This document shows, piece after piece, positions 1-64,000 of a stretch of 64,000 nt of DNA. Position numbers and translations under genes: made by a program. Origin of the DNA: Lysobacteraceae bacterium (GTDB lineage Bacteria > Pseudomonadota > Gammaproteobacteria > Nitrococcales > AK92). The stretch's first letter is position 1. Every line of letters begins with the position of its first letter. Location of the stretch: NCBI GenBank assembly GCA_012523465.1, contig JAAYIK010000025.1, positions 62,001 through 126,000 on the forward strand. Direction: 5' to 3'. The notes below the pieces were generated by a model, which did no database searches, was not told the origin of the DNA, and was given only the letters and a program-made list of their open reading frames with translations.

Positions 1-2
1 TT

Positions 3-275
3 TCCTCCAAAGCCGGACTCGATGCGGTCATGCAGGCAGCAGCCGATGCCGGTGGCGCCATGGTCAAGCCGGCGCAGGACGCTTTCTGGGGCGGCTATGC
101 CGGCTACTTCCAGGATCCGGACGGGTACCTCCTGTGGGAGGTGGTGTGGAATCCGCAGCTCCAGCTGGTCGCGCGGTTCCGAGTTGCCATCATCCCGTTT
201 GCGGCCGGGCTGGGAGCTGGCCAGGCAGGAGCGCCTTCAGCCGGAGGCGGCCTGCAGGCGACGGAACGGGCGTGA
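3..275 (+). CDS. VOC / glyoxalase family protein, C-terminal part (cut by window start)
   Basis: The frame is open from base 3 and the start lies outside the window. It contains the typical end of a glyoxalase/bleomycin-resistance (VOC) domain: an AGG..VKPA segment, then a G-YF-DPDG segment and WEVVWNP, whose Glu is the usual last metal ligand. These small metalloenzymes are cytoplasmic and catalytically diverse, so the substrate cannot be named. The last ~35 residues after WNP do not look like the family, and the gene runs 39 bases into the 3' end of the convergent sigma54 activator. Such a tail could come from a lost stop codon or a small frameshift; this fragment alone cannot decide. Confidence 0.75.
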   Translation, partial: SSKAGLDAVMQAAADAGGAMVKPAQDAFWGGYAGYFQDPDGYLLWEVVWNPQLQLVARFRVAIIPFAAGLGAGQAGAPSAGGGLQATERA

Positions 276-1721
276 GTCCACGCCCAGCTTGCGCATGCGC
301 GAGCGGAGCGTGTGCGGATTGATGCCCAGCAGGCGAGCGGCGCCGGACGGTCCCTCGATGCGGCCATGGGTGCGAGCCAGTGCTGAGCGGATATGGGCGG
401 CCATGGCTTCGTCCAGGGTCGGGAAACGGCTGTTGTCGCTGCTGGATGGGGTCTGCAGGCTGTGTCCGGAAGCCGGGCCAAGCACTGTGACCGGCCCGGT
501 TGGCATGCCGAAGGCGGGCTCAAGCTGCAGGCCTTTGCCGTTGCCCAGGATGGCTGCCCGCTCGATCACAGCAGCCAGTTCGCGCACGTTACCTGGCCAG
601 GCGTAGCTGCGCAGCAGCTCGATGTCCCCGGCAGTTGGCAGCTGCAGCGGCAAGCCGAGCTTGACAGCGGCGCGGCGGGCGAAGTGCTCGGCCAGGGCGG
701 GAATGTCGGACTGGCGCTCGCGCAGCGGGGGAATCGCAATCGGAAACACCGCGATTCGATACCAGAGATCCTGGCGAAAGCTGCCGTTGGCCACCATGGC
801 CGCCAGATCGCGATGGGTGGCGGCCACGACCCGCACGTCGACCTGCAGCGGCTCTTCGCCACCCACGCGGTACAGGGTGCCGTCCTGCAGCACCCGCAGC
901 AGCCTCACCTGCGCGGCCGGAGGTAGCTCTCCGATCTCGTCGAGAAACAGGGTGCCGCGGTCAGCGCGCTCGAACCAGCCCCTGTGCTGGCCGGCGGCGC
1001 CAGTGAAGCTGCCGCGTTCGTGACCGAACAGTTCGGAGTCGATCAGGTCGGGCGGGATGGCACCGCAATTGACGCGAATGAAAGGTCCCTGGCTGCGCGG
1101 CGAGCGCTCGTGCAGGGTGCGGGCGATGATTTCCTTGCCGGAGCCGGTCTCGCCCAGCAGCAGCACCGTGGCATCGGAGCGCGCCACCAGGTTGACGCGT
1201 TCCATCACGCCTTTCAGGCAGCCATCGGCTCCGACCACCTCGTCGCCATCCAGGCGGCGTCCGAACCGCGCCAGCAGCATTTCACGGTCGGCTTCCGCGC
1301 GCGCCCGCTGCGTCGCCGGCTCGCGCCAACGGAGTTCGTTGGCTAGGCCGACTGCCAGCGGCTCCAGCAGGGAGGCCAGCAAGGCGGCATCGGCAGCGCC
1401 GAAATCGGCTCCGGCATGGGCGTTCAGCACGGCGATGCCATCGTGTCGGTTGTCCGGATCGCGCAGGTAGCCGATGAGCGCACCGGACGATCCGTGCCGG
1501 ACGGCGAGTGGCCGCAGATCGTCTGGCCACGGTTCGCCGACTCGCAGGCGCCGTACCGGATGGCGTTGCAGCGAGAGCAGAAGCCGGTCGCAGACGGCCT
1601 GGGCGCAGCGCATGCGCAGGTCGGCGGTGGCAGGCTCGGTCGTCGCTAGCGTCTCGAGCGCTTGGCGCGGCCGATCAAGGTGCACGATCGTCAGCGCAGC
1701 CAGGGGCAGCGACTGGCGCAC
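237..1721 (-). CDS. sigma54-dependent transcriptional activator (GAF-like sensor, AAA+, Fis HTH)
   Basis: A 494-residue enhancer-binding protein. Residues 1-~155 look like a degenerate GAF-type sensor with no phospho-acceptor Asp. The central AAA+ domain has Walker A GETGSGKE, the sigma54-contact loop written GSFTGA instead of GAFTGA, and Walker [10 protein letters not shown] Fis-type helix-turn-helix ends the protein ([17 protein letters not shown]). It should open sigma54 promoters in response to an unknown signal. The GTG start is uncertain: the frame stays open 57 bases further upstream and that stretch (LAKALDNIAAA) reads like more GAF domain, but no standard start codon occurs before the stop near 1779. 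A neighbouring target is not evident. Confidence 0.85.
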
Positions 1722-1972
1722 GGCGGCGGCAATGTTGTCGAGCGCCTTGGCTAGTCGCCGCTGGCGGCCGATTCCCCGCTATGCAGCCAATACTAGGTCA
1801 CGGTGGTGCATGCCCATCCTTTCAACGCGCAGCAGGACCTTGTCGACGCTTCATTGGCGGAAGCCGATCGAGTTCCCTATGCCCAGCCCGGGGTGGCCAA
1901 ATGGCCAATCGCAATATGAAAGAGCCGTTTGGCAGGGTGAATTGCAGGAGAGCCGTCGCAAAGCAGATGCAG

Positions 1973-1991
1973 GGCCGAGCAGGGCTCGGCC
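1973..1991 (-). terminator. hairpin just after the YeeE/YedE gene
   Basis: A perfect 8-bp stem (GGCCGAGC / GCTCGGCC, 3-nt loop) begins right after the stop codon of the transporter on the minus strand. There is no clear U-run, so it may be a weak or factor-assisted terminator. The remaining spacer up to 1721 shows no gene. Confidence 0.45.
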
Positions 1992-1992
1992 T

Positions 1993-3192
1993 TCACCAGC
2001 CGCGCCAGCGGCGCAGCCGCCAGCCCAGCCAGGTGCCAATCAGCGCGAACAGCGCGAAGACCCAGCCCGAAACGGCGGCGGCCATGATGCCGGACAGCAG
2101 GGTGCCGATGGTGCAGCCCAGCGCGACCATGGAGCCCCAGCCGAGGAGCACGCCGCCGATGAGCGCGCGCACCGACTCGCCCAGCCGCGGCAGGCGCGGC
2201 CTGAAGTCGCCGCTGGGGACTGCCACGCCCAGCGAGCCCAGCACCAGCCCGGCGACGAAGGCGCCGTTCTCCGACCACAACGTCTGCTTCACCGTCGTGG
2301 CGCAGCCGGCGAAGCCGTCCAGGCCTTCCAGCCGGTGCGGAATCCAGGCGGCCTTGCTGGCCAGCGTGCGGGCGATGCTGCCCAGCTCGGCGGTTACGCC
2401 CAGCGGTGCGACGCGCAGATAGGCCAACACGCCGATGAAGCCGATCAGAATGCCGCCGACATAGGTTGGCCAGCGGCGCTGCCACCAGGGCAACGCCGGG
2501 GCTGCCGGCACGGGTCGGTGCATCCACGCCAGCAGCGCGGCGGCCAGTCCCAGCAGGCCCAGCTGCAGCGCTGCCGAGCCATCGTAGCCAAGGCTTTGCG
2601 GCAGCCACGCTACCGGCGCCTGTTGCAGCGCGCTCAGGTACAGCGTGTTCCAGCTCAGGAAACCGAGCACGAATCCGCCCAGCGCGCCGAGCAAGGCAAT
2701 GGGCGAGGTCAGCGAGCCTTCCCCGAGCCGATACAGATGCGCGCTGATGCAGGAGCCCGACAGTGCCATGCCGAAGCCGAAGCTGAGCGCTCCGGCCGCC
2801 AGCACCCAGCTGACCGGGCCGATGTGGGCGCCGGGCGGCAGCCGGCCCATGCTCGGGTCGGGCAGGAAGGCGCCGAACAGCACGTGATAGCCCAGCGTGC
2901 CGACCGCGAGCGCCGCGATGATGCCCAGCAGGCCGCGCGCGTCGCGGGCAGCGAAGAAGTCACGGGCCACGCAGTAAAAGCAGAACCGTGAACGCTGCAG
3001 CACCACGCCGAAGGCAAGCCCCAGCAGTACCGACAGGCTCAGCTGGCGGCCGTTGCCGGGAACGCCGGCCAGGTGGTAGGCGAGGTAGAGGGCGACGGCG
3101 ACGGCGGCCGCCCCGGCCGCCAGGTGACGCACCGGCGGCAGCGCGCCAGGGACGAAGGATGCAGTCGTAGCAGGTGTGGACGACATGACCAT
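1993..3192 (-). CDS. YeeE/YedE family (TsuA-like) sulfur-compound transporter
   Basis: An integral membrane protein of about 399 residues with many hydrophobic segments and the duplicated YeeE/YedE architecture. Conserved Cys-bearing segments FGMALSGSC and MVALGCTIGTLLSG are present; in characterised members such cysteines pass thiosulfate through the membrane. The neighbouring periplasmic thiosulfate sulfurtransferase, upstream on the same strand, supports handling of thiosulfate or another sulfane-sulfur compound. The open frame extends upstream across the end of the sulfurtransferase gene, but that part has low-complexity Arg-rich sequence, so I start at ATG 3192 (MVMSST); ATG 3186 is equally possible. 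No convincing ribosome-binding site decides between them. Confidence 0.85.
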   Translation of the reverse strand: MVMSSTPATTASFVPGALPPVRHLAAGAAAVAVALYLAYHLAGVPGNGRQLSLSVLLGLAFGVVLQRSRFCFYCVARDFFAARDARGLLGIIAALAVGTLGYHVLFGAFLPDPSMGRLPPGAHIGPVSWVLAAGALSFGFGMALSGSCISAHLYRLGEGSLTSPIALLGALGGFVLGFLSWNTLYLSALQQAPVAWLPQSLGYDGSAALQLGLLGLAAALLAWMHRPVPAAPALPWWQRRWPTYVGGILIGFIGVLAYLRVAPLGVTAELGSIARTLASKAAWIPHRLEGLDGFAGCATTVKQTLWSENGAFVAGLVLGSLGVAVPSGDFRPRLPRLGESVRALIGGVLLGWGSMVALGCTIGTLLSGIMAAAVSGWVFALFALIGTWLGWRLRRWRGW

Positions 3193-3254
3193 CACTCGAA
3201 TGAGGCGCGGCGCCCGGGGGCGCCGCGGACTGCCGTTTGCAGGCAGGCAGCAGT

Positions 3255-4172
3255 TTACTTGCCGCCCCAGACCGTGCCGGCCAGGTTGACGATGGGTACG
3301 CCGACCGCGTTGCCGTACTCGGTCCAGGAGCCGTCGTAGTTGGCGACCTGATAACCAAGCAGCTTGGAGAGCGCGAACCAGGTGTGGCTGGAGCGCTCGC
3401 CGATGCGGCAATAGGTGATGATCGGCTTGCTGCCGTCGATGCCTTTGGCGGCGTAGATGCGGCGCAGTTCCTCGACCGGCTTGAAGGTGCCGTCAGCGGC
3501 CACCGCCTCGCCCCAGGGAACGTTCACGGCGCCCGGAACGTGGCCGGCACGGACGGCAAGCTCCTGCACCCCGGGGGGCGCGAAGATCTTGCCCTGATAC
3601 TCGTCCGGCGAGCGGATGTCGACCAGCGCCACATCGGACTTGCCTTCGGCAGCAGCGACGACGTCGGGCAAGAAGGCCCGCAGGTGCTTGTTCACCGTGG
3701 TGATCTCGATGTCGCCCGGCGGGGGCGTTTGGGCCAGGACCGACAGCGGGCGGCCCTCCGCTTCCCACTTGGCACGGCCGCCGTCCAGCAGCTTGACATT
3801 GGGAACGCCGTAGATGTCGAACACCCAGGCGCCCCAGGCGGCGAACCAGTTGTTGGTATCGCCGTAAAGGATGACCGTGCTGTCCTTGGATACGCCGGCG
3901 TTGCGCAGCAGGGTCTGGAACTGATCCTTGCTGACGATGTCGCGCCGGACCGTATCGACCAGGTCGGTATGCCAGACGAAGTTGACTGCGCCCGGGATGT
4001 GGCCGCGCTCGAACACGCCCGGGTTCACGCTGACTTCGATGATGCGGAGTTTCGGATCGTTGAGGTTTTTCTCCAGCCAGTCGGTAGAGACTAGATATTC
4101 CGAAGCGGCCGCAAGCACGCTCTGGCTGACGAGCAGCGTGGCGGCAGCAAGCAGCGCACGAATGGTTTTCAT
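3255..4172 (-). CDS. periplasmic thiosulfate sulfurtransferase (rhodanese)
   Basis: A 305-residue tandem-rhodanese protein. Residues 1-~22 form a signal peptide ending in VLAA, so it is exported. The inactive N-terminal rhodanese domain is followed by the catalytic one, with the active-site loop CRIGERSS at Cys255. That CRxGxR form is typical of thiosulfate (not mercaptopyruvate) sulfurtransferases. It would move the sulfane sulfur of thiosulfate to a thiol or cyanide in the periplasm. It lies directly upstream of the YeeE/YedE transporter with a 62-base gap, and divergently from a sulfate/thiosulfate-binding protein, so all three probably belong to one sulfur-acquisition unit. On the minus strand a TGtTATAAC sequence near 4202-4210 could be an extended -10. 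Confidence 0.92.
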   Translation of the reverse strand: MKTIRALLAAATLLVSQSVLAAASEYLVSTDWLEKNLNDPKLRIIEVSVNPGVFERGHIPGAVNFVWHTDLVDTVRRDIVSKDQFQTLLRNAGVSKDSTVILYGDTNNWFAAWGAWVFDIYGVPNVKLLDGGRAKWEAEGRPLSVLAQTPPPGDIEITTVNKHLRAFLPDVVAAAEGKSDVALVDIRSPDEYQGKIFAPPGVQELAVRAGHVPGAVNVPWGEAVAADGTFKPVEELRRIYAAKGIDGSKPIITYCRIGERSSHTWFALSKLLGYQVANYDGSWTEYGNAVGVPIVNLAGTVWGGK

Positions 4173-4621
4173 CGCAGGCTCCAGCTGTTCCGGTTAAGAG
4201 AGTTATAACAGTACCGGCCTCATAGGAAGAAAATGAATTGACAAATTTCTATAAGCTAAGAACGAAATGGATCGGAGAGTCGCCCGCCTTTTCCCCGCGT
4301 TTCTCGCTCCCGCCAATCCGCTTTGGCGGACGGCGCGCAAGGCCATCGGGCCCTGATATTTCCCGGCCAGCCCGTGTCATTTCACGGCATCCCGTGCTCT
4401 GTTCCATGGCGCCGGCGCATATAAATATTCTTTCTTTCGTTTGTGCTTGTTATTCCAGAGGGTTTTGAAAAGTGCTGCCGCCTGGCACGGCCCTTGCCCT
4501 TGCTCTCCCGCCCAAGGATCGGATCAGTCCATCCGGCCTGGCGTAACAACGAGGGATATCCACTCCTGCGCCGCTGCCAGCGACAGCGGCGCCCTGGTCG
4601 CAACTTTCGAGGTACTCTCTG
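4173..4621. promoter_or_regulatory. divergent control region between the rhodanese and sulfate-importer genes
   Basis: 449 bases without a gene and clearly more AT-rich than the surroundings. It should hold the promoters of both divergent sulfur operons. Visible elements are an extended -10-like TGtTATAAC toward the rhodanese gene, A/T tracts at 4230-4260 and 4415-4450, and a 7-bp stem-loop (CCGCCAA / TTGGCGG) at 4310-4329. CysB-type control would be expected for such genes, but I cannot identify a CysB site with confidence. Confidence 0.5.
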
Positions 4622-5639
4622 ATGAGCAAGCACCGAGCTTACAAATTGGTCGCCGCGGCGGCGCTGTCTTTCGGCATGGCGAGCAGCGTGCTCGCCAAGG
4701 GCATTGAGCTGCTCAACGTCTCCTACGACCCGACGCGCGAACTGTATGCCGAGTTCAACCGCGAGTTCGCTCGCTACTGGCAGGAGAAGACCGGGCAGAC
4801 CGTGAGCGTCCGTCAGTCCCACGGTGGCTCGGGCAAGCAAGCGCGGGCAGTGATCGACGGCCTGGAGGCCGACGTGGTCACTCTGGCGCTGGCCTACGAT
4901 ATCGACGCCATCGCTGAGCACGCCCGGCTGCTGCCCGCTGATTGGCAGTTACGGCTGCCTCACAACAGCAGCCCCTACACCTCCACCATCGTGTTCCTGG
5001 TACGCGCCGGCAACCCGAAGAACATCAAGGACTGGGACGACCTCATCAGGCCCGGCGTGCAGGTCATCACGCCCAATCCCAAGACCTCCGGCGGCGCCCG
5101 TTGGAACTATCTGGCGGCCTGGGGCTATGGCCTGAAGAAGTACGGCAGCGAAGCAAAGGCGAAGGAGTTCGTGGCCGAACTGTTCCGCCACGTGCCGGTG
5201 CTCGATTCCGGTGCCCGTGGCGCGACGACCACCTTTGTGCAGCGGGGCATCGGCGATGGTACTGCTGGCCTGGGAGAACGAGGCCTTTCTCGCGCTCAAC
5301 GAACTCGGCACCGGTAAGTTCGAAATCGTCGTTCCATCGCTGTCTATCCTGGCCGAGCCGCCGGTGGCGGTGGTTGACAAGATCGCCGAGAAGCGCGGCA
5401 CGGCCGAGGTGGCGCGCGCGTATCTGGAGTTTTTATACTCGCCAGCGGGGCAGCGGATCGCCGCCAGGCACTACTACCGGCCGGTGTATCCCGAGCATGC
5501 CGATCCGGACGACGTCAAGCGCTTTCCCGAGCTGGAGTTGCTCACTATCGACGCCGATTTCGGCGGCTGGCGCAATGCGCAACGGGTGCATTTCTCCGAC
5601 GGCGGCACCTTCGACCAGATCTATCGGCCCGGACGCTGA
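4622..5639 (+). pseudogene. sulfate/thiosulfate-binding periplasmic protein, interrupted by a 1-base insertion
   Basis: The product is the Sbp/CysP family binding protein of a sulfate ABC importer: a signal peptide (residues 1-~25, ending VLAK), then the family stretch [24 protein letters not shown] that shapes the anion site. The first frame fails after QRGIGD and the protein continues one frame over as [13 protein letters not shown] until 5639. Deleting one G of the GG at 5258-5259 restores a full-length protein of about 338 residues with no other defect. The change is therefore either a very recent inactivation or a base-calling error. A second +1 G change occurs in cysW of the same operon. 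Confidence 0.85.
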
Positions 5640-5696
5640 ACGGCAGCGGCGCGGACGGCCGGATCACCGCCGTCCGCCCCATCGGGAGCCAAGCGC

Positions 5697-6530
5697 ATGT
5701 CCACAGTCTTGCAACGGTATAGCGTGATTCCAGGGTTCGGGCTCACCCTGGGCTATACGCTGGTCTACCTGAGCCTGATCGTGCTGATCCCGCTCTCGGC
5801 CACATTCGTTAAAGCGGCCGAGCTTGGCTGGAGCGGCTTCTGGTCGGTTGTCACCGAGCCGCGGGTGCTGGCCGCCTACCGCGTGAGCTTCGGCTGCGCG
5901 CTGCTGGCCGCGCTGGTGAATCTGGGCGCCGGCTTGCTGGTGGCCTGGGTGCTGGTGCGTTACCGCTTTCCAGGCCGGCGGCTGCTAGATGCGTTGGTGG
6001 ATTTGCCGTTCGCGCTGCCCACGGCGGTGGCTGGCATCTCCCTCACCGCGCTTTACGCCGGCAACGGCTGGGTCGGGCGCCATCTCGAGCCGCTCGGCCT
6101 GAAGGTGGCGTTCACGCCTGTCGGCATCACGGTAGCGCTGATCTTCATCGGCCTGCCCTTCGTGGTGCGGACAGTGCAGCCGGTGTTGGCGGAGCTCGAG
6201 CCGGAGCTGGAGGAAGCCGCGGCAAGCCTGGGCGCAGGGCGGCTCGCGACCTTCCGGCGCGTGCTGCTGCCCGCGCTGGTGCCGGCCCTGCTGACCGGCT
6301 TCGCGCTGGCGTTCGCCCGCGCCGTCGGCGAGTACGGCTCGGTGATCTTCATTGCTGGCAACATGCCCATGGTCTCGGAGATCGCGCCGCTGCTGATCGT
6401 CACCAAGCTCGAACAGTACGACTATGTCGGCGCCACCGCCGTCGCTGTTGCCATGCTGGCGATCTCTTTCGCGCTGCTGCTGCTGATCAACCTGCTGCAG
6501 TGGTGGAGCCGGTTGCGGCACGGAGGGTAG
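5697..6530 (+). CDS. cysT: sulfate/thiosulfate ABC transporter permease CysT (CysU)
   Basis: An intact 277-residue inner-membrane permease with six predicted membrane segments. The EAA loop that docks the ATPase reads [21 protein letters not shown] at about residues 177-197, characteristic of the CysT/CysW pair. It starts 57 bases after the binding-protein gene and ends 3 bases before cysW, so the three are one operon. It would pair with CysW to form the membrane channel for sulfate or thiosulfate. It is the only undamaged gene of this importer in the window. Confidence 0.92.
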
Positions 6531-6533
6531 GCC

Positions 6534-7377
6534 ATGACCCAAGGAGCTTCCCATGTCGCGACCGAGCCGCTTTGGCTGCGGGTGGCGCTGATTCTGCTGG
6601 CAACAGGGTTTCTTGGCCTGTTCTTGCTGCTGCCGCTGGCGGCGGTGATCGCAGAAGCGCTGCGCGGCGGCTGGCAGGCCTATTTAGCTGCCATCCGCGA
6701 GCCCGATGCGCTGGCCGCCATTCGGCTCACCTTGACCGTGGCGGCTATCGCGGTGCCGCTGAACCTGGTGTTCGGCACCTGCGCCGCCTGGGCCATCGCC
6801 AGGTACGAGTTCCGCGGTAAGGGCGTGCTCACGGCCCTGATCGATCTGCCGTTCGCAGTGTCGCCGGTGATCTCGGGGCTGATCTACGTGCTGCTGTTCG
6901 GAGCCCAGGGCTGGTTCGGGCCCTGGCTGGGCGAGCACGGATTCAAGATCGTCTTCGCCGTTCCGGGCATCGTGCTGGCGACGGTGTTCGTCACCTTCCC
7001 CTTCGTCGCCCGCGAACTAATCCCGGTGATGCAGGAACTGGGCAGCGACGAGGAGGAAGCTGCACTAACGCTGGGCGCATCCGGCTGGCAGACCTTCTGG
7101 CGGGTGACCCTCCCCAACATCAAGTGGGGGGCTGTTGTACGGAGTGATTCTGTGCAATGCTCGCGCCATGGGGGAATTCGGCGCCGTATCGGTGGTCTCG
7201 GGCCATATCCGCGGGTTGACCAATACCCTGCCGCTGCACGTCGAGATTCTCTACAACGAGTACAATTTCGTCGCCGCGTTCGCCTGCGCGTCGCTGCTGG
7301 CCCTGCTGGCGCTAGTCACGCTGACCGTGCAGGCGCTGATCGAACGGCGGCAGGCGCGGCTGCTCCTGGCGCGATGA
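6534..7377 (+). pseudogene. cysW: sulfate ABC transporter permease CysW, interrupted by a 1-base insertion
   Basis: The first ~200 codons encode a CysW permease including its EAA loop ([27 protein letters not shown]). There the frame breaks: TGG is followed by a run giving six consecutive G where five would continue the protein as [19 protein letters not shown] in another frame, which stays open to 7377. Removing one G of the homopolymer near 7124-7129 gives a normal ~280-residue CysW. As with the binding protein, real mutation and sequencing error are both possible. The gene that normally follows, cysA (ATPase), is absent: the next gene is a PH-domain protein. Confidence 0.85.
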
Positions 7378-7510
7378 CCAGGCTGGCTGGCAGCGTCGCA
7401 TGGGCGTCGAATCGGCGGCTTCGGCACCCACGTCGCGAGTCAGTCGGCGGCCGCCAGCGTTGCTGGAACGGTGACCATTGCGGGGGCACGGCGGCAGGAT
7501 GCGAGAAGCC

Positions 7511-7930
7511 ATGGAAACCGTCGTCTACAAATCCAAGGTCGATGGCTGGCTGTTCCTGATCTTGGCCGGCGCCGTGGTCATTCCGGCCTACGGCGGCATC
7601 CAGGTGGTATTGACGGTTCCCGGTACGTCGCCGGGGCCGCTCATTCTGACCATCGTCCTGGTCATCGCGCTGCCGCTGTGGTTGCTCTTTGGCACCAGCT
7701 ACACGCTGCAGGCCGACAAGCTGCTCATCCGCTGCGGGCCGCTCAAATGGGAAATCCTCCTGGCGGAAATCAAGGCCATCACGCCGGTCCGAAGCTTTTT
7801 GTCCAGCCCGGCGCTGTCGATGGACAGGCTGCGCATCGACTACGGCCGCGGCATGTCCATCATGATCTCGCCGCAGAACAAGGAGCAGTTTCTCAAGGAT
7901 ATCGAGGAGCGGCGTCGCGGCCTGCTTTGA
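7511..7930 (+). CDS. small membrane protein with bacterial PH-like domain
   Basis: About 139 residues: two hydrophobic segments (residues ~10-30 and ~42-60) followed by a soluble beta-rich domain beginning [19 protein letters not shown], the usual opening of bacterial PH-like domains. The domain ends with a short helix near [18 protein letters not shown]. Function is unknown for this family; a membrane-associated role is inferred. I chose ATG 7511 because GAGAAG lies just upstream; ATG 7499 and TTG 7478 are alternatives. It occupies the place where cysA is normally found. Confidence 0.8.
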
Positions 7931-8094
7931 CCGAATGGACCGCTTGGGCAACGCGCCGCCTGCCGCGATACCCTGGACTGATTGCAGGCTCATTTCCTCA
8001 GCGGCAACCGTATGGCTTATCTAGCTAGCGCCCTCAAAATTGCGTTGTTCAACGCCGCGCTCTATACCAGGCCCTGAAGTGGAACGGCCTCGAT

Positions 8095-8310
8095 ATGAGC
8101 AGCACTCGCGCAACGGCCACCTTGGCGCTGGGATTCTGGGGCTCGGTGATGTTCTTCTGGGGTGCGCGTCATCTGTTGGGAGCCGGTTTTTTCGCCGGCA
8201 TGCAAGGCACTTTCAGCTGGGTCGGCACCGCCACGCCGGCATCCATCTGGCGCTTCGCCGGCGTGCTGCTGTGGATCATCGGTGCCGTGGTGCTGTTCGT
8301 GATGGCATGA
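8095..8310 (+). CDS. small hypothetical membrane protein (71 aa)
   Basis: A 71-residue protein with two predicted membrane helices separated by a short Gly/Thr-rich loop. I do not recognise the family. It has an in-frame ATG with GGAACGG a few bases upstream, and the next gene follows after 27 bases on the same strand, so co-expression with the VOC gene is likely. The 164 bases before it hold nothing I recognise. Confidence 0.6.
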   Translation: MSSTRATATLALGFWGSVMFFWGARHLLGAGFFAGMQGTFSWVGTATPASIWRFAGVLLWIIGAVVLFVMA

Positions 8311-8337
8311 GGGGCAGGTAAATACAGGAGCGATGGC

Positions 8338-8766
8338 ATGGAAGTCACGGAAATACACCGCGGTCGGCTAATCGACCATATCCAGCTGGTGGTGCGCGAC
8401 CTCGCGGCGGCGCGGACGTTCTACGGCGCGGTGCTCGAAGTGCTCGGCATTCCTCTCGGCGGTGAGGGCGACGATTACTTCTGGGCCGACGAGCTGTTCG
8501 TCTCGAGCGCGACCAGCGCGGCAGCGCAAGGCGTGCTGACCGGCCGCCATCATCTTGCCTTCCAGGCCAAGAGCCCCGCCATGGTCGATGCCTTCTACCA
8601 GGCGGCGCTGGCCAACGGCGGCAGGGACAACGGCAAGCCGGGCGAGCGTCCCTATCATCCCGGCTATTACGCCGCCTTCGTGCTGGATCCGGACGGCAAC
8701 AACATTGAGGCCGTCTACCACGGCGAAGCCCGGCGCAGCGCCGACTCCGTGCGCGTTCGCTTTTAG
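8338..8766 (+). CDS. VOC (glyoxalase/dioxygenase-fold) family protein
   Basis: A complete 142-residue single VOC module with paired beta-alpha-beta-beta-beta units. Likely metal ligands are the His in IDHIQLVV, the His pair in GRHHLAF, and Glu in the DPDGNNIEAVYH motif near residue 127. The N-terminal LVVRDLAAARTFYGAVLEVLGI stretch is a classic VOC start. Substrate unknown. A strong inverted repeat follows the stop codon. Confidence 0.9.
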   Translation: MEVTEIHRGRLIDHIQLVVRDLAAARTFYGAVLEVLGIPLGGEGDDYFWADELFVSSATSAAAQGVLTGRHHLAFQAKSPAMVDAFYQAALANGGRDNGKPGERPYHPGYYAAFVLDPDGNNIEAVYHGEARRSADSVRVRF

Positions 8767-8781
8767 CCGGCGCCGGCTTTT

Positions 8782-8813
8782 CCGGCCCATGGCCTTGGCG
8801 TGCCATGGGCCGG
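8782..8813. terminator. perfect 11-bp inverted repeat after the VOC gene
   Basis: CCGGCCCATGG, a 10-nt loop, then CCATGGGCCGG, starting 16 bases after the VOC stop. No U-tract follows, so termination by the hairpin alone is unproven; the position fits a transcript end. The rest of 8814-9053 has no visible gene and should hold the promoter of the DUF4142 gene. Confidence 0.5.
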
Positions 8814-9053
8814 TCTCCTCGTTCCGCTGGCGAAACGTCCCGAACCTGTTGCTCCACGGGGCCGGCATGAGAGGCGCTGCCCGGGTGCGGAGCGGGCGAG
8901 CTTGCGTCCTACCGTCAGCGCGGCTGTGCTCTGGATAAGCCGCCACCAGGGAACCATATCTAGGGACCTTGCCGCCTCCAGGAGCTACTCGAGCGTCGAG
9001 CAAGGGTTTTCAGCGGTCGGCTATCCCCAGGTCCCAAGGAGGAGGGTTTATTC

Positions 9054-9578
9054 ATGGACGCCGTCTTCAGAGGTATCGCTGTGGTTGCCCTGACACTTGC
9101 CGCCACCTTTGCATTCGCCCAGTCCGGGGCGCCCAGCGATGCGGAAATTGCCGCCATCGTGGTCGCCGCCAATCAGGTCGACATCGATGCCGGCAAGCTG
9201 GCGCAGCAGCAGGCCTCCAGCCCGGAAGTCAAGGCGTTTGGCGAGCGCATGGTCGTTGATCATTCTGCGGTGAACGAGCAGGCCGTGACGCTGGTGAGAA
9301 AGCTCAACGTCGAGCCAAAGGAAAACGATCTCAGCAGGACGCTGCTGGCGGATGGCGCCAGGACCCTGGACCGGCTGCGGCAGCTGCAGGGCGAGGCGTT
9401 CGACAAAGCCTACATCGACAATGAGGTCGCATACCATCAGGCCGTGCTGGATGTCATCGACACGGTCCTGCTTCCGAACGCCCAAAACCCCGAGCTAAAA
9501 GAGCTGATCAGCGCAGTCCGGCCGGTGATCGCGGCCCATTTGGGCCATGCCGAGCAGCTGCAGACGCGCTTGCAGTAG
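9054..9578 (+). CDS. exported DUF4142 (ferritin-like) protein
   Basis: 174 residues, with a signal peptide (1-~23, ending FAFAQ) and a mostly helical body. EIAAIVVAANQVDIDAGKLA, then EVKAFGERMVVDHSAVNEQA, then the C-terminal helix with HLGHAEQLQ are typical of DUF4142, a ferritin-like periplasmic family of unknown function often found near stress genes. AAGGAGGAGG lies 9 bases upstream of the ATG, an unusually strong ribosome-binding site. A cupredoxin gene follows after 7 bases, so the two are surely co-expressed. Confidence 0.9.
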   Translation: MDAVFRGIAVVALTLAATFAFAQSGAPSDAEIAAIVVAANQVDIDAGKLAQQQASSPEVKAFGERMVVDHSAVNEQAVTLVRKLNVEPKENDLSRTLLADGARTLDRLRQLQGEAFDKAYIDNEVAYHQAVLDVIDTVLLPNAQNPELKELISAVRPVIAAHLGHAEQLQTRLQ

Positions 9579-9585
9579 GCACGCC

Positions 9586-9951
9586 ATGCGTGCGGCTCTG
9601 CGGATTTCCCTCTGCTTCCGTCGGCGCGGCTCGAGTACCGCGCCGACTTTGCTTCTTGCGCTGGCGGCCGGTTCGTGGCCAGGTTCCGGCCTGATCGCCT
9701 CGCAGGTCCACGCGGTCGTCATCGAGGGCATGGCATTCAACCCGGCAACGCTGACGGTGGAGCAGGGAGATACGGTCGTCTGGATCAACAGGGACCTGTT
9801 CGTCCACAACGCGACCGCCGAGGACGGCGCTTTCTGCTCCGGTGATCTCAAGCCTGGTCAATCCTGGAGCTACCGCGCCGATCGAAAGGGTGAGTTCGCC
9901 TACATTTGCACCCTCCATCCGACCATGCGGGCGACGCTCAGCGTGCGCTAG
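9586..9951 (+). CDS. periplasmic cupredoxin (plastocyanin-like copper protein)
   Basis: About 121 residues with an N-terminal export signal followed by a plastocyanin/amicyanin-like fold. Type-1 copper ligands are visible: His in LFVHNATA, then Cys-x-Leu-His-Pro-x-Met (CTLHPTM) near the C-terminus. It would carry single electrons in the periplasm, partner unknown. The open frame extends 13 codons further upstream into the DUF4142 gene, but the ATG at 9586 gives a proper Arg-rich signal start and 7-base spacing. The convergent sorbosone-dehydrogenase-like enzyme is a conceivable electron source, which is only inference. Confidence 0.88.
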   Translation: MRAALRISLCFRRRGSSTAPTLLLALAAGSWPGSGLIASQVHAVVIEGMAFNPATLTVEQGDTVVWINRDLFVHNATAEDGAFCSGDLKPGQSWSYRADRKGEFAYICTLHPTMRATLSVR

Positions 9952-9989
9952 CCGACAGCGAGGTGCGTGCCGTCCAACTGCATGCGAGA

Positions 9990-11291
9990 TCAGCGCTCCG
10001 CTGCGGGCGTGATCCGCCAGACGGTGTTGGAGAGGTCATCGGCGACGATCAGCGCGCCGCGCGGGTCCACCGTCACGCCCACCGGCCGGCCACGAGCCTT
10101 GCCGTCTTCGCCGAGAAAGCCGGTGACGAAATCCACCGGCGGTCCGGAAGGGCGCCCGTCGCTGAAAGGCACGAAAACGACCTTGTAGCCGACGGGCTGC
10201 TTGCGGTTCCAGCTGCCGTGCTCGCCTACGAAGGCGCCTTCGGCGAACTGCTCGCCCATGGCGGGCACGGAGAAAGCGAGGCCGAGGGCGGCCACGTGCG
10301 AGCCCAGCGCGTAGTCGGGCGTGATCGCAGCCGCGACTTTTTCCGGATCCTGTGGCCGCACCCGGTCGTCCACGTTCTGGCCCCAGTAGCTGTAGGGCCA
10401 GCCATAGAAGCCGCCTTCCTGGACCGCCGTGATGTAATCGGGCACCAGGTCGGGACCGATTTCGTTGCGCTCGTTCACCGCCACCCAGAGCTGCTCGGTG
10501 TCCGGGTGGAAGGCCAGCGCCGTCGGATTGCGCAGGCCGGTGGCGTAGGGTCTATGGGCGCCGGTCTCGGCGTCGATTTCCCAGATCATGGCGCGGCCGA
10601 CCTCCGCCGTCATGCCGCGCTCGGTGATGTTGCTGTTGGAACCGATGCCGACATACAGGAAGCGGCCGTCAGGGCTGGCGGCCAGCGCTTTGGTCCAGTG
10701 GTGATTGATCGCCGACGGCAGGTCGGCCACCTTGACCGGCGGGCCGCTGGCCTGGGTCTGCCCCTCGCGATAGTCGAAGCGCACCAGGGCGTCCTGATTG
10801 GCCACGTAAAGCTTGTCGTCGACCAGGGCCAGCCCGTAGGGCGCATTGAGGTTTTCGGCGAACACCGTCCGTAGCTCGTAGGTACCGTCGCCGTCGCCGT
10901 CCCGCAGCAGGGTCAGGCGGTTGCCGCTTTCGACCGAGGTCGTGCCTTTGGCCTTGATGAAGCCGGCGACCACGTCCTTGGGCTTGAGCGCCGGCGCATT
11001 GCCGCCCCTGCCTTCGGCGACCAGGATGTCGCCATTGGGGAGAACCAGCGTCTGGCGCGGGATCCGCAGATCGGTGGCGATGGCGGTGATGGTGTAGCCT
11101 TGCGGCACCACGGGCAGCTGCTCCCCCCATGGCGTCGGCCGGGGGACCGTCATGTCGGGCAGCAAGCCGCGCCGCGGCTCCGGCAGCTCCGGACTGGGGC
11201 CGTAAGGTTGAGCGGATTCCGCGCCTCCGTCGCCACAGCCTGCGAGCAAGGCGACGGCGAGGGCAGCCGTGAGCAGGCCCAGAGGCTTCAT
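9990..11291 (-). CDS. sorbosone-dehydrogenase-like PQQ sugar dehydrogenase, lipoprotein
   Basis: A 433-residue six-bladed beta-propeller of the soluble glucose/sorbosone dehydrogenase family. The start MKPLGLLTAALAVALLAGC is a lipoprotein signal (lipobox LLAGC), so the enzyme is anchored in the envelope. Characteristic propeller segments include NAPYGLAL, GRFLYVGIGSNSN, NPTALAFHP, GGFYGWPYSYWGQN and the late GEHGSWNRK. PQQ and calcium dependence is known for related enzymes and assumed here. It overlaps the upstream DUF2231 gene by 4 bases (ATGA), so both are translated together. The real substrate cannot be read from sequence. Confidence 0.88.
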   Translation of the reverse strand: MKPLGLLTAALAVALLAGCGDGGAESAQPYGPSPELPEPRRGLLPDMTVPRPTPWGEQLPVVPQGYTITAIATDLRIPRQTLVLPNGDILVAEGRGGNAPALKPKDVVAGFIKAKGTTSVESGNRLTLLRDGDGDGTYELRTVFAENLNAPYGLALVDDKLYVANQDALVRFDYREGQTQASGPPVKVADLPSAINHHWTKALAASPDGRFLYVGIGSNSNITERGMTAEVGRAMIWEIDAETGAHRPYATGLRNPTALAFHPDTEQLWVAVNERNEIGPDLVPDYITAVQEGGFYGWPYSYWGQNVDDRVRPQDPEKVAAAITPDYALGSHVAALGLAFSVPAMGEQFAEGAFVGEHGSWNRKQPVGYKVVFVPFSDGRPSGPPVDFVTGFLGEDGKARGRPVGVTVDPRGALIVADDLSNTVWRITPAAER

Positions 11292-11716
11292 CTGCCACCT
11301 CCTTGGCGAAAGCCGGCGAAGCCGGCCGCGGTCGCCACGCCGGCCAGCACGGCGACGATGGCGGAAACGATCGGCGCGGCGGGCATGATGGCCCAGGCGT
11401 CTCTAGCGTGGATGAGGATGTTGACGAACCCCAGGCACCAGGTCGCCAGCAGCAGGAGGGCGTAAGGCAGCGCGAGCCGACTCCGGCGCAGGGGGCGGAA
11501 CAGGTCGATGACGGCCCAGAGCAGCGCCAGGCCGCCGAAAACCAGGCCGCCGACGATCAGCCAGGAGGCGAAATTGCTCCATTGGATCTCGTAGCTGGCA
11601 GCATAGGCGAGATCACACAGCAAGGCGCCCAGAAACAACGGGATGGTTCCGGCAAGCAGCACCGCATGGAGGGGATGCAGCGCCCTTGGGTATGTGCGCT
11701 CGGCGGTGACGGCCAC
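11288..11716 (-). CDS. DUF2231 membrane protein
   Basis: 142 residues with four predicted membrane helices in the DUF2231 pattern: a HPLHAVLL start, then helices near residues 15-35, 45-65, 80-100 and 110-135. Function unknown; the family is often next to PQQ enzymes or cytochrome-type genes. The open frame runs further upstream without hydrophobic or family sequence. I place the start at GTG 11716 because AAGGAG sits 6 bases before it. Its stop overlaps the start of the dehydrogenase gene. Confidence 0.85.
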   Translation of the reverse strand: MAVTAERTYPRALHPLHAVLLAGTIPLFLGALLCDLAYAASYEIQWSNFASWLIVGGLVFGGLALLWAVIDLFRPLRRSRLALPYALLLLATWCLGFVNILIHARDAWAIMPAAPIVSAIVAVLAGVATAAGFAGFRQGGGR

Positions 11717-11882
11717 GGCAGCTCCTTCGGTTGCAACGGCTTCTTGCCCATCGGCGCCGGTCCGATCGTGACCGTGACGCGGCCAGACGCCGATCAGCCG
11801 GTGGTCATGCTCGCTGCAGTGGCGGATTGGGGCTTGCCGGCGCGACCTCAAGGGCGTGGCAAGCCATCGCCGCGGCGAGCGC

Positions 11883-12800
11883 CTAGGCGCGCGCCGTCTT
11901 CAGCTCTGCCGCAGGAGCGGGCAAGCGGCCCGGGATGGGTGTACCGCCATTGAGCTCCAGATAGCGGCGCAGGATGGCCTGCTCCAGCCGGCTCTTCTGC
12001 CGCGTACGGTAGGGGAAGCGCAGGATCAGGTGGATTTCTTCGTGACTGGCGAGATGGATGCTGACCCGCGGCTCGACGGACGGCACATCGATCCCCTGGC
12101 GCTTGCTCAAGTGCATGATGTGGCGGCGCGCAGAGTCCAGATACGGCGCGCAGACCTCTTCCGCAGCCTGCAGCAAGTTGCGCTCGGCGGTCTGCCAGTC
12201 GGCGTCGATGGGCAGCGGCACGGTCATGCTGTGTACGCCGTACATCCCGGTCAGGTTCTCATTGAACACCGTCTCGGTCAGGAAGACCGAGTTGGGAACC
12301 ACCAGCACCCGTCCGGTCAGCTGCTGGCTAGAGTCGTCGGGACCGATCTCCAGGATCTTGGTGGTCAGCACGGCCAGGTCGATCACTTCCCCGCGCAAGC
12401 CCTTGAGCGCAATGCGGTCGCCAATCCTGACGATGCCCGAGCTGGAGCGGATGAAGCCGCCCGTGGCGCACATGATCCACTCTTTGGTGACCAGCACGAT
12501 GGCCACCGCAAAACCGACCACCGACAACGCCAGGGTGCGCAGCTGCGCCGCCCAGACGACGATGGTACACAACAGGAACAGCAGCACGGTGACGTTGCGC
12601 ACCATGACCAGCCAGCGGCGCTGCGACTCGGGCGTGTCCCATTCGGTGCGGCGGATTGCGGCGGAGGCGACGGCGTAGATGGCGCCAAAAACGATGATCA
12701 GGCCGAGGCTGCTGAGTAACCGTCCCGACACGGGGTGGTGCAACAAGGGCAAGAAGGGTTCGAGCATGCTGTTCCCGGAGCTCAGGTCTGCTAGCGACAT
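11883..12800 (-). CDS. MscS-type mechanosensitive channel family protein
   Basis: About 305 residues: several membrane segments (residues ~22-45, ~62-85, ~92-110), then the MscS beta domain marked by GFIRSSSGIVRIGDRIALKGLRGEVIDLAVLTTKILEI and GRVLVVPNSVFL. The C-terminal alpha/beta part is short. Members are osmotic safety valves or regulated ion channels in the inner membrane. The open frame reaches into the methyltransferase gene, but the first plausible start is ATG 12800; ATG 12767, preceded by GGGA, is the other option. Confidence 0.87.
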   Translation of the reverse strand: MSLADLSSGNSMLEPFLPLLHHPVSGRLLSSLGLIIVFGAIYAVASAAIRRTEWDTPESQRRWLVMVRNVTVLLFLLCTIVVWAAQLRTLALSVVGFAVAIVLVTKEWIMCATGGFIRSSSGIVRIGDRIALKGLRGEVIDLAVLTTKILEIGPDDSSQQLTGRVLVVPNSVFLTETVFNENLTGMYGVHSMTVPLPIDADWQTAERNLLQAAEEVCAPYLDSARRHIMHLSKRQGIDVPSVEPRVSIHLASHEEIHLILRFPYRTRQKSRLEQAILRRYLELNGGTPIPGRLPAPAAELKTARA

Positions 12801-12915
12801 ACGTGGATAGTGTAAAGCCAGACGCGCGTTTTGACTTTGAACGAGCAAGGATTTCGCGCCTCCAACAGCGAGGGCGCCGGTGCCGGCCCGGCCAAGGAGC
12901 GAAGCGGGTGCAGCG

Positions 12916-13749
12916 TCAGGCCCTTTCCAGCACCGCTGCCACCACCGCGATGCGGCCTTCCTCCAGGTTGCGCAGCATATTCTCCAGAGCCGGTCGGAAG
13001 CGATCGCCCAAGAGCAGCTGCAGCCCGAGCGGCGGCAACGGATCGGGCAGGCTGGCAAGGCGGTTGCGAAACCAGCGCGCAGCGGCGGTGGAGGCGTCCA
13101 GCCAGGCCGCTTCAGTGAGACCCGCTGCCGCCAGCAAGGTTCTCATATCCTCTGCAGGCTGCAGAAAACTGCTGCCTGGCTCCGCGGCCCAGGGCAGCGG
13201 AAAATGCGGCGGTCGGTTGCTGTGGGCGACCACCTCGTGCAGCGCCAGCCGTCCGCCCGGCCGCAGCAGCAGGGCGATCTCGCCGAACAGCCGGGCCTTG
13301 TCGGCGATGTTCATGGAGCAATGCTGCAGCCAGACCAGGTCGAAGCTGGCGGCAGGGAATGGCGGCTGCAGAGCGTTGCCGGTCACGAAGCGTACCTTGT
13401 GCTCCAGGCCGCAGCGCCGGGTCAGCAGCGCCCCGGTCTGGGCATAGACGGGCGTGAGGTCCAGCACCGTGACTTCGCAGCCGAACTCCGCTGCCAGCGT
13501 GCGGGCCGAGCCGCCCAGTCCGCCGCCGAGATCGAGCACCTTCGAGCTGGCGTCGATGCCGGCCCGTTGTGCTAGCTCCAGGGTGGCGTGCCTGCCGCCG
13601 GTGTGGAACTGATCGACTGGCGCCAGGTCCTTGACGTCGAGCCGATTCGGATTCTTTCCCGACTCCTGCAACGCCTGCAGGATGGCCGTCGCCAGGTTCG
13701 GCATGTGGTAGTGCTGACTGATTCGGTCATTGAGCGCCTGCGGGCCCAT
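12916..13749 (-). CDS. SAM-dependent methyltransferase (class I)
   Basis: A 277-residue Rossmann-fold methyltransferase. Motif I is VLDLGGGLGGSARTLA near residue 75, the acidic loop follows in VTVLDLTP, and the post-I motif FDLVWLQHCSMN and LLRPGGRLALHEVV are present. The overall pattern resembles sarcosine/dimethylglycine and ubiquinone-type small-molecule methyltransferases; the substrate is not determinable. ATG 13749 has GAGGAG 6 bases upstream, so I prefer it to the longer frame. The 257 bases between it and gnnB contain nothing I recognise. Confidence 0.87.
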   Translation of the reverse strand: MGPQALNDRISQHYHMPNLATAILQALQESGKNPNRLDVKDLAPVDQFHTGGRHATLELAQRAGIDASSKVLDLGGGLGGSARTLAAEFGCEVTVLDLTPVYAQTGALLTRRCGLEHKVRFVTGNALQPPFPAASFDLVWLQHCSMNIADKARLFGEIALLLRPGGRLALHEVVAHSNRPPHFPLPWAAEPGSSFLQPAEDMRTLLAAAGLTEAAWLDASTAAARWFRNRLASLPDPLPPLGLQLLLGDRFRPALENMLRNLEEGRIAVVAAVLERA

Positions 13750-14006
13750 GGGTGCTCCTCGAATGGCGGTGTGGCGGCTGCGTGGGCTGCCCTGCCGGAC
13801 TAGCGCCAGATCCGCAGGCTGGCTGCGACCGGTGTGTCGCGCCCGCCCGTGCCGCCGAGAGAGAACAAGCATGCACGACCGCTGGGAGTCCGGGAAGGCC
13901 ATTGGGCGGCGCTGCCTGCCTGGAACATGCCGACGGGCGCTGCGCTACGGGGCAGGGAATGTCCCACGCTTGCGCCAGGCCAGGGCAGAGCGGACCTAAT
14001 GCCGCC

Positions 14007-15110
14007 TCAGGAGGCTTCGACCGCGGCCCGCAGCGCGGTGACTATCCTTTCGACCTGCCCGTCGGAGAGCTCCGGGTACATGGGCAGCGACAGGCAGCGC
14101 GCGGCGGTGGCCTCGGCCACCGGGAAGCGCTGCCCCTGGTAGGCCGCCGCCAGCGCCGGTTGTTGGTGCAGCGGGCAGGGGTAATACACGGCGGTGGCGA
14201 TGCCCTGCGCCTGCAGGGCATCTCGGACCGCGTCGCGGTTGGGCAGCAGCACGGTGTACTGATGGTAGACGTGGTAGCCGCCGGGAGTCTCTGCCGGCAC
14301 CACCACTTCCGGCAGATCCGCCAGGGCTTCGCTGTAGAGCCGTGCTATCCGGCGCCGGGCGGCGTTGTAGTCGTCGATGCGCTTGAGCCGGGCGCGCAGG
14401 ACCACGGCCTGCATTTCATCGAGTCGGCTGTTGTAGCCGATGCGGTGGTGCACATAGCGCGCGGCGCTGCCGTGGTTGCGCAGCTCCAGCAAGGCGCTCG
14501 CCGCCTCGGCCGAGTTGGTGGTGATCATGCCGCCGTCGCCGTAGGCGCCGAGGTTCTTGCTGGGAAAGAAACTGAAGCAGCCGGCCGCACCCCAGGCGCC
14601 GGTGGCGCGGTCGCCGCGGCGGGCGCCGAAGGACTGGGCGCAGTCTTCCACGATCAGCAGGCCGTGGTGGTCGGCGAGCGCCTGCAAGGCCTCCATTTCG
14701 GCAGGCTGGCCGAACAGATGGACCGGCAGGATTGCGCGGGTGGCGGGCCCGATGGCCGCCTCGACCGCTACTGGGTCGATGTTGAAGCTGACCGGATCGA
14801 TGTCGGCGAAAACCGGCTTGGCGCCGACATAGAGTATGGCCTCGACGGTGGCGAAGAAGGTGAACGGGCTGGTGATGACCTCGTCGCCCGGACCGATGCC
14901 GAGCGCCCGCAGGCTGAGGTGGAGCGCATCGGTGCCGGAGGCGCAGCTGATGGCATGCGCGACCCCGAGGTAAGCGGCGGCTTCCTGCTCAAAGGCGGTG
15001 ACGTTGGGACCGAGCACGAACTGCCCGGAGTCCAGCACGGCGCGCAGGCCGGCTTCGATTTCCGCCCGCAGGGCAGGGTCTTGGTTCTGCAGATCGACCA
15101 TCGGGATCAT
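14007..15110 (-). CDS. gnnB: UDP-sugar aminotransferase, GnnB-like (DegT/DnrJ/EryC1/StrS family)
   Basis: A 367-residue PLP-dependent sugar aminotransferase. It opens with MIPMVDLQNQ, has the substrate/PLP region SGTDALHLSLRALGIGPGDEVI, and the catalytic lysine in FFPSKNLGAYGDGG near residue 186. The ATG overlaps the stop of the oxidoreductase gene by 4 bases, and that gene overlaps lpxA in the same way. In Acidithiobacillus this trio makes UDP-GlcNAc3N: GnnA oxidises C3 of UDP-GlcNAc and GnnB transaminates it, giving an amino group for an amide-linked acyl chain in lipid A. Family alone would also fit other amino-sugar pathways; the lpxA context makes the GnnB role the best reading. Confidence 0.85.
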   Translation of the reverse strand: MIPMVDLQNQDPALRAEIEAGLRAVLDSGQFVLGPNVTAFEQEAAAYLGVAHAISCASGTDALHLSLRALGIGPGDEVITSPFTFFATVEAILYVGAKPVFADIDPVSFNIDPVAVEAAIGPATRAILPVHLFGQPAEMEALQALADHHGLLIVEDCAQSFGARRGDRATGAWGAAGCFSFFPSKNLGAYGDGGMITTNSAEAASALLELRNHGSAARYVHHRIGYNSRLDEMQAVVLRARLKRIDDYNAARRRIARLYSEALADLPEVVVPAETPGGYHVYHQYTVLLPNRDAVRDALQAQGIATAVYYPCPLHQQPALAAAYQGQRFPVAEATAARCLSLPMYPELSDGQVERIVTALRAAVEAS

Positions 15111-16099
15111 GGCGGTACATTCCTTGGCGTCGTTTTTGTCTGGGCCGACATGCCGGGCAGGGGGCGGGCTTGCAGCTGGCGCACCACCTCCAGCGCCGTC
15201 TCCAGGGCGCGCAGGCCATCCTCGCCGCTGACCGGAGGCGGTGTGCCGCTGCGCACGCAATCGAGAAAGGCGCGTATTTCCTCCAGCAGCGGATCGCCGG
15301 CAGGGAAGTGCAGGCGTTCCCCGGCGATGCCCTCCAGGCCGTGGACCGCTTGACCGGGCGCTTTGCGGTACCAGTCAAGGGTATGGCCGCTCATGTCGGC
15401 AGCGAGATAGGCGTCGGCCTGGAACAGGCGCAAACGGCGTTCGCTCTTGAGGCTGACCCGGCTGGCGGTGAGGTTGGCCACGCAGCCGTTGCTGAATTGG
15501 ATGCGCGCGTTAGCGATGTCGATCTGATCCGACAGCACCGGCACCCCGCTGGCATTGATCTGCTCGATGGGGGCATTGACCAGCGTCAGGGCCAGATCGA
15601 TGTCGTGGATCATCAGGTCCAGCACCACGTTGACGTCGGTGCCGCGATGCTTGAAGGGCGCTAGCCGGTGCGCCTCGATGAACATGGGCGTGCGGGCATG
15701 CTTCATGAGGTCGCGCACGACGGGGCGAAAACGCTCCAGATGCCCCACCTGTAGCACGCAGCCATGGGCATGGCTCAATTCGATCAATGCCCTGGCCTGA
15801 GCCACGTCCTCGGTGATGGGTTTTTCCATCAGCACGTGCACGCCGGCCTCGAGCAGTATCCGGCCGACGGCGTAATGCAGCGAGGACGGCACCACCACGC
15901 TGGCGACATCGACTTGGCCGAGGATGTCGCGCACGTCGGTGCAGGGGCGGGCGCCAGTCTCTCGAGCGACCTCTGCAGCGCGCGCAGGATTGATGTCCAC
16001 CACAGCGGTCAGCACCACGCCTGGCAGCGCAGCATATTTTTGGGCGTGGAAGCGTCCTAGGTAGCCGACACCGACGACGGCAGCGCGCAAGGGTTTCAT
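15107..16099 (-). CDS. gnnA: UDP-GlcNAc 3-dehydrogenase, GnnA-like (Gfo/Idh/MocA family)
   Basis: A 330-residue NAD(P)-dependent oxidoreductase. The N-terminal Rossmann fold starts AAVVGVGYLGRFHAQKY, the family signature EKPITED lies near residue 93, and GHLERFRP follows. It probably oxidises the C3 hydroxyl of UDP-GlcNAc to a ketone for GnnB. It is locked by 4-base overlaps between lpxA upstream and the aminotransferase downstream, so the three proteins are made together. An alternative is a WlbA-like enzyme of O-antigen synthesis, but no O-antigen genes surround it. Confidence 0.85.
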   Translation of the reverse strand: MKPLRAAVVGVGYLGRFHAQKYAALPGVVLTAVVDINPARAAEVARETGARPCTDVRDILGQVDVASVVVPSSLHYAVGRILLEAGVHVLMEKPITEDVAQARALIELSHAHGCVLQVGHLERFRPVVRDLMKHARTPMFIEAHRLAPFKHRGTDVNVVLDLMIHDIDLALTLVNAPIEQINASGVPVLSDQIDIANARIQFSNGCVANLTASRVSLKSERRLRLFQADAYLAADMSGHTLDWYRKAPGQAVHGLEGIAGERLHFPAGDPLLEEIRAFLDCVRSGTPPPVSGEDGLRALETALEVVRQLQARPLPGMSAQTKTTPRNVPP

Positions 16100-16887
16100 C
16101 GGGTCAGCCCCCTCTGCGTCCGCTCGATGAAGTCGAGCAAGTGAGCCAGCTCCGGGGTCGGTGGCAGCTCATGGCGGATGCGCTCGCAGGCGGCCGCAAG
16201 GCCGAGGCCCGAGCGGTAGAGCAGCCGGTAGGCCTGCTTGAGCGCGGCGATGGACTCAGCGGAAATGCCGGCTCGGCGCAGGCCGCGGACATTGAGGCCG
16301 TACAGCCGGGCGTGGTTGCCGGCCGCCATCGTGAAGGGCGGGACGTCGAGCACCACGATGCTGCCGCCCCCCACCATGGCGTGCCGGCCGATGCGGATGA
16401 ATTGATGAATAGCTGCTAGGCCGGCGATGTTGGCGCCGTCTTCCACCACCACATGGCCGGCCAGGGTGGCGGCGTTGGCCATGATGACACGGTTGCCGAT
16501 CTGGCAGTCGTGGGCGACATGGCTATAGGCCATGAACAGGTTGTCGTTGCCGATGCGGGTCACGCCGCCGCCCTTCTCGGTTCCGCGGTGCATGGTGACG
16601 AATTCCCGGATGACGTTGCCGTCGCCGATCTCGAGCCGTGTGGGCTGGCCCCGGTAGCTGAGGTCCTGCGGTGCATCGCCCAGACAGGCATGGCTGTGAA
16701 TGGTGTTGCCGCGGCCGATGCGGGTCGGTCCGAAAATGGCGGTGTAAGGGCCGATGGCGGTCGCTTCGCCGATCTCGACATCGGGGCCGATGCAGGCAAA
16801 GGCGCCGATGCGCACGCCCGGAGCCAGCTTGGCCAGGGGGTCGACCACGGCGGTCGGATGGATGTCGCAGTCAGGGCGGGAACTCAT
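16096..16887 (-). CDS. lpxA: UDP-N-acetylglucosamine acyltransferase LpxA
   Basis: A 263-residue left-handed beta-helix acyltransferase, full length for LpxA, with hexapeptide repeats over residues ~10-185 and the helical C-terminal domain (LKQAYRLLYRSGLGLAAA). The catalytic histidine region HVAHDC and GNHARLYG are conserved. It performs the first step of lipid A synthesis in the cytoplasm. In the chain-length ruler segment MVGGGS the position of E. coli Gly173 is Gly, which suggests a C14 3-hydroxyacyl donor. It is not in the usual lpxD-fabZ-lpxA-lpxB cluster but leads an lpxA-gnnA-gnnB operon, so it likely acylates UDP-GlcNAc3N on nitrogen. Confidence 0.93.
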   Translation of the reverse strand: MSSRPDCDIHPTAVVDPLAKLAPGVRIGAFACIGPDVEIGEATAIGPYTAIFGPTRIGRGNTIHSHACLGDAPQDLSYRGQPTRLEIGDGNVIREFVTMHRGTEKGGGVTRIGNDNLFMAYSHVAHDCQIGNRVIMANAATLAGHVVVEDGANIAGLAAIHQFIRIGRHAMVGGGSIVVLDVPPFTMAAGNHARLYGLNVRGLRRAGISAESIAALKQAYRLLYRSGLGLAAACERIRHELPPTPELAHLLDFIERTQRGLTR

Positions 16888-17096
16888 CGCGAGGTGTCCG
16901 TTCCTCTTTTTCCAGGTTCTTGTTGTTGTCGTGGGCGATTGCGGCTGTGCCCGGCGGACGGGCCGACGCTCATCCCTGAGTGTAGATCATCATGTGACGA
17001 TGGCCTTCGTGGCGCAAGCCAAATCAGCCCGGCTTTGCTCGCCTTGCTGGATGACGTAAGCTCGGTGTCGCTACTGGACGCATGGGGGATGGAACG

Positions 17097-17570
17097 ATGC
17101 GCTTGCTGCTTGGAATGGCATTGCTGGGATTGCTGGCGACCGCGCAGGCGGAAATCTCGATCACCGACGCCTACGCGCGCGCGACGCCGCCGGGTGCGAC
17201 GGTGGGTGCGGTGTATTTCGAGCTGCACAACGCTGGCGCCGAGCCGGACCGCCTGCTGAGCGCGGATGCCTCAGCGGTAGCGGGGCGCACCGAGCTGCAC
17301 ACCCACACCGTCGAGAATGGAGTGGCGCGCATGCACGAGGTGCCGGCGGTGGATCTGCCGGCCGGCGAGACCGTGCTGTTTCGACCAGGGGGATTCCACA
17401 TCATGCTGATGGAGCTGAAGCGGCAGCTGACCGAAGGCGACAGCTTCCCGCTCATGCTGCGCTTCGAGCGGGCAGGCGAGATCGAGCTCACCGTCCCGGT
17501 GAAGAAGCTCACCCTCCTGCACCATCACGACCATCACCAGCATGGGCACGGCGGGCAGCCGCATCACTGA
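17097..17570 (+). CDS. PCu(A)C-type periplasmic copper chaperone
   Basis: 157 residues with a signal peptide (1-~19, ending AQA). The copper-binding set of the family is visible: His residues in ELHTHT, a Met in RMHEV and the late HIMLME. The last 20 residues are a His-rich tail that may bind extra metal. The family delivers Cu(I) to the CuA centre of cytochrome oxidase in the periplasm. ATG 17097 has a GGGATGGAACG leader; a start 15 bases earlier is less likely. It is divergent from lpxA, and the 209-base gap shows no recognisable site. Confidence 0.92.
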   Translation: MRLLLGMALLGLLATAQAEISITDAYARATPPGATVGAVYFELHNAGAEPDRLLSADASAVAGRTELHTHTVENGVARMHEVPAVDLPAGETVLFRPGGFHIMLMELKRQLTEGDSFPLMLRFERAGEIELTVPVKKLTLLHHHDHHQHGHGGQPHH

Positions 17571-17573
17571 CGG

Positions 17574-18158
17574 GTGCCCGTGCCACGGCTGATCCTCTTC
17601 AACAAGCCCTATCGGGTCCTCTGCCAGTTCACCGATCGCGAGGGCCGGGCCACGCTGGCGGATTACCTGCCGGTGCCCGGCGTCTATGCCGCCGGCCGCC
17701 TTGACTACGACAGCGAGGGGCTGGTGGTGCTGACCGATGACGGTCGCCTGCAGCAGCGCATTGCCCATCCGCGCCATCAGCTGGAGAAGGTCTACTGGGT
17801 GCAAGTCGAAGGCGAGCCCGACGAGGCAGCGCTGGAGCGGCTGCGGCGCGGCGTTGTCCTGCGCGATGGCCCGACCCGGCCGGCACGGGCGCGGCTTATT
17901 GCGCCGCCCGCGCTCTGGCCCCGCGACCCACCGATCCGAGAGCGCAAGAGCATTCCCACCAGCTGGATCGAGCTGGCCTTGCGCGAGGGCCGCAACCGCC
18001 AGGTGCGACGCATGACCGCCGCGGTCGGCCATCCCACGCTGCGCCTGGTGCGAGTCGGCGTCGGCCCCTGGCGGCTAGGCGACCTCCAGCCAGGCCAGTG
18101 GAAAGAGGTCGAGCCGCCGACCCATTGGCGCCTCGCGCCCCGCCGCCGCGGGCGGTAG
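17574..18158 (+). CDS. rluE: 23S rRNA pseudouridine synthase RluE
   Basis: 194 residues of the RsuA/RluB/E/F family without an N-terminal S4 domain, as expected for RluE. The start [14 protein letters not shown] and the catalytic motif [17 protein letters not shown] are family hallmarks; the Asp of GRLDYDSEG is the nucleophile. E. coli RluE modifies U2457 of 23S r[28 protein letters not shown] follows, also conserved. It starts at GTG 17574 (GTG 17580 is possible), 3 bases after the copper-chaperone gene. A strong terminator lies about 94 bases downstream. Confidence 0.92.
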
Positions 18159-18251
18159 CGTGCGTATTTGTCGTTCGAGTCGGGCGGGTGTCGGCGTGTT
18201 CCAGGCGATTGCGCTGGATATTGAAAATGCAGCCAGAATTGCAGGGATCAA

Positions 18252-18284
18252 AAAACCACGTCGGCCGATGGCCGACGTGGTTTT
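18252..18284. terminator. bidirectional rho-independent terminator
   Basis: A perfect 15-bp stem (AAAACCACGTCGGCC / GGCCGACGTGGTTTT) with a 3-nt GAT loop. It carries a T-run on the plus strand and, by symmetry, on the minus strand. It sits between the convergent rluE and carboxylesterase genes and can end both transcripts. Confidence 0.92.
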
Positions 18285-18307
18285 CTCATGATTTTTGGGG
18301 ATCTTGT

Positions 18308-19891
18308 TTAAGAGCTTGGATTATTCCAAATTTTGCAATGGTGATCTTCCTCGAAGTCAGCGCTCGTGATCACCGTTTTCTCAGGTTCGGCGGGGTTTAG
18401 CCAGCGAATTTTGCCGTTAGTGCTTCCAAACTCCGGCCAAATTGCTTCCGCCTCCCCTTGATTGGGATCGCCGGTACGGGCGAAAGCAGTCCAGTATTGA
18501 ACCATGGCGTTGGAAAGCGCAATTTGCGAATCATTCGCTCCGCGTGCCCGCAGGGCTTGCTCGCTGCCTAGTACATACTGGATTTCGAAAGCATGGGCAG
18601 CGCCAAGGTCGAAGCTGACCTCAGGCAGAATGCTGGGAGCATCGCGGTCAGCGAATTCGTAGACATAGACGGGGATGGTGCCTTCCAGCTGTTTTGCTTG
18701 CCGCAAGGCGGTACAGCTGAAAACGCTGTCACCCAACGGTGCAGCGAAGCGACGGCTGGGGTTTTCAAAGTCGGTAGCAGGATAGTAAGTGCTTACCATG
18801 GAAGTCCAACGGCCAAAAAATTTAGACCATTGATCTTCGACATCATCTTCCTCCATTGGGGGAGTTCCATTGAGTTCTTCAAGGGCTATGAATAACGTGA
18901 ACTCGTCGCGATTGCTACCGAGGAGAATAGAATCAACGTTAACTTCGCCTTCTTGCAAAGCCTGGTTAATTGATTTCGGCAGCAGGTCGGGGTGTAAATG
19001 GGGCGTCAGCGAGAGGCCGGCTACGATTGCATCGCCATTGTCGAGAATGGTCTTGACATCCAGTTCACGCAGGCATTGCGGAATATCCCCTGCCGAGTCG
19101 CAACCCACGGCAGCTACGAAATCCTGACCTGCTTGCTCGGCCTCATCCAAGGTGCGGCTGATTGCATCGTACGAGCCGCTTTGGACGATAGCGCGCTGGA
19201 AGAGACCCTGTGCCTTAGGCGATACGACATGCGACAGCACGCTAAGGCCGCCGGCTGATTCACCAAAGATAGTGACGTTGTTTGGATCGCCGCCAAAGGT
19301 TGAGATATTGTCCTGGACCCAGCGCAGCGCTAACTGCTGATCCATCAGGCCATAGTTGCCCGAACCGCCGTCTTGTTCGTTGGTTAAATCCCGATGGGCG
19401 AGAAAGCCGAGCGGGCCCAGGCGATAGTTGATGGTGACGACCACCACACCCTGGGCTACCAAGCGTGAGGGGTCATATTCTGGACCGCCTGAACCAGCAA
19501 CGAATGCGCCGCCATGGATCCAGACCATGACCGGGAAGGGGCCCTCGCCAGCCTTGGGGACGTACACGTTGAGGAAAAGGCAGTCCTCTTCGAGGCTTTC
19601 CGGGCCGAAGGCGCTTTGGTACTGGGGACAGGCGCTGCCGAATTTATCGGCGACCACAATCCCCGTTGGCTTCTCGACCGGCTGGGGTGGCGCGAACCGC
19701 AGTTCGCCTACGGGCGGCTTGGCGTAGCGAATGCCGCGGAAGGCAAGCATGCTGCCTTCGTCGGTTCCCTGATAGTTGCCCATTCTCGGAGCCGGTTTCG
19801 AACTTGAGCCACAGCCAGCCACAGAGGCGGCCAACAGGATCGCCGATGCCAACGCGGTCAGCGGCTTCCAGGCGCCGAATTTGGTTCGCAC
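18308..19891 (-). CDS. type B carboxylesterase lipoprotein
   Basis: About 527 residues of the carboxylesterase/cholinesterase alpha/beta-hydrolase family. The first ~27 residues are a lipoprotein signal with lipobox SVAGC. GGAFVAGSGG (oxyanion hole) and the nucleophile GESAGG are present, EDCLFLNVYVP is the family's N-terminal signature, and a Glu and His in the second half (GSNRDEFTLF; LGAAHAFEIQYVLG) complete the triad. It would hydrolyse ester substrates in the envelope. I use GTG 19891 with GAGGA upstream, which gives a proper signal peptide. Base composition is visibly more AT-rich than the genes on either side, suggesting later acquisition. Confidence 0.9.
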   Translation of the reverse strand: MRTKFGAWKPLTALASAILLAASVAGCGSSSKPAPRMGNYQGTDEGSMLAFRGIRYAKPPVGELRFAPPQPVEKPTGIVVADKFGSACPQYQSAFGPESLEEDCLFLNVYVPKAGEGPFPVMVWIHGGAFVAGSGGPEYDPSRLVAQGVVVVTINYRLGPLGFLAHRDLTNEQDGGSGNYGLMDQQLALRWVQDNISTFGGDPNNVTIFGESAGGLSVLSHVVSPKAQGLFQRAIVQSGSYDAISRTLDEAEQAGQDFVAAVGCDSAGDIPQCLRELDVKTILDNGDAIVAGLSLTPHLHPDLLPKSINQALQEGEVNVDSILLGSNRDEFTLFIALEELNGTPPMEEDDVEDQWSKFFGRWTSMVSTYYPATDFENPSRRFAAPLGDSVFSCTALRQAKQLEGTIPVYVYEFADRDAPSILPEVSFDLGAAHAFEIQYVLGSEQALRARGANDSQIALSNAMVQYWTAFARTGDPNQGEAEAIWPEFGSTNGKIRWLNPAEPEKTVITSADFEEDHHCKIWNNPSS

Positions 19892-19985
19892 TGGGTCATC
19901 CTCCTCATGTTGTCGTTGTTTGCCGAGACGGTGTTGTCGGGGAGAGCGATGCAACTCGGCTCGCATCATGCATCATAACAATAAA

Positions 19986-20004
19986 ACGTCTCTCTACAAG
20001 ACGT
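19986..20004. terminator. ACGTCT/AGACGT hairpin upstream of the esterase gene
   Basis: A 6-bp stem with a 7-nt loop inside an AT-rich spacer, followed by T-rich sequence on both strands (TTTATT on minus). It may end transcripts leaving uvrA or be an operator of the esterase gene, whose promoter must lie in 19892-20000. Confidence 0.45.
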
Positions 20005-20084
20005 ATTTTGTTTTGTTGCTTGTGTTGCTGATTATGAATTGCATCTCTTGATGAGGCTGCAAGGGAGGCAGAATCGCTGGACGG

Positions 20085-20115
20085 CCTGGGCGCGATTCGG
20101 GAGATCGCGCCCAGG
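20085..20115 (-). terminator. 12-bp inverted repeat downstream of uvrA
   Basis: CCTGGGCGCGAT / ATCGCGCCCAGG with a 7-nt loop, starting about 38 bases after the uvrA stop on the minus strand. There is no U-run, so the hairpin probably stabilises the mRNA end or acts with Rho. The weaker A/T-rich hairpin at 19986 lies beyond it. Confidence 0.5.
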
Positions 20116-20152
20116 GGTGGCGACCGGCTCGTCGCTGCTTCGGCGCGACCTA

Positions 20153-23100
20153 TCAGGTCTCGGCTGCGGTTTCGCGGGGAGAGGCTTGCGGCTGGCGCTC
20201 GCGCAGGAACTGGCGCAGGACGCGCCCGGTATGGGTGTCCTGCTCGGCAATCTGCTCCGGCGTGCCGGTGGCGACCAGTTCGCCGCCGCCGGCGCCGCCT
20301 TCCGGTCCCAGGTCGATCAGGTGGTCGGCCTCGGCGATGAGGTCCAGGTTGTGCTCGATCAGCACCACCGTGTGGCCGAGATCCACCAGCTGGTGCAGGA
20401 CGTGGATGAGCTTTTCCACGTCCGCCATGTGCAGGCCCACCGTCGGCTCGTCCAGCACATAGACCGTGTGCGGCGGCTTGCGGCCGCGGAAGTCGGGGCG
20501 GGCCTTGGCCAGCTCGTTGACCAGCTTGATGCGTTGGGCTTCGCCGCCGGAGAGGGTGGGGCTGGGCTGGCCGAGGGTGAGGTAGCCGAGGCCGACATCC
20601 TGCAACAACTTGAGGGCGTGGTGGACCTTGGCGACCGGGCGGAAGAACTCCACCGCTTCGTCCACGCTCATTGCCAGCACCTCGCCCACCGAGCGCCCCT
20701 TGTACAGCACCGAGAGCGTCTCGGGATTGAAGCGCGCGCCATGGCAGAGCTCGCAGTCCACCGTGACGTCGGGTAGGAAGCTCATCTCGATCTTCTTGAC
20801 GCCCTGGCCGTCACAGCCGGGGCAGCGACCGGCGGCCACGTTGAAGGAAAAGCGGCTGGCGTCGTAGCCGCGCAGGCGGGCTTCCTCGGTTTGGGCGAAC
20901 AGCTTGCGGATGTCGTCCCAGAAGCCGATGTAGGTGGCCGGGCAGGAGCGCGGGGTCTTGCCGATCGGGGTCTGGTCGACTTCCAGCACTCGCTGCACTT
21001 CCTGCCAGCCTTCCAGCTTGCTGCAGCCGTTGAGCGCGGCCTTGCCCTTGCTGTCCAGCAGGTGCTTGAGATTGGTGTGCAGCACGCCGTGCACCAGCGA
21101 GCTCTTGCCGGAGCCGGAGACGCCGGTGACGCAGTTGAGCCGGCCCAGCGCGAATTCGACGTCGATTCCCTTGAGGTTGTGCAGGACCGCGCCCCGCAGC
21201 CGCAGCCAGCGTTCCGCGGGCGGCCGGCGTTCGCCGCGCAGAGGGTGGGGCAGCGGCTGCGCCAGGTAACGCCCGGTGATGGAGTCCGGGTTGGCGAGCA
21301 GCTGGTCGAGGCTGCCGGCGGCCACCACTTCGCCGCCTAGCCTGCCAGCGCCCGGGCCCAGGTCGATGACGTGCTCGGCGCGGCGGATGGTGTCCTCGTC
21401 GTGCTCGACCACGACGATGGTGTTGCCCTTGCCTTCCAGCCTGCCTAGGGTCTCCAGCAGCATGCGGTTGTCACGCGGATGCAGGCCGATGGTGGGCTCG
21501 TCCATCACGTAGCAGACGCCCTGCAGGTTGGAGCCGAGCTGGGCGGCAAGGCGGATGCGCTGCGCCTCGCCGCCGGAGAGGGTGGGGGCAGCGCGGTCCA
21601 GGGTGAGGTAGCCTAGGCCCACCTCTTGCAGGAAGGCCAGACGGCTGCGCAGCTCGGGCAGGATGTCGCGGGCGATCTCGCGCTCGCGGCCCTTAAGCTC
21701 CAGCGCAGCGAACAGCCTGGCGGCTTCCTCCACCGATAGCGCGGTGTAGGCGTCGATGGTGCGGCCCTGGAAGCGGACCGCAAGCGCGGTGGGGTTGAGC
21801 CGCTTGCCCTGGCAGGCAGGACAGACGCGCGTCGTCTCCAACTCGTGCCAGGCCGCTTCCTCGCCGGTCTGCTCGGCGTCGAAGCCGGCGATCTCCTCGC
21901 CGGTGCCGTAGCAGCTTTGGCACCAACCGTGCTTGGAGTTGTAGGAGAACAGTCGCGGGTCGAGCTCGGGGAAGCTGCGGTGACAGCGCGGGCAGGCACG
22001 CTTGGTGGAGAACAGCTGCTCGTCCTCCGCCGCAGCCAGCTTGAGCATGCCCTTGCCGTAGTCCAGGGCGCGTCGCAGCAAGGTTCGCAGCTGGTCTTCG
22101 TGACGCGGGTCGACCACCAGCTCGCCCAGCGGCAGGTCGATGTCATGCTCCTGGTAGCGGTCCAGCCGCGGCCAGTTGGCGGTTGGCAGCAGCGCGCCGT
22201 CCACCCGCAGCTCCGCGAAGCCCTTGCCGGCGGCCCACTTCGCCAGGTCGGTGTAGTAGCCCTTGCGAGCCACCACCAGCGGCGCGAACAGCCGCACCCG
22301 CTGGCCGCGGTAGGTGGCGAGGATGTGGGCGACGATGCTATCCAGGCTTTGCGATTCGATGGGCAGCTGGCAGTCCGGGCAATGCTGGACGCCCAGCTTA
22401 ACGAATAGCAGCCGCAGGAAGTGATAGATCTCGGTCATGGTGGCGACCGTGCTCTTGCGGCCGCCGCGGCTGGTACGCTGCTCGATGGCGACGGTGGGCG
22501 GAATGCCGTAGATGGCGTCCACGTCCGGGCGCGCGGCCGGCTGCACGAACTGGCGGGCGTAGGCGTTCAGCGATTCCAGGTAGCGGCGCTGGCCTTCGTT
22601 GAAGAGGATGTCGAACGCCAGCGTGCTCTTGCCAGAGCCGGACAGGCCGGTGATGACGGTGAATCGTTCTCGCGGGATGCGCACGTCGATGCCCTTGAGG
22701 TTGTGCTCGCGGGCGTTGCGGATCTCAATGGTCGGCGCCGGCCGGTAGCGGGCCGGCGCCTCTGCCGCCTGGGGCAGCGCAGCCAGCCTGGTCTGCCGCA
22801 AATACTCGCGCAGGGCCTGGCCGGTGTGGCTGGCGGCGCAGTCGACGATGGCCTCCGGCGGGCCGGCGAATACCAGCTCGCCGCCCGCGTCGCCTCCCTC
22901 AGGGCCGAGATCGATGAGCCAGTCGGCGCTGGCGATCACGTCCAGGTTGTGCTCGATTACCAGCAGCGAATGGCCCTGCTCCAGCAGGCGCCGGAAGGCG
23001 GCAAGCAGCACCCGAACGTCGTCGAAATGCAGGCCGGTTGTGGGCTCGTCGAGTAGGAATAGCAGCCGCTGGCGCTTGCCGCGGCCGCTGCTCTTGGCCA

Positions 23101-25660
23101 GGTGGCCGGCCAGCTTGAGGCGCTGCGCCTCGCCGCCGGAGAGCGTGGGAACCGGCTGGCCCAGGGTCATGTAACCGAGGCCCACCGCCTGCAGCGGCTC
23201 CAGGCTGCGCAGCACGTCCGGGTAGTCGCGGAAGAAGGTGCAGGCCTCGTTGACCGTCATCGCCAGCACGTCGGCGATGGACTTGGGATCGCTGTCAACG
23301 CCGGCCGAGGGCGCCAACTTGATCTCCAGCACCTCGGGGCGATAGCGGCGGCCGTCGCAGTCCGGGCAGCGCAGGTAGACGTCGGAGAGGAACTGCATCT
23401 CGACGTGCTCGAAGCCGTTGCCGGTGCAGGTCGGGCAGCGTCCCTGGCCGCTGTTGAAACTGAAGGTGCCGGCGGTGTAGCCGCGCGCGATCGCTTCGGG
23501 TTCCTTGGCGAAGGCCTTGCGGATGGCGTCGAAGGCGCCGACGTAGCTGGCCGGGTTGGAGCGAGTGGTCTTGCCGATGGGCGACTGATCCACCAGCACC
23601 ACGCCATCGATGTGCTCGTCGCCGAGCAGCTCGCGATGGGCGCCGGGCGGATCCTGCGGGTTGCCCTTGCGTTTGGCGAGGGCGTTGTAGAGCACATCCT
23701 GCATCAGGGTGGACTTGCCGGAGCCGGACACGCCGGTCAGGCAGACCAGGCGCTGCAGCGGGATGCGGACATCGATGTCCTTCAGGTTGTGCTCGCTGAC
23801 CCCGCGCAGCTCCAGCCATTGTGTAGGCGCGGGCAGCGCGCGGCGCGGCGGGGCGACGCGGCGGCGGCCGCTGAGGTAGTCGGCGGTAAGCGTGTTGGCC
23901 TGCAGCAGCTCGCGCGGCGTGCCGTAGAAGACGATGCGGCCGCCCTGCTCGCCGGGGCCAGGGCCGATGTCAAGGATGCGGTCGGCGGCTAGCATCACCT
24001 GGGGGTCGTGCTCCACCACCAGCAGGGTGTTGCCGGCGTCACGCAGGCGCAGCATGACCTCGTTGATGCGGGCCATGTCGCGCGGGTGCAGGCCGATGGA
24101 GGGCTCGTCCAGCACGAACAGGGTGTTGACCAACGAGGTGCCTAGCGCCGTGGTGAGGTTGATGCGCTGGACCTCGCCGCCGGAAAGGGTGCGGGATTGG
24201 CGATCCAGGTTGAGGTATCCCAGGCCGACCTCGCACAGATAGCGCAGGCGGGTGCGGATGCCGTCGAGCAGGATCTCGGCCGCTTCGTCCAGCGGCGCCG
24301 GTAGCTCGACCCGCTCGAAGAACTGCCGCAGCCGCTGCAGCGGCAGCAGCATCAGGTCGTGCAGCGACATGCCGGGCAGACGGCGGAAGACCTCGTCCGG
24401 CAACTGGCAGCCGATCGGACGGAAGCGCTGACTGGGGTCGATCACCGCCTCGGCGTCGGCCAGGCTGCCGATCCGCCACAGCAGCGCGTCGGGCTTGAGG
24501 CGCGCGCCGCCGCAGGCGGTGCAGGTGTCATAGGAGCGGTACTTGGAGAGCAGTACCCGCACGTGCATCTTGTAGCTCTTGCTCTCCAGATACTCGAAGT
24601 ATCTGGCGACGCCGTACCAGGCCTTGTACCAGCCCTTGCCTTCACCCTCGATCACCCAGCGCTTGTGCTCTGCGGACAGCTCGCGCCAGGGTACGTCGAT
24701 GGGCACGCCCTTGGCCTTGGCGAACTTGAGCAGATCGCGTTGGCATTCGGCGCCGGCCTTGCCGGAGAAGGCACGGATGGCGCCTTGGGCGAGGCTCAGC
24801 GACTCATCCGGGATCACCAGCCGATAGTCGATGCCCATGGTGCGGCCGAAGCCGCGGCAGGTTTCGCAGGCGCCCAGGGGCGAGTTGAAGGAGAACAGGC
24901 TCTGGTTAGGCGGCGAGTAGGAGATGTCGCAGGCGGCGCAGTGCAGCTCGGAGGAGAACTGCCAGCTGGCCTCGACCTCGCGGGCGCTGTTGAGCAGGTG
25001 GACGCAGACCCGGCCCCGCCCCAGCCGCAGCGCCGTCTCCAGGGCTTCGATCAGGCGGCCGCGATTGTCCGGCCCCAGCCGCAGCCGATCCTGGACGATC
25101 TCGATCCGGTCGTCGCTCTCGGCGTGAACGCGGGTGTAGCCCTGCTTGCTGAGCTCGGCACGGATCTCCGCCAATGACATCGAGGCCGGCACCGGGACGG
25201 TGAAGGTCACCATCACCCGCTGGCCCTCGGCCTGCGCCAGCAGTTGGGCGTAGATGCTGTCCGGCGTGTCGTGCTGCACCCGGTTGCCGCAGCCGCGGCA
25301 GTACAGCGTGGCCGTGCGGGCGAACAGCAGCTTCAGGTGGTCGTTGAGCTCGGTCATGGTGCCCACGGTGGAGCGCGAGCTCCTGACCGGGTTGGTCTGG
25401 TCAATGGCGATGGCCGGCGGAATGCCCTCGATGCGGTCCACTGCCGGCTTGTCCATGCGGTCGAGGAACTGCCGGGCATAGGGCGAGAAGGTCTCGACGT
25501 AGCGGCGCTGGCCTTCGGAATAGACCGTGTCGAAGGCCAGCGAGGACTTGCCAGAGCCGGACACCCCGGTCACCACGATTAGCTCGCCCAGCGGCAGCTC
25601 GAGGTCGAGGTTCTTCAGATTGTTCTGGCGCGCGCCTTGGATGCGGATACTGTCGGACAT
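20153..25660 (-). CDS. uvrA: double-length UvrA (two fused excinuclease A modules)
   Basis: 1835 residues, about twice the usual ~940. Two complete UvrA-like modules are fused: residues 1-~970 and ~975-1835. Each module has two ATPase sites, so four Walker A motifs occur: GVSGSGKSS (Lys38), GVSGSGKST (~645), GLSGSGKST (~1007) and GVSGSGKSS (~1513). Several Cys-x2-Cys zinc-finger pairs are present (CTACGG, CPTCTG..CPDCDG, CPACQG, CPGCDG..CELCHG). LSGGE signatures and DEP Walker B motifs are intact. A UvrA dimer is the damage sensor of nucleotide-excision repair; a fused dimer in one chain would reproduce it. A normal single uvrA probably exists elsewhere. No LexA box was recognised. Confidence 0.93.
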
Positions 25661-25778
25661 CGGCTCGTGATCGGTTTGGGTGGCCTGGGACGGCGCATTC
25701 TACAAGGCGCCGGGCAGTCTGACCGAGAATCGCGGCCCCGAGTTCAGGATCGCCGCCGGCGGCGGGCAGCCCTCGGCT

Positions 25779-26252
25779 TCAAGCGCGAGCGCGTTTTTTC
25801 TCCGCCAGTCGCCAGCGGGCGATGACGTGTTGCCTCATGCGACGCCTGGGAACGCTGTCTTTGGGCACCGCGTAGTGGCTCACCGTGATGCCCCGCTCGC
25901 GCATCTTGCTGCGGTCGCCGACCAGCAGCGGATGCCAGGGGGGCAGCGGCTTGCCCTGGTGGAGGCGGCGGTAGGCGCAGGTTTCCGGTAGCCAGTCGTA
26001 CTGCGGCACGGTGGTCGGGGTCAGCTGGTGGCAGGTGGGGACTTTCTTCAGCCGGTTGGGATAGTCCCGGCAGCGCACGGTTTCGATGTCCAGCAGTCGG
26101 CAGGCGATGCCGTAGACGGTGACTACCCCGTCCTCGACGTAGCGTTTTAGGCAGCACTGGCCGCAGCCGTCGCACAGGGCTTCCCATTCCTTGCGGTTTA
26201 GTTCTCCCAGAGAGTAGCGTTCCCAGAAGCGTTCACGCACGGCTTGCTCCAT
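25779..26252 (-). CDS. ycgN: YcgN family cysteine-cluster protein
   Basis: 157 residues of UPF0260. It starts FWERYSLGELNRKEWEALCDGCGQCCLKR and continues with clusters of Cys (CRLLD, CRDYP, CHQLTP, CAYRRL), consistent with metal or Fe-S binding. The cellular function is unknown. The ATG at 26252 gives the family N-terminus MEQAVRERFWERY; upstream codons are low-complexity. It lies between uvrA and comM on the same strand. Confidence 0.92.
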   Translation of the reverse strand: MEQAVRERFWERYSLGELNRKEWEALCDGCGQCCLKRYVEDGVVTVYGIACRLLDIETVRCRDYPNRLKKVPTCHQLTPTTVPQYDWLPETCAYRRLHQGKPLPPWHPLLVGDRSKMRERGITVSHYAVPKDSVPRRRMRQHVIARWRLAEKKRARA

Positions 26253-26332
26253 GTCAAAGCCGCCGGGCGCGGGTAGGCGCGTCCAGCGGGAGTCCGATGC
26301 ACGGGGACTGCCGAAGCGAAAGCTGCAGACGC

Positions 26333-27823
26333 TCAGGCTAAGCCGGGCAGGCGGCGGTAGCCGATCGCTTCGAGCAGGTGGTTGGATTGGATGGCCTCGC
26401 TGGCCTCCAGGTCGGCAATGGTGCGCGCTACCCGCAATATGCGGTGATAGCTGCGGGCCGACAGGCGCAGCCGCTCGGCGGCTTGATCCAGCAGCTGTTG
26501 GCATGCCTGGTCGAGACGACAGGCCGCCTCCAGCTGCCGCCCGCTCAGCTCGGCGTTCACCGCGCCGCGCGCCAGCTGGCGCTCCCGGGCGGCGATGACT
26601 CGCTGGCGCACCGTTGCGCTGTCCTCGCCTGGCGGTGCCGAGCGCAAGACCGGCGCCGGCAGACGGGGGACTTCCACGATGAGGTCGATTCTATCCAAAA
26701 GCGGGCCGGAAAGCCGGCCGCGGTAGCGGGCCACTTGCTCGGCGGTGCAGCGGCAGCGGCCGTTGGGGTCGCCGAAGAAGCCGCAGGGGCAGGGGTTCAT
26801 GGCCGCCACCAGCTGGAAGCGGGCTGGGTACTCCACCCGCGCCGCGGCCCGGGAGATGGCCACCTTGCCGGTTTCCAGCGGCTCGCGCAGCGCCTCCAGG
26901 GCGCGGCGACTGAACTCGGGCAGCTCGTCAAGGAACAGCACGCCGCAATGGGCCAGCGAGATCTCGCCCGGTTTGGGGCGGATGCCGCCGCCGATCAGGG
27001 CCACATCCGAGCTGCTGTGGTGCGGCGCGCGCAGCGGCCGGCACCCCCACTGCGAGGGGTGGAAGCCGTATTCGCTGACCGAGGCGACGGCCGCCGCTTC
27101 CAGCCGTTCCCGCTCGGTCATGGGAGGGAGGATGCCGGGCAGGCGCGCCGCCAGCATGCTCTTGCCGGTGCCCGGGGGACCGACCAGCAGCAGCGAATGG
27201 CCGCCAGCGGCGGCGATCTCCAGCGCCCGCTTGGCAGGTCGCTGGCCTTTGACGTCGGCCAGATCCGGCCAATCGGGCTGGGAGAGCCTCGCCGGCGGCG
27301 CGGCCGGCGTGAGTTTGCCAGTCCCGGCAAGATGGGCGCAGACCTCCAGCAGGTGGGCGGCGCCGTAGGTGTCTGCGTGGACCAGGGCGCCCTCGCCAGC
27401 GCTGCTTCTGGGGACGATCAGCCGGCGCTGCGCGGCGCGGGCCTGGATGGCCATGGGCAGCACGCCGGCGACGGGGCGCAGCGAGCCGTCCAGGCCGAGC
27501 TCGCCAGCGAACTCGTAGCCGTCCAGATCCGCCTTGAGCTGGCCGCTGGCTTTGAGGATGCCCAGCGCGATGGGGAGATCGAAACGGCCGCCTTCCTTGG
27601 GCAGATCGGCCGGCGCCAGGTTGACGGTGATGCGCCGCTGGGGGAACTCGAAGCCGCAGTTGAGCAGCGCCGCCCGTACCCTGTCCTTGCTCTCGCGCAC
27701 GGTCGCCTCCGGCAGGCCGACGATCGAGAGCGACGGCAAGCCGTTGGCCAAGTGTACTTCCACGGCTACGGCGGGCGCATCGATGCCGACAGCCGCCCGG
27801 CTTTGGATGACCGCCAATGCCAT
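26333..27823 (-). CDS. comM: YifB/ComM Mg-chelatase-like AAA+ ATPase
   Basis: 496 residues, the normal length. The N-terminal Lon-protease-like domain ([52 protein letters not shown]) is followed by an AAA+ core with Walker [12 protein letters not shown] and Walker [12 protein letters not shown]. The C-terminal Mg-chelatase-like part ends [17 protein letters not shown]. ComM is a hexameric helicase that extends branch migration during natural transformation in several gammaproteobacteria. It is divergent from the histidine-kinase gene, with an 83-base shared promoter gap. Confidence 0.94.
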
Positions 27824-27906
27824 GCTGCTCCTTCCCTGAAGTCCTGTAGTTTTCCATGGGAGGCCGCGCCTCGTGCCAGGCCCCCGGTAGTCTATGATTA
27901 TGCCTG

Positions 27907-30573
27907 ATGGACATGCGCCAGATCAGACAGTGGTCGAGCATCAGGTTGCCGCGCCTGCTGACCAGCCGCGGCCGGCCGTTGGCCGTGCTCGCCCTGCTGA
28001 TCAGCCTGTTGGTGACCGGCTGGGGCTGGTACCAGACGCGGGAGCAGGTCTGGCACGAGGCAGAGCTTTTGTTCCAGAGCCGGGTGAACGATCTGCTGAC
28101 CGCCATCGAGCAGCGCATGGCGGCCTACGAGCAGGTGCTGCGCGGCGGCGTCGCCTTTCTGTCCGCCAGCGAGAGCGTGAGCCGGGACGACTGGCGGACT
28201 TACGTTAGCCAGCTGCAGCTGCAGAAGAACTATCCCGGCATGCTGGGAACCGGCTACACGGTCTATCTGCGCCCGCACCAGGTGGCCGAGCTGGAGCGCC
28301 AGGTGCGGGCCAGCGGCTTTCCCGATTTTGAGGTCTGGCCCAAGGGCGAGCGTCCGGTCTACACCGCCATTCTCTACCTGGAGCCCTTCGACTGGCGCAA
28401 TCGGCGCGCCTTCGGCTACGACATGTACTCCCAGCCAACCCGGCGTGCCGCCATGATCAAGGCCCGGGACGAAGGGCAGCCAGCGGTCACCGGCAAGGTC
28501 GTGCTGGTGCAGGAAACGCCGGAGGACAGCCAGTCCGGCTTCCTGATGTATTTGCCGGTCTACCAGGGCGGTGAGGTGCCGCCCACCGTGAACGAGCGGC
28601 GCGAGAAGCTGATCGGCTTCGTCTACAGCCCGTTCCGGATGAATGACCTCATGGCCGGCATCATCGGCGGCAGCCTGTCCGACCTGCTGATGCGCATCTA
28701 CGACGGCGCCAGCCTGCGCCGGACTGCCTTGATGTACGAATCGGCCGAGCAGCTCCCGTCGAGCCCGGCGTTCGAAGCGGTGCACGGCATCGAGATCAAC
28801 GGCCACCCCTGGACCATTTATTTTGCCTCGCTGCCGGCCATGGAGGAGGCGCTGCTGGCGTCCAGCCGGCCGACCTTCGTGCTCGTCACCGGGTTGTTGC
28901 TAAGTGGGCTGCTGTTTGCCTTGCTGTGGACCATCGCCGGTACCGAGGCGCGGGCTGCCGCCATTGCCAAGACCATGACCGAGGCATTCCAGCAAAGCGA
29001 GGCCAAGTTCGCAGCGCTGGTGCAGGCGGCCACCGACGCCATCATCATCACCGACAGCGAGGGCCGCATCGTGTCCTGGAACCATGGTGCCACCGAGATG
29101 TTCGGCTACCAGGAGGAGGCGGTAATCGGCCGGTCCTGGGACAGGATCCTGCCGCCGCGCCTGCGCCAGCAATACGATCGCGGTCGCCGCATCGCCATCA
29201 GCGGCCACGGGCCGCTGCTGCGCCGGGTGCTCGCCCTGTCGGCGGTGCGCGAGAACGGCGAGGAGTTTCCGGTGGAAGTGTCGCTGGCGCGCTGGGGAGT
29301 AGGGGACGAGACTTTCCTCAGCGCCATCATCCGCGATGTCAGCGAGCGGGAGAAGGTGCAACAGGCCCTGCGGCTGAGCGAGGCTCGCTTCCGCGCTGTG
29401 TTCGAGAATGCCGCCATCGGCGTGATGCTGACCGACCTGGACGGCCGCATTCTGGAAGCCAATCCCGCGCTCGGGAAAATGCTGGGCTACGAGCCGGCGG
29501 AGCTGCGCGATCTGGAGCAGAACATGCTGGTACACCCCGAGGACCGGATCGCCACCCATCAGCTGACCCAGGCGTTGAAGGAAAACCAGCAGCCCTTCGT
29601 CAAGCAGCAGAAGCGCTACCTGCGCCGCGACGGCAGCGTCGTCTGGGGCAGCCTGACCGCCTCCCTGATCCGCGACGACCAGGGGCAGCCGCGATTCCTT
29701 TTGCGCTTGATCGAGGACGTGACCGAGCTGCGCGCCGCCCAGGAAGCGCTGAGCCAGGCTTATCACGAGCTGGAACAGCGGGTCGAGGCGCGCACCCGTG
29801 AGCTGCGCCTGCAGACCGAGGAGCTGGCGCGCTCCAATGCCGAGCTGGAGCAGTTCGCCTACGTGGCTTCGCACGACCTGCAGGAGCCGCTGCGCTCGAT
29901 TTCCGGCTTCGCCCAGCTGCTGGAACGTCGCTACAAGCACCTGCTGGGCGAGGAGGGCCAGGCTTTCGTCGGCTACATCGTTAGCGGCACGGATCGGATG
30001 CGGGCGCTGATCACCGACCTGCTCAGCTATTCCCGCGCCGGCATGGGTGAGAAACCCCGGGTTCCGGTGGACATGGAGGCGGTGCTCGATCAGGCCCTGG
30101 ATAGCCTGGTCGGCAGCATCAGAGAAAAGCGCGTCGTCATCGTGCGGGACCCGCTGCCGGTGGTGTGGGGCGATCCGGTCGGCTTCGAACACCTGCTGCA
30201 GAACCTGATCGGCAATGCGCTCAAGTTCAACCGCTCGTTGTCGCCCCGCGTCGAGATCTCGGCCAGGGACAACGGCGAGGAATGGCTGTTCGTGGTGCGC
30301 GACAACGGGATAGGCATCGAGCCCGAGTTCCTGCCGCGGCTGTTCACGATTTTCCAGTGCGGCCGCCGCCGCAGCGATTACGCCGGCACCGGCATAGGAT
30401 TGGCGATCTGCAAGAAGGTGGTCGAGAGCCATCACGGCCGCATCTGGGCCGAGTCAACTCCCGGCGAGGGGACGACGTTCTATTTCACGTTGCCCAAGGT
30501 CCAGGAGGACGCGCCGGGAGCGGAGGCAGGCGATGCAAGCGAGCGGGCCCCCGCCAGCCGCCAGTCTTCCTAG
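27907..30573 (+). CDS. membrane sensor histidine kinase (CHASE-PAS-PAS-HisKA-HATPase)
   Basis: 888 residues. A first membrane helix (~27-43) and a second (~320-340) flank a periplasmic CHASE domain ([23 protein letters not shown]). Two PAS domains follow ([20 protein letters not shown] and [20 protein letters not shown]), then a coiled-coil, then the H-box [15 protein letters not shown] with the phosphorylated His. The ATPase domain has the N-box [19 protein letters not shown] and [18 protein letters not shown]. It has no receiver domain and no response regulator beside it, so its partner is encoded elsewhere. The CHASE ligand is unknown. Its end is only 10 bases from the convergent ubiK end. 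Confidence 0.93.
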
Positions 30574-30583
30574 CGCGGGTCGG

Positions 30584-30883
30584 TCAGTCTTCCGACCCCA
30601 GCGGCATTTCCGGCGGCTGCGTGGCAGCGGGCTGGGCGGAGCCGCTGCTGGCCTCCAGCGCGGCGATGCGCTGCTCCAGCGTCTCCAGGTGAGCGCGGGT
30701 CCGCGCCAGCACCTTGGCCTGGGCGTCGAACTCCTCCCGCGTCACCAGGTCCAGCCGGGAAAAAATGCCCTGCAAGCTGGCTCGCATGTTGCGCTCCAGC
30801 TCCTGCTGGAATTCCCGCAGCCCGGGCGGCAGGTTCTGCGCCAGCTTGCGCGCCATCTCATCCAGCGTTTTCGGATCCAGCAT
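30584..30883 (-). CDS. ubiK: ubiquinone biosynthesis accessory factor UbiK
   Basis: 99 residues of the UbiK/BMFP family. It starts MLDPKTLDEMARKLAQNLPPGLREFQQELE, has an amphipathic membrane-binding helix, then a C-terminal coiled coil that trimerises (VLARTRAHLETLEQRIAALE). It helps the cytoplasmic Ubi hydroxylation complex. AAGGAG 8 bases before ATG 30883 fixes the start. The family is found mainly in gamma- and betaproteobacteria. Confidence 0.92.
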   Translation of the reverse strand: MLDPKTLDEMARKLAQNLPPGLREFQQELERNMRASLQGIFSRLDLVTREEFDAQAKVLARTRAHLETLEQRIAALEASSGSAQPAATQPPEMPLGSED

Positions 30884-30978
30884 CGGCGTCAGTCTCCTTC
30901 GCGATTCGCTTTGCCGGCGCGCAGGTTCCATCCGCGCGTCGACCCTGTCGACTAGCATGCAGCCGCGCGTCGGCAGCA

Positions 30979-31620
30979 TCAAGCGCCAGATGGCGGCAGG
31001 ACCAGCGACAGCACTGCGGCGAAATGACAGCTGCTGCCGGCCAGCACGAACACATGCCAAATGGCGTGCGCGTAGCGGCGGTGGCTGTGGTAGAACAGCG
31101 TGCCGGCGGTATAGGCGATGCCGCCAGTGACCAGCCAGATCAGGGCCGAGGTGGACAACGCCTCCAGGATGGGCTCGATGGCGGCCAGCGCCAGCCAGCC
31201 CATGCCGAGATAGATCATGGTCGACAGCAAGTGCAGCCGGCCGGCGCAGAAACATTTGAACACGATCCCGGCCAGCGCGATGCTCCAGACCGCCACCAGC
31301 AGCCCCCAGCCCCAGGCCCCTTCCAAGGCTCCCAGGGCGAACGGGGTATAGGTGCCGGCGATCAGGATGAAGACCGCGCAGTGGTCAAAGACCTGCAGCC
31401 AAGTCTTGGCAAGCTGGTCGCGGATGGCGTGGTACAGCGTGGAGGTGCTGTACAGTAGCAAGAGCGAGCCCACGAACACGGTGGTGCCGATGAGCAGGCG
31501 GGTATCGCCAAACAGCGCTGTCAGCGTAATCAAGACCGCACCGCCGACGATGCTGGCCAGAAGACCGAGACCATGGGTGAGCGCGTTGGCGATTTCTTCC
31601 TGATGATCGCAAATGCGCAT
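30979..31620 (-). CDS. hemolysin III / TrhA family membrane protein
   Basis: 213 residues with seven predicted membrane helices and the family motifs EEIANALTHGLG, STLYHA and, at the end, HSHRRYAHAIWHVFVLAGSSCHF. The conserved His residues suggest metal-dependent hydrolase-like chemistry related to PAQR receptors; in E. coli TrhA affects membrane fluidity. The start at ATG 31620 gives the standard N-terminus. The 95 bases between it and ubiK show nothing. Confidence 0.92.
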   Translation of the reverse strand: MRICDHQEEIANALTHGLGLLASIVGGAVLITLTALFGDTRLLIGTTVFVGSLLLLYSTSTLYHAIRDQLAKTWLQVFDHCAVFILIAGTYTPFALGALEGAWGWGLLVAVWSIALAGIVFKCFCAGRLHLLSTMIYLGMGWLALAAIEPILEALSTSALIWLVTGGIAYTAGTLFYHSHRRYAHAIWHVFVLAGSSCHFAAVLSLVLPPSGA

Positions 31621-31813
31621 GAGGACCTGACTCCCTGGTACGCTGCATCCGGTTTTTGCGGCCGCGCGGTCGTGTCGGCGCTCCATCTGCCGCGATCCAG
31701 ACGGCCGTTCAGTTGGTCCTAAAAGAAATTGGTTCTTATGTTCTGGGCGCAAAGGCCGGCGCCTCGGCTACCGGCCGAGGCGGCAGGCAGCGCTGCCGAG
31801 GGCTTGCTGGACG

Positions 31814-32842
31814 TCAGGCCATCAGCTGCCGGGTCAGCGCGGCCGCCGGGATTTCCTTGCAGCCCCGATGCTGTCCGCACCAGAGGGGGGAAAAATCGCC
31901 GCGACCCAGCGCCTCGGCCCTGGCGCGCAGGGGCTGGAGGGCCGCGGCGGCGAGCGGGAAGGCCGGCGGCAGGTCGCTGAGCGGGCCCAGCTCCCGCATG
32001 AGGCGGTTGACGATGGCCCGCGCCGGGCGACCGGTGAACAGATTGGTCAGCGCGGTGTGGCTGGCGTCCTCGCTCTTCAACGCGGCGCGGTGGACCGGGC
32101 TGGTCTTTGCCTCCGGACAGAGCAGATAGGCCGTCCCTACCTGCACGCCGGCCGCGCCCAGCGCCATGGCGGCGGCAACGCCACGGGGCTCGGCGATGCC
32201 GCCGGCAGCGATGACTGGCACGCTGACTGCGCGCACGATCTGCGGTACCAGGGCGAAGGTGCCGATCTGAGTGGTGGTATCGTCGGTCAGGAACATGCCG
32301 CGGTGGCCGCCGGCCTCGACGCCCTGGGCGATGATGATATCGGCGCCGTGGCGCTCCAGCCAGCGGGCCTCGGCAACCGTGGTTGCCGAGGCCATGACCT
32401 TGCTGCCCCAGGACTTGACCAGCGCCAGCAGCTCGGGCGCGGGCAGGCCGAAGTGAAAGCTCACCACGGCCGGCTTGAACTCGGCCAGTAAGTGCGCCGC
32501 GGCGGCATCGAAGGGCTTGCGTCCGGTGTCACCGGGAATGCTGCCGAGATCCACGCCCAACTCCTGGTAGTAAGGGGCCAGCGCCGCGCGCCAGGCGGCT
32601 TCCCGCGCCGCGTCGGGCGGCGGCGGCGCATGGCAGAAGAAATTGACGTTGAAGGGGCGGTCGGTCTGCGCCTTGAGCGCAGCCAGCTCGCGGTGCATCG
32701 CATTCGGGCTCAGGGAAGCGCAGGGAAGAGAGCCGAGCGCTCCGGCGTTGCAGACGCTGGCGGCCAACTCGCTGCCCTGGATACCGGCCATGGGAGCCTG
32801 CACCAGCGGCAACTCGATTCCCAGAAGCTGTTTCAGCACCAT
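31814..32842 (-). CDS. nitronate monooxygenase (NPD family)
   Basis: 342 residues of the FMN-binding TIM-barrel family. Markers are LPLVQAPMAGIQG at the N-terminus, a QGVEAGGHRG flavin loop near residue 180, and AAGGIAEPRGVAAAMALGAAGVQVGTAYL. It oxidises alkyl nitronates, such as propionate-3-nitronate, to aldehyde and nitrite. It is the last gene of a four-gene minus-strand operon. ATG 32842 starts only 3 bases after the stop of the DUF3565 gene. The region between it and TrhA (31621-31813) has no visible gene. Confidence 0.91.
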   Translation of the reverse strand: MVLKQLLGIELPLVQAPMAGIQGSELAASVCNAGALGSLPCASLSPNAMHRELAALKAQTDRPFNVNFFCHAPPPPDAAREAAWRAALAPYYQELGVDLGSIPGDTGRKPFDAAAAHLLAEFKPAVVSFHFGLPAPELLALVKSWGSKVMASATTVAEARWLERHGADIIIAQGVEAGGHRGMFLTDDTTTQIGTFALVPQIVRAVSVPVIAAGGIAEPRGVAAAMALGAAGVQVGTAYLLCPEAKTSPVHRAALKSEDASHTALTNLFTGRPARAIVNRLMRELGPLSDLPPAFPLAAAALQPLRARAEALGRGDFSPLWCGQHRGCKEIPAAALTRQLMA

Positions 32843-32844
32843 CG

Positions 32845-33066
32845 CTAAAGCCCTCGTGACCTTGTCTTGGACGACGGCTGCTCGACATCGCACAGCCGGC
32901 AATCCAGTGTCTGGCCCAGCATGCCGGCCCGCCCTTCCGGCGTGGTGGTCCAGGGCCGGACGAACCAGGGCGGCCGGTGGCGGACATGCTGGGCGTGGCC
33001 GCATTCCAGCTCCGCCACCCAGTGCTGTTCCTCGTCCTGATGGAAACCGATAATGCGGCGTTTCAT
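32845..33066 (-). CDS. DUF3565 protein
   Basis: 73 residues. Family features are MKRRIIGFHQDEEQHWVAELECGHAQHVRHRPPW near the start and the Cys pair CRLCDVE late, giving a Cys/His set suited to zinc. Function unknown. Its start overlaps the stop of the acetyltransferase gene by 4 bases. Confidence 0.9.
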   Translation of the reverse strand: MKRRIIGFHQDEEQHWVAELECGHAQHVRHRPPWFVRPWTTTPEGRAGMLGQTLDCRLCDVEQPSSKTRSRGL

Positions 33067-33482
33067 GCGTCGGTCGATGCTCCCTGCGGCAGCAGCTCCC
33101 AGCAGCGTTCGTTCCGGACGAACCCCAGCATGGCGTAATAGGCGGTCGCCAGCGGGGCGCTGATGAGACGAATCTTGCAGCGTGGGCCCAGCACCTGGCG
33201 AGTCAGCTCCAGTAATCTGCGGCCGATTCCGCGGCGTTGATAGGCGCGATCCACGGCCAGATCCGACAGGAAGCAAGCATACCGGAAGTCGGTCAGCGAG
33301 CGCGCGGCGCCGATTAGGTGGTCACCGTCCCAGGCGGTCACCAGTAGGCTGGCGTTGCGGACCATGCCCTCTATGCAGGCCCGGTCGTCGATGGGGCGGC
33401 GCTGACCCAGGCCCGAGCGGATCAGGAGATCGACGTACTGCTCGACCGCGACCGGGGCGTCGGTTTTGAACTCGACGACCAT
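33063..33482 (-). CDS. GNAT family N-acetyltransferase
   Basis: 139 residues of a single GNAT domain. Motif A reads LSDLAVDRAYQRRGIGRRLLE, with the acetyl-CoA pyrophosphate loop RRGIGR at residues 83-88; motif B follows in LISAPLATAYYAMLGF. Substrate unknown. Stop and next start overlap by 4 bases with the DUF3565 gene; it lies 7 bases after the DUF1330 gene. Confidence 0.9.
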   Translation of the reverse strand: MVVEFKTDAPVAVEQYVDLLIRSGLGQRRPIDDRACIEGMVRNASLLVTAWDGDHLIGAARSLTDFRYACFLSDLAVDRAYQRRGIGRRLLELTRQVLGPRCKIRLISAPLATAYYAMLGFVRNERCWELLPQGASTDA

Positions 33483-33489
33483 GCGGGCC

Positions 33490-33915
33490 TCAGCCGTCCG
33501 CTGCCGGGATGAGCTGGCTGGTCGCGATCAGGCGCGAGTCCTCTAGCGCCGCAGTTCGGTGCACTGTGGCGGCCTGGTACTCGGGGTCGGCCAGCATCTG
33601 CAAGAACGCCGCTACCGAGGGGTAGCGCACCAGCATGACGTCGTCCCAGCGCTCCTGCGCCGGCGCAATCAGATGCGCCTGCACGCTGCCCAGCCATGCC
33701 AGCTCGCCACCGATGGCGGCGACGTGCTTCTGGGCAATGCGGGAATAGCGCTTGTAGGCCTCGCGGCCGGAGCAGGGTGTGGCCTCGGCGTCGGCCGGAT
33801 AGGCTGCCTGCTCGCGGTAGCGCAGCAGGTTCAGCATGACCACCGGCTGGTCCGGAGGCAGTTCCCGCAGGAGGGTCAGAGCTTCGCGCGTCGGATTGAC
33901 GGTTTTCTCGGTCAT
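33490..33915 (-). CDS. DUF1330 protein
   Basis: About 141 residues of a small ferredoxin-fold family. Typical segments are DQPVVMLNLLRYREQA, GREAYKRYSRIAQKHVAAIGG and WDDVMLVRYPSVAAFLQMLADPEYQAA. It is a dimeric alpha/beta-barrel family of unknown chemistry. The start at ATG 33915 (MTEKTVNPT) is preferred to a longer frame whose N-terminus has no family likeness. First gene of the operon with GNAT, DUF3565 and nitronate monooxygenase; its promoter must lie in 33916-34062, shared with the PilZ gene. Confidence 0.88.
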   Translation of the reverse strand: MTEKTVNPTREALTLLRELPPDQPVVMLNLLRYREQAAYPADAEATPCSGREAYKRYSRIAQKHVAAIGGELAWLGSVQAHLIAPAQERWDDVMLVRYPSVAAFLQMLADPEYQAATVHRTAALEDSRLIATSQLIPAADG

Positions 33916-34062
33916 GGTGAAATCCCTGTCGAAACGGACGGTACGGAGGAAGTCTAGCGAATCTTCAGCGCTCGCTGTGGGGCGGGGCGAGTTGAAGCAG
34001 CACATTTAAGGATCGGCTAAAGTAGAGCTGTGCCGGCTTAGCTTCACACTGCGAACAACAAC

Positions 34063-34392
34063 ATGCGTCGACACCGTCGTTTCAACTTTCAGCATATTTC
34101 CCGCATCCAGGTCAGCAACCGCCTCAGCGGCGAGCCATTAGGCTATGTGGCGGATATCTCGATCGAGGGGCTGCGGCTGCTGGCGGCCCACCCCTTGGCG
34201 GTGGGCGGCTGCTATGAGCTCAGGTTGCATGTGCCTGAGCCGGACGGCGGCGAGCGCCAGGTCGACATCGTAGTGATTTGCCAGTGGCTGTGCCGGAACA
34301 AGGAGCAGGGCAGGTTCGAGATGGGCTTCGAGCTGGACCGCCCTTCGAAAGACTTCACCCGGCTGGTGGCGCAGCTGATCGCGCGCCGCTAG
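34063..34392 (+). CDS. PilZ domain protein (predicted c-di-GMP receptor)
   Basis: 109 residues, a single PilZ domain. The two ligand motifs are present: RRHRRF at residues 2-7 (RxxxR type) and DISIEGL near residue 32 (DxSxxG type). It should bind cyclic di-GMP. It stands convergent to flhA, sharing a terminator, so it sits at the edge of the flagellar locus. A role in coupling c-di-GMP to motility or secretion is inference. Confidence 0.9.
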   Translation: MRRHRRFNFQHISRIQVSNRLSGEPLGYVADISIEGLRLLAAHPLAVGGCYELRLHVPEPDGGERQVDIVVICQWLCRNKEQGRFEMGFELDRPSKDFTRLVAQLIARR

Positions 34393-34416
34393 CCGGGACG
34401 GCTGCGGCGCGCGATC
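34377..34416. terminator. bidirectional hairpin between PilZ gene and flhA
   Basis: A perfect 13-bp inverted repeat (GATCGCGCGCCGC / GCGGCGCGCGATC) with a 14-nt loop that itself holds an AGCC/GGCT stem. The left arm is the last codons of the PilZ gene; the right arm ends 10 bases before the flhA stop. Very stable but without a U-run. Confidence 0.65.
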
Positions 34417-34425
34417 GCCCCCGGC

Positions 34426-36516
34426 TCAGCCCAGGGTGCCCAGGATGTTGACCTCGACCCGTTCCGGGATCTCGTTCTGCGACAGAACGTGCAGGCCAGG
34501 GCTGAAGACCCGGGCGTAGCGCGCCAGCAGTGGCCGCAGCTGCGGGAGCACGACCAGGATGGGCGGCTGGCCGGCCTGGCGCATCTGCTCCTTGGCCACC
34601 GGCATGGCGGTTTGCAGCTGGGTGAGCAGGTTGGGCTCCACCGGGATATTGTCCAGGCTGATCGGGCCGGCTTGCTGAGCGACGCTGAGGGCGTTGAGCA
34701 GCATGTTCTCCAGCGCATTCTCCAGCACGAACACGCCGAGCTGGGTGCGTTCCCCGGCGATGGAAGAGACGATGGTGCGACGCAGGGCATAACGCACGTC
34801 GGATGCCAGCAGAATGGGGTCCTTGGTAGTCTCGCTGCTCTCCAGCAGGGTGGTGGCGATGGTCGTGATGTCTCGGAGCGGAACCGCCTCCTGCAGCAGC
34901 TGGCGATAGACCCGATGCTGCAGGCTGTAGCTGAGCTGGGCCTTGAGGTTTTCCGCCAGCTTGGGCGCCTGCAGGGCGAGGCGCTGCATCAGCTGCTCGA
35001 CGTCGTCGTGCTGGAACAGCTCCGGCAGGTGCTCGCGAATGACCTTGTTTAGGTGCGTGGCGATGACGCTTGCGCAGTCGATTACCTGGTAGCCCAGGTT
35101 GAGCGCTTTGGGCTTGTCCTCGGGCTCGATCCAGACCACCTGCATCTGATAGGCCGGGTCGGTATCGAGAATGCCATCGAGTTCGCCATACACCTCGGGC
35201 GAGGGAATGGCCATGAGCCGGTCGGCATGGATTTCGCCGCCATCGACGCGCTCGCCGTTGATGTGGATGGTGTACTGCGACGGCTTGAGCCGCAGGTTGT
35301 CGCGGATGCGAACCTCGGGCAGCAGAAAGCCGAGCTGCTCCGACAAGGTCTGGCGCACGCCGCGCACCCGCTGGGTCAGCGGAGCGCCAGAGGCCTCGTT
35401 GACCAGCCCGACCAGCTTGTAGCCCAGCGAGATGGCGAGCCGGTCCACCAGCGGGATGTCGCTCCAGGTCAGGCTTTGCGCCCGCTCCTCCTCCATGGCC
35501 TTGGCCATGGCTTCCGCCTGCTCCAGGCCCTGTGCCTCGGCGATGGGCTGGCGGCGCGCAACCTGCCAGCCGACGAAGGCCATCAGCGCCGCGAAACCCA
35601 TGAAGGCCAGATGCGGCATTCCCGGCACCAGTCCGAGGACGAACAGGATGCCAGCCACCGTGAACAGCGCCGAGGGCGAGGCCAGCAGCTGGGTCTGGAA
35701 CTGGGTGGTGACGTCGGCGGCCTCGTTGATCCGGGTGACGATGATGGCGGAGGCAGTCGCCAGCAGCAGCGCCGGGATCTGCGCCACCAGGCCGTCGCCG
35801 ATAGTCAGCAGCGCAAACAGCCGGAAGGCCTCGCCAGACGACAACCCGTGCACGAACATGCCGATGGCGAAGCCGCCGATGATGTTGATGATCAGGATCA
35901 GAATGCCGGCGATGGCATCGCCGCGGACGAACTTGGAAGCACCGTCCATGGCGCCGTAGAAATCAGACTCCTTGGCGATTTCCTGGCGCCGCGCCTTGGC
36001 TTCCTCCTGGTTGATCAGCCCGGCGTTGAGGTCGGCGTCGATGGCCATCTGCTTGCCGGGCAGGGCATCGAGGGTGAAGCGGGCGGTCACCTCGGAGATG
36101 CGCTCGGCACCCTTGGTGACCACGATGAAGTTGACGATGGTGAGGATGATGAACACCACCAGGCCGACGATGAAGTTGCCGCCGATCAGCACCTGACCGA
36201 AGGCTTCGATCACCTTGCCGGCGGCGTCGGTGCCGGTGTGGCCGTTGAGCAGCACCACCCGGGTGGAGGCCACGTTGAGCGCCAGGCGCATCAAGGTGGT
36301 AATCAGCAGCACCGTGGGGAAGAGCGCGAAGTCCAGCGGCCGGCGGGCGGAGACGCTGACCAGCAGCACCAGCACCGCCATGGCGATGTTGAAGGTAAAG
36401 AGAATGTCCAGCAGCTGCGGTGGCAGCGGCAGGATGATCATCGCCAGGATCGCCAGCAGCAGTGCAGGGATGGCGAGCTGGGCGCTGGAGTAATTCGAGA
36501 AGAATCTCTTGAGCAC
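34426..36516 (-). CDS. flhA: flagellar export gate protein FlhA (lateral/Flag-2 type)
   Basis: 696 residues, standard length. Eight membrane helices lie in residues 1-~330 with the FHIPEP-like conserved loop (MAIDADLNAGLINQEEAKARRQEIAKESDFYGAMDGASKFVRGDAIAG, residues ~150-200). The C-terminal cytoplasmic domain, which forms the nonameric ring, fills the remainder. It is the proton-driven part of the flagellar type III export gate. It is the last gene of the minus-strand operon fliM-fliN-fliP-fliQ-fliR-flhB-flhA, starting 8 bases after flhB. Confidence 0.96.
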   Translation of the reverse strand: MLKRFFSNYSSAQLAIPALLLAILAMIILPLPPQLLDILFTFNIAMAVLVLLVSVSARRPLDFALFPTVLLITTLMRLALNVASTRVVLLNGHTGTDAAGKVIEAFGQVLIGGNFIVGLVVFIILTIVNFIVVTKGAERISEVTARFTLDALPGKQMAIDADLNAGLINQEEAKARRQEIAKESDFYGAMDGASKFVRGDAIAGILILIINIIGGFAIGMFVHGLSSGEAFRLFALLTIGDGLVAQIPALLLATASAIIVTRINEAADVTTQFQTQLLASPSALFTVAGILFVLGLVPGMPHLAFMGFAALMAFVGWQVARRQPIAEAQGLEQAEAMAKAMEEERAQSLTWSDIPLVDRLAISLGYKLVGLVNEASGAPLTQRVRGVRQTLSEQLGFLLPEVRIRDNLRLKPSQYTIHINGERVDGGEIHADRLMAIPSPEVYGELDGILDTDPAYQMQVVWIEPEDKPKALNLGYQVIDCASVIATHLNKVIREHLPELFQHDDVEQLMQRLALQAPKLAENLKAQLSYSLQHRVYRQLLQEAVPLRDITTIATTLLESSETTKDPILLASDVRYALRRTIVSSIAGERTQLGVFVLENALENMLLNALSVAQQAGPISLDNIPVEPNLLTQLQTAMPVAKEQMRQAGQPPILVVLPQLRPLLARYARVFSPGLHVLSQNEIPERVEVNILGTLG

Positions 36517-36524
36517 GGGTATGG

Positions 36525-37661
36525 TCAGCCTCGAATCAAGGATTCAGGAACGGGGATGTTGCGCGAAAGCTGTGGCCTGCTACGGCGCTGGCCTCGCTTC
36601 CAGGCCCTGAGCTGCACGATGTAGCTCAGGACGTGCGCGACGGCGGTGTACAGCTGCACCGGGATTTGCTGGTTGACCCGGGTGCTGTAGTAGATCGCCC
36701 GCGCCAGCGGCGGCAGCTCGACCACTTCCAGGTCGTAGGCCGTCGCCAGCTTGCGGATGTAGAGCGCGAGCTCGTCGACGCCCTTGGCAACCACGTACGG
36801 CGCTTCCGCCTTGCGCGGATCGTACTTGATCGCGATCGCGTAATGGGTCGGGTTGGTCACCACGACATCGGCTTCCTTCAAGACCTTGTTAATCTGTCGC
36901 TGCGCGAGCTGGCGCTGCAGCTGCTTGATGCGGGCCTTCAACTCCGGCCGGCCTTCCTGCTGCTTCTGCTCCTCCTTCACCTCCTGCTTGGTCATCCGCA
37001 TCCGCCGGCGAAACAGGAAGCGCTGCAGCGGGATGTCGATCAGCGCGAACAGCAGGAACACCAGCAGCATGACGAGAGCGAGGTTGAAGGCCAGCGAGAA
37101 GGCGCCGCTGATGGCGGTCAGCGTGTCGGTGCGTTGCAGCGCCATGAATTTCGGCGCCGCGCTCAGCAGCTGCCAGCCGGCCACCGTCAGCAGGATGGAG
37201 ACCTTGAGGATGGACTTGAGCAACTCGCTCAGGTTTTGCAGCGAAACGATGCGCTTGAGGCCGCGAATGGGGTCCAGCCGGCTCAACTGCGGCATGAAGT
37301 TCTTGGACGAGAAGGCCCAGCCGCCCGGAATCAGTCCCAGCACCACAACCAGGACGGGTGCCAGCAGCAAGGGCAGCAGGATCAGCACGAACAGCAGCAG
37401 GCTGTGCAGCAGGACGAGCGGCAGGTCGTCCAGACCGATCTCGCTGTGGGCGAAATTGGCGTACGAGTGGCGGAAGCTGTCGCCCAGGGCGTCGTAATAG
37501 AAGCCGGCGCAGAGCTTGAGCATCAGCAGGGTGCACAGCAGCGAGACCGTGGTGACCAGGTCGCGGGAGCGTGCCACCTGGCCCTGCTCGCGGCTTTTGC
37601 GCAGCTTGTACGGTGTCGGCTCTTCGGTTTTCTGTTGTGCGCTTTGCTGCTCTTCAGCCAT
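36525..37661 (-). CDS. flhB: flagellar export switch protein FlhB
   Basis: 378 residues. Four membrane helices cover residues ~30-210, followed by the cytoplasmic domain with the self-cleavage motif NPTH in VVTNPTHYAIAIKYDPRKAEAPYVVAKG (near residue 270). It changes export specificity from hook to filament proteins, together with FliK encoded at 51197. It overlaps the 3' end of fliR by 8 bases. The C-terminal tail after RAWKRGQ is Arg-rich. Confidence 0.96.
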   Translation of the reverse strand: MAEEQQSAQQKTEEPTPYKLRKSREQGQVARSRDLVTTVSLLCTLLMLKLCAGFYYDALGDSFRHSYANFAHSEIGLDDLPLVLLHSLLLFVLILLPLLLAPVLVVVLGLIPGGWAFSSKNFMPQLSRLDPIRGLKRIVSLQNLSELLKSILKVSILLTVAGWQLLSAAPKFMALQRTDTLTAISGAFSLAFNLALVMLLVFLLFALIDIPLQRFLFRRRMRMTKQEVKEEQKQQEGRPELKARIKQLQRQLAQRQINKVLKEADVVVTNPTHYAIAIKYDPRKAEAPYVVAKGVDELALYIRKLATAYDLEVVELPPLARAIYYSTRVNQQIPVQLYTAVAHVLSYIVQLRAWKRGQRRSRPQLSRNIPVPESLIRG

Positions 37662-38451
37662 GGCCGCTACTCCGCAGCATGATGTCCAGGCGAGTCAGCA
37701 GGTCGCGGGTCAGGTGCAGATAGCTCTCGGCGACGTTGGGCAGGGTCAGGTAGATCAGCGCCAGACCACTGGTGATTGCCATCGGGAAGCCGAGCGAAAA
37801 TAGGTTCATCGCCGGCGAGATGCGATTGAGCAAGCCGAAGCAGAACTGCACCAGCATCATGCAAAAGACGACGGGTGCGGCGATCAGCGCCGCTGCCGAC
37901 AGCACCCAGGCGAACGCCCGCAGGATGGTCGCGAAGCCGTCGTAGTACAGGCCGCTACCGATCGGCCAGTGAATGAAGCTCTGGTAGAGAATGCTGGCGA
38001 CGACCAGATGGCCGTCGATTGCGAAGAAAAGTAGCGCCAGCAGGGCGAAATACACCTGGTACAGAATGGGCGAAGCGGAAACCGCGTTCACGGGGTCATT
38101 CACAATCGCCATGCTGAGGCCCATGGGCGTGGCCACCACGCCTCCTACCAGGGTGTAGACGGCGAAGACCAGCTGCAGCGCCAGCCCTAGCAGCAGGCCG
38201 AAGGCGATCTGTTCCAGCGCTGCGGCCAGTCCCTGCAGCGACAGCGGCTCGATGACGGGCGGCAGCGGCAAGGCGCCGGCCAGTCCCAGCGTCAGCGCCA
38301 GGGCGATCACGATGCGGATTCGCACCGACACCGCGCGGTGGCTGAACAGCGGCGCCAGGCTGAGCAGCGCCATGATCCGGCAGAACGGCCACCAGTAGGC
38401 CAGCAGGAACTGCTGCAATTCGGCGAGTTGAAGCAGGGGCTGCTGGCTCAT
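37654..38451 (-). CDS. fliR: flagellar export gate protein FliR
   Basis: 265 residues with six hydrophobic segments in the FliR pattern; FWPFCRIMALLSLAPLFSHRAVSVRIRI-like sequence stands near the N-terminus. It forms the export-gate core with FliP and FliQ. I start at ATG 38451; the GTG 6 bases earlier is possible. Gap to fliQ is 7 bases. Confidence 0.94.
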   Translation of the reverse strand: MSQQPLLQLAELQQFLLAYWWPFCRIMALLSLAPLFSHRAVSVRIRIVIALALTLGLAGALPLPPVIEPLSLQGLAAALEQIAFGLLLGLALQLVFAVYTLVGGVVATPMGLSMAIVNDPVNAVSASPILYQVYFALLALLFFAIDGHLVVASILYQSFIHWPIGSGLYYDGFATILRAFAWVLSAAALIAAPVVFCMMLVQFCFGLLNRISPAMNLFSLGFPMAITSGLALIYLTLPNVAESYLHLTRDLLTRLDIMLRSSGHG

Positions 38452-38458
38452 GGGCACC

Positions 38459-38728
38459 TCAGCCGATCAGGCTGCTGGCCTGGGCGAAGGCCGTCGCGAA
38501 CAAATCGAGCAGCGTGCGCAATATCCAATGGCCGGCTAGGATCAGCATGCCCAGCGTGATCAGCAGCCGCGGCAGGAAGCTCAGCATTTGCTCGTTGATC
38601 TGGGTGGCCGCCTGGAAGATGCTGATCAAGAGGCCGCCCAGCAGGCTGGGCACGATCAGCACGCAGACGATCAGGATGATCACGTAGACGGCGTTGGTGA
38701 CGATGTGGACGGCGGTATCCGGAGTCAT
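38459..38728 (-). CDS. fliQ: flagellar export gate protein FliQ
   Basis: 89 residues, two membrane helices (~15-38 and ~50-75), with the family segments GGLLISIFQAATQINEQMLSF-P and GHWILRTLLDLF. Component of the FliPQR gate. Between fliP and fliR with short spacers. Confidence 0.95.
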   Translation of the reverse strand: MTPDTAVHIVTNAVYVIILIVCVLIVPSLLGGLLISIFQAATQINEQMLSFLPRLLITLGMLILAGHWILRTLLDLFATAFAQASSLIG

Positions 38729-38744
38729 GGCGCGGCCTCCTGCC

Positions 38745-39497
38745 TCAGAAAGGCTGGATGCTGGAGGTGAGTGTGCCCATGAGCAGCGTCCAGCCGTCGA
38801 CCAGCACGAAGACCATCAGCTTGAAGGGCAGCGAGATCATCATGGGCGAGAGCATCATCATGCCCATTGCCATCAGCACGCTGGCCACCACCAGGTCGAT
38901 GACCAGAAACGGCACGAAGATCATGAAGCCGAGCTGGAAAGCGGTTTTCAGCTCGCTCAGCACGAAGGCCGGCAGCAGCAGAGAGAACGGCAGCTGCGAG
39001 ACGTCCTCTGGGACTTCCTCGCCGGCCAGCGCCGCCATGGTCGCCAGTGCCGTCTCGTTGGTCTGGGCCAGCATGAAGCGGCTCAGCGTCTGTTTGCCGG
39101 CGCTGAGAGCCTCCTGAAAGGTGATCTCGTCCTCCTGGAACGGCAGATAAGCCTGGTCGTGGATTTCCAGCCACACCGGCCGCATCACCAGCAGGGTCAT
39201 GATCAGGGCGATGCCGATCAGGACGTTGTTGGGCGGACTTTGCTGCAGCCCCAGCGCTTGGCGCAGTATCGCCAGCACGATGACGAAGCGGGTGAAGGAG
39301 GTCATCATCATCAGCATTGCCGGCAGAAAGCCGAGCAAGGTCATGATGATGAGTATCTGCAGCTTGACGCTGAACTCCTGCCCGTTTGCGGTTTCGTTCA
39401 GGCTGAACAGCGTGATCTCGCTGTTGGCCGCGTGCGCCAGCAGCGGCAGCGAGCCGAGCAGCAGCCCGAGGGCGACGGCGATGCGGCGTTGGGTCAT
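38745..39497 (-). CDS. fliP: flagellar export gate protein FliP
   Basis: 250 residues with a cleavable signal peptide (1-~20, ending LLAHA), as usual for FliP. FliP signatures are visible: MMTSFTRFVIVLAILRQALGLQQSPPNNVLIGIAL, and the last third FVLSELKTAFQLGFMIFVPFLVIDLVVASVLMAMGMMMLSP. It starts at ATG 39497, overlapping the fliN stop by 4 bases. The fliO gene that normally separates fliN and fliP is absent. Confidence 0.96.
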   Translation of the reverse strand: MTQRRIAVALGLLLGSLPLLAHAANSEITLFSLNETANGQEFSVKLQILIIMTLLGFLPAMLMMMTSFTRFVIVLAILRQALGLQQSPPNNVLIGIALIMTLLVMRPVWLEIHDQAYLPFQEDEITFQEALSAGKQTLSRFMLAQTNETALATMAALAGEEVPEDVSQLPFSLLLPAFVLSELKTAFQLGFMIFVPFLVIDLVVASVLMAMGMMMLSPMMISLPFKLMVFVLVDGWTLLMGTLTSSIQPF

Positions 39498-39865
39498 GCA
39501 GTCAGGTCGCTGAGACTGGCGCCGCACAGCTCGACGATGCGCAGGCCGTAGTTGCCGTTCATCACCACGACCTCGGCCTTAGCGAACAGGGCGCCGTTAA
39601 CCTTCACGTCCAGCGGCTCGCCGGCCAGCTTGTCCAGCACGATGACGCTGTTGACGTCGGCCTCCATCAGATCCTTCAGCGGAATCTCCACGGAGGCGAC
39701 TTCCAACGTCACCCGGACCGGGATCTTGCCGAAGAAGCTAAGGCTTTGCTGCGGTGCCGGCGCTGCGGGCGCGGCGGCTTCCTCCTCCGCTGCGTCCGCC
39801 TCCAGGCTCAGCTCGCCTTCATCGAGCAGGCTGTCCAATGCGTTATCGGAGATCTCGGCGTTCAT
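39494..39865 (-). CDS. fliN: flagellar switch protein FliN
   Basis: 123 residues. An acidic Ala-rich linker separates a short N-terminal segment from the SpoA domain (residues ~48-123: VRVTLEVASVEIPLKDLMEADVNSVIVLDKLAGEPLDVKVNG), which builds the C-ring. The N-terminus ISDNALDSLLDEGEL resembles the CheY-binding segment (EIDALL) normally found in FliM or FliY. Start and stop overlap the neighbours by 4 bases, so translation is coupled to fliM and fliP. Confidence 0.93.
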   Translation of the reverse strand: MNAEISDNALDSLLDEGELSLEADAAEEEAAAPAAPAPQQSLSFFGKIPVRVTLEVASVEIPLKDLMEADVNSVIVLDKLAGEPLDVKVNGALFAKAEVVVMNGNYGLRIVELCGASLSDLTA

Positions 39866-40707
39866 GAGGATGTCACGCTTTCCAGTGAAGTGAGATAGAG
39901 GGCGCCGTTCTCCTCGAAGATGGCGCCACGGAAAAGGGTTTGCTGGTTAATGCGAACCTCGTAGCGCTCCAGCGGACGGAGCACTAGGATGTCTCCCGGC
40001 TCCAGCTCTAGCACCTGCGACAGCGGCATTTCGGTGTCGACGATCACGCAATCGAGTCGGACCGGTAGCTGCTTGAGGCTTGCCTCTACCGCCGCGTTGC
40101 CGTGCGCGGAAGGCGCGGGCCGATCCAGGCTACCGAGCAGCGCATCCACCGCGTCCGCGTCCAGGTGGATTCCCATGGTGGCCCTGGCGTTGCCGTCGTG
40201 GCAGAGAAAGCCGAACTCGGCGACGTACTCCCAGCTGACCTGCTGATAGTCGTTCTCGTATTCGCGGATGTCCTCGATGCCATTGCCCGCCAGCATGGCG
40301 CGGATGAACAGATCGACGATGCGCTTGCCGAGCCGGTTGCGCAGCCGCTGTTCCGAGACGGTGGGCGGAGGGATCTCGGCGCGCGGCGTGCCGCTGCCGC
40401 CGTAGTAGCTTTCCAGCGCCTCCACGAGCAGGCGACGGTCGATGGAAAAGCCGATCTTTCCCAGCTCGGTCTGAAAGATGCAGTTGGCTTGCTGTCCGTA
40501 TCGATCGTGGACCTTGACGGTGTCAGGATCGATGTTGATACGATAATTCTTCAGGAAAAAGTCGCTGAAAAGCCGCGGATTCTTGCTCGCCGCTTCCTGA
40601 ATCAGGCTGGGAATCTTGTGATAGTTCCTGCCGAGGTTGTGCGGTTTCAGGATGGTCAGAGAATCGACTGGCACATTGTGAAATATTTTCTTCTGCTGAG
40701 TGGCCAT
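39862..40707 (-). CDS. fliM: flagellar switch protein FliM, short lateral type
   Basis: 281 residues, shorter than usual FliM (~320-335). The middle domain is weakly conserved, and the C-terminal SpoA domain carries LPVRLDCVIVDTEMPLSQVLELEPGDILVLR. The N-terminus (MATQQKKIFHNVPVDSLTI) lacks the LSQ-EIDALL CheY-binding peptide of canonical FliM. This matches FliM from lateral/Flag-2 systems. It is the first gene of the seven-gene minus-strand operon, and a sigma54 element lies ~100 bases upstream. The start at ATG 40707 has GGAGG-like sequence before it (AGGAGGCATTC on the minus strand). Confidence 0.9.
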   Translation of the reverse strand: MATQQKKIFHNVPVDSLTILKPHNLGRNYHKIPSLIQEAASKNPRLFSDFFLKNYRINIDPDTVKVHDRYGQQANCIFQTELGKIGFSIDRRLLVEALESYYGGSGTPRAEIPPPTVSEQRLRNRLGKRIVDLFIRAMLAGNGIEDIREYENDYQQVSWEYVAEFGFLCHDGNARATMGIHLDADAVDALLGSLDRPAPSAHGNAAVEASLKQLPVRLDCVIVDTEMPLSQVLELEPGDILVLRPLERYEVRINQQTLFRGAIFEENGALYLTSLESVTSS

Positions 40708-40814
40708 GTCATGAATGCCTCCTGATCCAGCGGATGCCCTCCGCCACGCCTCCATTCCTTTGACGCAGAAGTTGGTCTGCTGCCAGTTCTACTCCGAACC
40801 TTCTCCATTCCCCC

Positions 40815-40829
40815 GCACCAAGATAGCCA
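40815..40829 (-). promoter_or_regulatory. sigma54 (-24/-12) promoter of the fliM operon
   Basis: On the minus strand TGGCTAT-N4-GTGC has GG and GC separated by exactly 10 bases. Predicted start near 40804, leader ~97 bases to fliM. The -12 box is GTGC, the same variant as at flgB. LafK is the expected activator. Confidence 0.6.
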
Positions 40830-40894
40830 GGCGACTGGCTGGAAAGAGCAGGGACAGTGTAGGCAGGCGCGAGTCGAGGATTAAATCAAGAGTT

Positions 40895-40933
40895 ATTAAT
40901 AGTCGTCAGAAAGACTTTTTGACGGCTATTGAT
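40895..40933. repeat. imperfect 14-bp palindrome between the fliM and lafK operons
   Basis: Arms ATTAATAGTCGTCA and TGACGGCTATTGAT match at 12 of 14 positions (both exceptions can pair as G-U in RNA), with an 11-nt loop. It lies in a strikingly AT-rich patch of the 422-base divergent region 40708-41129, 66-104 bases upstream of the fliM -24 element. It may be an operator for an unidentified regulator of the master lafK gene. Confidence 0.6.
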
Positions 40934-41129
40934 AGTTATTTAGCGCCGATCTGTGGGTTCAGGTCTGGATCTTTGCTAGCGTGCGTGACATTTAGAAGCG
41001 CAGGGCGGTTTGAGCTGGTTTTCTCCCGTGCTTGCAGAGGCAAGACGACCAAGCAAAAGCGTTCATTAAGCGATTTGCAGCGACGAATGCTTGAGTCGAC
41101 ACGGAGCTGCCTTAGTGAAAAGCAAGTAG

Positions 41130-42536
<1,407 letters not shown>

Positions 42537-42558
42537 ACCATTAGGGAAGACACGGCCT

Positions 42559-42882
42559 ATGAATTCGATCACGCAGCTGCAACAGGAAATGCTGAGCCGC
42601 ATGCAGCAGTTGACCGCCCTCGCCGAGGGCCGGCCGGCCCAGGCGATGGTCAAGGCTCAGGAAGAGAGGCTGAGCCAGTCGTTCGCGGCCGTACTGCGGG
42701 CCATCGACGACCAGCAGCACAAGGCCGACGCGGCGATGGCGGCGGTTTCGAAAGGCGAGAGCGACGATCTGGTCGGCGCCATGGTGACCAGCATGCGTGC
42801 CAGCATTTCGTTCTCCGCCCTGGTGCAGGTCCGCAACAAGCTGGCCACCGCCTTCGACGACATCATGCGCATGCCGCTGTAG
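42559..42882 (+). CDS. fliE: flagellar rod-MS ring junction protein FliE
   Basis: 107 residues, small helical protein with the C-terminal FliE pattern SMRASISFSALVQVRNKLATAFDDIMRMPL. It links the MS ring (FliF) to the rod. It starts at ATG 42559 with GGGAAGA upstream, and fliF follows after 20 bases. Confidence 0.94.
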   Translation: MNSITQLQQEMLSRMQQLTALAEGRPAQAMVKAQEERLSQSFAAVLRAIDDQQHKADAAMAAVSKGESDDLVGAMVTSMRASISFSALVQVRNKLATAFDDIMRMPL

Positions 42883-42902
42883 CCCAGCAAGAGAGCTAAA
42901 CC

Positions 42903-44555
42903 GTGCTGCAACGACTCAAAGATTGGCTGGCGGAACGGGAACTGAAGCTGGACCCGTGGCTGGGGCTGCTCGGCATGGCGGTGCTGGCAGCCCTGCTGGC
43001 CTTAGCGGTGGGCTTTTATCTTTGGCGCGACAACCAGGCGCACCGGCCCCTGTACGGCGCCGGTGAGGCATTCCCCGTGGCCGAGGTGATGCAGGTGCTG
43101 GAGGCCGAAGGCGTGCCCTACCGGGTGCATCCGCAAAGCGGCCAGATCCTGGTGCCGGAAGGCCAGCTGGCACGGGCGCGCATGCTGCTGGCGGCCAAGG
43201 GCGTGCAGGTCTCGCTGCCGGCCGGCTACGAACTGTTCGACAAGGACGAGCCGCTGGGCACCAGCCAGTTCGTGCAGAACGTCCGGCTCAAGCGCAGCCT
43301 GGAGGGCGAGCTGGCGCGCACCATCATGGCGCTCAAGGGCGTCGAGCAGGCGCGGGTGCACATCGCCCAGGAGGAAACTGGCTCCTTTGTGGTGGCCCGG
43401 CGCGCGCCGGCCAAGGCCTCCGTCATGCTGCAGCTGGCCCCTGGCTACCGGCTCAAGCCGGAGCAGGTCGGCGCCATCGTCAATCTGGTCGCCAACAGCG
43501 TGCCGCAGCTCAAGCCCGAGGACGTCAGCGTGGTCGACCAATACGGCACGCTGCTGTCGCGCGGCATCGACGGCTGGGGCGGGCCGGCCCATAACTGGCA
43601 GGTGGTGGATGACTACCAGCGCAAGGTGGTCGCCAACATCGAAGAGGTGCTGGCGCCGGTGGTCGGACCCGGTAACTTTCGGGTCAGCGTGGCTGCCAAC
43701 ATCGACCTCAGCCAGCGGGAAGAGACCCTGCAGACTCTGGGCGAGGAGCCGCGGCTGCGCAGCGAGGTGCTGCGCAGCGAGAGCAGCCTGGATCAGCTGG
43801 CGCTGGGCGTGCCGGGTTCGCTGAGCAACCTGCCGGTGGCAGCGCCGCAGCAGGCGGAAGGTGACGAGGAAGGCGGGGCGCCGACCGCGACCGCACCGAC
43901 CTCGGTGCGCAACGAGTCGACCCGCCAGCTGGATTATGACCAGCGTATCACCCACATCCGCTACCCCGGCTTCGAGCTGCGGCAGCAGAGCATCGCCGTA
44001 GTCCTGAACGCCGCTAGCGCACCGGAAGGCGGCTGGAGCGAGGAAGCGCGGGCGGAGCTGGAGGCCGCCATCCGTAGCGCCGCCGGCTTCAACGCCGAGC
44101 GCGGCGACCTGCTGACGCTGACCGTTCTGCCTTTCGCGCCGGTGCAAATTCCCGTCGAGGAAGTGCGCTGGTGGGAGAACCAGCACGTGCACTCGCTGCT
44201 CAAGCTTGGCCTGGCCGGCCTGCTCGGCCTGCTGCTGGTGCTGCTCGTGCTGCGACCGGCAGTGCGGCAGCTCATCGCCAGCGCCAACGGCGCTGCGGCG
44301 CTGCCGGGGGTGGACGAGGACCGACAGGCGCTGTTGTCCCAGGAAGCGCTGCCGGCGCTGACCGGTAGCAGCAGCAAGACGCCTTTCAGCGAGTCGAATC
44401 CACTGGCCGAAATCAGTCTGCCGGAGCCGGGCAGCGGCCTGGAAAAGCAGATCGAGCATCTGCAGATGCTGGCCATGCGCGAGCCTGAGCGGGTTTCCGA
44501 AGTCATCAAACGTTGGATAGGACGCAATGAAAGAGACCTCAACCCGGCCGGGTGA
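42903..44555 (+). CDS. fliF: flagellar MS-ring protein FliF
   Basis: 550 residues. Membrane helices lie at ~20-40 and ~435-455, with the periplasmic YscJ/FliF ring domains between them (GVPYRVHPQSGQILVPEGQLARARMLLAAKGV...). The C-terminal cytoplasmic tail, which binds FliG, ends SEVIKRWIGRNERDLNPAG. The GTG start follows fliE closely, and the 3' end overlaps fliG by 29 bases, giving translational coupling. Confidence 0.95.
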   Translation: MLQRLKDWLAERELKLDPWLGLLGMAVLAALLALAVGFYLWRDNQAHRPLYGAGEAFPVAEVMQVLEAEGVPYRVHPQSGQILVPEGQLARARMLLAAKGVQVSLPAGYELFDKDEPLGTSQFVQNVRLKRSLEGELARTIMALKGVEQARVHIAQEETGSFVVARRAPAKASVMLQLAPGYRLKPEQVGAIVNLVANSVPQLKPEDVSVVDQYGTLLSRGIDGWGGPAHNWQVVDDYQRKVVANIEEVLAPVVGPGNFRVSVAANIDLSQREETLQTLGEEPRLRSEVLRSESSLDQLALGVPGSLSNLPVAAPQQAEGDEEGGAPTATAPTSVRNESTRQLDYDQRITHIRYPGFELRQQSIAVVLNAASAPEGGWSEEARAELEAAIRSAAGFNAERGDLLTLTVLPFAPVQIPVEEVRWWENQHVHSLLKLGLAGLLGLLLVLLVLRPAVRQLIASANGAAALPGVDEDRQALLSQEALPALTGSSSKTPFSESNPLAEISLPEPGSGLEKQIEHLQMLAMREPERVSEVIKRWIGRNERDLNPAG

Positions 44556-45594
44556 CGACCGCAGGGCGGCCGCCAAGGAGCTTCGGACAGTCTCGGCACA
44601 GCTGCGCGCGGTAAGCTCGCTGGAGCAGGCCGCCATACTCATGCTGAGCATGGGCGACGAGGCCTCCGCCGAGGTGCTCAAACACTTCTCGCGGGAGGAG
44701 ATCATCAGCATCAGCCAGGCCATGGCGCGGCTGAGCAATGTCAAGCTGCCCCTGGTCTCCGAGGTCATCAGCCGCTTCTTCGAGGAATACAAGGAGCAAA
44801 GCAGCATCCGCGGCGCCTCCCGCGGCTATCTCCAGGAGATGCTGAGCAAGGCCCTAGGCAGCGAGATCACCCGCAGCCTGCTCGACAGCATTTATGGCGA
44901 GGAAATCCGTGCCAAGATGAGCCGTCTGGAGTGGGTCGACCCCAAGCAGTTCGCGGCGTTGCTGGAGCAGGAACATATCCAGATGCAGGCGGTCATCCTG
45001 GCGTTCCTGCCGCCCGGCATGGCGACCGAGGTGCTGGAAGCCATGCCGCCTGAGCGCCAGGACGAGCTGCTTTACCGCATCGCCAATCTCGACGAGATCA
45101 GCAACGAGGTGATCGCCGAGCTGGAGCAGCTGGTCGATCGCAGCCTGGCCGTCCTCACCACGCAGGGGTCGCGGGTGCACGGCGTCAAGCAGGTGGCGGA
45201 CATCATGAACCGCTACAAGGGCGACCGCGACCAGATGTTCGAGCTGCTGCGGGCGCGCGACAAGGAGCTGGTCGAAAACATCGAAGACCACATGTACGAC
45301 TTCTTCATCCTCTCGCGCCAGCCCGAGGAAGTGCTGCGCACCCTGCTGGAGGTCATTCCGCTGGACGAATGGGCGGTGGCGCTCAAGGGCGCTGAGCCGG
45401 AGCTGGTGCGGGCCATCCACGGTGCCATGCCCAGGCGGCAGATCCAGCAGCTGGAGGCGATCAACCGGCGCCAGGGCCCGGTGCCAGTCAGCCGGGTCGA
45501 ACAGGTGCGCAAGGACATCATGGCCATTGCCCGCGAAATGGCCGCCCAGGGAGAGCTGCAGCTGCAGCTATACCGCGAGAAGACGGTCAGCTGA
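44527..45594 (+). CDS. fliG: flagellar switch protein FliG
   Basis: 355 residues. The FliF-binding N-terminal domain (AAILMLSMGDEASAEVLKHFSREEI) comes first. The EHPQ-type position reads EQEHIQMQAVILAFLPPGMATEVL. The torque-generating C-domain has the charged helix LVENIEDHMYDFFILSRQPEEVLRTLLEVIPLDEWAVALKGA. It couples stator force to rotation. The terminal stretch after residue 340 is ordinary. It precedes fliH by 12 bases. Confidence 0.95.
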   Translation: MKETSTRPGDDRRAAAKELRTVSAQLRAVSSLEQAAILMLSMGDEASAEVLKHFSREEIISISQAMARLSNVKLPLVSEVISRFFEEYKEQSSIRGASRGYLQEMLSKALGSEITRSLLDSIYGEEIRAKMSRLEWVDPKQFAALLEQEHIQMQAVILAFLPPGMATEVLEAMPPERQDELLYRIANLDEISNEVIAELEQLVDRSLAVLTTQGSRVHGVKQVADIMNRYKGDRDQMFELLRARDKELVENIEDHMYDFFILSRQPEEVLRTLLEVIPLDEWAVALKGAEPELVRAIHGAMPRRQIQQLEAINRRQGPVPVSRVEQVRKDIMAIAREMAAQGELQLQLYREKTVS

Positions 45595-45606
45595 GTGTTC
45601 TGAGCG

Positions 45607-46314
45607 ATGGGCGTCAAGATCATCAAAGGTGGCGCGCCGGGATGGCGCCCCTTCCTCTTCCCGCCCCGCCCCAGCGCGCTGGTGGCCGAGCTGGAAGCGG
45701 CTGCCGCGGCCAACAGTTCCGCCGCCTTGCAGAAGGCGATTTCCGACGGCTACCAGGAAGGACTAGAGCGGGGCTATCAGGAAGGGCTGGAGCAAGGACG
45801 GCAGGAGGGACGCAGCCAGGCCTTCGAGCAAGGCCTGCAGCAAGGGTTGCAGCAGGGCTTGGAGGAAGGGCGGCGGGAAGGCAGGCAGGAATTCGAGCAG
45901 CTTGCTCGCCGGCTGGAGCAGGTCATCGAAAGCTTCGAGGAGTTTCGCCGGCACTACGAGCGGGCGCGGCGGGAAGAGCTGCTGGAGCTGGTGCGCAAGG
46001 TCTCGCAGCAGGTCATCCGCTGCGAACTGACCCTGCATCCTGCCCAGCTGCTGACGCTGGCCGAGGAGGCGCTGGCGACCATGCCGGGCGACCAGGAGGA
46101 CGTGCGCATCCTGCTCAACCCCGAGGAGTACGCCCGCATTAAGGACGTCGCCGCCGAGCGTGCCGCCAACTGGCGGCTGGTGCCGGACGAGCGGCTGCCA
46201 CTAGGGGAGTGCCGGGTGGTCACCGCCCACGCCGAGGCCGACATCGGCTGTCAGCAGCGGCTGGATTCCTGCATGGAGACGCTCAAGGAGCATCTACTGA
46301 CCGAGGAGGCCTGA
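45607..46314 (+). CDS. fliH: flagellar export ATPase regulator FliH
   Basis: 235 residues. Residues ~45-95 are an uninterrupted run of GxxxG-type repeats (GYQEGLERGYQEGLEQG..., GLQQGLQQGLEEGRREG), the hallmark helix of FliH. The FliI-binding C-terminal domain follows, with VISR-like LRKVSQQVIRCELTLHPAQL. It tethers and restrains the ATPase at the export gate. It ends one base before fliI. Confidence 0.93.
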   Translation: MGVKIIKGGAPGWRPFLFPPRPSALVAELEAAAAANSSAALQKAISDGYQEGLERGYQEGLEQGRQEGRSQAFEQGLQQGLQQGLEEGRREGRQEFEQLARRLEQVIESFEEFRRHYERARREELLELVRKVSQQVIRCELTLHPAQLLTLAEEALATMPGDQEDVRILLNPEEYARIKDVAAERAANWRLVPDERLPLGECRVVTAHAEADIGCQQRLDSCMETLKEHLLTEEA

Positions 46315-46315
46315 G

Positions 46316-47641
46316 GTGACGGCGTCTGCACCGTTCAAGCTGGATGCGGCCTTGCGCTCGCTGGAGAACGTGCAGTTGGCGAAGGTCAGCGGCCGCCTGG
46401 TGCGCCTGTCCGGCCTGCTGCTGGAAAGCCTGGGCTGCCAGCGCACCACCGGCCAGCGCTGCTACGTGGAAGCTGCCGACGGCACCCTGCTGGAAGCCCA
46501 GGTGGTAGGCTTCAACCGCGACATCACCTATCTCATGCCATTCAAGAAGCCGGTGGGGCTTGCCCCCGGCTGCCGGGTGTTCCCGGCCCCGGACCAGGTC
46601 AAGCTGCGCATCGGCCCATCCTGGCTGGGCCGGGTGGTTAACGGCCTCGGCGAACCGCTGGACGATCTGGGGCCGCTGGGTGGCAGCGATCCGCTGCCTG
46701 CCCAGCTGCCGACCATCAACCCACTCAAGCGCAAGCCGGTGACCGAGCCGCTGGATGTCGGCGTGCGCGCCATCAACGCCCTGCTCACGATAGGCAAGGG
46801 CCAGCGGGTGGGGTTGTTCGCCGGCTCCGGGGTCGGCAAGAGCGTGCTGCTCGGCATGATCACCCGCTATACCAAGGCCGACGTGGTGGTGGTCGGGCTG
46901 ATCGGCGAGCGCGGCCGCGAGGTGCAGGAATTCATCTACTACTCCCTGGGACCCGAGGGCTTGAAGAAGGCCGTGGTGGTGGTGGCGCCGGCCAACGAAT
47001 CGCCGCTGATGCGCCTCAAGGCGGCCGAGCTTTGCCACAGCATCGCCGCCTATTACCGCGACCAAGGCAAGCACGTGCTGCTGCTGATGGACTCCTTGAC
47101 CCGCTACGCCATGGCGCAGCGCGAGATCGCGCTGGCGCTGGGCGAGCCACCAGCGACCAAGGGTTATCCGCCGTCGGTGTTCGGCCTGCTGCCGGAGCTA
47201 GTGGAGAGTGCCGGTAACGGCGAAAGCGATCAGGGCAGCCTGAGCGCCCTGTACACTGTGCTGGCCGAGGGCGACGATCAGCAGGATCCCATCGCCGATG
47301 CCGCCCGCGCCATTCTCGACGGCCACATCGTGCTGTCGCGCCGGCTGGCCGAGCAGGGTCACTATCCGGCCATCGACATCGGCGCTTCGGTCAGCCGCTG
47401 CATGAACCAGGTCAGCCGGCCGGAGCACCTGCGGGCGGCGCGCCGTATCAAGGAGCTCTACAGCAGCTACGAGAAGATCAAGGAGCTGATTCCATTGGGC
47501 GGCTACACCCCGGGGGCCGACGAGAAGACCGACCAGGCGGTGCGCCTGGCGTCGGCGATCGAGCGTTTCCTGCGCCAGGACGTCGACGAGGGCGCCGAGC
47601 TGGGGGAGAGCATCGCCGCCATGCAGCGCATCCTGGAGTAA
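46316..47641 (+). CDS. fliI: flagellar export ATPase FliI
   Basis: 441 residues, F1-like ATPase. Walker A is AGSGVGKS around residue 173. The family signature is seen near YPPSVFGLLPELVESAGN and GGYTPGADEKTDQAV. It energises unfolding of export substrates with FliH and FliJ. GTG start at 46316. The stop is 3 bases before fliJ. Confidence 0.96.
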   Translation: MTASAPFKLDAALRSLENVQLAKVSGRLVRLSGLLLESLGCQRTTGQRCYVEAADGTLLEAQVVGFNRDITYLMPFKKPVGLAPGCRVFPAPDQVKLRIGPSWLGRVVNGLGEPLDDLGPLGGSDPLPAQLPTINPLKRKPVTEPLDVGVRAINALLTIGKGQRVGLFAGSGVGKSVLLGMITRYTKADVVVVGLIGERGREVQEFIYYSLGPEGLKKAVVVVAPANESPLMRLKAAELCHSIAAYYRDQGKHVLLLMDSLTRYAMAQREIALALGEPPATKGYPPSVFGLLPELVESAGNGESDQGSLSALYTVLAEGDDQQDPIADAARAILDGHIVLSRRLAEQGHYPAIDIGASVSRCMNQVSRPEHLRAARRIKELYSSYEKIKELIPLGGYTPGADEKTDQAVRLASAIERFLRQDVDEGAELGESIAAMQRILE

Positions 47642-47644
47642 ACC

Positions 47645-48070
47645 ATGCAGCGGCAAATCGAGATGCTGTCCCGGCTGGCTGCGCTGCGCAGCGCCAAGGT
47701 ACAGCAGATCATGGCGCGGCTTCAGTATCAGCGCAATCTGTGCCAGCGCTACCGCAACAACATCGAAGGCCTGCGGCGCCTTGGCAACGTCCAGGCGCCG
47801 CTCGACAACGCCTTGCAGCGGGATAATCTTCAGCGCTATAAGACCACTCTTTATCGCCTTCTGCAGCTGCAGCAGCGGGAGCTAGCGGTGGCCGAGGAGA
47901 CGCTGGCGCGGGTGCAGCGGGAGCTGTTGCAGGCCATGCGCAAGGAAAAGGTCATGGAGCACGTCGTCGCCAGCAAGCTGGAAGAATGGCAGCGGCTGCT
48001 GGCCAGGCAGGAGCAAAAGCTGCAGGACGGTATGGCGGCCCAAGCCTGGTGGCGTAACCAGCTCGGCTGA
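47645..48070 (+). CDS. fliJ: flagellar export stalk protein FliJ
   Basis: 141 residues, almost entirely coiled coil (MQRQIEMLSRLAALRSAKVQQIMARLQYQRN... ELAVAEETLARVQRELLQAM), length and position as expected for FliJ, which sits inside the FliI hexamer and delivers chaperones. Sequence conservation is low, so the call rests partly on context. Confidence 0.88.
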   Translation: MQRQIEMLSRLAALRSAKVQQIMARLQYQRNLCQRYRNNIEGLRRLGNVQAPLDNALQRDNLQRYKTTLYRLLQLQQRELAVAEETLARVQRELLQAMRKEKVMEHVVASKLEEWQRLLARQEQKLQDGMAAQAWWRNQLG

Positions 48071-48144
48071 GGGTGCGCCCGTTTAAGTTTTCCCGGCCGC
48101 TGGTCGCCCGTAGCCACTAAGCCTCGGAATTGCCGGAACAAGCC

Positions 48145-48426
48145 ATGGAAATCAGCAGCCAGTTCAAACCTCAACTCATCATCACCTCCCCCGGCGGGAG
48201 CGCCGGGGTCGGTGGTCGCACCCAGTCCGGCGGTCGGCCGACCGCGGCGGGCGAGTCGGTCGCACTGCCGCTGGAGCGGATGCAGCAGGCCCTGCGCTCC
48301 ATGCCGGAGGTCGATCTGGCCAAGGTCGAGCAGATCAGGCAGGCGCTTCAGCGCGGCGAGATCTCCCTCGACCCGGCCCAGCTGGCCGCCAGCATCCTCG
48401 CTTACCATCGCGGGAGCGGCGTGTGA
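48145..48426 (+). CDS. flgM: anti-sigma28 factor FlgM
   Basis: About 93 residues with a disordered Gly/Ser-rich N-terminus and the sigma28-binding C-terminal helices: MPEVDLAKVEQIRQALQRGEISLDPAQLAASIL. It keeps the locus's own sigma28 (52905) inactive until it is exported. ATG 48145 is preferred to an upstream TTG. It overlaps flgN by 4 bases. Confidence 0.9.
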   Translation: MEISSQFKPQLIITSPGGSAGVGGRTQSGGRPTAAGESVALPLERMQQALRSMPEVDLAKVEQIRQALQRGEISLDPAQLAASILAYHRGSGV

Positions 48427-48857
48427 GCCGACGGCGGCAGCTGCTCAAGCTGATTGCCGAAGACGTACGCCGCGACCTGCAGGACTACCCGGCCTTGCGG
48501 GAGCTGTTGGAGCGGCAGCATACCGCCATGCTGCGGCGCGATGCCGGCGCGATGGAGAGCCTCAACACCGAGATCGGGGCCCGGCTGGAAGACATCCGGA
48601 CGCGCGCGCAGCGCCGCAGCAAGGTGCTGCGCGCCTTCGGGCTCGAGCTGGGAGCGGCGGGCATGCAGCGCTTGTTCGCCGCCTATCCGCCGCTGTTGCG
48701 GCAAGAGCTGGAGAGCGCCTGGGCGAAGCTTGCCCGGCTCGCCGCCGAGTGCAAGCAGCTCAACGAGCGCAACGGCAAGCTGTTGGCCATGCAAAATGAG
48801 ATCCTCGCCCAGCTGCTGGGCGAGCAGTCTTACCTCTACTCCCCACAGGCTTTGTGA
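48423..48857 (+). CDS. flgN: FlgN-like flagellar export chaperone
   Basis: 144 residues of helical coiled-coil protein in the FlgN pattern (LRELLERQHTAMLRRDAGAMESLNTEIGARLEDI...). FlgN escorts the hook-filament junction proteins. GTG start, 4-base overlap with flgM. The call depends partly on its place beside flgM, because FlgN is poorly conserved. Confidence 0.85.
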   Translation: MSRRRQLLKLIAEDVRRDLQDYPALRELLERQHTAMLRRDAGAMESLNTEIGARLEDIRTRAQRRSKVLRAFGLELGAAGMQRLFAAYPPLLRQELESAWAKLARLAAECKQLNERNGKLLAMQNEILAQLLGEQSYLYSPQAL

Positions 48858-49007
48858 TTAAAGCCTCACCTGCTCCTCCATCCCCTTTGGAGCCTGGCGT
48901 GGCGCCCAAGGCGCCGCGCTCATTTTTTCGAACTGCCGCGCACCTTGCCGCTTAATCGAAGCGCTGCCAGCGCCGCTTTTCTCCTAGGGTGAAGCTCGCG
49001 CTGCCGA

Positions 49008-49028
49008 GGCGGAAGCGCTGCTTCCTCC
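49008..49028. promoter_or_regulatory. candidate LafK operator upstream of fliD: GGCGGAAG-N5-CTTCCTCC
   Basis: A 21-bp near-perfect palindrome centred about 119 bases before the predicted fliD start, normal for an enhancer of a sigma54 activator. The same sequence (17 of 21 positions) stands upstream of the flgB promoter at 60674-60694. Confidence 0.6.
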
Positions 49029-49032
49029 CGGC

Positions 49033-49058
49033 GGCTTCCGCCTTGCCCAGCGGAAGCC
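49033..49058. promoter_or_regulatory. second GGAAG/CTTCC palindrome at the fliD enhancer
   Basis: GGCTTCCGC, 8-nt spacer, GCGGAAGCC: the same half-sites as at 49008 but in reversed order and wider spacing. Centred about 91 bases before the predicted start. Together the two palindromes give four half-sites in 51 bases, suggesting cooperative binding. Confidence 0.5.
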
Positions 49059-49110
49059 ACTTTTCTGCCGGACAGGGCCGAAAGGCGCACGGCAAAGCGC
49101 TTTTCCCGGC

Positions 49111-49125
49111 TGGCATCGAATTTGC
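49111..49125 (+). promoter_or_regulatory. sigma54 (-24/-12) promoter of the fliD operon
   Basis: TGGCATC-N4-TTGC with GG and GC separated by 10 bases, a very good match to the sigma54 consensus. Predicted start near 49137, 18 bases before the fliD ATG. It should drive fliD-fliS-fliT-fliK-fliL-sigma28-motAB. Confidence 0.75.
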
Positions 49126-49154
49126 TTTCACGAGAGCGAAAGGATCGTATAGCG

Positions 49155-50492
49155 ATGATCACCATAGACACCGATTACATCCAGCAGATGTCGATGCAGC
49201 TGGCCAACTACGAGGTCCAGGGCGCGCTGGCGCGCCTGGAGCGCAACGAGGCCAGCTACAAGGCACAGCTGGATGCGCTGGGTAAGCTGCGCAGCGCCTT
49301 GACCACCTTCAGCAGCGAGCTGCGCAAGCTGAAGAGCGGCGGCTCCAGCATGCTGGTGAATAGTGCCCGCTTCAGCCAGGAGGGGTACGCCACCGCCACG
49401 GTCAGCCCGAAGGCCAGCGCCGGCCGTTACCAGTTCTTCGTCGAGCAGCTGGCCAGCGCACACCAGATCGCGCTCGCTGGCAGCCAGCTGCAAAGCCAGG
49501 CCGAAGACGGCAAGACCCTCACCATTGCCCTGGGAACCGAGGACAGCAAGCAGTTCCAGCTCTCCATCACCCTGGACAGCGGGTTGTATGACGAGAACGG
49601 GGAGCTGAGCCTGCAGCGCCTGGCGGCGGCGATCAACGATCACGCCGACAACAAGGGCATCAAGGCTGCCGTGCTGCGCAGCGGCGGCGACACCTATTTG
49701 CTGCTCACCAGCGAAGAGAGCGGTGCCGACAACCGGATCTGGATCGACGGGGACGCCGCGGCCGGCGTGGAGACGAGGGAGCTGAGTCCGGCGCAGGACG
49801 CCATTGTCCATGCCGGTAGCGGCGCCGAGCGGATCGAGCTCAGAAGCAGCAGCAACCGCTTTGACAACATCATCGACGGCGTCAGCATCACCTTCAGCAA
49901 GGTCTACGCCGAGGGCGAGGTTCCGCTGGTGGTGGACATCGCCCGCGACGATGACGCCATCCGCAACAAGGTGCAGAGCTTCGTCGACGCCTTCAACGCG
50001 CTCAAGAGCAGCTTTGACAGCCTGACCGCCAGCGGCGGGGAGAACAGCGCGCGGGGGGGGCTGGCTGGCGACTCCAGCATCCGCGCCATCGAGAACCAGC
50101 TCAATGCCCTGCTGCGCGCCGAGTACGGCACTGAAAAGAACAGACTGGCGGCCTACGGCATCGTCGCCGACCGCAACGGCCGGCTGACCATCGACAGCTC
50201 GCGCCTCGAGGCTGCCATCGCCGAGGATCCAGCAGCCTTCGATCAGCTATTTACCGGCAAGGACAACCTGCTTGATTCCATCGACAAGCTGGTGTCCCGC
50301 TACACCAGCAGCGCCAACGGCATGCTGACCAATCGCATGGACTCGCTGAACCAGGGCCTGCGGCGCCTGGACCGTGAGTTCGAAGCCATCCAGCGGCAGT
50401 ACGACAACTACTACAACCGCTACCTCAGGCAATTCACGGCCATGATGCAGGCCATGCAGGCCATTCAGCAAACGCACGGGTTGTTCGGATGA
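49155..50492 (+). CDS. fliD: filament cap protein FliD (LafB-like)
   Basis: 445 residues. The N-terminal coiled coil (IQQMSMQLANYEVQGALARLERNEASYKAQLDALGKLRSAL) and the C-terminal GMLTNRMDSLNQGLRRLDREFEAIQRQYDNYYNRYLRQFTAM stretch are typical. It caps the growing filament and folds flagellin. The extracellular middle domain is diverged as usual. I use ATG 49155, since an upstream TTG would place the gene start inside its own promoter. First gene of the late operon. Confidence 0.93.
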   Translation: MITIDTDYIQQMSMQLANYEVQGALARLERNEASYKAQLDALGKLRSALTTFSSELRKLKSGGSSMLVNSARFSQEGYATATVSPKASAGRYQFFVEQLASAHQIALAGSQLQSQAEDGKTLTIALGTEDSKQFQLSITLDSGLYDENGELSLQRLAAAINDHADNKGIKAAVLRSGGDTYLLLTSEESGADNRIWIDGDAAAGVETRELSPAQDAIVHAGSGAERIELRSSSNRFDNIIDGVSITFSKVYAEGEVPLVVDIARDDDAIRNKVQSFVDAFNALKSSFDSLTASGGENSARGGLAGDSSIRAIENQLNALLRAEYGTEKNRLAAYGIVADRNGRLTIDSSRLEAAIAEDPAAFDQLFTGKDNLLDSIDKLVSRYTSSANGMLTNRMDSLNQGLRRLDREFEAIQRQYDNYYNRYLRQFTAMMQAMQAIQQTHGLFG

Positions 50493-50893
50493 GCGGACAT
50501 TTGTACGGCGAAAGCTACGACAGCTACCGCAAGATCGACCTGGAGGCGCGGGCTGCTTCCGCGTCTCCCTACGAGCTGGTGCTGATCCTCTTCGACGGCC
50601 TGCTCGACGAGTTGGAGCGCGCGCGCGGGCACATCGAGAACAAGCGCTACCAGCAGAAGGGCGCGTCCCTGGAGAAGTGCATCAACATACTCAATGGGCT
50701 GAGCAGCGCCCTGGACTTCGAGAACGGCGGCGAGCTGGTGCAGGACTTGGCGCGTCTGTACGACTACTGCATCTACCGCTTGTCCGACATCAGCGTCTCG
50801 CTGTCGCTGGAGGATCTGGACCACGTGGTGCAGATACTGAAGGTGCTGCGCGAAGGTTGGGAGGGCGTTCATGCCGCGCGGCGTGGCGAGTGA
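50489..50893 (+). CDS. fliS: flagellin chaperone FliS (LafC-like)
   Basis: 134 residues, four-helix FliS: SYRKIDLEARAASASPYELVLILFDGLLDELERARGHI is the family start. It binds flagellin in the cytoplasm until export. It overlaps fliD by 4 bases and the next gene by 23. Confidence 0.94.
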   Translation: MSGHLYGESYDSYRKIDLEARAASASPYELVLILFDGLLDELERARGHIENKRYQQKGASLEKCINILNGLSSALDFENGGELVQDLARLYDYCIYRLSDISVSLSLEDLDHVVQILKVLREGWEGVHAARRGE

Positions 50894-51200
50894 TCGGCGG
50901 CGGCTGCTGCAGCTGCACGCGCAGCTGGCGCAGGCCCTGCGACAGGACGACTGGGAGGCCGTCATCAAGGTCGACCAGGCCATCCGCGAGCTGCTGCAGG
51001 AGCTGGCAACGCGGCCGCAGCTTGACGACGGCGTGCTGGAAGCCAAGGCACGGCTGAAGAAGCTGCACGCCCAGGCGCTGCTGCGTTGCGCGCAGGCGTG
51101 CGAGCGCTTGTGGGAACAACTGCTCGACTATCTGGATCACGCTGAAGCCAGGGTGGCGTATCAGCAGGTCAGTCAGCTTGGCCTAGAGGAGCGGGGATGA
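50871..51200 (+). CDS. fliT: FliT/LafD-like small flagellar protein
   Basis: 109 residues, all helical, no strong motif. Position directly after fliS and the size fit FliT (LafD in lateral systems), an export chaperone for the cap. It overlaps fliS by 23 bases and the fliK start by 4. An internal GTG at 50883 is a possible alternative start. Called mainly from context. Confidence 0.7.
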   Translation: MPRGVASDRRRLLQLHAQLAQALRQDDWEAVIKVDQAIRELLQELATRPQLDDGVLEAKARLKKLHAQALLRCAQACERLWEQLLDYLDHAEARVAYQQVSQLGLEERG

Positions 51201-52366
51201 TTCGTTTTTTGCCTGTTGCGCATCAGGAGGTTGCGTCAACAGATACCGAGGTGTTGTCTGCGTTGCCCGGCAAGCCGATTGCAGCTGAAGGCTTGCCGGG
51301 CCTTTCTATTGAGAGTGGACAACACGCGGCGAGCAACGATTTTCCGGGCGAGCTCAAAGAGCTGCTGGAAGCGAAACTGCAGCAGGCGGCTGCAGGTGCT
51401 GAGCCCACGGCGGAGGAGCCGGAGCCGGGGAACCAGGGCGGGGAGACCGATAGGCCGACGCTGATCCTGCTCGCCGAGTCCTGGCTGCAGGGCATGCAGA
51501 AGCAGCAGCAGGCGGCCGTTTCGGCGCGGCCCGCGGCGCTGGTGCCGAGGGCGGATGAGCGTGGCGGTAGCGAGGCCTTACCGCAGCTGTCCGGGCTGCA
51601 ACCGCCAGAGCAGCTGGCAGCGATTTCGATGCCGGATTCCGCGGACGAGAGGAGGGCGGAAAGCGCGCTGCAACCGGAGGTGGCCGTTGCGCCGCAGTCG
51701 CGGTACGAGGCCATGTTGCGCCTTGACGCTGTCGCCAGCGCCAATGCCGGCGACGACCGGGGCACGCTGCGGCAAAGCCCTGCGCCTGCAGCTGCGTTGG
51801 CATTGACTGCGGCGACCGCTGGCTTGGGCGGCGAGCTCGTTGCCGAAGCCGTCTCCGGCCAGGAGAGCACCGCGGCCGCTGCGGCGCGCGCCAATGGCAC
51901 GGAGGCAACGCTCGGCCCTGGAGAAAGGCAGGTGGCCGAGACAGTGGTCCGCCTGCAGCCGCCCGCGGCGCGCTGGGGCGAGCAAATGTTGCAGGCCCTG
52001 CGCCAGCACGTGCAGACCAGCCTGCAGCAAAACGTCCAGCAGGCGCACATCCGGCTCGACCCGCCTGAGTTGGGGAGCCTCGAGATCCAGATCAGCCATG
52101 AGGCTGGCCGCCTGAGCGTGCAGATCGGCGCCGCCCAGGCCGAAGTGGCGCGGCTGCTGCTGCAGCACAGCGAGCGGCTGCGGCAGGAGTTGCTGGACCA
52201 CAACTTCCCGCAGGTGGAGGTGCAGGTCTTCGCCGACGGGGGCGAGCGCCAGCAGCGCCACCATGCCCAGCCGTCCGACGAGGAGCTGCCGCTGGCGGCA
52301 GCCGTGCACGACGGCGCTAAGGCCGCGAGCACGGAGGACGCCAGCGACGTCCTGGTGACGGTTTGA
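51197..52366 (+). CDS. fliK: flagellar hook-length control protein FliK (LafE-like)
   Basis: 389 residues: a long, low-complexity Ala/Pro/Gln-rich ruler (1-~265), then the conserved C-terminal hook domain (~265-360) with RLDPPELGSLEIQISHEAGRLSVQIGA and VARLLLQHSERLRQEL. It measures hook length and signals FlhB to switch substrates. Sequence of the ruler is not conserved between species, as expected. Confidence 0.9.
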   Translation: MIRFLPVAHQEVASTDTEVLSALPGKPIAAEGLPGLSIESGQHAASNDFPGELKELLEAKLQQAAAGAEPTAEEPEPGNQGGETDRPTLILLAESWLQGMQKQQQAAVSARPAALVPRADERGGSEALPQLSGLQPPEQLAAISMPDSADERRAESALQPEVAVAPQSRYEAMLRLDAVASANAGDDRGTLRQSPAPAAALALTAATAGLGGELVAEAVSGQESTAAAAARANGTEATLGPGERQVAETVVRLQPPAARWGEQMLQALRQHVQTSLQQNVQQAHIRLDPPELGSLEIQISHEAGRLSVQIGAAQAEVARLLLQHSERLRQELLDHNFPQVEVQVFADGGERQQRHHAQPSDEELPLAAAVHDGAKAASTEDASDVLVTV

Positions 52367-52408
52367 AGAGGCTGACAAGACTAGCGTTTTTACTGGCTTT
52401 AAGACGAC

Positions 52409-52894
52409 ATGACAACGACTCGGCTGATCATCCTGTTGCTCGTGCTCAATCTGCTCGTCGTATCGAGCGGCGTGGTCGTCAACTACCTGATGCTGCGGCC
52501 CCTGGCCCAGGCCGCGGCCTGGGCCGAGTCGGAGCGGGCCGAGCCGCCCGTGGTGCAGCGTGAGTACGACGTGGTGCAGCGTGAGTACGAGTTCTACCCG
52601 GTGGAGAAGGTCATCGTCAGCCTGCGTGAAGGTGGGCGGGAGCGCTATTTCGTGCTCGATCTGGCGCTGCTGGTCGAGGCGGGCGAGCGCAGCGAGCAGC
52701 TGAAGAAGGCGGAGCCGCTGGTGCGCAGTTCGGTGGTCAGCTACCTCTCCACCTACAGGTTCGAGGAGCTGCGCGCCTTGCCAGTCAGCGAGCTGCAGCA
52801 CCGTCTGGAGCAGGCGCTGTTCGCCGACTTCGCGGAGCGGAAGGCGCAGGCGCCGTTTCTGCAGGTGCTGGTCAGCAAGTTGATCGTTCAATAA
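52409..52894 (+). CDS. fliL: FliL-like stator-associated protein (LafF)
   Basis: 161 residues: one N-terminal membrane helix (~6-28), then a periplasmic FliL domain (VEKVIVSLREGGRERYFVLDLALLVEA... LRALPVSELQHRLEQALFADFAE). FliL rings surround the stator and raise torque. A 21-bp tandem duplication at 52550-52591 repeats VVQREYD/VVQREYE in the juxtamembrane linker. The gap from fliK is 42 bases and shows no separate promoter. Confidence 0.87.
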   Translation: MTTTRLIILLLVLNLLVVSSGVVVNYLMLRPLAQAAAWAESERAEPPVVQREYDVVQREYEFYPVEKVIVSLREGGRERYFVLDLALLVEAGERSEQLKKAEPLVRSSVVSYLSTYRFEELRALPVSELQHRLEQALFADFAERKAQAPFLQVLVSKLIVQ

Positions 52895-52904
52895 GAGCGT
52901 GACC

Positions 52905-53630
52905 ATGAAGGCGATACTTCCAGCCGACGACAGGGCTGCGGCGCGGCCGCACCCGGCGGTCCTGCCGGCCGACGAGCAGCGCTGGGTGATGCAGTACCTG
53001 CCGCTGGTCAAGCGCATCGTCAATCAGCTGTCGCTGCAGGCCAATCAGGTCCTGGACCGCGAGGACATGGAGCAGATCGGGCTGATGGGGTTGCTCGAGG
53101 GCCTGCGCCGTTACGGCGAACCGGACGAGCACTTTGCCCGTTTCGCCGCGCTGCGCATCCGCGGGGCCATCCTCGACGAGCTGCGACGGCAGGACTGGCG
53201 GCCGCGGCAGATCCGCCAGCAGGTGCACAAGTTCCGCGATGCGGTTCGCAAGCTCAGCTTGCAGCTGGGACGGCCGGCTACCGAGGAGGAAATTCAGCAG
53301 TACACCGGCCTGACCGCGGAGGAGTATCAGAGCATCCTGATGGCCGACACCGCGGAGGCGATAGAGAGCCTCGACGAGCTGCTGCAGGAGGGCCTGGAGG
53401 CCGCCGACGACAGTCAGGGCGTCGAGGAGCGGGTGGTGAGCCAGAAGCTCTTGGAGCAGGCTCTTAGCCGGCTGGACGAGCGCGAGCGGCTGGTGCTGAC
53501 GCTGTACTACCAGTACGAGCTGAGCCTCAAGGAGATCGCACTGGTGCTGGAGGTCAGTGACGCCAGGGTCTGCCAGATCAGCAAGCAGGCGTTGAGCAAA
53601 GCCGCACGTTTTCTAACCAGGGAAAGATAG
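52905..53630 (+). CDS. lafS: flagellar sigma28 factor (LafS / FliA-like)
   Basis: 241 residues. Region 2 lies at ~35-110 (YLPLVKRIVNQL..DREDMEQIGLMGLLEGLRRYGE...RFAALRIRGAILDELRRQDW), and the region 4 HTH is at the end (ALSRLDERERLVLTLYYQYELSLKEIALVLEVSDARVCQISKQAL). It should transcribe the filament and possibly the motor and receptor genes of this locus, under FlgM control. ATG 52905 and GTG 52899 are both possible. Confidence 0.93.
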   Translation: MKAILPADDRAAARPHPAVLPADEQRWVMQYLPLVKRIVNQLSLQANQVLDREDMEQIGLMGLLEGLRRYGEPDEHFARFAALRIRGAILDELRRQDWRPRQIRQQVHKFRDAVRKLSLQLGRPATEEEIQQYTGLTAEEYQSILMADTAEAIESLDELLQEGLEAADDSQGVEERVVSQKLLEQALSRLDERERLVLTLYYQYELSLKEIALVLEVSDARVCQISKQALSKAARFLTRER

Positions 53631-53640
53631 GGCGAGCGTC

Positions 53641-54513
53641 ATGCAGAAGATTTTCGGCGCATTGGTGATCGTGGCCTGCGTGCTCGGCGGCTATGTCATG
53701 GCCAATGGGGAGCTGCGCATGCTCTGGCAGCCGGCGGAGATCATCATCATCGTCGGCGCCGCCCTGGGCAGCCTGATCATCGGCAACCCGCGGGAAGTAC
53801 TGGTGGAGATGTGGGCCCAGGTCAAGGGCGTGTTCGTCCACAAGCGCCGCGGTGAGGAGTTCCAGCGCCAGCTGTTGATGCTGCTGTACGAGCTGCTGGA
53901 GATGGTGCAGATCGGCGGCCTGCGGGTGCTGGACGCCCACATCGACGAGCCGCAAGAGAGCGAGCTGTTCGCGCGCTATCCTCTGATCCTGCAGGAGAAG
54001 AACCTGATGGCCTTTATCGCCGACAACTTCCGGCTGATGGCCATGGGCAAGATCACCCAGCACGAGCTGGACGGGTTCTTGGAGCAGGAGCTGGAAGCCA
54101 TGGAAAACACTCTGCTGCAGCCCGCCCGCTCGCTGCACAAAGTAGGCGAGGCCATGCCCGGTTTCGGCATCCTGGCCGCCATCATGGGCATCATCATCAC
54201 CATGGGCAAGATCGACGGCTCGCTGGCCGAGATTGGCACCAGCGTGGCGGCAGCGCTGGTGGGCACCTTCCTGGGCATCTTCTTCTGCTACTGCCTGCTG
54301 CAGCCGCTCAGCAACGCCATGAGCCTGCGGGTCAAGACCGAGATGTCGGCGCTGGAGTGCGTGCGCACCGTGCTGGTCGCCCACCTGGCCGGCAAGCCCA
54401 CCCTGCTGGCCGTGGACGCTGGCCGCAAGCTCATCGAGCAGGACGTCAAGCCGGCCTTCAGCCGGCTGGAGGCCTGGGTCAACCAGTATGAGGAAGAAAG
54501 GAACGCCGCATGA
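53641..54513 (+). CDS. motA: stator protein MotA (LafT)
   Basis: 290 residues, four membrane helices. Cytoplasmic loop residues and the helix-3 segment PGFGILAAIMGIIITMGKIDGSLAEIGTSVAAALVGTFLGIFFCYCLLQPL are typical of MotA. It forms the ion channel of the stator with MotB. It overlaps motB by 4 bases. Confidence 0.95.
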   Translation: MQKIFGALVIVACVLGGYVMANGELRMLWQPAEIIIIVGAALGSLIIGNPREVLVEMWAQVKGVFVHKRRGEEFQRQLLMLLYELLEMVQIGGLRVLDAHIDEPQESELFARYPLILQEKNLMAFIADNFRLMAMGKITQHELDGFLEQELEAMENTLLQPARSLHKVGEAMPGFGILAAIMGIIITMGKIDGSLAEIGTSVAAALVGTFLGIFFCYCLLQPLSNAMSLRVKTEMSALECVRTVLVAHLAGKPTLLAVDAGRKLIEQDVKPAFSRLEAWVNQYEEERNAA

Positions 54514-55427
54514 GCGCGCGGCGCGAGCTTTGGAAGCGTAGCGAGACCACCACCATCGTCAGGCGACGGGGTGGTCGACGCGGGGGCGAGGAGCAGGTCA
54601 GCGGCGCCTGGAAGGTAGCTTTCGCCGACTTCACCCTGGCCATGATGGCCCTGTTCATGGTGTTGTGGATCGTGCAGCCGCAGGGCAAGCCGCGCGAATC
54701 CCTGTACCCGGAAAGCGCTACCGATTCGGTGCTGGAGGGCGGTGCCGGGGTGTTCGACAGCAGCAGCCGCACGCCGCTTGACCTGGAGGGCGTGCAGCCG
54801 GTGGTGATCCGCGATCCCAGTCTGCTGACCGAATGGGATGCGGACTGGGAAGGCCGGCGCCGCTTCTTCGACTCGGTGACCGAGCTGCAGGAGCTGGCGG
54901 CGCTGGTGCGGCAGATGGCGGAAGAGGCTGATGCGCTCGCCAACATCGAGATCGACATCGTGCCGCAGGGTCTGCGGATTCTGATCAAGGACGACGACGA
55001 ACGTTACATGTTCGAGCGCGGCAGCGCCGTCCTTGATCCGCACTTCGAGCGGCTGCTGCAGGCGCTGGCGGGCATCCTCAGGCGGGTGGAGAACAAGCTC
55101 ATACTTAGCGGCCACACCGACTCGACGCCATATCGGCACACTTCCGGCTACGACAACTGGAACCTCTCCGGCGACAGGGCGCTGCGGGCGCGCAGTGTCA
55201 TGGTGCAAGCCGGTCTGCCGCGCGACAGCATCCTCCAGGTCGCCGCCCAGGCCGATGTCATGCCGCTACGCCCCGAAGACCCCGAGCACGGTGCCAACCG
55301 CCGGGTCGAAATCCTGCTACTCACCCGTAATGCGGAACGGCTGTACCGCGAGTTGTTCGGTGAAACCTACCTGCAGGTCCACTATTCCCGCGCCGGCGCC
55401 GAGCTGCGCAGCGGCGACGGTGGCTAA
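54510..55427 (+). CDS. motB: stator protein MotB (LafU)
   Basis: 305 residues: one membrane helix with the ion-carrying Asp in AFADFTLAMMALFMVLWIV (residue ~38), then an OmpA-like peptidoglycan-binding domain (~165-270: LSGHTDSTPYRHTSGYDNWNLSGDRALRAR). The basic N-terminus is unusually Arg/Gly-rich (RRRGGRRGG). Ion preference cannot be decided from this alone, though overall likeness is to H+-driven MotB. Last gene of the late operon. A CACCGCCTG/CAGGCGGTG inverted repeat at 55493-55523 lies in the 200-base gap to lafZ and may end the transcript. Confidence 0.94.
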   Translation: MSARRELWKRSETTTIVRRRGGRRGGEEQVSGAWKVAFADFTLAMMALFMVLWIVQPQGKPRESLYPESATDSVLEGGAGVFDSSSRTPLDLEGVQPVVIRDPSLLTEWDADWEGRRRFFDSVTELQELAALVRQMAEEADALANIEIDIVPQGLRILIKDDDERYMFERGSAVLDPHFERLLQALAGILRRVENKLILSGHTDSTPYRHTSGYDNWNLSGDRALRARSVMVQAGLPRDSILQVAAQADVMPLRPEDPEHGANRRVEILLLTRNAERLYRELFGETYLQVHYSRAGAELRSGDGG

Positions 55428-55627
55428 GCCGCAAGCCGCAGTCTGGTTCTGCGCCACGCGCCTTATTCACACGGAGACTGGAGAAAATCCCGCACCGCCT
55501 GCCGCAGCCTGCGACAGGCGGTGGGTAAGTGGTGGCTGCGGCACTGGGCCGATGCAGCCAAGGGGCCTCCGGAAGAAGGGAGACAGGGGATTCGCCGACC
55601 CGGCGCCGGGCCGGCTAAGGGAATGGG

Positions 55628-56329
55628 TCAGTCCAGGTACTTGATGGTTGCTAGCTCTTCCATGTTGCGGCGCATGACCAGTTCCTGCGGCTGTCCCGGC
55701 TTGCCGGGCTGGCCCACGTAGAGAATGTAGGCCTTGCCGCCGTTGACCTCGGTGCTAACCAGCTTGACCTGGGAGAATGCCAGCGAACCATAGCCCAGAG
55801 CCAGCAGTCCCAGGGACAGGCCCCCCAGGCTCATCAGGGCGGCGGCCGACAGGCGGCGCAGTTTGGCGGCGACCGTCGCGAACAACTGGCGGGCCAGCCA
55901 GGGCTTCTTCGGCGCCAGCGGCTCGTGGTTGTTTCGGGGCTCGGGCACGCTGATCGCGGCGAAATAGGCCGGGTTGAACAAATAGCCACGGCGCGGCACG
56001 GTCTGGATGATGTTGCGTTGCTGGTCGTCGCCAAGGATCTGGCGCAGGGTGTGGATCTGCTGGTTCAGGCTACCCTGACCGACCACCCGCCCAGGCCAGC
56101 CGCGCTCCAGCAGCTCTTCGCGCGAGACCAGCTGGCCCGGCTCGCGCAGCAGGCGTTCCAGTACCCGGCTGCCGGAAAAGCCGAGCTCGACAATCTCCTC
56201 CTTTCCTTGCTGAATCAGTTTCAGCTGATAAAAGTTCGGGTAAAAGATCGCATGGCAGCCGGGCTTGCCAGTCTGCAGGATGAAGCTGGCCGCTTCCGTG
56301 CCATGTTGGCTGTGCATGCTCATCGTCAT
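55628..56329 (-). CDS. ToxR-like membrane-anchored winged-helix regulator (LafZ-like)
   Basis: 233 residues: an OmpR/PhoB-type winged helix at ~30-120 (SGSRVLERLLREPGQLVSREELLERGWPGR, NQQIHTLRQILGD, IIQTVPRRGYLF), a membrane helix near 165-185, then a ~48-residue periplasmic tail. Like ToxR or CadC it binds DNA from the membrane and senses the periplasm directly. Flag-2 loci carry a transmembrane regulator of this kind (LafZ) near flagellin, which is the best guide here. It probably regulates flagellin or motor genes, but targets are unknown. Confidence 0.8.
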   Translation of the reverse strand: MTMSMHSQHGTEAASFILQTGKPGCHAIFYPNFYQLKLIQQGKEEIVELGFSGSRVLERLLREPGQLVSREELLERGWPGRVVGQGSLNQQIHTLRQILGDDQQRNIIQTVPRRGYLFNPAYFAAISVPEPRNNHEPLAPKKPWLARQLFATVAAKLRRLSAAALMSLGGLSLGLLALGYGSLAFSQVKLVSTEVNGGKAYILYVGQPGKPGQPQELVMRRNMEELATIKYLD

Positions 56330-56610
56330 CTTCTGCGCTTTCTCCAGAAATGCCCCGCTGCTGCCTGCCGCTGCGAGCGGTTGTTGTTGTTCTTGTTGGC
56401 AGCAAACCCCTCTTCACCCCCGCCATCCGGAAGCCCGGGCGCCGGGGGCGCTACACTATCCATCTTCGGCAAGCCGCCGCTGCAGGTATATCAGCGCATG
56501 ATGATTCTTGGCTGGGATTCCTTCCGCTTGAGCAAAGAGGCAGTCTGAGGTCGCCTAGGACAAATCCTAGGTGGACTGCATGAGGTGCTGCTCGAAGCTA
56601 ATTTGATACG
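56330..56610. other. spacer between lafZ-like gene and flagellin terminator
   Basis: About 280 bases with no supported gene. It must contain the promoter of the lafZ-like gene. A lone CTTCCGC half-site occurs at 56521-56527, but no full palindrome and no -24/-12 element were found. Confidence 0.5.
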
Positions 56611-56642
56611 GATAAAAGAACGCCCCTGCGGGGCAGGGGCGT
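56611..56642 (-). terminator. rho-independent terminator of the flagellin gene
   Basis: On the minus strand ACGCCCCTGC, a 3-nt CCC loop, GCAGGGGCGT, then TCTTTTATC: a 10-bp GC stem followed by a U-rich tail, about 50 bases after the flagellin stop. Confidence 0.92.
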
Positions 56643-56691
56643 GAGGGAAAGCGGGCCGCAAGGGGGAACGGCCCGACCTGGAGGCTCTGTA

Positions 56692-57528
56692 TTAGCCGAG
56701 CAGGCCCATGATGAGGCTGGGCATCTGGGAGGCCTGGCGCAGCATGGAGATGCCGGACTGCAGCAGCATCGAGTTCTTGCTCAGGTTGGCGCTCTCCAGG
56801 GCGAAGTCGGCGTCCATGATGCGGCCCTTGGCCATCTCGGTATTGTCGGTCATGTTGCGCAGGTTGTTGCTGGTGTGAGTCAGGCGGTTGATATAGGCGC
56901 CGAACTCTGCACGCAGAGCGCCAATGTCATCCAGTGCGCTCTCGAAATCGTCCATTGCAGTACGCGCACCGTCTGCGTCGCTCAGATCGGCGCTAGAAAA
57001 GTTCCCAATAGTGGAGATCAGATTCGTCAGTGTTCCGGAAACATCGATGTCCAGGGTCTCTGCGCTGCTGGCACCGATCTGCAACGAGACCTGGTTTTCG
57101 AACTTGCCACCGTTAAAGAGGGCCTCGCCTGCATACTTGGTGTTATCAAGAATGTTGTTCAGCTCCTCCGTCAACTGATCGACTTCGGCTTGCAGAGCGG
57201 TACGGTCGGCATCGCCGTTCGTGTCGCTGGCCGCCTGGGTGGCGAGGTCCTTCATGCGCAGGACGATGTCGGTCATCTCCTTGAAGGCGCCCTCGGCGGT
57301 CTGCAGCAACGAGATGCCGTCGCTGGTGTTGCGGATAGCGACCGTCATACCGCGAATGTTTGCGTTCAGGCGTGTAGCGATCTGCAGACCGGCGGCATCG
57401 TCGGCAGCGGAGTTGATGCGCAGCCCCGTGCCAAGGCGCTGCTGGGTGGTGGACAGGGCGGCGTTGAACCTGTTCAGGCTGTTTTGAGTAACAAGCGCAG
57501 CATAGTTCGTGTGGATCGACAGAGACAT
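56692..57528 (-). CDS. lafA: flagellin (LafA-like)
   Basis: 278 residues, a short flagellin. The conserved D0/D1 N-terminus (MSLSIHTNYAALVTQNSLNRFNAALSTTQQRLGTGLRINSAADDAAGLQIATRLNANIRGM) and C-terminus (TDNTEMAKGRIMDADFALESANLSKNSMLLQSGISML) are intact, while the surface domain is only ~90 residues. One flagellin gene is seen in the locus. The minus-strand sequence ACCGAGAA at 57562-57555 resembles the sigma28 -10 box (6 of 8) 27 bases upstream, but no matching -35 was found. Confidence 0.95.
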   Translation of the reverse strand: MSLSIHTNYAALVTQNSLNRFNAALSTTQQRLGTGLRINSAADDAAGLQIATRLNANIRGMTVAIRNTSDGISLLQTAEGAFKEMTDIVLRMKDLATQAASDTNGDADRTALQAEVDQLTEELNNILDNTKYAGEALFNGGKFENQVSLQIGASSAETLDIDVSGTLTNLISTIGNFSSADLSDADGARTAMDDFESALDDIGALRAEFGAYINRLTHTSNNLRNMTDNTEMAKGRIMDADFALESANLSKNSMLLQSGISMLRQASQMPSLIMGLLG

Positions 57529-58047
57529 AGTTCTTGTTCCTTTCTAGCCGTGGATTCTCGGTTTGTACTGCAGGCTCAATGAGCCAGCTAAAGGTGGAAA
57601 GCGACAACTCGACGCGGATGGTTAAGCCCGTTTTTTGAGAAATCTGTCGCAAACTGAGCGAATCGTCCGCGAGCTCAAATGAAGTGCGCTTGTGACCGAT
57701 CTTTTACTCCCTGCTGCCTTGCCGTCCCGTGTTGGCGGTGGCATGTGGGAATGGCTTTCAGCGGATTCCTAGGTCCATCACGTCGACTCCGAAGGGCTTT
57801 TAAGTCTTTCCTGATATTCGCGAAGTGCGAACTGTTTCACAATTCTACCGGCGGTCGTCGCCTTGGCGGGGACGTCGAGCTCCCTCTCTCGCGCTGCTGG
57901 CGGCCGTCCCGGCGTGGAATGCCGCAGCGCCAGTGCACAACATGTCGCAGGCAAAGGATGGGCCAGAACCGGTCAGGCGCAGCCCTGGCTGCCGTTCCTT
58001 GCGACTGCCTCTGTGACGACATCCAGCGATAGGTAGAGGAGGACAGG
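57529..58047. promoter_or_regulatory. divergent control region between flagellin and chemoreceptor genes
   Basis: 519 bases without a credible gene. Elements seen: a possible sigma28 -10 for flagellin (57555-57562) and the palindrome GGCTCAATGAGCC at 57573-57585, 45-57 bases before the flagellin ATG. No clear promoter for the chemoreceptor was recognised, and a small open frame at 57679-58032 lacks any family likeness. Confidence 0.45.
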
Positions 58048-59907
58048 ATGGGCATCAGTGCCAGGATCACGGCTGTGCTCGCGCTTGCCATTTTTTCCGT
58101 GCTGCTGGTTATCGGCTGGATGACGGCGGCGGCCCAGGACAGGTTGCTGACGCGCATGGTCGAGGAGCGGATTCGCACTAAGCACATCACCGTGCAGGGC
58201 ATGCTCGAGCAGGTCAGCGTACAGGCGCTGGGCATTGCGCTATCGACCGCCGCAGCGCCCGGCGTGGTGGCGGCCGCGCAGCGGCAGGACAGGGAGCTGG
58301 CGCACGCGGAGCTGGTGCCGGTCTATGAGACGCTGCGCGAGCGGTTCGGCGTGACGGTGCTGCACCTGCGGGCGCCGGCGGATACTTCGCTGCTGCGCGC
58401 GCAAAGCCCGGAAAAGTTCGGTGACCGGACCCGCCGCCGCGCGATCCTGGATACCGCCGAGCGCGCTGCGCCGCAAACCGGTTTCGACCGCGCCATCTTC
58501 GGCATGGGCATGCGCGGCTGGGCGCCGGTGACGGCAGGGCAGGACGTGGTCGGGGTCATGGAAGTCAACATCGCCTTCACCGAGCAGCTGCTGCAGCGGA
58601 TCAAGGCCATGATCGGCAGCGACATCCTGGTGTACGCAGCCGATTCCGACGAGCCGCGGCTGGTCGCCGCAACCATGGCCGCCGCACTGGAGCCGCCGGC
58701 ATGGATGTTCCAGCAGGCGGCGACGCGGCTGAGCGACGTGCATGGCGAGGGCCACCAGGCCTACGCCATGTTCCCCATCCGTAGCTACGAGGGGGAGCTG
58801 CTGGCGACCATCGCCATCGTCGAGGATATGTCGGGATTCGCGGCCCTGATTCGCGCTCAGACCCTGCGCACCGTCGTGGTGCTCTTACTGGCCGGGATGG
58901 TGCTGGTGGCGGTGGTTGCCCTGATGCTGTCGCGCGGCGTGGCGCGGCCGGTACGGAGGGTGGTGGCGGCGGCCAATGCGCTGGCGGCGGGTGACTTCAC
59001 GGCACGAATCGCCGTGCGCGGCCAGGACGAAATCGGCCAGCTGCTAGCGGCCATGCGTACCATGGCGGAAAGGCTGTCCACGGTAATAGGCGAGGTGCGC
59101 ATTACGGCCACGGCGCTCTCGGCGGCTTCGAACGAGGTCTCGGCCACTGCCCAGGGCATGAGCCAGGCTTCCGCCGAGCAGGCGGACAGCGTCGACCGGA
59201 CGGCGCATGCCATGGCTCAGCTGTCCGACACCATCAAGCGCACCGCCGACAATGCCAATGCGACCGGCAGCGTGGCCGAGCAGGCGGCGCAGGCAGCGGA
59301 CAGGGGCGGCGCGGTGGTCAAGGAAACGGTGGCGGCGATGCAGGCGATTGCCGAGAAGATCTCGATCATCGACGACATCGCCTACCAGACCAACCTGCTG
59401 GCGCTGAACGCATCTATCGAGGCGGCGCGCGCGGGCGAGCACGGACGCGGCTTTGCGGTGGTGGCGGCGGAGGTGCGCAAGCTGGCTGAGCGCTGTCGGG
59501 CGGCGGCGGCCGAGATCGGGGAAGTTGCCGCCGGCAGCGTGGATCGAGCGGAACTGGCGGGCCGGCTGCTGGACGAGATCGTTCCGGCCATCCGGCAAAC
59601 CGCCGGGCTGGTGCGGGAAATCGTCGCCGCCTCGACCAAGCAGAGCACCGATGTGGCGCGGATCGACGACGCCATGGAGCAGCTCAACCGGATCGCCCAC
59701 CAGAATGCTGCTTCCTCCGAGCAGCTGGCGGCGACGGCGCAAGAAATGCGCGAACGCAGCGAGCGGCTGGGGCAGCTGATGGCCTTCTTCCGGGTGGCGG
59801 AGAAAGCGGACTCGACTGCTGCGGCCGCGGAGACGACCGCGGCGCAGGCCGCGACAGCAGGTGAAGACGGCTGCGCCGAGCGGGACGAGCGGCAGCTTGA
59901 GGCTTGA
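58048..59907 (+). CDS. methyl-accepting chemotaxis protein
   Basis: 619 residues: membrane helix ~9-28, a large periplasmic Cache-like sensor (~30-270), second helix ~272-295, HAMP (~296-350), and the signalling domain with the conserved hairpin [48 protein letters not shown]. No C-terminal CheR-docking pentapeptide is present; the tail is Ala-rich. A GGAGGA site precedes the ATG. Its place inside the flagellar locus suggests it serves this motility system, but no cheA, cheW or cheY is in the window. Ligand unknown. Confidence 0.93.
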
Positions 59908-59965
59908 GGCAGGCCCGCTGCATCCCTTGCTGATGGAGGCGTGCGGAGACGGATTGCGTCCGGTC

Positions 59966-60775
59966 TCAAAACACGCTGCTCACTACCCCAGGCGCTATGA
60001 CCTTAGCGTCTATCACCTTGTTGCTGCTGGTGTTGCGGACCCGGATCAGGTCGCCGATCTGGCCGTCGGCAAGGGCCTCGCCCATGGTGGAGGCTTGAAT
60101 GCCGTCGCGGCTGGCGACGATTTTGACCGGCTGGCCGCGCTGCACGGCCGGGGGCTGGTCCAGCAGGGACGGCGTGATCAGCTGCCCGGGGCGGATGCGT
60201 CGCTTGGCGACTAGGCCGATGACGTCGTCAGGCCGGGTGTAGTAGCCGCGGCGCGCCCTGGTCACATCGTGGGGCTGCAGGGCGAGATCGGCGACGCTCA
60301 AGCGCTGGCCGCGTTCGATGACTGTATCCGCATGCAGTAGGGGCAGCAGGATCCGGACCTGGGCACTGGCATCGAGCTCCCAGCCGCCGTCGGCGACAGG
60401 GCAGCGCAGCCGGAAGCGCTGACGCTCCTGCAGCACGCCGTCGCCGGTTTGCAGCTGCAGTGGCTGCGGACAGGGGCGCAGGCTACGCGCCTGGCTCGGC
60501 AGCTGCAGCTCGAAGGCGAAATCCATCTCTTGCCAGCTGCGCTGGGCGGCTTCCCGCTGCAAGGCGTCAGTCAGATACCGGTCAATGGCGGCCCGGGCCT
60601 GCTGCTCGAGCGTGGCGGCGCGCGCGGAAGCGGGCAACGGCGCGGCAAGCGCGATTCCCACCGCGAACAGCAAGGCGGAAGCGAAACTTCCGCCTGTCTG
60701 CCGATGCCGTTTCCTCTTCACGCCGTCGCCGCCGCGACCAATCCTGTCTCCATCATGTAAGCGATTGGAAAACAT
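59966..60775 (-). CDS. flgA: P-ring assembly chaperone FlgA
   Basis: About 269 residues from ATG 60775 or 251 from GTG 60721; the latter gives a more typical signal peptide (KRKRHRQTGG then a hydrophobic core ending PASARA). The C-terminal SAF domain is clear: ARRGYYTRPDDVIGLVAKRRIRPGQLITPSLLDQPPAVQRGQPVKIVASRDGIQASTMGEALADGQIGDLIRVRN. FlgA helps build the periplasmic P ring. Its first codons contain the GGCGGAAG-N5-CTTCCGCC palindrome shared with the fliD enhancer. Confidence 0.9.
   Translation of the reverse strand: MFSNRLHDGDRIGRGGDGVKRKRHRQTGGSFASALLFAVGIALAAPLPASARAATLEQQARAAIDRYLTDALQREAAQRSWQEMDFAFELQLPSQARSLRPCPQPLQLQTGDGVLQERQRFRLRCPVADGGWELDASAQVRILLPLLHADTVIERGQRLSVADLALQPHDVTRARRGYYTRPDDVIGLVAKRRIRPGQLITPSLLDQPPAVQRGQPVKIVASRDGIQASTMGEALADGQIGDLIRVRNTSSNKVIDAKVIAPGVVSSVF
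60674..60694. promoter_or_regulatory. candidate LafK operator upstream of flgB: GGCGGAAG-N5-CTTCCGCC
   Basis: A perfect 8+5+8 palindrome that lies within the signal-peptide codons of flgA, centred about 142 bases before the predicted flgB start. It matches the fliD site at 17 of 21 positions. Being palindromic inside a coding region, it is probably kept for a DNA-level function. Confidence 0.6.
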
Positions 60776-60799
60776 GGTGATATGCGAGCTTGTCCAGTT

Positions 60800-60814
60800 G
60801 GGCACGCTTTGTGC
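60800..60814 (+). promoter_or_regulatory. sigma54 (-24/-12) promoter of the flgB operon
   Basis: GGGCACG-N4-GTGC, GG to GC spacing 10, in the flgA-flgB divergent gap. Predicted start near 60826, 50 bases before flgB. It should drive flgBCDEF and beyond. Confidence 0.75.
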
Positions 60815-60875
60815 ATGAAACGTCGGCAGGTTGCGCGGCGCCAGCAGGCCGCGAGCCAGTCGAAGGTAATGCGAG

Positions 60876-61232
60876 ATGAGTATACGGATTGATTCGCTAT
60901 TGAGCCTCCATGCGCAGGCGCTGGAGCTGCGGGTCAAGCGCAGCGAGATCCTGGCGGCCAACCTCGCCAATGCGGACACGCCGGGTTACCAGGCGAAGGA
61001 CATCGACTTCGCCGCCGAGATGCGGAGGCTGCAGGCGGGTGAAAGCCTGGATTCCGGCCTTGAACCGCGGCTGCTCTATCGCGTGCCCAGCCAGCCCTCG
61101 CAGGACGGCAACACGGTGGAGCTGAGCGTCGAGCAGGCGGAATTCTCCCGCAACGCCATGGATTTCCAGACCAGCCTAACCTTCCTGAGCATGCAAGTCC
61201 GTGGACTGAAGCAAGCGATCGAGGGGCGTTAA
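60876..61232 (+). CDS. flgB: flagellar proximal rod protein FlgB
   Basis: 118 residues, with the rod motif ANLANADTPGYQAKDIDF near residue 30 and a C-terminal helix (FSRNAMDFQTSLTFLSMQVRGLKQAIEG). First gene of the rod-hook operon. GAAGG before ATG. Ends 3 bases before flgC. Confidence 0.95.
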   Translation: MSIRIDSLLSLHAQALELRVKRSEILAANLANADTPGYQAKDIDFAAEMRRLQAGESLDSGLEPRLLYRVPSQPSQDGNTVELSVEQAEFSRNAMDFQTSLTFLSMQVRGLKQAIEGR

Positions 61233-61235
61233 GCG

Positions 61236-61664
61236 ATGTCGTTCGATTCCATTTACCGCATCGCCGGATCGGCCCTGAATGCCCAGACCGTGCGGCTGAA
61301 CACGGTGGCAAGTAACCTGGCCAACGCCGAGTCGGCAGCCGATAACCCGGAGAACGCTTACCGGGCGCGTAAGCCGGTGTTCGCCGCCATCTACAGCAAC
61401 GGCTCGCTGACCGGTGGTACCCGACTGGAAGGGGCGCGGGTGCAGGTGCTGGACGTGGTGAGCGCCGGACGCGAGCCGCAGCGCCGCTACGAACCGGGCA
61501 ATCCGCTGGCCGACCAGGACGGCTATGTCTACTACCCCGACGTCAACGTGATCGAGGAAATGGCCGACATGATGTCGGCGAGCCGCAGCTTCGAGACTAA
61601 CGTCGAGGTGCTGAACCGGGTCAAGAGCATGCAGAGCAGTCTGCTGCGGTTGGGAGAGCTGTGA
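61236..61664 (+). CDS. flgC: flagellar proximal rod protein FlgC
   Basis: 142 residues. N-terminal rod motif ASNLANAESAADNPENAYRARKPVF and the C-terminal NVIEEMADMMSASRSFETNVEVLNRVKSM are standard. Stop overlaps flgD by 4 bases. Confidence 0.95.
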   Translation: MSFDSIYRIAGSALNAQTVRLNTVASNLANAESAADNPENAYRARKPVFAAIYSNGSLTGGTRLEGARVQVLDVVSAGREPQRRYEPGNPLADQDGYVYYPDVNVIEEMADMMSASRSFETNVEVLNRVKSMQSSLLRLGEL

Positions 61665-62365
61665 TGACGGCCGTCTACAACAACAGTCATGCCACGGGCG
61701 TGACGCCAAACACTAGCGGCGCCGATGCCCCCATGCGGGCGGTGAGCCTGAGTGAGGCCAGTGAGCTGGAGAACAACTTCCTCACCCTGCTGGTGGCGCA
61801 GATCCAGAACCAGGATCCGACCAATCCCGTCGACAGCACCGAGTACCTGCAGCAATACGCCACCATGTCGCAGGTCCGCAGCATGGAGAACATGGCGCTG
61901 CTGGCCCAGAGCAACCTGGTGCTGCTGGACAACCTGCAAACCCTGACGGCCGCCAACCTGGTCGGGCAGAACGTCACGGTGACGGCCAGCGCGGTGGACC
62001 TCGGTAGCGAGAAGGTGAGCGGACAGGTGAAGCTGCAGCACCCGGCGGCCAAGACCGTGCTGTACCTGACCGATGCGCTGGGCAAGCGCGTCGAGGTGCA
62101 GCTGGGACCACAGGCGGCGGGCACCGTGAGCTTCACCGTGGATCCGGTGGCGCTGGGGCTGGCGCCGGGCCGCTATGAGATCGCGGTGGAATCGGACATC
62201 GGCGAGCGGCCGCGGGTGGAGCTGACCGGGCAGGTGCGCCGGGTCCGGGTGAGCGCCGAGGGGCCGGTGCTGGATGTGGCCGGCGTGGGTGCGGTGCCCT
62301 TCTACAACATCGTCGAATTCGGCCGCGCTGACGGCGGGACGGACGCCTTCGCCAGGTACTTCTGA
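61661..62365 (+). CDS. flgD: hook-capping scaffold protein FlgD
   Basis: 234 residues. The conserved N-terminal region ELENNFLTLLVAQIQNQDPTNPVDSTEYLQQYATMSQVRSMENM is followed by the FlgD Ig-like and tudor-like domains. It caps the growing hook and is itself exported. Gap to flgE is 50 bases. Confidence 0.95.
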   Translation: MMTAVYNNSHATGVTPNTSGADAPMRAVSLSEASELENNFLTLLVAQIQNQDPTNPVDSTEYLQQYATMSQVRSMENMALLAQSNLVLLDNLQTLTAANLVGQNVTVTASAVDLGSEKVSGQVKLQHPAAKTVLYLTDALGKRVEVQLGPQAAGTVSFTVDPVALGLAPGRYEIAVESDIGERPRVELTGQVRRVRVSAEGPVLDVAGVGAVPFYNIVEFGRADGGTDAFARYF

Positions 62366-62415
62366 GCCTGCACAGTCGGCGGGATCTGCAAGATTCTGAG
62401 GATGAGGGACGCGAG

Positions 62416-63603
62416 ATGAGCTTCGACATCGCCCTGACCGGCCTGAGAGCGGTCAACGAGCAACTGAACACCATCAGCCACAACATCGCCAACAACGGCA
62501 CGGTTGGCTTCAAGTCGTCGCGGGTGGACTTCGCCAGCATCTATGCCGACGCCCAGCCGATGGGGGTGGAGGTGGTCGGCAAGACGCAGAGCATCACCCT
62601 GGGCGGCGCGCTGACCTCGACCAACCGCAGTCTGGACCTGGCCATCTCTGGTGGCGGCTTTTTCATCGTCCGCGGCAGCAGCGGCGATGTCAGCTACACC
62701 CGCGCCGGTGTGTTCGGCCTGGACAAGGACAATTACATCGTCAACAGCCAAGGCCAACGTCTGCAGGGCTATCCTACCGACAGCAGTGGCAACATCCAGG
62801 CCGGCTCGGTCACCGACCTGCGGCTGCGCTCCGCCAACCTGCCGGCCAAGGCGACCGACTCGCTGGAATTCGTCGCCAACCTCAACGCCGACGAAGATGT
62901 GGTGACGGCCGGTCCTTTCGATCCCGCCAACCCGGCCACTTACAACTCGACCTACACCACCCAGGTCTTCGACTCGCTGGGGCGGGAGCATGCCTTGACA
63001 CAGTACTTCGTCAAGACTAACGACAACGAATGGCAAGTGCATTACTACGTAGATGGGGTGGCGGTGGGCGGCCCTCATACGCTGACGTTCAATAGTGATG
63101 GCGTCCTCGACACGGGCCACACCCTGGCGCTGAACTTCACACCCTTGGGCGGCGCCTCGGCCATGAACATCGACGTGGACTATTCCGGTACCACCCAGTT
63201 CGGCGCTGGCTTTGCCGTCACCACCAACCGCGCCTCGGGCTATGCCGCCGGCGAGCAGACCGGCATCGTGGTGGAAGAGGACGGTCGCGTCTTCGTCAGC
63301 TACAGCAATGGCCAGCGCTTGCTGCAGGGGCAGGTGGCGCTCGCCACCTTCGCCAATCCCAATGGGCTCAAGAACGTCAGCGGCACGGCCTGGGTGGAGA
63401 CCGAGGCCTCTGGCGTGGCGCTGATCGGCTCGCCCGGTATCGGCCAGTTCGGCATCATCAATGCCGGTGCGCTGGAGAACTCCAACGTCGACCTGACCCA
63501 GCAGCTGGTGCTGCTGATGGAAGGGCAGCGCAACTACCAGGCCAACACCAAGGTCATCGCCACCGAGAAAGAGCTGACGCAAATCCTGTTCAGCGCAGTC
63601 TAG
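62416..63603 (+). CDS. flgE: flagellar hook protein FlgE
   Basis: 395 residues. N-terminus MSFDIALTGLRAVNEQLNTISHNIANNGTVGFKSSRVDFA and C-terminus LENSNVDLTQQLVLLMEGQRNYQANTKVIATEKELTQILFS frame a middle hook domain (GGFFIVR ... YTRAGVFGLDKDNYIVNSQGQRLQGYP). Standard length for a hook subunit. Confidence 0.96.
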   Translation: MSFDIALTGLRAVNEQLNTISHNIANNGTVGFKSSRVDFASIYADAQPMGVEVVGKTQSITLGGALTSTNRSLDLAISGGGFFIVRGSSGDVSYTRAGVFGLDKDNYIVNSQGQRLQGYPTDSSGNIQAGSVTDLRLRSANLPAKATDSLEFVANLNADEDVVTAGPFDPANPATYNSTYTTQVFDSLGREHALTQYFVKTNDNEWQVHYYVDGVAVGGPHTLTFNSDGVLDTGHTLALNFTPLGGASAMNIDVDYSGTTQFGAGFAVTTNRASGYAAGEQTGIVVEEDGRVFVSYSNGQRLLQGQVALATFANPNGLKNVSGTAWVETEASGVALIGSPGIGQFGIINAGALENSNVDLTQQLVLLMEGQRNYQANTKVIATEKELTQILFSAV

Positions 63604-63612
63604 GGTTAAGCC

Positions 63613-64000
63613 ATGGATCGTCTCGGCTATACGGCAATGACGGCGGCTAGCCGCACCATGCTGTCGCTGCAGGTGCACGCGAACAACCTGGCCAACGTCA
63701 ACACACCCGGCTTTCGCGCCGACCTTGAGCGCGCCCAGGCCGTGGCGGTGAGGGGCTACGGCTATGACAGCCGGCACCTGGTTCAGGTGGAGAACAACGG
63801 CGTGAACATGGCTCCCGGCGAGCTGATGCCGACCGGACGGGAGCTGGACTTCGCCATCAAGGGACCGGGGCTGTTCGCGGTGGAATACGGCGCCGGCGAG
63901 GCCTACACCCGCCACGGCAGCATGGACATCGACGCCGAAGGACGGTTGACCATCGGTGGTCGGCCGGTGCTGGGCGAGGGCGGCCCCATCGTGCTGCCCG
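63613..64000 (+). CDS. flgF: flagellar rod protein FlgF (cut by window end)
   Basis: The first 129 residues are present. MDRLGYTAMTAASRTMLSLQVHANNLANVNTPGFRADLERA is the FlgF start, then the FlgF/FlgG central domain GRELDFAIKGPGLFAVEYGAGEAYTRHGSM. The remaining flg genes of the Flag-2 set presumably follow beyond the window. Confidence 0.93.
   Translation, partial: MDRLGYTAMTAASRTMLSLQVHANNLANVNTPGFRADLERAQAVAVRGYGYDSRHLVQVENNGVNMAPGELMPTGRELDFAIKGPGLFAVEYGAGEAYTRHGSMDIDAEGRLTIGGRPVLGEGGPIVLP

Follow-up and report, generated by a model that had tools for sequence, protein, structure and literature searches.

Palindromic boxes with the core GGAAR-N5-YTTCC and half-sites CGGAAR lie upstream of the two sigma-54 promoters that precede the fliD and flgB operons of this lateral-type flagellar system, and very probably serve as enhancers of its class II operons to which dimers of the activator LafK bind. 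A preliminary description of this DNA had proposed the palindrome as the LafK recognition sequence. Comparative genomics supports that proposal, through the rarity of the boxes, their recurrence in relatives, their spacing and their link to the presence of lafK.

In Vibrio and Aeromonas, LafK acts as the switch for swarming flagella. Fis-type HTH dimers such as NtrC recognise inverted repeats whose two half-sites are separated by roughly one turn of the helix. In a lafK mutant of A. hydrophila the activity of the lateral flgB promoter fell from 970 to 20 Miller units and that of the fliM promoter from 247 to 22 (PMC5013049); a review describes the fliM operon of V. parahaemolyticus as LafK-independent (PMC3930126), and RpoN of the same species binds the flgB2 promoter by EMSA (PMC9817140). 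LafK dependence or RpoN sites are reported without a LafK recognition sequence in PMC5013049, PMC3930126, PMC6993521 and PMC9817140. The preliminary description knew of no published consensus, and none was found in the open-access texts searched or read; the consensus is probably new.

Palindromic sites and promoters in the window

The window is the whole 64-kb stretch of DNA that was analysed. Its relevant features are given below; G002 is a genome of another genus in the same family.

41130..42536, + strand: lafK, encoding a sigma-54 activator and presumed box binder, with an AAA+ domain at 153-391 (PF00158) and a Fis-type HTH at 423-458 (PF02954)
48896..48920, + strand: terminator-like hairpin with T-run after flgN, upstream of the fliD boxes
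49008..49028, + strand: distal putative LafK box of the fliD promoter, GGCGGAAGCGCTGCTTCCTCC, with 1 mismatch in one half-site
49050..49068, + strand: proximal putative LafK box of the fliD promoter, GCGGAAGCCACTTTTCTGC, placed 41 bp after the distal box
49111..49126, + strand: sigma-54 (-24/-12) promoter of the fliD operon, TGGCATCGAATTTGCT, a consensus match and conserved block relative to G002
49155..55427, + strand: fliD-fliS-fliT-fliK-fliL-lafS-motA-motB, presumed operon driven from 49111 (from ORFs)
59966..60769, - strand: flgA, divergent, exact start codon uncertain; its first codons contain the flgB box
60674..60694, + strand: putative LafK box of the flgB promoter, GGCGGAAGCGAAACTTCCGCC, within the 5' coding end of divergent flgA
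60800..60815, + strand: sigma-54 (-24/-12) promoter of the flgB operon, GGGCACGCTTTGTGCA, a consensus match and conserved block relative to G002
60876..63603, + strand: flgB-flgC-flgD-flgE, start of the hook/rod operon (from ORFs and homology)

The two 21-bp sites of the preliminary description, at 49008-49028 and 60674-60694, were confirmed in their letters and are identical at 17/21 positions, and the good -24/-12 promoters noted after both of them are indeed consensus matches. The second fliD site (49050-49068) had been overlooked. The distances given earlier, 119 bases for fliD and 142 for flgB, hold from site centre to predicted transcription start; measured from the site to the -24 element they are 102 and 125 bp. 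The flgB site consists of two perfectly inverted 8-bp repeats around a 5-base spacer, and individual sites are palindromic on their own, a dyad symmetry that fits an HTH dimer; the consensus matrix itself was computed with symmetry imposed.

The fliD boxes occupy a separate, non-coding control region downstream of the flgN hairpin. The gene order of the operon that follows is kept in relatives (tblastn), and LafS matches FliA/WhiG. Within the window, no box was found upstream of fliM or lafK. At the start of the window, a stretch at 516-1187 (- strand) resembles a second sigma-54 activator and is 50% identical to part of LafK.

Genome-wide counts were made by pattern searches. The pattern GGCGGAAG-N5-CTTCC occurs in the 3.0-Mb genome at the two 21-bp sites only (reversed control 0), and the three occurrences of CGGAA-N7-TTC in the window are exactly the two fliD boxes and the flgB box. 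The longer pattern GCGGAAR-N5-YTTCCGC has its sole perfect match in the genome at the flgB site; with one mismatch there are 5 matches, 2 of them the fliD sites, and close to the remaining 3 neither a flagellar gene nor a good sigma-54 promoter was seen. Random scatter of the motif, which the preliminary description regarded as counting against LafK recognition, was thus not seen in the scans with GGCGGAAG-N5-CTTCC and GCGGAAR-N5-YTTCCGC. The short core GGAAG-N5-CTTCC is not enriched, being present at 3 places in the genome vs 4 in the control, the third place (C1:96273) having no flagellar gene among its surrounding ORFs; the case therefore rests on length, position and conservation. Allowing up to two mismatches gave 108 matches vs 127 in the reversed control, so that a wider regulon is not visible at this stringency.

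Recurrence and spacing in other lateral systems

In G002 two boxes precede fliD, one at 143 bp and a weaker one 42 bp closer to the gene; the box before flgB, at 202 bp, is perfect, and the 4.8-Mb genome holds no other perfect match. Boxes and -24/-12 elements stand out as conserved blocks in alignments of the window with G002. A phylum-wide sample of 398 genomes was searched using lateral FliG as query, a better bait than LafK, searches with which gave mostly polar FleR/FlrC-like proteins, and 11 other genomes with a lateral-type cluster were obtained. From this sample, a box precedes flgB in four genomes of family f15, four of family f18 (flag-2 gene order) and one of family f21; each lateral flgB region of 37 further f21 genomes has one as well. 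Where its upstream region is readable, fliD has a box too, with two boxes in three f15 genomes and one in G301. The distal fliD box is kept in G002 and f15, and the second follows the first by 40-42 bp in G002, G355, G116 and G204. E. coli strain 10153 (flag-2) carries a box before flgB and before fliD; flgB relatives are present in 1265/5426 complete E. coli genomes. The expectation that the motif would recur before the same genes in relatives is thus borne out for flgB and fliD in G002, f15 and E. coli, and for flgB also in f18 and f21.

Taken over the lateral promoter regions (f1, f15, f18, f21, E. coli, f34 and G351), the box is found in 56/62, with 1.2 expected from shuffles; many of the 62 are related f21 genomes, so the independent evidence is nearer five families. 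In flgB regions of other, polar-type systems it was found in 0/20 (shuffles 0.4). The six lateral regions without the N5 box comprise four of f34, which have a 6-base-spacer form, and two of the G351 cluster, which lacks lafK. All four f34 genomes (L249, L250, L251, G268) carry two tandem 6-base-spacer palindromes upstream of the lateral flgB, with centres 21 bp apart, although in the recognition helix their LafK does not differ from that of the 5-base-spacer families.

Boxes were also seen at other places. A perfect box in the E. coli 10153 flag-2 locus (L254:17159) precedes a hypothetical gene, QMG89_RS01325, beside a glycosyltransferase gene, and this may be a further LafK target. Family f18 has additional boxes within flgE (G427 L193, G337 L195), before flgD (G316 L207) and before flgN/flgM (G427, G337).

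Box centres precede the predicted start by 74 to 142 bp in all N5-type regions, a distance at which enhancers function. The distance from box to promoter is constant within groups while that from promoter to gene varies. From flgB box to promoter it is 124-125 bp in the window, G002 and f15, 70 bp in four f18 genomes, and in f21 mostly 58 bp, otherwise 57-59, 68 or 79-80 bp; one f21 locus (L219) contains the V. parahaemolyticus flgB2 RpoN site letter for letter, 58 bp after a box. The two fliD boxes of the window, G002 and f15 lie 101-102 and 59-61 bp from their promoter. Compared between families, the box-to-promoter distances follow a period of 11.05 bp (R 0.81 and p 0.00015 with 14 non-redundant values; p 0.0002 with f1 and f15 merged; p 0.018 for the five distance classes alone), these p-values being indicative, as they assume uniform random placement and the period was chosen between 9.8 and 11.6 bp. 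We read the steps of about 11 bp, one DNA turn, as keeping the same helix face towards the promoter.

LafK and alternative readings of the boxes

In the window, lafK stands between fliM and fliE, and its product is 67% identical to LafK of G002. E. coli LafK and the other lateral LafK proteins, from 43 clusters in all, group in a single clade (local support 0.977) separate from FleR/FlrC-like proteins, and their recognition helix reads RALRY (once RGLRY) vs RTLRY in the latter. A lafK of this clade is encoded in the same system as the boxes, 43/44 genomes giving a match, and each LafK-bearing lateral cluster examined has a box, in the 6-base-spacer form in f34. The box is absent where lafK is absent, in the single case available: in the lateral-type cluster of G351 fliM adjoins fliE, with no lafK between them, the genome contained nothing that matched LafK at E 1e-84, and its flgB and fliD lacked both the box and a -24/-12 element (L208, L196, L209). 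NCBIfam searches of LafK returned no LafK model among their matches, the best being FlbD, far below its cut-off. The first 150 residues of LafK (41130-41580) are receiver-like and, by eye, seem to be without the usual phosphate-accepting aspartate.

The boxes could instead be enhancers bound by another protein, either a LafZ-like regulator or a different sigma-54 activator, which we consider unlikely. The genome encodes about ten sigma-54 activators, several besides LafK among them, and LafK specificity rests on association. The other candidate, at 55628-56329 on the - strand, is a winged-helix regulator with an OmpR-type domain that distantly resembles the regulator at the LafZ position of E. 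coli flag-2 (41% over 76 residues); such a gene is found in the window, G002, G116, G204, G444, G403 and E. coli flag-2. It was, however, not found at E 0.01 in the stretches from G301, G268, G427, G337 and G355, all of them box-bearing, some of which cover the system partly. Moreover, sigma-54 promoters require an AAA+ activator, and LafK is the one found inside each box-bearing cluster in which the fliM-fliE region was read. The lack of both boxes and lafK in G351 and their absence from the other flgB promoters likewise argue for LafK.

Two further readings are both very improbable. The flgB box falls within the first, signal-peptide codons of divergent flgA in nearly all genomes, and might be a by-product of FlgA protein conservation, with the fliD match a coincidence; but the box takes a different codon position, and encodes different residues, from one family to the next (for the window GGSFAS, for E. 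coli RKFYFL), which places the constraint on the DNA, the same box stands before fliD in non-coding DNA, and the number of box-bearing regions far exceeds the shuffle expectation. These observations contradict FlgA conservation as the cause. The palindromes might also be RNA hairpins, acting as terminators or RNA control elements, given that the flgB site is a perfect inverted repeat and that part of the proximal fliD box falls within a terminator-like stem at 49033-49058. Apart from this stem no T-run is seen at the repeats, however, and their distance is fixed relative to the promoter, not the gene; since they lie upstream of the promoters, neither the fliD nor the flgB transcript includes them. 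The palindromes had no match in Rfam, and neither the terminator nor the hairpin reading is supported.

Binding of the boxes by LafK would work as follows. Its Fis-type HTH dimer would recognise the pair of GGAAR half-sites, which are spaced by about a turn of the helix, and LafK would assemble its AAA+ ring. DNA looping would then let it open the sigma-54 polymerase at the -24/-12 promoters of fliD, served by two boxes, and flgB, served by one, and so would switch on the class II operons for rod and hook, filament cap, the sigma-28 factor LafS and the motor.

Relation to known systems and significance

The NtrC enhancer, TGCACC-N5-GGTGCA, lies upstream of a -24/-12 promoter, often as paired sites, and its binder is a Fis-type HTH dimer. 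The boxes share with it two 6-bp inverted half-sites, the 5-base spacer and the position upstream of such a promoter, but differ in the half-site (CGGAAR instead of TGCACC), the target genes and the regulator, and they do not qualify as NtrC binding sites by their half-sites. FleR, FlrC and FleQ of polar flagella are likewise sigma-54 activators of flagellar class II/III operons, and the relatives closest to LafK outside its own clade are FleR/FlrC-like proteins; they differ in belonging to another clade, in reading RTLRY in place of RALRY, and in the lack of boxes from the sampled flgB regions of polar-type systems. The lateral or flag-2 flagella of Vibrio, Aeromonas and E. coli 042 share the fliM-lafK-fliEFGHIJ order, the LafK clade, a sigma-54 flgB promoter and the box.

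For a broader reading we see about an even chance: that LafK boxes are a system-specific code of lateral flagella across the sampled Gammaproteobacteria, moved relative to the promoter only by whole turns of about 11 bp, leaving a natural record of the helical repeat that sigma-54 enhancer loops experience in vivo, with f34 having shifted to a 6-base spacer and paired boxes 21 bp apart. The consensus and its spacing rules would let LafK targets be listed from sequence and would help to judge which flag-2 loci keep intact control. They would also allow testing of how polar and lateral regulators stay apart, and the spacing classes would open the helical phasing of bacterial enhancers to direct tests.
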